Shown here one piece after another: positions 1 through 26,353 of a stretch of DNA of 26,353 bases. How positions within the stretch are numbered: position 1 is the first letter of the stretch; each line of letters starts with the position of its first letter. Both the position numbers and the translations under genes were made by a program. This DNA comes from a virus. Under the pieces are notes generated by a model, which saw only the letters and a program-made list of their open reading frames with translations, did not search any database and was not told the DNA's origin. The stretch is taken from positions 1 through 26,353 of IMG/VR virus record IMGVR_UViG_3300036398_002055. The stretch is one strand, 5' to 3'.

Positions 1-59
1 GGTCCTTCGTTTAGTATATCTAAATACTCTCTAAGTATAGTGCTTGAAGATTTAGTCAT
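1..59 (-). CDS. Start of an unidentified phage protein (3' end outside window)
   Basis: An ATG on the minus strand at 59 opens a frame that stays open to the window edge and gives 19 residues, beginning MTKSSSTILREYLDILNE. It lies directly after the terminator of the ClpA/DnaJ operon, and the U tract of that terminator touches its start codon. A late-promoter-like octamer sits 17 nt before the ATG, inside the terminator loop, so this gene is probably transcribed on its own as a late gene. The fragment is too short to assign a family. No clear Shine-Dalgarno sequence is seen before the ATG; the region is U-rich. Confidence 0.6.
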   Translation of the reverse strand, partial: MTKSSSTILREYLDILNEG

Positions 60-95
60 AAAAAATCCCTTTTACATATTTAGCGTAAAAGGGAT
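60..95 (-). terminator. Intrinsic terminator of the DnaJ-PDF-ClpA operon
   Basis: There is a perfect 11-bp inverted repeat (65-75 pairing with 85-95) with a 9-nt loop. In the minus direction it is followed by a run of U (complement of A at 60-64). It begins 17 nt after the stop codon of the 209-aa gene, as expected for the end of the operon. Confidence 0.85.
77..84 (-). promoter_or_regulatory. Late-promoter-like octamer in the terminator loop
   Basis: On the minus strand the loop of the hairpin reads GCTAAATA, one base away from the GATAAATA octamers found before three other minus-strand genes here. It ends 17 nt before the ATG at 59, a spacing suited to late transcription of that gene. This rests on motif similarity only. 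Confidence 0.4.
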
Positions 96-111
96 CTTAA
101 TAAACTGCTTT

Positions 112-741
112 TTAGCCTTGTACTACAGTCTCTACTTTAGTGATTGTACGTCCTAGAAACATCTTTACCATAGTAAGAACTTTCTCGTCTTTGACATAAA
201 AGAACCCTCCTCCTGGGTTACTATTTCTACTTAGATCACGTTTAGCTCGCTTAGGCATGCGTATTTTAGGGTTATTTTCACACCACTGTACAAAGTTTAA
301 ATGGCATTGTACGGAACTTCCTAGGCTAACTTTAAAACCAAAATCTAGATTCTTAACTAGAATCGTACCTTTAGCTAGTTTGTTTTCATTGTCAGGATCG
401 GGTATTTCTACATATTTCACTCTATTTTTACAGTGCTTTACAACTGTTTCTAAATCTTTATCGTTATTAAGATACAAGCTGACAAAAGGAGTTTCTACTC
501 TTACTCCCCAATCTTCGAGATTCTTTAATATTTCTGCTAGTTTTTTGGCGTGAGTTTTATCACTTGGTGAGGCTTTTCTAGCATAATAATAATCATCGTT
601 ATCGTGATGAGCTAGAATTTGTTCGGCACTGCTACCCCTAAACCACCCAGCTACTCCAGAAGTAAACACAATTTTGTATTTGTATTTGTTCTGGAATAAT
701 TTTGTACTGTGTTGTACTTTATAAGGTTTCAGGAATTTCAT
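112..741 (-). CDS. Conserved-looking phage protein of unknown function, last gene of the chaperone/protease operon
   Basis: This encodes 209 aa that I do not recognise as a named family. It is a soluble, basic protein with no signal peptide or membrane segment. The N-terminus is rich in Lys and Tyr (KYKYKIVF), the middle (about residues 90-140) looks like mixed alpha/beta, and there is a glycine-rich turn (NPGGGFFYV) near residue 175. The start overlaps the 3' end of the ClpA-like gene by 23 nt, so the two are probably translationally coupled. An intrinsic terminator follows 17 nt after the stop. Its place at the end of a DnaJ-deformylase-ClpA operon allows the guess that it is an accessory or adaptor factor, but nothing in the sequence proves that. 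Confidence 0.8.
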   Translation of the reverse strand: MKFLKPYKVQHSTKLFQNKYKYKIVFTSGVAGWFRGSSAEQILAHHDNDDYYYARKASPSDKTHAKKLAEILKNLEDWGVRVETPFVSLYLNNDKDLETVVKHCKNRVKYVEIPDPDNENKLAKGTILVKNLDFGFKVSLGSSVQCHLNFVQWCENNPKIRMPKRAKRDLSRNSNPGGGFFYVKDEKVLTMVKMFLGRTITKVETVVQG

Positions 742-2968
742 TTTCTATAACTTTAGAAGATTTAAGTTTAGGTGTTAAAACTAATTTATCGTCTTGACAA
801 GAAATTTGTAAAATACCTCCTTGTTGTAATTCTCCAAAAAGTATCATTTTAGCCAAGGGCCTTTTAATTTCTTTGTCAATAACACGCTGCAATGGACGAG
901 CACCCATTTTCTTATCAAAGCCTTTACTTACTAACCATTCAATTGCTGGCTGATTAATTTTAAGTTTGACGCCTTTTTCTCTAACTTGTATTTTGACTTC
1001 ATCCATAAATTTACCAACAATCTTAACCATTGTTTCTTTAGCTAACTTATTAAACGTAACAATTCCGTCTAATCTGTTTCTAAATTCAGGTGCAAAGAAT
1101 TTTTTAAGTTCTTTATCTTCATAAGTTTTTTCTTGGTCGCCGAATCCGATAGTATTTTTTTCTGCGTCCTGAGCACCCGCATTTGTAGTAAGAATTAGTA
1201 TAATATTTCTACAATCTGCTTTCTTACCGTTACTTCCTGTGACAAAACCGTTATCCATAATCTGTAACAGTATAGTGCTTACATCTGGATGGCTCTTTTC
1301 GATTTCATCAAGTAATAAAACACAATTAGGATTTTCTTGAATTTGTGTAATAAGAAGTCCAGCATTTTCTTCAAATCCAACATATCCAGGAGGACTTCCA
1401 ATCAGTTTACTTACACTGTGCTTTTCTTGATATTCACTCATATCAAATCGAATAAGTTTAACTCCTAACGACTTTGCCAATGCTTTTGCAGTTTCAGTTT
1501 TACCACATCCAGTAGGACCCATAAAGACAAAACTGCCTACAGGTTTATTTTCGGATTTTAATCCTGCTCTGCTTACAAGAATTTTATCTACGACTTCAGA
1601 AACAGCATGAGTCTGACCAAACACTTCGTTGCTAATTTGATTTTCTAAATTAGCAAGATTTTGTGATTCTGCTTCTGCTATGGTTTCAGCAGGCATGTTT
1701 ATCATTTTGCTTAGTTCAAATTCGATTTCATTCGCAGTGATAATTCTGTTATCTGCTATTTTTAGATTAAAACGACTTGCTGCACAATCAATTAAATCGA
1801 TAGCTTTATCGGGTAATTTTTTATCTGCTTGATATTTTACACTTAATTTAATTGCTGCTTGAATAGCATCGTCTTTAATTTTTACATTATGATATTGTTC
1901 ATAATATTTTTTAACACCTTTTAGAATTTGTGCAGTCATTTCGGATGTAGGTTCGTCAACACTAATACGTTGGAAACGACGCATTAATGCACGATCCTTT
2001 TCAAAATATTTTCTATACTCTTCCCATGTAGTACTGGCGATAACTTTAATATTGCCTTTACTTAGTGCAGGTTTCATCATATTACTCAAATCGTTGGCAC
2101 TATTGTTAGCACTACCTGCACCACTGATCATATGGGCTTCATCGATAAAAAGAATTGTTTTACCTTTCTTTTCTAGATTTTTAAGCACAGCTTTGAAACG
2201 TTCTTCAAAATCTCCTCTGTACTTACTACCTGCCAACATAGCACTGATATCGAGATTATAAACTGTATAAGGTTTTAGGAAATCTGGTACAGCACCTTTT
2301 ACAATATTATATGCTAATCCTTCTGCAATAGCAGTTTTACCTACACCCGGATCACCTACAAGGATAACATTACATTTACTACGTCTGCCCAATGCCAAGG
2401 CTACATTTTCTAATTCGTCGATGCGACCTATTACTGGATCGACTTTGCCTTTTTTTACAGCTTCATTTAAATTAGTTGTAAATGCTTTCAAAGCTCTCTC
2501 GTCTTGTAAATTTCTAGGTTCTTCTTCTTCGTGTTCAGTAACTTCTGAATTCAAGTATTCTGCAAATTTTTCTTTATCTACACCTGCTTGCTGAATATAG
2601 TAATTGGCAAAGCTACGTTTTTCGCTCATCATAGACAAAAATACATCAGTCGGTTCGATTCTCTGTCTGCCATTAAAAAGCACTTGTGTAAAGGCTTTAT
2701 TCAACACACGCTCGACTGCTTGTGTTTTTCTTGGCTTTATAACATTTTCGGCAACAATATCATTTAATTTTGTTTTTAAATAATGTTCCAGACTTTTTCT
2801 TAAAAAGTCGCTATCCGCACCAGAACCGTTTAGACAATTTACAAAGCTTTCTTCTAACAGCATTGCAAACAACAAATGCTCGATAGTTAGATATTCGTGT
2901 TTAAGTTTTTGTGCAACTTCGATTGATTTTTCAAAAACTAATTGAAGTTCATCGCTTGGTTCTACCAT
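719..2968 (-). CDS. clpA: ClpA-type AAA+ protein unfoldase (Hsp100)
   Basis: This encodes 749 aa, close to the size of bacterial ClpA. Residues 1-140 resemble the Clp N-domain (repeat around LTIEHLLFAML). The first AAA+ module has Walker A GDPGVGKT (205-212), Walker B ILFIDEA (272-278) and an arginine-finger region (RR at 330-331). The second has Walker A GPTGCGKT (484-491), Walker B LLLDEIEKSHPDV (551-563) and PEFRNRLD (627-634). There is no ClpB/ClpC middle domain between the modules, so it is ClpA-like. An IGF tripeptide (607-609) lies where ClpA/ClpX/ClpC carry the ClpP-docking loop. No ClpP gene is present, so it probably uses host ClpP to unfold and feed selected proteins for degradation. 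AGAGGA lies 6 nt before the ATG, which overlaps the deformylase 3' end by 20 nt. Confidence 0.93.
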   Translation of the reverse strand: MVEPSDELQLVFEKSIEVAQKLKHEYLTIEHLLFAMLLEESFVNCLNGSGADSDFLRKSLEHYLKTKLNDIVAENVIKPRKTQAVERVLNKAFTQVLFNGRQRIEPTDVFLSMMSEKRSFANYYIQQAGVDKEKFAEYLNSEVTEHEEEEPRNLQDERALKAFTTNLNEAVKKGKVDPVIGRIDELENVALALGRRSKCNVILVGDPGVGKTAIAEGLAYNIVKGAVPDFLKPYTVYNLDISAMLAGSKYRGDFEERFKAVLKNLEKKGKTILFIDEAHMISGAGSANNSANDLSNMMKPALSKGNIKVIASTTWEEYRKYFEKDRALMRRFQRISVDEPTSEMTAQILKGVKKYYEQYHNVKIKDDAIQAAIKLSVKYQADKKLPDKAIDLIDCAASRFNLKIADNRIITANEIEFELSKMINMPAETIAEAESQNLANLENQISNEVFGQTHAVSEVVDKILVSRAGLKSENKPVGSFVFMGPTGCGKTETAKALAKSLGVKLIRFDMSEYQEKHSVSKLIGSPPGYVGFEENAGLLITQIQENPNCVLLLDEIEKSHPDVSTILLQIMDNGFVTGSNGKKADCRNIILILTTNAGAQDAEKNTIGFGDQEKTYEDKELKKFFAPEFRNRLDGIVTFNKLAKETMVKIVGKFMDEVKIQVREKGVKLKINQPAIEWLVSKGFDKKMGARPLQRVIDKEIKRPLAKMILFGELQQGGILQISCQDDKLVLTPKLKSSKVIENEIPETL

Positions 2969-3464
2969 TTAATTTCCTCTGTTTTTTAATAGCCATCTGT
3001 AGTTTAAGTTTACTTACATGTTCGGTAAAACATACTCCGTTTAAATGATCTAGCTCATGTAAGAAGCATCTTGCATCTATTCCATCAAGTCTTATTATAT
3101 GCTTATTATTATTTCTGTCAAGAAATTCAACAATCACGTGTTCCGGTCTTTTCACCATTAAAAACATATTCGGAAAGCTGAGACAGCCTTCTTCTCCTAA
3201 TTCAGAGTCGGGACTAACTGTGATTACTTTTGGATTGAATAATGCAAATGGAGTAAAGACTTCTTTTAGATTTTGAGTTTGCATTGTAAAGACTCTTGCG
3301 TTCACTCCAACTTGATTTGCAGCTAATCCAATACCATTGCTCTCTATCATAATTTTAACCATTTCTTCTTCGAGAGCAAGTGGGTCTATAATTGGATTAT
3401 CGAAGTCAAAATCAGGTAATGCTGTATCTAAAATATTATCAGGATATGTTATTAATTTCAGCAT
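2949..3464 (-). CDS. def: Peptide deformylase
   Basis: This encodes 171 aa, the usual length for peptide deformylase, which removes the N-formyl group from new polypeptides. All three signature motifs are intact: GIGLAANQ (44-51), EGCLS (92-96) supplying the metal-binding Cys94, and HELDH (136-140) supplying the two metal-binding His and catalytic Glu137. It should therefore be an active metalloenzyme. It overlaps the J-protein gene by 26 nt upstream and the ClpA-like gene by 20 nt downstream, so it is embedded in the operon. Phage deformylases are known in marine T4-like phages, where a role in rapid processing of phage or photosystem proteins has been proposed. Here the neighbours suggest protein turnover and folding; deformylation could also alter formyl-Met degradation signals (inference). 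Confidence 0.95.
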   Translation of the reverse strand: MLKLITYPDNILDTALPDFDFDNPIIDPLALEEEMVKIMIESNGIGLAANQVGVNARVFTMQTQNLKEVFTPFALFNPKVITVSPDSELGEEGCLSFPNMFLMVKRPEHVIVEFLDRNNNKHIIRLDGIDARCFLHELDHLNGVCFTEHVSKLKLQMAIKKQRKLNGRTKR

Positions 3465-4263
3465 GAATCTCTTTTAATTTTTGAATTGTACTTTCGTTAG
3501 TAATTGCAGGTATAGAAATTTTTACAATAATAATTAATGCTCCAAGTCTACCAAAGTTACTATCTCTAAATCCTCTTCCAGAACTGGCGAACTCTTGATT
3601 ATGCTGAATCCCTGGACGTATTTTAAGAGGCATAATATTTCCATCTAAGCATTTTATCTCTTTAGTACAACCAATCATAGCTTCTAACCAGCTTATTTCT
3701 ATCTCTTTACATAAATCATTATCGCGTCTGTACCATTCAGGATCTGCTTCCACCATCACAGTAACATTAAGATTACCAGGAGGCATATTAGGTATAGTGT
3801 CATCACCTAAACCGGCAAAACGTAAAACTTGACCAGATTGGACTCCTGGAGGCACTTCTATAACTACTGTTCTTTTACGTCCAGAAGGTGTATTATACTG
3901 AGCTTCTACTTGTGTGCCTAAAAAACTTTGCTTAAAAGAAATCGATATCCTTAAACCGAGATCTCGATTTTTTCTTTTTTGTTGTGCAAATCCAGGGCCA
4001 AAATGGAAACTAAACATGTCTCCAAAATTTGGAAAGCCATGTCCGCCCATGCCACTAAATGCATTAAAGCCATTTAGCTCTGCATCGTATTGTGATTTTT
4101 TTTGGGGATCGCTTAGAGTGTCGTAAGCTTGTGATATTTCTTGAAACTTCTTGTTATCGCCGCCTCTGTCAGGATGATGTTTCATAGCCAATTTTTTATA
4201 GGCTTTTTTGATATCATCCTGACTGGCTTGTTCGCTTACTCCGAGTATGTCATAATAGTTCAT
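3439..4263 (-). CDS. dnaJ: DnaJ-like (type II, CbpA-like) J-domain co-chaperone
   Basis: This encodes 274 aa. Residues 1-65 form a full J domain with the HPD tripeptide (30-32) needed to stimulate the ATPase of DnaK. A Gly/Phe-rich linker follows (about 68-95, e.g. GMGGHGFPNFGDMF), then substrate-binding beta domains (about 100-270). The CxxCxGxG zinc-finger repeats of classical DnaJ are missing, so it is a type II J-protein like CbpA. No DnaK is seen in this window, so the partner is presumably host DnaK. It is the first gene of the operon. A consensus promoter lies so close that the predicted transcript starts at or near the ATG, and no Shine-Dalgarno sequence is visible, which points to a leaderless message. 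Confidence 0.93.
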   Translation of the reverse strand: MNYYDILGVSEQASQDDIKKAYKKLAMKHHPDRGGDNKKFQEISQAYDTLSDPQKKSQYDAELNGFNAFSGMGGHGFPNFGDMFSFHFGPGFAQQKRKNRDLGLRISISFKQSFLGTQVEAQYNTPSGRKRTVVIEVPPGVQSGQVLRFAGLGDDTIPNMPPGNLNVTVMVEADPEWYRRDNDLCKEIEISWLEAMIGCTKEIKCLDGNIMPLKIRPGIQHNQEFASSGRGFRDSNFGRLGALIIIVKISIPAITNESTIQKLKEIHAEINNIS

Positions 4264-4270
4264 ACTTATA

Positions 4271-4299
4271 ATTATACAAGGAGTTATTCCTTATGTCAA
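4271..4299 (-). promoter_or_regulatory. Consensus sigma70-type promoter of the DnaJ-PDF-ClpA operon
   Basis: Minus strand: -35 TTGACA (4294-4299), exactly 17 nt spacer, -10 TATAAT (4271-4276), a 12/12 match to the bacterial housekeeping consensus. The -35 box contains the stop codon of the upstream 167-aa gene. The -10 ends 7 nt before the ATG, so transcription should begin at about the start codon. The spacer holds a small inverted repeat (AAGGA/TCCTT, 5-nt loop) that might bind a regulator. Confidence 0.85.
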
Positions 4300-4799
4300 T
4301 CTAATGGAGGAAAATCTTCATCCAATGGAGGTCTACTAGGCATTGGTTTATCCATAGTAGGCATTGCAGGAACTGGTGCTGCCATTGCTGCTCCTACTGC
4401 TGCACCTGCTGCTACTCCGGCTGCACCTGCCATTGCCGCCATTGGCATTGGACTTGGACTAAATGGTTTCGGTGCTGACACTGGTGCAGGAGCACTTGGT
4501 GGAGGAGGTTTATTAGCAGCATCTAATGCTTTAGCACGTAGCTCTTTGTCGTCACCGGCTAACATAATTCCAGATAGTGTACCAGTTAAGAATGTAGCGA
4601 TTGGAATAATCAATTCAAAAAATTTGTTGTCTACTGGACTCATACCATTCATAGGTTGAGTGACAAAAATTAAACTATATAGAACAACAAAAACAATTCC
4701 AAATAGTGTTAAACCTAATACGATACCGATGAAAAACTTAAGACGAGCATTAAGTTCTTCTGTAGTGTATCTCGGGCCATCCCATAATTCTCTAATCAT
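4296..4799 (-). CDS. Membrane protein with two transmembrane segments and an Ala/Pro-rich tail (holin-like candidate)
   Basis: This encodes 167 aa. Two strong hydrophobic segments (about residues 22-47 and 61-81) are followed by a charged stretch and a low-complexity C-terminal half rich in Ala, Pro and Met (about 95-150), ending in an acidic tail. I know no named family for it. The two-helix hairpin plus neighbouring lipoprotein and spanin-like genes would fit a holin or another envelope protein, but an Ala/Pro tail is unusual for a holin. The ATG overlaps the stop codon of the preceding lipoprotein gene (ATGA), with GGAGA just upstream. The stop codon lies inside the -35 box of the next operon's promoter. 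Confidence 0.75.
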   Translation of the reverse strand: MIRELWDGPRYTTEELNARLKFFIGIVLGLTLFGIVFVVLYSLIFVTQPMNGMSPVDNKFFELIIPIATFLTGTLSGIMLAGDDKELRAKALDAANKPPPPSAPAPVSAPKPFSPSPMPMAAMAGAAGVAAGAAVGAAMAAPVPAMPTMDKPMPSRPPLDEDFPPLD

Positions 4800-5044
4800 T
4801 TACATTCTCCTTTACTTGGCTGTGGTGCAGGCACATAAACTTCGTTGCCCTTTTTGTCAATAGTTACGTTTTGTTTTTCGTAGTGTGTTAAATCTTCCGG
4901 ACAAGTTCCATTAGCACTACAGTATGGTTTTTTACAGAATTTTTCGTTCCAGTTATCCGGGTCTTGACAAGGATATCTATATCGCTCTTCACACCCAGCT
5001 AGAAGCATAAAAACTGGCAATAGCATAGCCCATTTTAGATTCAT
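4796..5044 (-). CDS. Small Cys-rich lipoprotein
   Basis: This encodes 82 aa. The N-terminus is a lipoprotein signal: charged start, hydrophobic core and lipobox LLAGC with the modified Cys at 18. The mature part is short and carries five further cysteines (e.g. YPCQDP, KPYCSANGTC and the C-terminal GECK), suggesting disulfides in the periplasm. Proteins of this kind are conserved in marine T4-like phages without a settled function. A good Shine-Dalgarno (AAGGAG) and a late promoter octamer 25 nt before the ATG suggest late expression together with the downstream 167-aa membrane protein, with which it overlaps by 4 nt. Confidence 0.8.
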   Translation of the reverse strand: MNLKWAMLLPVFMLLAGCEERYRYPCQDPDNWNEKFCKKPYCSANGTCPEDLTHYEKQNVTIDKKGNEVYVPAPQPSKGECK

Positions 5045-5069
5045 AACCGCTCCTTACTTAATATGCTAT

Positions 5070-5077
5070 TATTTATC
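5070..5077 (-). promoter_or_regulatory. T4-type late promoter (GATAAATA)
   Basis: The minus strand reads GATAAATA, 25 nt before the ATG of the 82-aa lipoprotein gene, in a 59-nt gap between genes. It matches the T4 late -10 element (TATAAATA) at 7 of 8 positions. The same octamer recurs at 7141-7148 and 12430-12437. The short sequence AACTCAA lies 5 nt upstream of it. Confidence 0.75.
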
Positions 5078-5103
5078 GAAATTTGAGTTGAATATAGTTT
5101 TGG

Positions 5104-5376
5104 TTATTTTTTGAGCTCGTCTGCAATGCTTTTTTGCTCTTTATACCATTCCTGCCAAGCTTCATATTTGATTTTTAGTTCGTAATATAGCTTAGAGTTT
5201 TCATTGGTAGTTTTAATAATATCAGCTAGTTCTATTTTTTTATCTGTAGGTAACTTGTTCAAGGACTGTGCCGGAGTCATTAAACTAGGAGGTGCATCCG
5301 GAAACTTCATTGTAACAGGAACTACAGTAGTTGAACACCCTGTTAACAGTAATAAAGATAAAATTGCTAATCTCAT
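5104..5376 (-). CDS. Small lipoprotein, candidate outer-membrane spanin (Rz1-like)
   Basis: This encodes 90 aa. A short signal sequence ends in lipobox LLTGC (Cys14), followed by a Pro-containing linker and a helical, charged C-terminal half (about 45-90). A small lipoprotein encoded directly after a protein with an N-terminal membrane anchor and a long coiled coil fits the two-component spanin layout that joins inner and outer membrane at lysis. The match is by architecture only; Rz1-like proteins share little sequence. The ATG overlaps the upstream stop codon (ATGA) and is preceded by a perfect AGGAGG. Alternative: another phage-encoded envelope lipoprotein. Confidence 0.7.
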   Translation of the reverse strand: MRLAILSLLLLTGCSTTVVPVTMKFPDAPPSLMTPAQSLNKLPTDKKIELADIIKTTNENSKLYYELKIKYEAWQEWYKEQKSIADELKK

Positions 5377-5849
5377 TTAGCTTCCTCCTGCTTTAATAAT
5401 TCTGGGTCAGTTACAGACTTGTTAAACATTTCGATGGCTGCAGGGCTGACATCGCAATTAGCATTAATTTCTTTTTCTCTAATTTCTATTTCTTTCTTAA
5501 TAACTTCTTTCACTACTTCTACAGTTTTAATTTTAGTAACAACTTTTGTTTCGATAACTTTAACAACTTCTGCTTGTCTGCCTTCTAATTCTTGTACTTT
5601 TGCTTCCATTTGTGCTACACGTTCTCGCCATAGTCTTTCTACTCCGTAGCCACCTGCATAGAAAGCTCCTATACCGTAAAGAAGAACTCCTAATAATTCT
5701 ATAGGAAATTTGTAAGTTTTAATTACTGGAATCCACGCTACAAGTTTACTTAGAATATATAATGTTACTCCAGCAGCTACAATAGCATAGGTTGCTAATT
5801 CAATCCAGCTATCAGGTATTAAACTATACATAAACTGTAGATACCACAT
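5373..5849 (-). CDS. Membrane protein with long coiled coil, candidate inner-membrane spanin (Rz-like)
   Basis: This encodes 158 aa. There are two hydrophobic segments near the N-terminus (about 17-37 and 49-67), then a long heptad-patterned helix (about 70-129) dominated by Val, Lys and Glu with repeats such as KVVTKIKTVEVVKEVIKKE. The C-terminal 30 residues are less regular. A membrane anchor followed by a periplasmic coiled coil, with a lipoprotein gene overlapping its 3' end by 4 nt, is the arrangement of Rz/Rz1 spanins. Classical Rz has only one membrane segment, so this is a variant or a different envelope protein. GGAG lies before the ATG, which shares one base with the preceding stop codon (TAATG). 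Confidence 0.7.
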   Translation of the reverse strand: MWYLQFMYSLIPDSWIELATYAIVAAGVTLYILSKLVAWIPVIKTYKFPIELLGVLLYGIGAFYAGGYGVERLWRERVAQMEAKVQELEGRQAEVVKVIETKVVTKIKTVEVVKEVIKKEIEIREKEINANCDVSPAAIEMFNKSVTDPELLKQEEAK

Positions 5850-6586
5850 TATACTTTCTCCAATGCTACTGCGAAGTTTTCATTTTCAAATACAAATACA
5901 TTGTTTATTTTAGTAATATTATAGTTTCCTATGTATTTGGTTAGATATAAAATTTCTGCCATGTCTTTACTTTCAATCATAATTTTTCCAGGAAAATTTG
6001 AATAAACGTTTTCTGTAAGACCAGCATCTTTAATTTTCATTCTAAGTGGTTCGGCATACATTTTTTGAAAAGTAATATCTTCATCATTAACGTTGATATT
6101 TTCTAAATAGCTTCTTCCAAAAAAATTACTAAAGTTGTTTAACCTATTTTCTTGTATTGTTTGTTCGTATTGATCTTTAGTTGTTGGTACTGTATTTCTA
6201 ATGTTTTCAATTGTACTTTCTTGACTTTTGAATCCTTTATAGTATCTGAATTTAAAGTTGTCGATTTCACATAGTTTTCCTACTCCATCCAAAATTTCTA
6301 TAATTTGTTCAGGTAGTTTTTTGTTACGTTCGATTTCTACAAATACCTTGTATTTGCCATCGTTTAATTCGCCAGGAGTAGCATCTGCATCTAACACGAA
6401 TTCATATCCACGTTCTACAAAATTTACTAGATCGTTAGCAGGATCTTTATCTTCAACAGTAAAAGATAACACTACGATATCTTTGTCAGAACCCATTTTA
6501 CTTGCATAGCTGTCTATCTCAAAAATGTTTCTTACTAACATTCTGAGATCGCCCGCAAGTAGTTCTTCATTAAGCTGCTGGTGCAT
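5849..6586 (-). CDS. Conserved T4-like phage protein of unknown function
   Basis: This encodes 245 aa when started at 6586. The frame is open back to an ATG at 6631, but the ATG at 6586 is preceded 8 nt upstream by GGAGG, and the extra 15 residues would only mirror the Ala-rich tail of the overlapping gene. The N-terminal part (VRNIFEIDSYASKMGSD, then FVLDADATPGELNDGKYKVF) looks like a block conserved among marine T4-like phages that I recall without a function. It is a soluble alpha/beta protein with no membrane segment. It overlaps the 181-aa gene by 17 nt, its Shine-Dalgarno lying inside that gene, and is likely co-transcribed with it from the late promoter at 7141-7148. Confidence 0.8.
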   Translation of the reverse strand: MHQQLNEELLAGDLRMLVRNIFEIDSYASKMGSDKDIVVLSFTVEDKDPANDLVNFVERGYEFVLDADATPGELNDGKYKVFVEIERNKKLPEQIIEILDGVGKLCEIDNFKFRYYKGFKSQESTIENIRNTVPTTKDQYEQTIQENRLNNFSNFFGRSYLENINVNDEDITFQKMYAEPLRMKIKDAGLTENVYSNFPGKIMIESKDMAEILYLTKYIGNYNITKINNVFVFENENFAVALEKV

Positions 6587-7115
6587 TAGGCATTCCTCCA
6601 GGTGCTGCTGGTGCTGCCATTGCCGCTGCATCAGCTGGTTGGGCCGGAGCCGTGTCTACTTTACTAGTTCTATTAATACCTATACTCTCTCTCATTTTAG
6701 TCATATAGCCATTGAATGTATCTTCAACTAATTTTTTAGGCATAGCAATTTCAACGACCCATATTGGTTTTCTATCCAATTTACCTTTTCTAGTGCCAGG
6801 TCTAAAGTCATCTGGTCCTTCGATTACTCTGGGTTCTATTAAATGTGTTTGTTCATATTTGATTTTACATCCGTAGTCTAGTAGACGCTTTGCTGCCATA
6901 GGATCCGGCATCTTTTCTTTGGGCCACATAAAACTAGCAGTTATCCAATGTCTTTCTACAATAGGGCCTGAAGCTAGTTCGCCATCTCTCCAGTTCTTGT
7001 AAACATACATATCCATTTCGTCCAAGACTCTTTCTACGTCTTTTAGGGCAGCAAAATTGCTATTGCTGTTATAAAGGGTTTGAACGTTTTCAATTACATC
7101 TTTAATATCACGCAT
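6570..7115 (-). CDS. Conserved phage protein with Ala/Pro-rich tail, possibly virion-associated
   Basis: This encodes 181 aa. Residues 1-145 form a compact soluble domain with distinctive stretches (DMYVYKNWRDGELASGPIVE, HWITASFMWPKEKMPDP, FRPGTRKGKLDRKPIWVVEI) of a type I associate with conserved but unassigned genes of marine T4-like phages. The last 35 residues are a low-complexity Ala/Pro/Met/Gly tail resembling the tail of the 167-aa membrane protein at 4296-4799. It is the first gene behind a GATAAATA late promoter (25 nt from octamer to ATG), with AGGA before the start. Late timing would fit a virion or morphogenesis protein, but this is inference. Confidence 0.8.
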   Translation of the reverse strand: MRDIKDVIENVQTLYNSNSNFAALKDVERVLDEMDMYVYKNWRDGELASGPIVERHWITASFMWPKEKMPDPMAAKRLLDYGCKIKYEQTHLIEPRVIEGPDDFRPGTRKGKLDRKPIWVVEIAMPKKLVEDTFNGYMTKMRESIGINRTSKVDTAPAQPADAAAMAAPAAPGGMPNAPAA

Positions 7116-7140
7116 GATAAATCCTAGAAAATTCTATACT

Positions 7141-7148
7141 TATTTATC
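7141..7148 (-). promoter_or_regulatory. T4-type late promoter (GATAAATA)
   Basis: The minus strand reads GATAAATA, 25 nt before the ATG of the 181-aa gene, exactly the spacing seen at 5070-5077. AACTCAA lies 4 nt upstream of it, again as at 5070-5077. A small palindrome (TAGAA/TTCTA) sits in the predicted leader. Confidence 0.75.
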
Positions 7149-7191
7149 GGGGTTGAGTTCATAAGTTAATACTTTAATTTTTGGACAACAG

Positions 7192-7199
7192 AGTAAATA
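7192..7199 (+). promoter_or_regulatory. Weak late-promoter-like octamer before the phoH leader RNA
   Basis: The plus strand reads AGTAAATA, 6/8 to the GATAAATA set. It ends 6 nt before the foot of the hairpin at 7205, where a late-type start would fall. A poor sigma70-like alternative (TTGAGT at 7153, 16-nt spacer, TAATTT at 7175) lies further upstream. Neither is convincing alone. Confidence 0.25.
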
Positions 7200-7204
7200 A
7201 GTTT

Positions 7205-7252
7205 GTAGGACCTCTGTAGTAACTGGGCGGTCGCTACAAGTCCTGCTTTTTT
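7205..7252 (+). ncRNA. Structured RNA with terminator-like end in the phoH leader
   Basis: An outer 7-bp stem (7205-7211 with 7240-7246, one G-U pair) encloses an inner 5-bp stem (7215-7219 with 7234-7238) and a 14-nt loop in which AC/GT (7222-7223 with 7230-7231) could add two more pairs. Six T follow directly (7247-7252), so it looks like an intrinsic terminator or the end of a small RNA. No plus-strand gene lies upstream, and phoH begins 17 nt later. It could be an attenuator or regulatory leader for phoH, or an independent small RNA. I do not match it to a known riboswitch family. Confidence 0.5.
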
Positions 7253-7269
7253 ACAAGTGGGAGAACTTA

Positions 7270-7986
7270 ATGAGTAAAAGAGTGAAAAAACGCTTTACTT
7301 CAGACGTAAATGTAATTGATTTTCAACCGTATCTTCCTAACAAGAAGCAACGTCTTATCTTACATCCTAGAAACAAAAATCAAGAATTATATCTAAACAA
7401 GCTTAATGATGATACTAAAAACATAGTTTTTGCTATCGGCCCAGCTGGCACGGGTAAAACTCTCTTGGCTGTTCAGATGGGTGTGAGACAATATCAAGAA
7501 GGCAAGGTTGATAAGATTATTATTACTAGACCCGCCGTTTCAGTGGACGAGGATCTAGGGTTTTTGCCAGGAGATCTTAATGAAAAAATGGCACCTTGGA
7601 CTCGACCAATTTTTGATGTATTAGGAGAATATTATAGTCAAAAAGATATAGAAAATATGCTTTATGAAAAAGTTGTAGAAATTAGCCCGCTGGCTTATAT
7701 GCGTGGCCGCACATTTAAAAACGCATACATTATTGCAGATGAAATGCAAAATGCTACTCAAAATCAAATGAAGATGTTGCTTACCAGATTAGGGGAATCT
7801 AGTAAAATGGTAGTCACAGGTGACCTAGCTCAAGCAGACAGACTTAAAGATAATGGGTTAATTAACTTTATTGAAAGGATCGAAAAGCACAAAAAATTAC
7901 AATACATTGATGTTGTAAGGTTCGAAAGTCAAGATATAGAAAGGCACGATGCTGTCAAGGAAGTGTTAGAGATATACGGAGATTAA
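7270..7986 (+). CDS. phoH: PhoH-like ATPase
   Basis: This encodes 238 aa, the length of the single-domain PhoH core. Walker A GPAGTGKT is at 57-64, the conserved PhoH block RPAVSVDEDLGFLPGDLNEK at 88-106, Walker B YIIADEMQN at 153-161, and TGDLAQAD at 183-190. PhoH is a P-loop ATPase common in marine phages; its function in infection is unsettled, with suggested links to phosphate stress or RNA metabolism. It is the only plus-strand gene in the window. GGGAG lies 7 nt before the ATG, a structured leader precedes it and a strong terminator follows the stop codon, so it is a single-gene transcription unit. Confidence 0.95.
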   Translation: MSKRVKKRFTSDVNVIDFQPYLPNKKQRLILHPRNKNQELYLNKLNDDTKNIVFAIGPAGTGKTLLAVQMGVRQYQEGKVDKIIITRPAVSVDEDLGFLPGDLNEKMAPWTRPIFDVLGEYYSQKDIENMLYEKVVEISPLAYMRGRTFKNAYIIADEMQNATQNQMKMLLTRLGESSKMVVTGDLAQADRLKDNGLINFIERIEKHKKLQYIDVVRFESQDIERHDAVKEVLEIYGD

Positions 7987-7988
7987 AC

Positions 7989-8018
7989 ATAGGGGAGTTT
8001 TTACTCCCCTATTTTTTT
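7989..8018 (+). terminator. Intrinsic terminator of phoH
   Basis: A perfect 10-bp stem (7989-7998 with 8003-8012) with a TTTT loop is followed by a run of seven T, just after the phoH stop. The right arm overlaps the last codons and stop of the convergent dCMP deaminase gene. No U tract exists in the minus direction. Confidence 0.9.
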
Positions 8019-8480
8019 AACTGGGATTCCGGATCGTAGTAAGAAATCAATTCCTGAGCTATCGCGATAGTCTTGGCCGTAATAAACGCGACTAATACCA
8101 GACTGATATATGAGTTTGGAGCATTCAAGACAAGGGCTGTGTGTGATAAAAATATCAGCCCCGGCACCACTATTGTGATTACGAGCAAGTTTTGCAATAG
8201 CATTGCTTTCTGCATGTAATACCTCCGATTTAGTTTTTAAATTATAAGGCGTGTCGTCTTCGTCTTTATATTGCCATTCATTGTTATCAATACTCCATTC
8301 ATTGGCATATACTTTATCTTCGCAGTTATTATCCCAACCAGCCGGCATACCGTTGTATCCATAGCTAATAACAGTGTCGTCTTTTACAATAACTGCTCCA
8401 ACTTGCAATCTTTTTGCATGACTAAGGTCACTTAATCTTTTCGCCCAGTCCATATATAAATCTATAAATTTTTGTTTCAC
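8001..8480 (-). CDS. dCMP deaminase (deoxycytidylate deaminase)
   Basis: This encodes 159 aa. The zinc cytidine/dCMP deaminase signature is complete: HAE (89-91), with His as zinc ligand and Glu as proton shuttle, and PCLEC (116-120), supplying two Cys ligands. GYNG (41-44) is also typical. The enzyme converts dCMP to dUMP and so feeds dTTP synthesis, useful for a phage with AT-rich DNA. The start is GTG at 8480 (read as Met), overlapping the previous stop codon (GTGA), which implies translational coupling to the DUF2452-like gene. The final codons lie in the phoH terminator stem, so the two convergent genes share their ends. T4 gene cd is the functional counterpart. Confidence 0.92.
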   Translation of the reverse strand: MKQKFIDLYMDWAKRLSDLSHAKRLQVGAVIVKDDTVISYGYNGMPAGWDNNCEDKVYANEWSIDNNEWQYKDEDDTPYNLKTKSEVLHAESNAIAKLARNHNSGAGADIFITHSPCLECSKLIYQSGISRVYYGQDYRDSSGIDFLLRSGIPVKKIGE

Positions 8481-8914
8481 GGTACAGGATTCCCTTCATC
8501 GTCTACTTCCAACCAAGTATAATCTCCTAACCACTTTACTCTGGCAATATACTCATATTTTTCAGGAGAACCAGTAGTCCAATCACTTGGACCCATGGGT
8601 GTTAATCTTGTTTTATTATCTTTATTATCAAATACTAGCCAATAAATTTGATTATGGTACACTTGAAATTGATATTCTGCGGCATGTACTGCATCGGTAA
8701 TTTCTATTCTACGTTTAATTTGATCTGCCTGTCGTTGCATTACTCTAACAACTTCCATAATGCGTTCATATTCTTGTTGAGCATGAAGCCTAGCAACATT
8801 GAGCATTATGTCTTTTTGTTTTGTAACCGGTACTAAGTCGAACTTAGGTGCTCCTATTTCCATAGGATAGGTAAGACTGTTACGTCTTTCTGGATCCTTG
8901 GGATCTAGTTCCAT
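8477..8914 (-). CDS. DUF2452-like conserved protein
   Basis: This encodes 145 aa. The pattern of an N-terminal YPMEIGAPKFDLVPV block, an amphipathic helix rich in Gln and Arg (about 45-75, QQEYERIMEVVRVMQRQADQ) and an aromatic C-terminal half (YWLVFDN, YTWLEVDDEGNP) matches my recollection of DUF2452, a small family of unknown function in phages and some bacteria. No catalytic motif is apparent. It starts directly after the clamp-loader stop codon and overlaps the deaminase start, so it belongs to the same early/middle transcription unit. The family assignment is from memory and moderately sure. Confidence 0.7.
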   Translation of the reverse strand: MELDPKDPERRNSLTYPMEIGAPKFDLVPVTKQKDIMLNVARLHAQQEYERIMEVVRVMQRQADQIKRRIEITDAVHAAEYQFQVYHNQIYWLVFDNKDNKTRLTPMGPSDWTTGSPEKYEYIARVKWLGDYTWLEVDDEGNPVP

Positions 8915-9829
8915 TTAGATATGACTTAGTCTAACTAATGTAGCTGCTAGATTAATTTCTGGATCACTTACTAGTGCATGATCTGCCGATCCTTGTTTGA
9001 TAATCAAAATAGCTTTTTCTTGTTGCTCGTCGTTACCGAACACACTTACATTATCATACAACCATCTAAAAATATCTGGAACATCTTCTGGTCTAATTTG
9101 ACCACAAACTAATTTACGTGCTTCTGATACTTTTCCCTGTTTGAATAGATCTACCATTTTAAATCTATAGTCGCCTTCGCCGGTGTCTGCTTTTGCAGGA
9201 CTATATAGTTTTCCGGTCACACTATTTTGTTGAATAGATTGTATACACTTACGCAGATCCGGATATGTTGCTTTTACGAACGTGTCCAGCGTGTCCAAGT
9301 CGAAATCAACTTCTTCGCTAACAAGTATTGTAGCAACACGAGCGGTAAACTCAGTAATATCCGTTCGCTCAAAGTGAAATCCTTGACATCGTGAATGTAA
9401 AGCAGGGATAACGCGATTAGGGTAGTTACAGGTGAGGATAAAACGAGAAGTCGTATGATACTCTTCCATAACTCCGCGGAGAGCAGCTTGTGCATTAGGA
9501 CTAAGATAATCTGCTTCATCTAATAATACCACCTTAAAATTTCCAAAAGGAATCATTTGTACAAAATTTACAATTTTGTCTCTTACATCATCGACACTAT
9601 TTGTACGACTAGCATTGATTTCTAAAATGTCTAAATCATTTATTTCAAGCTCATTAAGCAATATTTTGGCTAGAGTTGTCTTGCCTATACCTGCATTACC
9701 GCTAAGAAGTAAGTGAGGAATAGTGCCCTCTTTAATCCAAGATTCTACTTGTTCTTTTTGACGGGCATCTCTAAACACATATCCATCGACTGTTTTAGGG
9801 CGATATTTTTCTACCCATAATTCTTTCAT
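8915..9829 (-). CDS. 44: Sliding-clamp loader large subunit (T4 gp44-like AAA+ ATPase)
   Basis: This encodes 304 aa of the RFC-small/gp44 type. The N-terminus LWVEKYRPKTVDGYV is the classical clamp-loader start, followed by Walker A GNAGIGKT (44-51), Walker B VVLLDEAD (100-107), sensor 1 (FILTCNY, 130-136) and the SRC motif (146-148) carrying the arginine finger. The C-terminal domain (about 210-304) mediates assembly. With the small subunit gp62 it would load the gp45 clamp on DNA for replication and, in T4, for late transcription, which fits the late octamers found here. Neither gp62 nor gp45 is in the window. The ATG overlaps the stop codon of the 49-aa gene, with GAGG 8 nt upstream. Confidence 0.93.
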   Translation of the reverse strand: MKELWVEKYRPKTVDGYVFRDARQKEQVESWIKEGTIPHLLLSGNAGIGKTTLAKILLNELEINDLDILEINASRTNSVDDVRDKIVNFVQMIPFGNFKVVLLDEADYLSPNAQAALRGVMEEYHTTSRFILTCNYPNRVIPALHSRCQGFHFERTDITEFTARVATILVSEEVDFDLDTLDTFVKATYPDLRKCIQSIQQNSVTGKLYSPAKADTGEGDYRFKMVDLFKQGKVSEARKLVCGQIRPEDVPDIFRWLYDNVSVFGNDEQQEKAILIIKQGSADHALVSDPEINLAATLVRLSHI

Positions 9830-9975
9830 TTAACAACCTCTTTAGTCAATTCATGTAAACGATCAGCACAATCTCGTATATCTTCACTTAACAGGCCTTT
9901 ACCCATTTTTGTTTCAATCATACGAGCTATTTGATGCAGCATCATAATTGCATCGGAATATTCAGGGTCAGTCAT
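9826..9975 (-). CDS. Small 49-aa protein upstream of the clamp loader
   Basis: The frame starts at the ATG at 9975 (MTDPEYSDAIMMLHQIAR...) and ends in TGA overlapping the clamp-loader ATG (ATGA). AAGGT lies 6 nt before the start. The protein is predicted to be helical and charged with no membrane segment, and I do not recognise a family. The coupled stop/start, good ribosome site, and full use of the gap between the tRNA and gene 44 make it a likely real gene. It would be co-transcribed with the tRNA and the clamp loader. Confidence 0.75.
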   Translation of the reverse strand: MTDPEYSDAIMMLHQIARMIETKMGKGLLSEDIRDCADRLHELTKEVVK

Positions 9976-9991
9976 TTTATACCTTTAGTAT

Positions 9992-10068
9992 TGGTGGGCC
10001 GGGTGAGACTCGAACTCACTGTCACCCGATTATGAGTCGGACGCTTATACCAGTTAAGCTTCCGGCCC
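9992..10068 (-). tRNA. tRNA with CAU anticodon, probably tRNA-Ile2 (lysidine type), CCA encoded
   Basis: A full cloverleaf is visible: 7-bp acceptor stem (GGGCCGG/CCGGCCC), D arm GCTT/AAGC, anticodon stem TCCGA/TCGGG with loop CTCATAA, 5-bp T arm (GTGAG/CTCAC) with TTCGAGT, A73 and an encoded CCA. Anticodon CAT is at 10032-10034. CAU occurs in Met tRNAs and in Ile2 tRNA modified to lysidine. The acceptor has C4-G69 and C5-G68, the pairs known to favour TilS recognition in E. coli tRNA-Ile2, so Ile2 decoding AUA is favoured over elongator Met. It is not an initiator type: the G1-C72 pair is intact. Confidence 0.9.
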
Positions 10069-10079
10069 AACATGAGTAC

Positions 10080-10108
10080 ATTTTATATTAAAATTAGTGT
10101 TGAGTCAA
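10080..10108 (-). promoter_or_regulatory. sigma70-type promoter of the tRNA / gene 44 unit
   Basis: Minus strand: -35 TTGACT (10103-10108), 17-nt spacer, -10 TAAAAT (10080-10085). It falls in the short gap after the MazG-like gene, with a predicted start a few nt before the tRNA 5' end at 10068. It would drive the tRNA, the 49-aa gene and the clamp loader onward. Confidence 0.65.
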
Positions 10109-10110
10109 GT

Positions 10111-10482
10111 TTATTGATTAACAAAAGGAACAAGATTGGGCGGTTGCCAACCTTCGGGTTTAAGTACTTTGCCATCTTCACGCTTACGAACCTTTCCGGT
10201 TTCTGCATCAATTTTGGCAAAATTTGTACGCATTACTTCATTCCATGCACCCTCTGCATCGAAACCACCACTGTGTATTGCTCCAATTGTAACAACTAGT
10301 ATATCGATAAGTGCATCTAATTGTTCAACTCGATCATTATTTGCCAGTGCTGTTTTGAACTCGTCGTTAAATTCTTCATCAATTAAATCACAATATAGTT
10401 TATACTGTGATTGATTATAATCTTCGACTGTTTGTTCACACGCTTGCATGAATGTTTTTTGATCTTTAAATGGGTTGGTCAT
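10111..10482 (-). CDS. MazG-like nucleotide pyrophosphohydrolase
   Basis: This encodes 123 aa. Motifs of the all-alpha NTP-PPase (MazG/HisE) superfamily are visible: acidic EEFNDE (36-41) and ExxDxxxD as EQLDALID (53-60), which bind Mg2+, followed by a helix LVVTIGAIH. The C-terminal block (DAETGKVRKREDGKVLKPEG, then WQPPNL) resembles the form found in many marine T4-like phages. The enzyme would hydrolyse nucleoside triphosphates or alarmone-like nucleotides; the physiological substrate of phage versions is debated. The ATG overlaps the upstream GroES-like stop codon by 4 nt, so it is co-translated with the co-chaperonin gene. A tRNA/clamp-loader promoter follows. Confidence 0.88.
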   Translation of the reverse strand: MTNPFKDQKTFMQACEQTVEDYNQSQYKLYCDLIDEEFNDEFKTALANNDRVEQLDALIDILVVTIGAIHSGGFDAEGAWNEVMRTNFAKIDAETGKVRKREDGKVLKPEGWQPPNLVPFVNQ

Positions 10483-10814
10483 GATGGAACGTAAACGCCT
10501 TCTGGTTTTTCATCTGATACTATGAGTATGTCTTTATTATCTACTCTTCTGATAGTAATTTCTTCTTCACCGTCTTGAACTCTGATCCCTCTAGTCCAAC
10601 GACCGTGAGCTACACAAATCCATTCACCTACAGAAACATCTTTTTGTTCAGGGCCAACTGCCCAAACTCTGCCCCAACGTGCTTTAATACCTTCGACTTT
10701 TCCATTTAAATTTTGAATGATAATTCCTGCCGCAGTTTTTTCTTCACCGAATTCCATATCTGCAACAAGAACATTATCTCTAATAGGTAATATTCTGCCT
10801 TTGATTACCTGCAT
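10479..10814 (-). CDS. GroES/gp31-like co-chaperonin
   Basis: This encodes 111 aa. It aligns by eye with GroES: RDNVLV near the N-terminus, a mobile loop EEKTAAGIIIQN (24-35) with hydrophobic triplet III (31-33) equivalent to the GroEL-contacting IVL of E. coli GroES, then GRVWAVGPEQKDVSVGEW like GroES G-x-V-x-A-V-G and V-G-D, and a C-terminal DILIV strand. It probably caps host GroEL to fold phage proteins, as gp31 does for the T4 capsid protein. It has a perfect AAGGAG before the ATG and overlaps the MazG-like gene by 4 nt. No GroEL gene is visible here. Confidence 0.8.
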   Translation of the reverse strand: MQVIKGRILPIRDNVLVADMEFGEEKTAAGIIIQNLNGKVEGIKARWGRVWAVGPEQKDVSVGEWICVAHGRWTRGIRVQDGEEEITIRRVDNKDILIVSDEKPEGVYVPS

Positions 10815-10823
10815 AATTTCTCC

Positions 10824-11051
10824 TTATTTCTTTTGCGTAACAACTTCTGAACCGTCAGTATGATACTCGTTCATTTTTTCTTCACGTTTACGTACAATTT
10901 TACCGCCTGGACCTAGTTCATCTCCACGTGCATTCATACGCACGTTGCCTACAGCTAGGGTCATTTCATTTTTCATACGTAGTTTATCTAAATCAAGTTC
11001 TTTACCCTGCATAGTTCTATATGTTTTACGTGGTGTTTCTTTCATTCCCAT
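10824..11051 (-). CDS. Small conserved phage protein of unknown function
   Basis: This encodes 75 aa, strongly basic, with a conserved-looking centre (MTLAVGNVRMNARGDELGPG) followed by GKIVRKREE. I recall similar short proteins in marine T4-like phages without a known role. No membrane segment or nucleic-acid-binding motif can be named; the charge would allow nucleic-acid or virion contact. It lies between the DnaE-like gene (24 nt upstream) and the GroES-like gene (9 nt downstream). A GGAGAG ribosome site precedes the ATG. Confidence 0.75.
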   Translation of the reverse strand: MGMKETPRKTYRTMQGKELDLDKLRMKNEMTLAVGNVRMNARGDELGPGGKIVRKREEKMNEYHTDGSEVVTQKK

Positions 11052-11075
11052 GATACTCTCCTAAAGGTATATTAC

Positions 11076-11582
11076 TTATCTTAAAAACTCTTTGTAGTCT
11101 AAATTATATTTGACACTGTCTATTTTATGTACTCCAATCAAATATAACACATAACTGGCTACACTTGACCCTCGTCCTACTCCCCAAACAATGTTTTTTT
11201 CCCTACAAATATCTACGAAATATTTTAACCATCGTAGTAAATCTAGCATATTTCTTTCTCGAAATTCTACAAGTTCGTCTATTAATCGCTGATAATTTTC
11301 TTTCGGGCACTGATCGACCAAAAACCCTTCTACGTCCATATTTTTGTAATCATCTGGCATGAACCATTGTTTTTGATTTGCTAAATCAAAATCATTTATA
11401 GTTTGATCATAATTTAGATTTTCAGTGGTGGTTAAACTATTGTTTAATAAACTATTAAATTGTTTTATATCTACGGTATTTTCGACTATTAGATCTGTTA
11501 GCGTTTCTAGATCATTTTCATAAATCAAATTGAAAATATCTTGCTGATCAAAAATTGATTGTCCGTACTTGTCTAATCTCAT
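11076..11582 (-). CDS. DnaE-like fragment (bacterial Pol III alpha palm motif) lacking catalytic Asp residues
   Basis: This encodes 168 aa. The C-terminal 60 residues (about 108-168) resemble the part of DNA polymerase III alpha that includes the GRGS motif: VGRGSSVASYVLYLIGV (135-151) followed by DSVKYNLDYKEFLR. The protein stops where true DnaE continues into the PDxDxD motif with the catalytic aspartates, so it cannot be a polymerase by itself. The first 100 residues are acidic and unlike DnaE. The promoter before it leaves no leader, and no Shine-Dalgarno sequence is seen. Possible roles are interaction with host Pol III or with phage replication proteins; both are guesses. It does not look freshly broken, since no continuation of DnaE is found in the downstream DNA. 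Confidence 0.75.
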   Translation of the reverse strand: MRLDKYGQSIFDQQDIFNLIYENDLETLTDLIVENTVDIKQFNSLLNNSLTTTENLNYDQTINDFDLANQKQWFMPDDYKNMDVEGFLVDQCPKENYQRLIDELVEFRERNMLDLLRWLKYFVDICREKNIVWGVGRGSSVASYVLYLIGVHKIDSVKYNLDYKEFLR

Positions 11583-11588
11583 GTAACA

Positions 11589-11617
11589 ATGTTAACTTAC
11601 ATTAATGAGCTTGTCAA
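11589..11617 (-). promoter_or_regulatory. sigma70-type promoter of the DnaE-like gene
   Basis: Minus strand: -35 TTGACA (11612-11617), 17-nt spacer, -10 TAACAT (11589-11594). The -10 ends 6 nt before the ATG at 11582, so the transcript would start at or within the start codon. The promoter overlaps the last codons and stop of the 76-aa gene. Confidence 0.6.
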
Positions 11618-11822
11618 GTCCTTTGTCTCTATTGTCGTTTTGTTGTTGCCAAAGTTTGGCTCTTCTTGTGCGAAGTTCTTCTTGATACATATCTAAAATC
11701 AAAGTAATTTGATGTTTGACTTGTGGATTTCTAGATTGCCAATATTTTTTACTTAAATCCAGAATTTTGTTTTCTAATTCTGAATCTTTAAGCTCGTTTA
11801 AATTTTCTATTAATGGATGCAT
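11592..11822 (-). CDS. Small helical conserved phage protein
   Basis: This encodes 76 aa, almost entirely predicted helical and charged (ENKILDLSKKYWQ, LILDMYQEELRTRRAK). I recall similar short proteins in marine T4-like phages, annotated only as hypothetical. The ATG shares a base with the stop codon of the 191-aa fibre-like gene (TAATG), so it follows that gene in the same message. Its 3' end houses the promoter of the DnaE-like gene. No function can be assigned. Confidence 0.75.
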   Translation of the reverse strand: MHPLIENLNELKDSELENKILDLSKKYWQSRNPQVKHQITLILDMYQEELRTRRAKLWQQQNDNRDKGLDKLINVS

Positions 11823-12397
11823 TATTGTGCAAATACACCTAAGTAATGAATATAAATTGTGCTGCCTGCATCATAACTGCTTACTTCGAAATGATAACTA
11901 GAATTTGGATCGCTAGTAATAGTCACAGTTCTTGATCCGCTGACTAATGGAACATTGGAAGAATATCTCATAGCACCCCCCGCGAATCTCACATTTTTTT
12001 GTACACCCGATGAATTTAAAATTAATTTAATTGTTCTATATTTTGGAGCATCTGGCCAATTATCGAATGTAATGATCATTAGATTAGTATTAGTTGCTGT
12101 TCCGTAATACATGTCGGCTTCGTTTACTTGAATAGTAAAATCATTACTTTGACTAGATAGATTTTGCACAGAAATTGTATTGTTTACAAATACTGCATTT
12201 GATATTTCGACACCATTAAAATCATTGTCTGTGTCGGTTTTAGCTGTAGTGTTTTGTAAATCAGTAATTTCTGAATTAGCCGTGTTTAAGCCATTTTTAA
12301 TTATACTAAAATTATCTCTAAATCCTTGGCTGTTATTATCTTGCCCTGCAACTGGGTAAGCTTCGTCAATTGTATCAAAAACTATTTGGCTAGTCAT
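11822..12397 (-). CDS. Small virion/tail-fibre-like protein
   Basis: This encodes 191 aa. The N-terminal region (GQDNNSQGFRDNFSIIKNGL, about 18-37) resembles the start modules of the 177-aa and 1042-aa fibre proteins in this window, in which a short repeat ends in NF and a helix. A coiled region (about 30-55) follows, then a beta-rich C-terminal domain (about 75-191) rich in Thr, Ser and Asn. This suggests a trimeric fibre or decoration protein whose N-terminus attaches to the virion. It sits behind a GATAAATA late promoter located in the 3' end of the 866-aa gene, and its ATG overlaps that gene's stop by 4 nt. The exact structural role is unknown. Confidence 0.75.
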   Translation of the reverse strand: MTSQIVFDTIDEAYPVAGQDNNSQGFRDNFSIIKNGLNTANSEITDLQNTTAKTDTDNDFNGVEISNAVFVNNTISVQNLSSQSNDFTIQVNEADMYYGTATNTNLMIITFDNWPDAPKYRTIKLILNSSGVQKNVRFAGGAMRYSSNVPLVSGSRTVTITSDPNSSYHFEVSSYDAGSTIYIHYLGVFAQ

Positions 12398-14994
12398 GTT
12401 ATGGTTGTCCTGTCATTTTTAAAAGCTATGTATTTATCTTCATTATATCCGGTGACCGAATCAATTATATATCTGTCTATTTGATATTCTAGCTGGTTGA
12501 AATCAAATCCGCTATTTTTGATATTAAGTAAAATGTCGTCTGCTCGCCCAGGTTTACAATAACACAAAGGCACTGCTTTTACATATCCGAGTTCTTGAAC
12601 TTGTCCTTCTTGAATTGTACGCATCCACAAAGGCATAAAATTTCGTTCTTTAAGTCCGATGCTTTCTATACGTTTCCTCCATATTGATATACTGGCTGGA
12701 AACACAAATCCAGTTTCAGAATCTCCTGCAAACATATCATTTCTATCTGTTGTGGCTAAAAAAGGAGAAGGTCGTTGCCAATATGGATTAAGTTGGTTAA
12801 AAGGTCCTTCGTAAAATTGGTTAGTTTGATCCACTGTTATGGACAGAGGAGATTTACTTACTCGTATAGGAGAGGATAAAAATTTGTCTCCTATTTCTAA
12901 TGGATCTAACATTTCTATATAAATTACTTCATATATTGTAGTTGTAGTTCCAGGCTCCCTTGCTCGAGCTTTTTTCACTCCACCAAATTTAAATCTCTTT
13001 GGTTTATGGTTTCTTCCTATAGCACTAACTACTTGTGTAGCTGATTTGGTTTCTATACCTGCATACACTAACATTTTTAATTCTTTTTGTATACCAAAAT
13101 TTATATCTGTTGGTCTATAAATTGATGAGATATTAAAAACATCAGGATCGGTAATAAATGTTTTAAACAATTCTCTTTGATTTGTTTTTAAGAATGGTTT
13201 TACTACTAACGAACTATAAAGTCTGTCATTAGGTGTATCAACATTAATTGTAAACGTTTTTCTCACCGCACTATATTTTAAAACATCTTTGGTTTCGACT
13301 GTAAAAGTATAAGATCTGTCTATTGTAGTATCACCTTCATCTAGTGAAAACGTGCGATTGTCAAAAGTGATGAGTCCTAACTCAGGAGCATTATAAAATT
13401 GATTTACTTTTCCTACTATCTCTCCATCTAAATTTAAGCTCAGTCCTGGAGGCAAAATTCCATCTATAACATAATATAATAACTGAGCGTTAGGTAAAGT
13501 TGTTTCTGCTTCTATTTTTAATGTACTTACGTAGTTTGCACCTATACTTCCTAAATTGCTATCAGAAATAAAATTAATAGTGCTATCTATTTCTCCTAAA
13601 ATGTTCGCAGTAAACGTTCTTTTACTTGATACTGATTCATTTGTAGAAGTAGTTCTTATAGCCTTTATTGTAAAGTTATATTGTTTATATACCGCAGTTT
13701 GATAAGGTAATACTCCAAATACTTCTGCTGTACCAGGATCAAATTGCATACCAGGAGGAAGAACACTGGCAGTGCCTAAATATAAAATTGTATCATTAAA
13801 TACTGTTTTTTGTAAAGCAGGACTAACAGTTAATAGATAATCTGTTGGACTTATAGTTACTACTTGTGTAATATTATGAACAGTAGGTGGAGCTCCTTCG
13901 ACATATTCTCTGAATTGTATTTTGTGATTTACTTGTGGAGCACCGCTAGCAAGTTTTATTCTCAATTTATTAAACCCTGCTCTATTTTCTACATTACTAT
14001 TTGTAAATGCTGTACAAACTATATCTGGATTTACAGACTCTAGTTCGTAGATAATAGGGCCTTGATCGGCTATTCCTTCGTAAACATCTAATTTAAAAGT
14101 TTTGTAATTGTTAGCTCTAAAGTAACCTAGGTCGTTCGGAGTAGTCCATATTGGTGCTTTGGCAAAAGTAGCATCCGCTGTAAAAGTATTATTTCCTATT
14201 CTAAGTGCAGTGTTGTCTGAACGGAAGTAATCGTCGCCAACTACATAGATTCTGAATTTTCTACTAGTAGAATTATCCCCGTCTGTGACTATAACATTGA
14301 ATTCGAAATTACGATTTAACTTACGAGGAGCATTTGCTGCTGTACCAAAATCAAAAATTACCGAATCAAAAATATAAGAATCATATCCGTTGTTGGGTCT
14401 TATACCATAGTCAAACGCAACCTTATCATAAAACCCTACATCATAATTTCCGTTACCATCTACCAGTGGAGGTGCTAGTAATGGTTGTACCCACCCTACA
14501 ATTCTTCCAGATTCAGTTAAAATTAGTCCTGGAGGAAGTTCGCCACCACCGCTTGGGATAAAATATTTTAATGTTTGTCCTGCGGCAGTATCACTATCTA
14601 CAACTTGTAGTTGAAAATCAACATAAGTGTTATCTAAAATAAAATATGCATCATTTACACCAATTGGTAGTGAACCAGATGCAGTTCTCCATTCAGGAGT
14701 ATCGTCTCCGTCGACAGTCATTATAAATGTCCTGTCAGCTATTTCGTTATTATAACTAGCTCGTATGACGAATTTAAATTCAGTAGGTCTAGGAACTTCG
14801 AACGGTGTTCCTATGATTTTGCCATCTGTTAAGTGTAACCCTGGAGGAAGAGATCCACTTATAACTTTAAAATCTACATTTACACTATCATCAAAATTAT
14901 TAGAATAGGACACTGGTAGAGAAAGATTTAATTTAGATCTTTCATCGATAATTCCAAAATTGTAACCAGACTTTACGGTCCATATGCTTAACAT
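12394..14994 (-). CDS. Large virion structural protein with repeated putative-Ig (He_PIG-like) domains
   Basis: This encodes 866 aa. The motif LPPGL-x-L-x-x-x-G-x-I-x-G, typical of putative Ig (He_PIG) domains, occurs at about residues 49-62, 153-168, 412-428 and 514-529, each followed by beta-rich sequence ending in patterns such as YNFTIKA or FKFVIRA. The intervening segments share the same layout, so the protein is probably a string of Ig-like beta sandwiches. Such proteins are conserved among marine T4-like phages as structural proteins of tail or baseplate, sometimes binding carbohydrates. There is no signal peptide. It begins one base after the protease gene and overlaps the 191-aa gene. 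AGGA lies 7 nt before the ATG. Confidence 0.8.
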   Translation of the reverse strand: MLSIWTVKSGYNFGIIDERSKLNLSLPVSYSNNFDDSVNVDFKVISGSLPPGLHLTDGKIIGTPFEVPRPTEFKFVIRASYNNEIADRTFIMTVDGDDTPEWRTASGSLPIGVNDAYFILDNTYVDFQLQVVDSDTAAGQTLKYFIPSGGGELPPGLILTESGRIVGWVQPLLAPPLVDGNGNYDVGFYDKVAFDYGIRPNNGYDSYIFDSVIFDFGTAANAPRKLNRNFEFNVIVTDGDNSTSRKFRIYVVGDDYFRSDNTALRIGNNTFTADATFAKAPIWTTPNDLGYFRANNYKTFKLDVYEGIADQGPIIYELESVNPDIVCTAFTNSNVENRAGFNKLRIKLASGAPQVNHKIQFREYVEGAPPTVHNITQVVTISPTDYLLTVSPALQKTVFNDTILYLGTASVLPPGMQFDPGTAEVFGVLPYQTAVYKQYNFTIKAIRTTSTNESVSSKRTFTANILGEIDSTINFISDSNLGSIGANYVSTLKIEAETTLPNAQLLYYVIDGILPPGLSLNLDGEIVGKVNQFYNAPELGLITFDNRTFSLDEGDTTIDRSYTFTVETKDVLKYSAVRKTFTINVDTPNDRLYSSLVVKPFLKTNQRELFKTFITDPDVFNISSIYRPTDINFGIQKELKMLVYAGIETKSATQVVSAIGRNHKPKRFKFGGVKKARAREPGTTTTIYEVIYIEMLDPLEIGDKFLSSPIRVSKSPLSITVDQTNQFYEGPFNQLNPYWQRPSPFLATTDRNDMFAGDSETGFVFPASISIWRKRIESIGLKERNFMPLWMRTIQEGQVQELGYVKAVPLCYCKPGRADDILLNIKNSGFDFNQLEYQIDRYIIDSVTGYNEDKYIAFKNDRTTIT
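12430..12437 (-). promoter_or_regulatory. T4-type late promoter (GATAAATA) inside a coding sequence
   Basis: The minus strand reads GATAAATA, 32 nt before the ATG of the 191-aa gene, within the last codons of the 866-aa gene (Asp-Lys-Tyr). It is the third exact copy of the octamer, but lacks the AACTCAA element seen at the other two. Confidence 0.55.
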
Positions 14995-14995
14995 T

Positions 14996-16576
14996 TTAAA
15001 TCCTAATTCTTATATCACCGCTTATTTGAACTCCGCGTATTCTCAAAGAAGGTGGTACAGGAGTTGTAGAATAAGGCCAGTATAAAAAACTTTGTGTACC
15101 ATTAGTAATACTTCTATTATTAGTATAGTCGTCGTCTAATCCTGTTGAATATATTCTATCATTACCTGCTACGATTTGTTCAGAAGTTAAAAAATTCTTC
15201 ACTAAACTTGGTGTGACACTAGGATATATTCCGAGATATAGAGCCGCCACACCAGCTACTTGGGGACTGGCCATACTTGTACCTGAAATATTCATTTGCT
15301 TAAAAGCAGGATTAAGATGATAATCAGATGCTCCATAATCGTTAGTGTTACTAGATGCACTCATGATATTCGACCCAGGTGCCATAATTGATACCCCAGG
15401 ACCATGAGAACTAAATGTAGATTTTTGATCAAGATTAGCACTGTATACTGTGCTGTCTATACTACCAACGATTATAGCACTTGTGCTATATGGACTAGAT
15501 CCTCTATGATAATATGTATTTCCTACACCTATTTTGTTATAATAGTTGTCGTAATCTAGCCCTCCTGGTAAATCGATTTTATCAAAGGAATTACCTGCTG
15601 ATATGCATACTATGACACCTGCAGAAATTAATTCGTCTAAATCTGCATCTACACTACCAACTCTTACATTATGACGAAATACTCCTGATATATTCACACC
15701 AATCATACCATAGCTTGTTTCTCTTAAATTGCCTGCCCATGGAGTTCCTCTATAATTACCTCCGTCGATATTAGAATAGGAAGTGCCATACCCCCAGCTC
15801 ATATTAACTACAGTCGGTCGTTTGTAACCAGTTGTAGGATCAATAGGTTTGTTTATATGCCATAGTTTGATAACGTCAAAACAATCAGTGACACTGATTC
15901 CAGTCCCGGAATCTCCGCTACCCTCCAATCCTGATACTTTAACGGAAAAAATTCTAGAATTTTTAGCCCAACCATAGTTTTTACCAGCTGCAATACCTGC
16001 ACAATGTGTACCGTGTCCATCGAAATCTCTATAATGATTAGCACTTTGAGTGCCGGGCAGTCCACTAGCAGTATACCAGTTTATTTGTTGAACTCTGCTG
16101 TTACCTAAAGCATCTGTAAATTCTGGGTGATCTACTTGTAAGCCACTGTCTTGAATTACAATATCTACTCCAGTGCCATCGTATAGATAATTGTATCCTC
16201 CGCTGACAGTAGTTGATGTTCCATAAGGATTGTTATAATCTATACAGCGTCTTAACCCCCAATTTATAAATGAACCAGAACCACTGGTAGTTTTGGTAAA
16301 GTCTCCAACTTGTGTAATATTTTTAACTATCTCTATGTCGTCGCGTTGTTGCGGAGGTATTTCAACAGAATAAATTCTAGAATCGGATCTTAAAATTTCT
16401 GCCTCTTCATTTGTGAGTGCATAATGACAACTTCTTAAACTGCCTGGTCGTTCGTTAACTATATCTACTCTTCTATTAGGTACGAAACCATCTGTAGAAG
16501 AAACATTTTCCATTTCGTTCCAAAATTGGTCATAGTTAACATCTTTATTTAAAACAACAATATATTCTCTTTCCAT
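14996..16576 (-). CDS. Subtilisin-like serine protease (S8 family) in the tail gene cluster
   Basis: This encodes 526 aa. The catalytic triad is complete and in subtilase order: Asp143 (IQDSGLQVDHPEF), His188 (DGHGTHCAGIAAG, 186-198) and Ser434 (SGTSMASPQVAGVA, 431-444), with oxyanion Asn329 in SAGNS. Residues 1-80 resemble an I9-type propeptide (EYIVVL at the start, YSVEIPP near 69-75), so it may be an autoprocessed zymogen. No signal peptide is seen, so it acts in the infected cell or as part of the virion. Its place between tail-fibre and structural genes with near-zero spacing suggests a virion protein that matures fibres or degrades host-surface protein. The last 60 residues after the protease domain are unassigned. 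Confidence 0.92.
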   Translation of the reverse strand: MEREYIVVLNKDVNYDQFWNEMENVSSTDGFVPNRRVDIVNERPGSLRSCHYALTNEEAEILRSDSRIYSVEIPPQQRDDIEIVKNITQVGDFTKTTSGSGSFINWGLRRCIDYNNPYGTSTTVSGGYNYLYDGTGVDIVIQDSGLQVDHPEFTDALGNSRVQQINWYTASGLPGTQSANHYRDFDGHGTHCAGIAAGKNYGWAKNSRIFSVKVSGLEGSGDSGTGISVTDCFDVIKLWHINKPIDPTTGYKRPTVVNMSWGYGTSYSNIDGGNYRGTPWAGNLRETSYGMIGVNISGVFRHNVRVGSVDADLDELISAGVIVCISAGNSFDKIDLPGGLDYDNYYNKIGVGNTYYHRGSSPYSTSAIIVGSIDSTVYSANLDQKSTFSSHGPGVSIMAPGSNIMSASSNTNDYGASDYHLNPAFKQMNISGTSMASPQVAGVAALYLGIYPSVTPSLVKNFLTSEQIVAGNDRIYSTGLDDDYTNNRSITNGTQSFLYWPYSTTPVPPSLRIRGVQISGDIRIRI

Positions 16577-16584
16577 GTTTAGCC

Positions 16585-18213
16585 TTAATATAGAGCATTG
16601 AACGCTGATCCGTCATAATAAACTGGATAGGGAACACTACCGGATTTTGAATCAGGGTCCCAACCGACGCCGTCGGCTACATACATTCCTATGACAGGAG
16701 AGACTGGAGCAGATGAAAGTATTGGTAATTTTAAACCGCCATCGGCGTCTAACTCCCATTGCTGAGAACCTACAGTAACTAACAATTGTGTTGTAGCAGA
16801 AATTTCTGGAGTACTAGTACTTGTACTAACAAATTCATTCGCATAAACTTTATTAGTTATTGTTAAATCATTTTCTACAGTGACATCACTAGCAAAAACT
16901 GCCGATGGTGTAAATTGTAATGAACTACTATCTAAAGTATCTATAATGCCTTGATTAATACTTACATTGTCAAGATAGATTGCTCCGGTTCCGCTTGTTC
17001 TAAATTCTAAATTTGCATTTGATGCTATTGTTTCAATTACATTGTCTCTAATTCTTAGTGTTGTATTTGTAATATCTGTAGCAAAAAACAATGTACCTAG
17101 AACGTCTAATCTTTTATCAGGATTAATAACTAAAGCTGTTTGAATATTTCCAAAAAAATCTACTAGTTGAATACCTAGTGCGGCTTTAATATTACCGTCA
17201 CCAGGAGAAGGAGACACCGCAGTAATCATGCCTATTTGGCCTGCGAACGCATAATCCGTACCATCGTATCCAAACCAACTTAAAGCACCTAATCCGTCTA
17301 GAGGTTGTACTGCCTGAGGACTAGCCAACGTTCCCCTGGCTCTAAAAAATGCAGTAGTGTCGACGTTTGCATCATTATGTACATTAAAAAATCTATTATT
17401 GAATGGAGCAGCGGCATTGTAACCATTTACGTCAACTGTCTCTAATCGTCCTGATCTTTCTACAGCAGATATTGTTCCTCCGATTGATACAACACCATTG
17501 TTAGTAAAAATAGCAAAATTAGAACTAGAAGAATCAATCGAAGGAATGTTCATGATTCCTGTTGACAAGACTCCAGTTCCGCTGTTATAACTTAAATTAG
17601 AAGCAGAGTCGATAGTTGTAGAACCTGTATAGTATGCTAATTGAGTAGCTGTACCAGCATTAATTGTACCAGATCCACCGCCTCCACCTGAGCTGTTTAT
17701 TTGAATTGTATTTGCATCTAAAGCGGATACAGTAGTACCACCTGCTCCTACAAAAGTTATATCATCAATTGTAAGAAATGATTGTAGTCTTAGTTTTGCT
17801 CCGCCGCCAGTAGGCACTGCTTCAACATTATAAGTAAGGGAGTTAATAGTAATATTGCCTTCAGAGTCTGACGTTACAGTTGCTCCACCTGTACCGCTAA
17901 ACTTTATTGTCTCACCTAAATTAACTGTTCTTACAGTACTATCGTCGCCTGCTATTTGAAGTCCAGGAACTGATCCAATAATTCTACCATTAATATTATT
18001 ATAGGTAAATGTAATATTTGTATGCTGATTGTGTACAAATTGGGCAGCAGTTGTTTCAGTAACTAAGTCACCACCACCAACAGCGTTACCGCCTGGAGTC
18101 GATCCATCCCCTATGTATAACTTTTTATCGTCAGTAGAATACAGTAGTTCCCCTTGGGCAGGAATAAATGTAGTTCTATCAGCCTCTAACCCTCTTCTAA
18201 TTTGTAATGCCAT
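16585..18213 (-). CDS. Tail-fibre/structural protein with Mtd-type N-terminus
   Basis: This encodes 542 aa. The start (MALQIRRG... then GELLYSTDDKKLYIGDG, 21-37) is the N-terminal module shared by many phage fibre proteins and the major tropism determinant, thought to attach to the virion. Residues 84-125 are a beta module also found twice in the 1042-aa fibre. The remainder is Ser/Thr/Asn-rich beta repeat with a C-terminal segment QWELDADGGLKLP similar to the repeat of the 1042-aa fibre, and ends in a compact Tyr/Gly-rich tip (PVYYDGSAFNALY), probably the receptor-facing part. TAGGAG precedes the ATG; the gene ends 8 nt before the protease start. Confidence 0.8.
   Translation of the reverse strand: MALQIRRGLEADRTTFIPAQGELLYSTDDKKLYIGDGSTPGGNAVGGGDLVTETTAAQFVHNQHTNITFTYNNINGRIIGSVPGLQIAGDDSTVRTVNLGETIKFSGTGGATVTSDSEGNITINSLTYNVEAVPTGGGAKLRLQSFLTIDDITFVGAGGTTVSALDANTIQINSSGGGGGSGTINAGTATQLAYYTGSTTIDSASNLSYNSGTGVLSTGIMNIPSIDSSSSNFAIFTNNGVVSIGGTISAVERSGRLETVDVNGYNAAAPFNNRFFNVHNDANVDTTAFFRARGTLASPQAVQPLDGLGALSWFGYDGTDYAFAGQIGMITAVSPSPGDGNIKAALGIQLVDFFGNIQTALVINPDKRLDVLGTLFFATDITNTTLRIRDNVIETIASNANLEFRTSGTGAIYLDNVSINQGIIDTLDSSSLQFTPSAVFASDVTVENDLTITNKVYANEFVSTSTSTPEISATTQLLVTVGSQQWELDADGGLKLPILSSAPVSPVIGMYVADGVGWDPDSKSGSVPYPVYYDGSAFNALY
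17839..17964 (-). repeat. Beta module shared with the 1042-aa fibre (copy in the 542-aa gene)
   Basis: This encodes residues 84-125 of the 542-aa protein: DDSTxR...E.IKF.G.GG....SD.EGNITI. The same pattern occurs at 19181-19303 and 21239-21361. Confidence 0.75.
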
Positions 18214-18229
18214 TCTTTTCTCCTACCCC

Positions 18230-18763
18230 TTAAAATACACCTAAATCTAAACTAAATCCTGCCGGAGTAATAAATGATCCAAAATCTAAATCTCCGCCGC
18301 CTCCGGTTTGCGATATCCAACTTAAATTACCTAATCCGTCTGTGCTTAGTACTTGGCCATTAGCACCGCCTGATATTTTGACATTATTGACAGATCCTAG
18401 AGTAACAAGTCCATTGTTTCCAACAGTTAAATTTCCATTAAAGTTTATATTACCGTTACCAATTATACTATTATTGTTTAGATTTAAGTCTTCGAATAAA
18501 AATCCACCACCGGTGTTAATAGTTATAGTATTAGCATTGTACGAAATAGTAGTATTAGACCCAGCTACTAAACTTCTAAAATTTAAAGTCTCTCCTGTTT
18601 TACTAGCGTATACTGGAGCACCTGCTCCTAAATTGGCAGCATTGTTTACTGTAGTTTGACTTAATTGCGAAAAATTATAGTTTACTTTTTCAAATGCCGT
18701 ACGGAGATCGTCTCCTGTACCGTCATTAGCATAATTTCCTAAATCAATAGTTTGTATGGGCAT
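18230..18763 (-). CDS. Short tail-fibre-like protein
   Basis: This encodes 177 aa. The N-terminal module (IDLGNYANDGTGDDLRTAFE, then KVNYNFSQL, 5-33) is nearly the same as that of the 1042-aa fibre and probably docks it to the virion. A repetitive beta region follows (NNNSIIGNGNINFNGNLTVG, about 96-115), then a Gly-rich turn and a short hydrophobic end (SLDLGVF). It has the look of a fibre stub, i.e. an anchoring module with a minimal tip, and may be a partner or a shortened paralogue of the large fibre. A late-promoter-like octamer lies 17 nt before the ATG. Confidence 0.75.
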   Translation of the reverse strand: MPIQTIDLGNYANDGTGDDLRTAFEKVNYNFSQLSQTTVNNAANLGAGAPVYASKTGETLNFRSLVAGSNTTISYNANTITINTGGGFLFEDLNLNNNSIIGNGNINFNGNLTVGNNGLVTLGSVNNVKISGGANGQVLSTDGLGNLSWISQTGGGGDLDFGSFITPAGFSLDLGVF

Positions 18764-18780
18764 ATTTTATCTCTCTAGTA

Positions 18781-18788
18781 TATTTACT
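18781..18788 (-). promoter_or_regulatory. Weak late-promoter-like octamer
   Basis: The minus strand reads AGTAAATA, 6/8 to GATAAATA, in the 51-nt gap before the 177-aa fibre gene and 17 nt from its ATG. The same variant octamer occurs before the phoH leader. Confidence 0.3.
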
Positions 18789-18814
18789 AATTTAAACATA
18801 TCGTTATCCTATAG

Positions 18815-21800
18815 TTAAACCCTAGTATAACCGTAGTAGACAGTTTGACTTGCACCGCTGGTGTTACTAATACCAAAGTCAAATCTGTTGCTGGTTGTAC
18901 CCACATAGGTAGCGTCTGTGCTGATTGTACCTGCTGTGCCCTTGATCTGATCGGGTATTGATGTTAGTGAAATTGGTGTTCCGCCACCTGTGTAGTTCCA
19001 AGCATACTGATATCCTATTGCTGGCACATTATTATTTGATACTGATGCTGTGGCATTCCAAGTTATGATACCATTGGGAATATTTCCCTTGACCCACATT
19101 ACATAAGTGCCGTCCATTGGAACTGTAAAACTGTAGGTGTTAGTACCTGTTGTTACAGTCCAAGAACCTTCGCTGTCTGCTCCAGTAATAGTGATATTGC
19201 CTTCTGCATCACTGGCAGTATTGATTTTACCTGCACCTATGAACTTGATTGATTCGTTGTTGCTGATTAATCGTTGTGTGGAATCATCAGCAGCCACACT
19301 AAAAGAGAATGTGTCAGAATAGGTAATTTCACCAGTGGATGAGTTATAATACATTGCATTTGCTGTTTCACCCTGTCTCACTGGTTTTACCGTGAATGTG
19401 TTGGCAGTGGTTTGTTCCAGGGGATCGCCAGTGGCATTTAGAATAATTGAGTTGGCGGCTTGATAATAGTAGCCAGCTTTCTTACCAATGGCCACAGCAT
19501 TAGCACCTTGATACGATTCGCCAGCACTCTCGCCAATGGCCACTGCGCCAGCACCTTGTGTGTAATAACCAGCGTCAGTACCAATGGCTATAGCCGTCGC
19601 ACCTTGTGAATTATTTGCACCAGCACCTTGTCCAAATGCTATAGCACTGTTGGCAAGGTTTCTCAATACCGCACCGTTGGGCAATGTCAAATTACCATCT
19701 ATGCCAAATGTCCAAGTGTTTCGACCCGCAATAACAATGGTGAATGTGGCATTAGATGTGCCACTTGTGACTGTAATAAGATCGCCGTTGTTGTATCCAG
19801 TGCCGGCAGTGGCTATCTCAATAGTGCTGGCATATCCACCAACCTCAGAAACATTCACAGTCAGTCCAGAGCCCGAGCCTCCGGTGGTGGCCAAGGAGAG
19901 ATTAGGATTGGCTTCCCAACTGCCACTGGTGCTGTTGATCACAGCAACATCAGTTGGCACACCGTTGGGAACCTTTATGCCCAACGTCCGAATGGTATCT
20001 AATTCGCCGTCGGTTTCAAATGTCCAAGCCGCCTGAGCAGACAAATTTGCAGTAGCGGATCGTAGTTCTATGTTGCCGCCATCAACCAACTTGACATAGT
20101 GAAAGTCATTGCCCAAGTACAGTTCAGTAGAACCGCCACCTGCTGTCAAGTGTACATGATCACCTTCAGCATTTCCAGTTGGGTAAATTAGCAATGCTTG
20201 ATTAGCGTTGGCACCACCCGCGGGCGTGAGTTTAATAGCACCACTGATGCCACCACCCTCTGAAATAATCCCGCCTGCAGGTAATGTCAACGCACCAGTA
20301 TTACCAAAGGTCCAGTCATAGCCGCTGTTGCTGATCTTGCCTGTTGACGGCAATGTTAGATTACCATCTTCCCCAAAACTCCATCTATGCAGAGTTGAGT
20401 CTGACAGGTTGATGTCAATGTTGATGTTGCCTTCGCTCTTGATATTACCAGGAATCTCTAGATCACCGTCTGTGCCAAAGGTCCATCCGCGAGCAGTCTC
20501 ACCACTGTAGGTATATATTTGAACATCTTTGTCAGCAGCACCGTCTATGATAAATGCATCTGTTCCGTCAGCGGTGGCAATTGTGGTGCCTTGGGGGAAT
20601 GTTAATGCACCACTGTTGTTAAACTCCCAGTAATTGGGTCCAGGGCCGCCATTGTCACCTGTTGCTATTCTAACACTTCCCAAATTTCCAGAATTTACAT
20701 ATACAGCCGCTAGGTTGCTGGTGTAAGCGTTTTCTAGATCTTCTATCCACACTATTTGAACTGCGCCATTTGTTCCTTGTGCTAAAACACCAAATGCTTC
20801 GTCCTCGTTGGCTATAATAGCATCTGAATCCAGTGATGGGCCAATACGGGTACGACCACCAGGCAATGTTAATGCACCATCTGCACCGAACTGCCAATTG
20901 AATGTGCTGCTGTCCGGAGTGTCTATGGTGATGTCGATGTTGGTAGCGGATTTAATTCTACTGTTATCGGGCAGGATCAAGGTGCGGTCTGTGTTAAATG
21001 TCCAAGTTTGAGAAGGATCTTCAGCATTATCAACTAATACTAGGTTGATTTCTTTGGTGTTGCCTTGGTTCCATACAGTGATATAAGAACCAAGGTTGGC
21101 TGTTTGAAGTTGCACTGCTCCATTGCCTTCGATGGCCAGTTGGTTTTCTGAAACAATGGCCTGTGCATTGACTTTGAAAGCGCCAGTTGATTCTACGGCA
21201 ACTGAATAAGCACCGTTGACCAGACTGGAAGGTATAGTTCCTGTGATAGTAATATTGCCTTCTGCATCACTGGCTGTGGTGACTCCGCCTGCACCTACAA
21301 ACTTGATGACTTCATCTGCAGATATTAATCTCTGTGTTGAATCATCTGCAGCCACTGAAAACTGATATGTGCCGCCCAGGTTGGGTTTGTTGGTTAGATC
21401 ATTATAACTGCCACTGAATAGAGTTGGCTTGTCTGTTAAATCATTATAACTGATAACTCCGCTACCTCCTAACAATCCGTCAGTGTCAGTTAAGTCTGAT
21501 ACATCTGTGGGAGCATTAGGAATGTCTGCGTAGGTTATGTTTTGACTAATAGGAACATTATTAACTCTTAGTTCGTTAGTTCCTGGTTCTAGGCTTAAAG
21601 GAACACCACCTAAGAAAACTGTGCTGTTGCTGACATACAAACTTTTCCAGGGTCGCTGGAGTGTTCCTAATGTATGCTCATTAGCGATATTAGGCACAAT
21701 GTCACCGTGCATAGTCAATTCGCTGTTAATGACTACTGCCTGGTCGATAACAATATTACTACTATCAGTAGTACTAATTATATTATTACTGAATTCAAAA

Positions 21801-21943
21801 CTACCTAAATTTAAATTATTATCATTTAAACCTAATGCAGTATAAAGTTCGGTAAAATTTTGATTTACCTTGTCAAATGCTGTACGTAACGGATCTCCGT
21901 TACCTTTGTCAGCTGTACCTATATTAACAATTTGTTTAGCCAT
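18815..21943 (-). CDS. Large tail-fibre/adhesin protein with YadA-like head repeats
   Basis: This encodes 1042 aa. Domains in order: virion-docking module (1-38, DPLRTAFDKVNQNFTEL); a tandem SYNDLT(D/N)KP pair (164-187); a beta module (195-235); eight copies of a W-x-F-x-x-D/S-G-x-L-x-x-P motif (314-755); a YadA/Hia-like head repeat of the AIAIGxxAG type (about 766-832); a second copy of the beta module (881-921); and a jelly-roll-like C-terminal domain (about 925-1042) likely to be the receptor-binding tip. It is predicted to be a trimeric fibre. Codons 75-1035 lie in DNA much richer in G+C than flanking genes, while the docking end is AT-rich. The ATG shares a base with the stop of the giant upstream gene (TAATG). 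Confidence 0.85.
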   Translation of the reverse strand: MAKQIVNIGTADKGNGDPLRTAFDKVNQNFTELYTALGLNDNNLNLGSFEFSNNIISTTDSSNIVIDQAVVINSELTMHGDIVPNIANEHTLGTLQRPWKSLYVSNSTVFLGGVPLSLEPGTNELRVNNVPISQNITYADIPNAPTDVSDLTDTDGLLGGSGVISYNDLTDKPTLFSGSYNDLTNKPNLGGTYQFSVAADDSTQRLISADEVIKFVGAGGVTTASDAEGNITITGTIPSSLVNGAYSVAVESTGAFKVNAQAIVSENQLAIEGNGAVQLQTANLGSYITVWNQGNTKEINLVLVDNAEDPSQTWTFNTDRTLILPDNSRIKSATNIDITIDTPDSSTFNWQFGADGALTLPGGRTRIGPSLDSDAIIANEDEAFGVLAQGTNGAVQIVWIEDLENAYTSNLAAVYVNSGNLGSVRIATGDNGGPGPNYWEFNNSGALTFPQGTTIATADGTDAFIIDGAADKDVQIYTYSGETARGWTFGTDGDLEIPGNIKSEGNINIDINLSDSTLHRWSFGEDGNLTLPSTGKISNSGYDWTFGNTGALTLPAGGIISEGGGISGAIKLTPAGGANANQALLIYPTGNAEGDHVHLTAGGGSTELYLGNDFHYVKLVDGGNIELRSATANLSAQAAWTFETDGELDTIRTLGIKVPNGVPTDVAVINSTSGSWEANPNLSLATTGGSGSGLTVNVSEVGGYASTIEIATAGTGYNNGDLITVTSGTSNATFTIVIAGRNTWTFGIDGNLTLPNGAVLRNLANSAIAFGQGAGANNSQGATAIAIGTDAGYYTQGAGAVAIGESAGESYQGANAVAIGKKAGYYYQAANSIILNATGDPLEQTTANTFTVKPVRQGETANAMYYNSSTGEITYSDTFSFSVAADDSTQRLISNNESIKFIGAGKINTASDAEGNITITGADSEGSWTVTTGTNTYSFTVPMDGTYVMWVKGNIPNGIITWNATASVSNNNVPAIGYQYAWNYTGGGTPISLTSIPDQIKGTAGTISTDATYVGTTSNRFDFGISNTSGASQTVYYGYTRV
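19181..19303 (-). repeat. Duplicated fibre beta module, C-terminal copy
   Basis: This encodes residues 881-921 (FSVAADDSTQRLIS... SDAEGNITITG). It is close to 21239-21361 at both DNA and protein level, including an uninterrupted run of more than 20 identical bases around the EGNI codons. Confidence 0.85.
19448..19648 (-). repeat. YadA-like head repeats within the 1042-aa fibre
   Basis: Residues about 766-832 contain four units of the form A-x-A-I/F-G-x-x-A-G, about 15-16 residues apart (SAIAFGQGAG, AIAIGTDAG, AVAIGESAG, AVAIGKKAG). This is the pattern of the left-handed beta-roll in trimeric autotransporter heads, here in a phage fibre. Confidence 0.8.
19679..21004 (-). repeat. Eight W-x-F...G-x-L-x-x-P repeats in the 1042-aa fibre
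   Basis: Copies begin at residues 314, 350, 439, 487, 521, 544, 640 and 744 (e.g. WQFGADGALTLP, WTFGTDGDLEIP, WSFGEDGNLTLP). Spacing is irregular (23-104 residues), so the unit is a capping or turn motif between longer beta segments rather than a simple tandem array. Confidence 0.8.
21239..21361 (-). repeat. Duplicated fibre beta module, N-terminal copy
   Basis: This encodes residues 195-235 (FSVAADDSTQRLIS... SDAEGNITITG), near-identical in pattern to 19181-19303. The two copies bracket most of the GC-rich fibre segment. Confidence 0.85.
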
Positions 21944-24900
21944 TATACACGCCCCACAGCAACTTCGATAACACCAGCCTCTAGTGTATCTTTATTTTGT
22001 AATGCTTTGCCTATAATCGTACCTACTTGGGGATTTATTGCCTTGGCAGCGTGTCCAGCTATGCCTGCTGTGGTTAGTAAATCTCCTTTCTTAACTTTAC
22101 CAACTACTTTACAAGGTACACGACCCTGAAGTGCTATAAGTGCTCTTGTGCCTTCTAGTTGACCATTCATAGTAAACGCAGGGTTTTCACTAACAACTCC
22201 AGCTACGCGACTGTCTCCAAATGAAGTAGTAGTAGTTACTTCGGCATCGCCTCCAAATACTAATACAGTTCCTGATTCATATTCTTGGTCTGCACTATAA
22301 TATTCTGCCAAGTCAGCTGCAAACGTGGCATGTAATGTTGATCCTGTGCCTAATGTCCACTGCCCTAGTACTGTAACTGCTGTAGAACTAGAATCTGAAC
22401 CTACCGCACTAATTATATTAATACCACCGGGTGTTTTTAATCTAACAGTTGTACCACTATAATCTAAAACTGTAGCACCATTTAACTGGATACCCTCGAC
22501 ATCTATTAAACTACTTGCAGTAGTCCTTACTAATGCATTAGCAGCACCATCAGTTGTAATTAAGGTAGCACTAAATCCTGATGTACCTTCTGTTGCTGCT
22601 TTTGTAAATGTATAAGCATAACTCAATCCATTACTTGTAGATCCATTAAATTGATTCCATGTTCCTTTATTAACAATGGATTGCGGAGTAAGTTCTCTTG
22701 GATATGTAGCACTACCTGTAAAGTTACCTAATACACTTCCGTTGCCTATATCGGCTATTTCTGTTGCTGCAACACCGCCTGCTTTTATTCCAATAAATCC
22801 ATCAGAACTAACTTCAAAGTTAGCACTGTCAAATATACCAACACCTCTTTGTAATGATACTGTACCGCCAGTCGGGCTACCACTAGTCTCGCTACAAGTA
22901 ATTACAGTTTGTGTAAATGAACTTGTAACCACGACCCAATCACCATTGTAAGCACTTGGAGTTACACCTCTTACTGCAACTTTTTGTCCTACACTAAAAG
23001 GTATACCTCCAGGATTAGAATAAGTTAATCTTACTTGTCCTGAATTAGGAGTTCCGACTTCTATGTTAGAAATTGGAATACTAATTGCACTAACTGTCGT
23101 GCCTACTGGTGCAGAAGATAAATCTAATTTTTGTTGTTCAATAGCAGCGTTATCTGCTACAGTTAAATTATTGATAGCATCTGGAGTAATAGTAGCTGTG
23201 ATATTATTTGCACTACTATCAAAACTGAATTCTAGGTCTCCGACTACATGAGCATTTTGAAAAACATTACCTGAGCTATCTTCTGTTCCGACATATACAA
23301 ATAAATCAGCTGCTTTTGGATCGTTAATTTCAACGTCTAATAATTTGTATAAACTATCAACTGTTGCAATTTGCTCGGCTACATATAATTTAGTTGTAGC
23401 ATCGTCGTCAACTAGCGGTGCTCCAAGATTAGTTATTCTATTGCCTCCTAGAATCATATCTGCTGTGGCACCTAAAGTACCATTTCTAGGCATGAATCCT
23501 GGGCCAATTAATGAAGGTGAAGGAGAACCAGTTTGAGTTAATCCAAGTCGTTTATTCATATAACTTACTACAGCACTTTCTGTTGGTACAGTGTCCGTAG
23601 CAGCATCAATCATGGTATCGTCTGTACTGAACTCGTTTACAGTTACACCACGTTTAAAACCAATACCTGTCAAGTTACTTAGAGCAATACCAGCATTGAA
23701 AGTAACATCACCTGTGCCCTGGTCAACAGTAAAGAATCTACCTACTCTAAAGATACCATCTTGGTCAGTACTTACCCAGAATACACGACCAGTAGTTTCT
23801 TCTACAACTTCTTTTTCTTGGTCAGGATTTACACTAGGCTCTCCAAATAACACAGATGGATAGTTAGTAGTGTTATATCCTCCTGTTCCGATTTCTAAGA
23901 AGTCGTGTCCAGTGGCTCGCATGGTACTAATACGTACAGTTAAGTCGGCTAACCTTCCAGGAGGCAGACCTGCTCTAATAGTAAAATTATCTGTTGTACT
24001 GAATGGTTCTTGTAAACCATTTACCACAGGAGTAGGATTAACGTTAATACTTGAGGGACTTATATCTGCAATAGTAATATAAGCCGGTGTTACACCAGAC
24101 GAAGCTGTATAACTTACAATTCTATGTAGTTTTCCTTGATACACAAATTCTAGTAATCCAGAATTCAACGCAGTAACGTCTCTAGTACTATTAATGTCAA
24201 AAACTGCAATATTTCGATCGCCTGCTAATGAACCCATAGTAAAAGGACCACCCAGCACAGGGTCAGTTGTAGTAACTGATGCAGCTTTGACTTGAGGTAA
24301 TGTATAAGTAAAACTGCTGTCAAACGTTGCAATAATATTTCCAGTTGCTAACGGTCCTAAAGCAGCAGGTGCTTGTACACCAATAGCAATAGTTCTATAA
24401 GTAACATTAGTTTGGTCTCTGAACACAACCGCACTACTTGGTCTTGTTACAACAATTTCATCTAAGTTACTAAATTGTAAATTTTGTAAAATCCTAATAT
24501 CTAATACTTCATTATCTGACAGAGCTTCTCTTAGCCCATTAGTAGAAGTATTATTTGATCCAGAAGTACTTAAATTAACTTTAAGAACTTCGGAACCAGC
24601 TTGTGCTCGACCACCACTAGTATAATTAGAAAAAGCTATTGTGTTTGTATTAATTGCAGTAACCAGTTGTTGGTCATCGTATAAGGCAAATTCATTGGCC
24701 GCATATCCTGTTGCCTTTACATAATATCCATCACCGGTAGTATTATTAATTTGTGTCATGCCAGACACAGAATCTAATCTTACTAGCTGACCATCTGTAA
24801 AGAAGTGGGAAGCAGCACAGGTCACTACAGCAGGATTCGCTTTTGTTATATTAGTTATTACAGCAGACGGAATAGCTTTACCAGTACCAGGTGTAGAACC

Positions 24901-26353
24901 AGTAGCAACGAATGATGTTCCTACAGTATTAGTACCAGCACCTACTAAAGTGAAATCACTAGTTCCAACGAATTGAATGGTATATCTTCTACCATTAATA
25001 AGTTCTGTAGCCGGGCGACCAGCAGCCAAGTTTGTTTTTTCACAGTTCGATATTTCGTATCTAGTTGTACCTTCGACTGTATGATAAATTTCTAATTCAC
25101 TAACATTAAAAATTGGATATTGATAATCATATACATGAAAACTTAAATCTTCTGCTGTATCTCCGATATCGTAAGGAGCAGTACCAGTTAAATATGCTCT
25201 AGCTGTCTGACTTAATCTATTAACTAAAGTAATTTCATCAGGTACTTCGGTAGGATCTCCTCCAGCAGCTCTTAAACCATATTCGCCATTTGCACTAGAA
25301 CAGTTTAATGCTCTAATCTGACCGCCATTATTTGCAAAGAAAGCAGTCCAGTTATAGTATGTAAATGTCGAAACTTGTTCTGTTATACCGTTGTTAGTAG
25401 CTACAATACCATAGCCTAAATCATTAACCTGTGTAAAGTCGTTGGCTAACATACTTCTATTACCAGCTGTTTCTAAAATGACGTCTGGAGTTCTAGGATA
25501 TACCCATGGAAGTCCTGTAGCAGGGTCATTTACTGGCCAACTTGTGTTTGGATTTAAAGTTGCAACTGCTACACCTGTCGCAGGATTATATGAACTAATT
25601 GCATCTAACTGATATCGATTATCACTTATATAAAAACTTGTAGGTGTTTGAGGAGTTTTCTTTTGAAGATCGCTGCCTTGTAATGTAATCAATGTTACTC
25701 CACTTACTGTAGTAACACTTTGTACGGCTGCACTTATTCTTCCTACAAATCCATCAATAAACTGACCTCCAGCAAATCTTTGTTTGCCAATACTTCCAGT
25801 TAAACTAGTACACGTTTGAGCATATGGAGATTTACTTATTATTTGACCTTCAGGATCTAGTACCATCATAAATCCGCCGTGACCTTGACAGGTAACATTT
25901 CTTACGATAACGCCGTCGTTACATAAGAAAATATCCATGTCTTTATTATTTCTAGGAGGATTAAAAGATGCATTATAGGCAAATGCTACACTACTAATTA
26001 AATTAGTAATGGTAGTTTTGATAGTACTAGATAATCCTGAGCCGAATGTGGTATTAATAAATGTTGCAATATAAGTGATACCAGCTTGGCAGCTTGCAGT
26101 TAAAGTTACATCAACAAATTTGCCTTGCATTTCTAAAATATTAGATCTGCCACCTAGTTCAAGATCTGCAACTAAGGCATCTATAATATAACCAATATCT
26201 CTTTTACTCTTAGCAGTTTCTGTAGGACTTAATGCAGGGCCTAGAGCACTAACATAAGCAGTGACATCATTTTTAATGTTTTCTTTATTAGCACTGATTA
26301 GATTAGCAGCAGAAGTATATCCTCCTATGTTTTGATAAGAAGATCCTATATTT
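21943..26353 (-). CDS. Giant virion structural/tail protein (5' end outside window)
   Basis: The frame is open from the stop at 21943 to the right edge, giving at least 1469 aa. An internal Met at 26130 is not the start: the frame continues upstream with KSKRDIGYIIDALVADLELG, a block that recurs in large structural proteins of marine T4-like phages. The protein is a long chain of beta domains rich in Thr, Ser, Asn and Val, with a TTKLYVAEQI segment as in phage fibre proteins. Its C-terminal 110 residues (DLAEYYSADQ... SRVAGVVSENPAF... RVPCKVVGKVKKGDLL... VIEVAVGRV) form a terminal module that I associate with such proteins, possibly trimerisation or autoprocessing. There is no signal peptide in the visible part. 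It is likely a tail or baseplate-attached fibre component; the exact role is unknown. Confidence 0.85.
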   Translation of the reverse strand, partial: NIGSSYQNIGGYTSAANLISANKENIKNDVTAYVSALGPALSPTETAKSKRDIGYIIDALVADLELGGRSNILEMQGKFVDVTLTASCQAGITYIATFINTTFGSGLSSTIKTTITNLISSVAFAYNASFNPPRNNKDMDIFLCNDGVIVRNVTCQGHGGFMMVLDPEGQIISKSPYAQTCTSLTGSIGKQRFAGGQFIDGFVGRISAAVQSVTTVSGVTLITLQGSDLQKKTPQTPTSFYISDNRYQLDAISSYNPATGVAVATLNPNTSWPVNDPATGLPWVYPRTPDVILETAGNRSMLANDFTQVNDLGYGIVATNNGITEQVSTFTYYNWTAFFANNGGQIRALNCSSANGEYGLRAAGGDPTEVPDEITLVNRLSQTARAYLTGTAPYDIGDTAEDLSFHVYDYQYPIFNVSELEIYHTVEGTTRYEISNCEKTNLAAGRPATELINGRRYTIQFVGTSDFTLVGAGTNTVGTSFVATGSTPGTGKAIPSAVITNITKANPAVVTCAASHFFTDGQLVRLDSVSGMTQINNTTGDGYYVKATGYAANEFALYDDQQLVTAINTNTIAFSNYTSGGRAQAGSEVLKVNLSTSGSNNTSTNGLREALSDNEVLDIRILQNLQFSNLDEIVVTRPSSAVVFRDQTNVTYRTIAIGVQAPAALGPLATGNIIATFDSSFTYTLPQVKAASVTTTDPVLGGPFTMGSLAGDRNIAVFDINSTRDVTALNSGLLEFVYQGKLHRIVSYTASSGVTPAYITIADISPSSINVNPTPVVNGLQEPFSTTDNFTIRAGLPPGRLADLTVRISTMRATGHDFLEIGTGGYNTTNYPSVLFGEPSVNPDQEKEVVEETTGRVFWVSTDQDGIFRVGRFFTVDQGTGDVTFNAGIALSNLTGIGFKRGVTVNEFSTDDTMIDAATDTVPTESAVVSYMNKRLGLTQTGSPSPSLIGPGFMPRNGTLGATADMILGGNRITNLGAPLVDDDATTKLYVAEQIATVDSLYKLLDVEINDPKAADLFVYVGTEDSSGNVFQNAHVVGDLEFSFDSSANNITATITPDAINNLTVADNAAIEQQKLDLSSAPVGTTVSAISIPISNIEVGTPNSGQVRLTYSNPGGIPFSVGQKVAVRGVTPSAYNGDWVVVTSSFTQTVITCSETSGSPTGGTVSLQRGVGIFDSANFEVSSDGFIGIKAGGVAATEIADIGNGSVLGNFTGSATYPRELTPQSIVNKGTWNQFNGSTSNGLSYAYTFTKAATEGTSGFSATLITTDGAANALVRTTASSLIDVEGIQLNGATVLDYSGTTVRLKTPGGINIISAVGSDSSSTAVTVLGQWTLGTGSTLHATFAADLAEYYSADQEYESGTVLVFGGDAEVTTTTSFGDSRVAGVVSENPAFTMNGQLEGTRALIALQGRVPCKVVGKVKKGDLLTTAGIAGHAAKAINPQVGTIIGKALQNKDTLEAGVIEVAVGRV

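Follow-up and report, generated by a model that had tools for sequence, protein, structure and literature searches.

The window analyzed here, i.e., the whole virus record of 26,353 bases, which is a partial fragment without a ClpP gene, carries four overlapping ORFs on the minus strand (positions 4263-112), namely dnaJ, pdf, clpA, and a gene for a 209-aa protein that we term X209. We regard this group, with a probability of roughly 0.6, as an early-expressed, phage-encoded protein quality-control unit centered on the ClpA-X209 pair. What the sequences show is how the genes are ordered, the residues for catalysis and docking, two conserved promoters, and a strict linkage between ClpA and X209. 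A first-pass annotation of the same DNA had claimed a four-gene overlapping group, and all four ORFs were indeed present, with overlaps of 26 nt (dnaJ/pdf), 20 nt (pdf/clpA), and 23 nt (clpA/X209). The operon is surrounded by virion and spanin genes (Rz and Rz1). The features are listed below.

4271-4299, minus strand: P1, predicted sigma70 promoter, 12/12 match (TTGACA-N17-TATAAT)
3439-4263, minus strand: dnaJ, J-protein of 274 aa (J domain with HPD, short G/F region, DnaJ_C)
2949-3464, minus strand: pdf, peptide deformylase (PDF) of 171 aa (Pep_deformylase; all three motifs)
3094-3121, minus strand: P2, predicted sigma70 promoter in pdf, 12/12 match (TTGACA-N16-TATAAT)
719-2968, minus strand: clpA, ClpA-type AAA+ unfoldase of 749 aa (N domain, D1, D2)
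1142-1150, minus strand: codons of the IGF tripeptide (ClpA residues 607-609) in the putative ClpP-docking loop
112-741, minus strand: X209, 209 aa, new family with two predicted ferredoxin-like domains
62-98, minus strand: predicted intrinsic terminator 3' of X209 (15-bp stem, U-run)
77-84, minus strand: GCTAAATA, located in the loop of the terminator and differing from GATAAATA at one position

Three other genes of the window, all on the minus strand, are recorded here as observations: a GroES/gp31-like co-chaperonin (10479-10814; Cpn10, PHROG 931), which is another chaperone gene; a 168-aa protein (11076-11582) that matches only the start of a DNA polymerase III alpha domain and is too short for a polymerase; and a subtilisin-like protease (14996-16576; Peptidase_S8, 526 aa) lying among large putative structural or fiber genes.

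Every key residue that had been claimed for the enzymes (HPD, the PDF motifs, and the ClpA Walker sets) was found. In the Pfam search, the J-protein displayed a J domain, with HPD at residue 30, and DnaJ_C. As no CxxCxGxG zinc-finger repeat was found in its sequence, the protein is assigned to type B (CbpA-like) and the classical type A DnaJ was rejected. The deformylase bears GIGLAANQ at residue 44, Cys94 in EGCLS, and HELDH at residue 136, corresponding to the GxGxAAxQ, EGCLS, and HExxH motifs of the family, and scored 129.5 against the cut-off of 103.95 for TIGR00079.

The third protein comprises Clp_N, AAA, AAA_lid_9, AAA_2, and ClpB_D2-small in Pfam terms, i.e., a Clp N domain and two AAA+ modules, with Walker A motifs (GDPGVGKT and GPTGCGKT), Walker B motifs (FIDEAH and LLLDEIEK), and pore loops (KYRG and GYVG). 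Its best match in PDB was Escherichia coli ClpA, which aligned end to end (residues 6-738). The two proteins are alike in the N domain, the two AAA+ rings, the pore loops, the ClpP-docking loop, and the absence of an M domain. On the other hand, the docking loop has IGL in E. coli ClpA but IGF in the phage protein, and clpA is linked to clpS in E. coli but to X209 in the phage. A ClpP-docking tripeptide of the IGL/IGF kind is thus present in the window, and all relatives with a detected loop pattern have IGF (one sequence was unmatched by the pattern), albeit with varying flanks. AAA_2 comes immediately after AAA_lid_9 (residues 342-443), beginning at residue 475, with no M domain inserted in the D1 lid, and a ClpB/Hsp104 disaggregase (bi-chaperone) reading was dropped for the absence of the coiled-coil M domain. 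Because the ClpB middle domain is missing and IGF is invariant, we consider that the phage protein is probably a ClpP-docking unfoldase. TIGR02639, the NCBIfam ClpA equivalog, was the best-scoring family, but the score (890.6 bits) was below the cut-off (993.15), and therefore we call the protein ClpA-type, not a ClpA ortholog; this score counts against the quality-control reading. The top ClpA matches, named "Acinetobacter phage MD-2021a," were set aside for the bacterial chromosome genes, including clpS, around them. One of these records (CAKLQF020000008.1) carries argC, rpiA, and clpS-clpA and looks like a bacterial chromosome, and another of the same name (CAKLQH020000043.1) gave an identical clpA match.

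The IMG/VR scan seeded with ClpA yielded 80 loci at 74-82% identity, in all of which X209 lay directly downstream of ClpA; DnaJ was upstream wherever the contig was long enough. When an X209 profile served as the seed instead, ClpA was adjacent in 71 of the 71 loci with room and DnaJ was present in 55 of 55, and the X209-ClpA adjacency held among relatives down to approximately 30% X209 identity. Conserved synteny had been put forward in the first-pass annotation as a check on the group, and both scans returned it almost without exception. The position of pdf was more relaxed: dnaJ and clpA flanked the gene in 53 of the 87 distinct loci among the IMG/VR relatives, and no PDF was detected throughout four larger PDF-less contigs, all of them partial. 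From this count and the PDF-less loci, pdf is an optional member and DnaJ-ClpA-X209 is the fixed core. At two PDF-less loci (L010:9408-9998 and L013), an unrelated ORF of approximately 197 aa, without a Pfam match, occupied the position of pdf.

X209 showed no significant match in Pfam, PHROGs, or NCBIfam, and nothing better than an E-value of 0.12 among PDB sequences. Its structure was predicted with confidence (pLDDT of 93.3) and comprised two ferredoxin-like domains (residues approximately 17-114 and 129-209). The fold matches in PDB were generic ferredoxin-like proteins (best Z of 5.9), with no known Clp adaptor among the matches listed, although a resemblance to one may still exist, and the ClpS domain (PF02617) was not detected by Pfam. 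On its predicted structure, X209 represents a new, probably not ClpS-like family with two ferredoxin-like domains. That none of the fold matches names a function counts against the quality-control reading as far as the predicted structure goes. The nearest structures were those of uncharacterized proteins of uncultured phages and of gp014 of Agrobacterium phage Atu_ph07; the latter, identified by its length of 208 aa and a weak profile hit, is encoded far from clpA of that phage. No X209 was found in cultured phages by tblastn, nor in Sinorhizobium phage Phosso, Atu_ph07, or PBECO4 by the profile search. K23, F34, R35, Y90, W153, and Y182 are invariant, but the median identity to the window protein was 37% for X209 vs. 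77% for ClpA; ClpA changes most slowly of the genes at the locus, and X209 belongs to those that change fastest.

The 12/12 consensus sigma70 promoter claimed before dnaJ was confirmed at 4299-4271 (P1). Its spacer is 17 bp and its -10 element ends 7 nt before the ATG of dnaJ, so that a leaderless dnaJ mRNA is predicted. No 12/12 site occurred in 30 simulated sequences matching the window in length and composition. Among the distinct relatives, 68 of 78 had a site of at least 11/12 within 150 nt upstream of dnaJ, and the distance from the -10 element to the ATG was 5-9 nt in 32 of the 67 that were scored. Sites of at least 11/12 within the same distance were absent upstream of PDF, X209, Rz1, and the virion genes, and occurred upstream of Rz in 2 of 59 and upstream of ClpA in 13 of 88.

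A different motif marks the neighboring genes. GATAAATA was almost strictly strand-specific: the 2.2 Mb of loci, which are partly redundant, contained it 268 times on the coding strand vs. three times on the other strand, and contained the T4-type TATAAATA twice on each strand. GATAAATA is a variant of TATAAATA, the T4 late promoter, and looks like the late promoter of this lineage, replacing TATAAATA of T4. The motif precedes virion and neighboring genes (positions 7148 and 5077 of the window, minus strand) and lies within 100 nt after X209 in 81 of 92 relatives; it was never found within 100 nt before dnaJ, PDF, ClpA, or X209. The intrinsic terminator claimed 3' of the fourth gene proved to be a strong fold (approximately 98-62, minus strand; -20.1 kcal/mol, z of -5.5). 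Its loop contains GCTAAATA, and at L139, L144, L149, L158, and other loci, a GATAAATA-type motif lies in the terminator after X209, so that a putative late-type promoter for the next gene would reside inside the terminator. As P1 precedes dnaJ and the late-type motif lies in this terminator, the unit appears to begin at an early-type promoter and to end where a late-type one starts, from which we infer the timing of expression. Since dnaJ is preceded by a conserved sigma70 promoter while the nearby virion genes and the gene after X209 are preceded by GATAAATA, the operon is likely an early, separate transcription unit.

The first-pass annotation placed all four genes under one promoter. This part of the claim does not stand, as pdf harbors a second conserved sigma70 site that was absent from that annotation. 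P2 (12/12, 16-bp spacer) lies 153 nt upstream of clpA within the coding sequence of pdf, and 54 of the 55 relatives that carry pdf have it at the identical place with an identical spacer. Conservation at such a position might simply be an accident of the protein sequence, and P2 is indeed located in a well conserved stretch of PDF. Nevertheless, the constraint falls on silent positions and persists despite amino acid changes. Asp116 is encoded by GAC in all 53 non-redundant pdf sequences, while GAC accounts for 36% of the Asp codons in clpA; Ile123 is always encoded by ATA, which accounts for 7.5% of Ile codons (ATA counts at P2 of 45/45 and 47/48). Codon 115 is NTT throughout, across Leu, Phe, Val, and Ile, and codon 122 ends in T throughout, across Cys, Arg, Val, and others. 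In contrast, an invariant Asp a few codons downstream of P2 is encoded by GAT in 47 and GAC in 7 sequences. These counts are from related sequences and not from independent events, but the contrast with the neighboring codons is plain. Furthermore, the site is retained in L040 and L042, in which the gap between dnaJ and clpA still encodes a remnant of PDF (LDK..SYIIEFEGI) containing the promoter; as read from the sequences, these loci lost pdf but retained its putative promoter. We therefore regard the accident reading as highly improbable. With the consensus, the spacing, and a conservation beyond the need of coding, P2 qualifies as a predicted sigma70 promoter. In the PDF-less loci with a dnaJ-clpA gap of 37-97 nt, a sigma70 site lay between the two genes (at least 11/12 in 14 of 18), and none of the 16 PDF-less loci with the two genes 10-21 nt apart had a site of at least 10/12. 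Because P2 is conserved at silent positions and was kept after the loss of pdf, clpA-X209 very likely forms a separate transcription unit nested in the larger operon. One stretch of DNA would thus serve as both coding sequence and predicted promoter, which is visible from codon choice alone. Our literature search, which covered open-licence papers, returned no pertinent account of phage promoters located within terminators or coding sequences.

The operon itself encodes neither ClpP nor DnaK, and it is not "self-contained" as had been proposed: ClpP, DnaK, and ClpS are located elsewhere in the genomes of the two largest relatives, which are near full length (G001, 364 kb; G014, 383 kb) and carry each of the three. 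ClpP was found in 11 of the 27 relatives searched, most of which were partial contigs, and we infer from these relatives that the phage of the window has a ClpP as well; that the inference has to be drawn from relatives counts against the quality-control reading. DnaK of G001 was closest to those of freshwater Burkholderiales (Polynucleobacter and Limnohabitans; best hits of approximately 69-75% identity in a search by short exact patterns), which suggests this group, as a lead, for the host. In G001, the genes for DnaK, Hsp20, ClpS, heme oxygenase, and a fatty-acid-desaturase-like protein are consecutive (L113:8172-12209), forming a second stress cluster.

A DnaJ-ClpA core extends beyond the lineage of the window. 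In Atu_ph07 (490 kb), dnaJ is directly followed by clpA as in the window, and ClpP and ClpS are encoded away from this pair; the phage differs in having neither PDF nor X209 beside ClpA (41% ClpA identity), no consensus sigma70 promoter before dnaJ, and only a weaker 10/12 site before clpA. Its Clp-like proteins and DnaJ were already published as a gene list (PMC6102473), and the DnaJ-ClpA grouping was partly published in a survey of jumbo phages (PMC7824862). Phosso (469 kb, PV764938) shares the order dnaJ-pdf-clpA with the window and has ClpP and ClpS elsewhere in its genome, but X209 is absent and no sigma70 consensus sites were found upstream. ClpA of the RaK2/PBECO4-type jumbo phages belongs to PHROG 4871, as does that of the window, although clpA of PBECO4 is a lone gene surrounded by virion genes, with no dnaJ, pdf, or X209 beside it. 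A virion protein encoded at 6631-5849 of the window is common to Atu_ph07, Phosso, and the RaK2-type phages, and lies a few kb from dnaJ-clpA in Atu_ph07. Moraphages, large aquatic phages with predicted Bacteroidota hosts, have ClpA as a core gene, DnaJ commonly, and DnaK in some (PMC12619734); their DnaK is flavobacterial, in contrast to the Burkholderiales affinity of DnaK in the relative of the window, and PDF goes unmentioned for them (PMC12619734). The fixed unit, the X209 partner, and the promoter within pdf were not found described; single phage genes of such kinds are known. What is new here is the strict ClpA-X209 pair, the optional PDF, the predicted promoter dual-coded in pdf, and ClpP, ClpS, and DnaK elsewhere in the genome. 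Phage genes for Clp and J-proteins tend to be catalogued as dispersed auxiliaries, but here they are kept together as one fixed unit throughout a large and diverse freshwater lineage related to giant phages.

In the quality-control reading, host RNA polymerase would read P1 (dnaJ-pdf-clpA-X209) and P2 (clpA-X209) soon after infection. The ClpA ring would dock by its IGF loop on ClpP, either the phage-encoded one or that of the host, and feed unfolded substrates to it, while the J-protein would recruit DnaK (that of the phage in the largest relatives, otherwise that of the host) to hold or refold new phage proteins, and PDF would remove the formyl group from these proteins when synthesis outruns the host enzyme. 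X209 would act with ClpA, most likely by selecting substrates or regulating the ring; facing varying targets would fit its fast change beside the slow ClpA. The linkage and P2 would be explained most simply if X209 were a partner of ClpA. The idea that X209 is an adaptor in the manner of ClpS has been weakened, because near-full-length relatives carry a true ClpS too and X209 is thus unlikely to be a mere replacement for it; an adaptor role of any kind is a guess. We can put forward only tentatively the fuller proposal that X209 founds a novel group of Clp adaptors or regulators, built of two ferredoxin-like domains, which pairs with ClpA, is expressed early from the promoter dual-coded in pdf, and directs a fully phage-encoded ClpAP protease at chosen targets. 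The testable question raised is whether a jumbo phage deploys its own ClpAP protease early in infection, with X209 choosing the substrates.

Several other readings deserve weighing. A strict linkage can reflect co-transcription instead of physical partnership, and X209 may have another job, such as nucleic-acid binding via its ferredoxin-like (RRM-like) domains, since domains of this kind are common in RNA- and DNA-binding proteins and the structural relative gp014 lies far from clpA in Atu_ph07. We find this somewhat doubtful, as ClpA was adjacent at every X209 locus with room even at low X209 identity, and P2 would make clpA-X209 a unit of its own. The possibility of co-transcription alone, and the cultured phages Atu_ph07 and Phosso, which keep DnaJ-ClpA without a neighboring X209, nonetheless count against the quality-control reading.

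The purpose of the unit can also be read differently. If early ClpA-X209 destroyed particular host proteins bound by X209, the operon would be a weapon for host takeover or counter-defense, as the early-type promoters, the own conserved promoter of clpA-X209, and the disparity in rate between X209 and ClpA might suggest; however, a fast rate of change is by itself no proof of an arms race, and the near-full-length relatives have ClpS for general adaptor work, which leaves this reading unlikely. Slightly less likely still, in our judgment, is a module for folding and assembly, in which ClpA unfolds or remodels proteins without ClpP, and DnaJ/DnaK, PDF, and the GroES-like protein help very large jumbo virion proteins mature. 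The location amid virion and spanin genes and the GroES/gp31-like gene at 10479-10814 are compatible with such a module, and it agrees with published proposals for phage ClpA and DnaJ, which favor assembly (PMC7824862). It leaves unexplained the invariant IGF loop and the phage ClpP and ClpS in the largest relatives, and ClpA has no ClpB-type M domain for a bi-chaperone with DnaK; the predicted sigma70 promoters, moreover, separate the unit from the late virion genes.

Apart from the above, a terminator-like hairpin encloses the dnaJ promoter at L045:8622-8690 and at approximately 32 further distinct sites in the relatives, with the layout TTGACAGGCTCC...TATAAT...GGAGCCTTTTTT-ACGACT-ATG; the window itself has no such hairpin. 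The structure was found at 33 of 105 distinct sigma70-like sites; when the flanks were shuffled, the count was 0 of 163. MAFFT misaligned the hairpin arms, so that RNAalifold failed on the alignment, but the stem displayed compensatory changes when placed in register by hand. Such a hairpin would end upstream transcripts and begin new ones at one spot.
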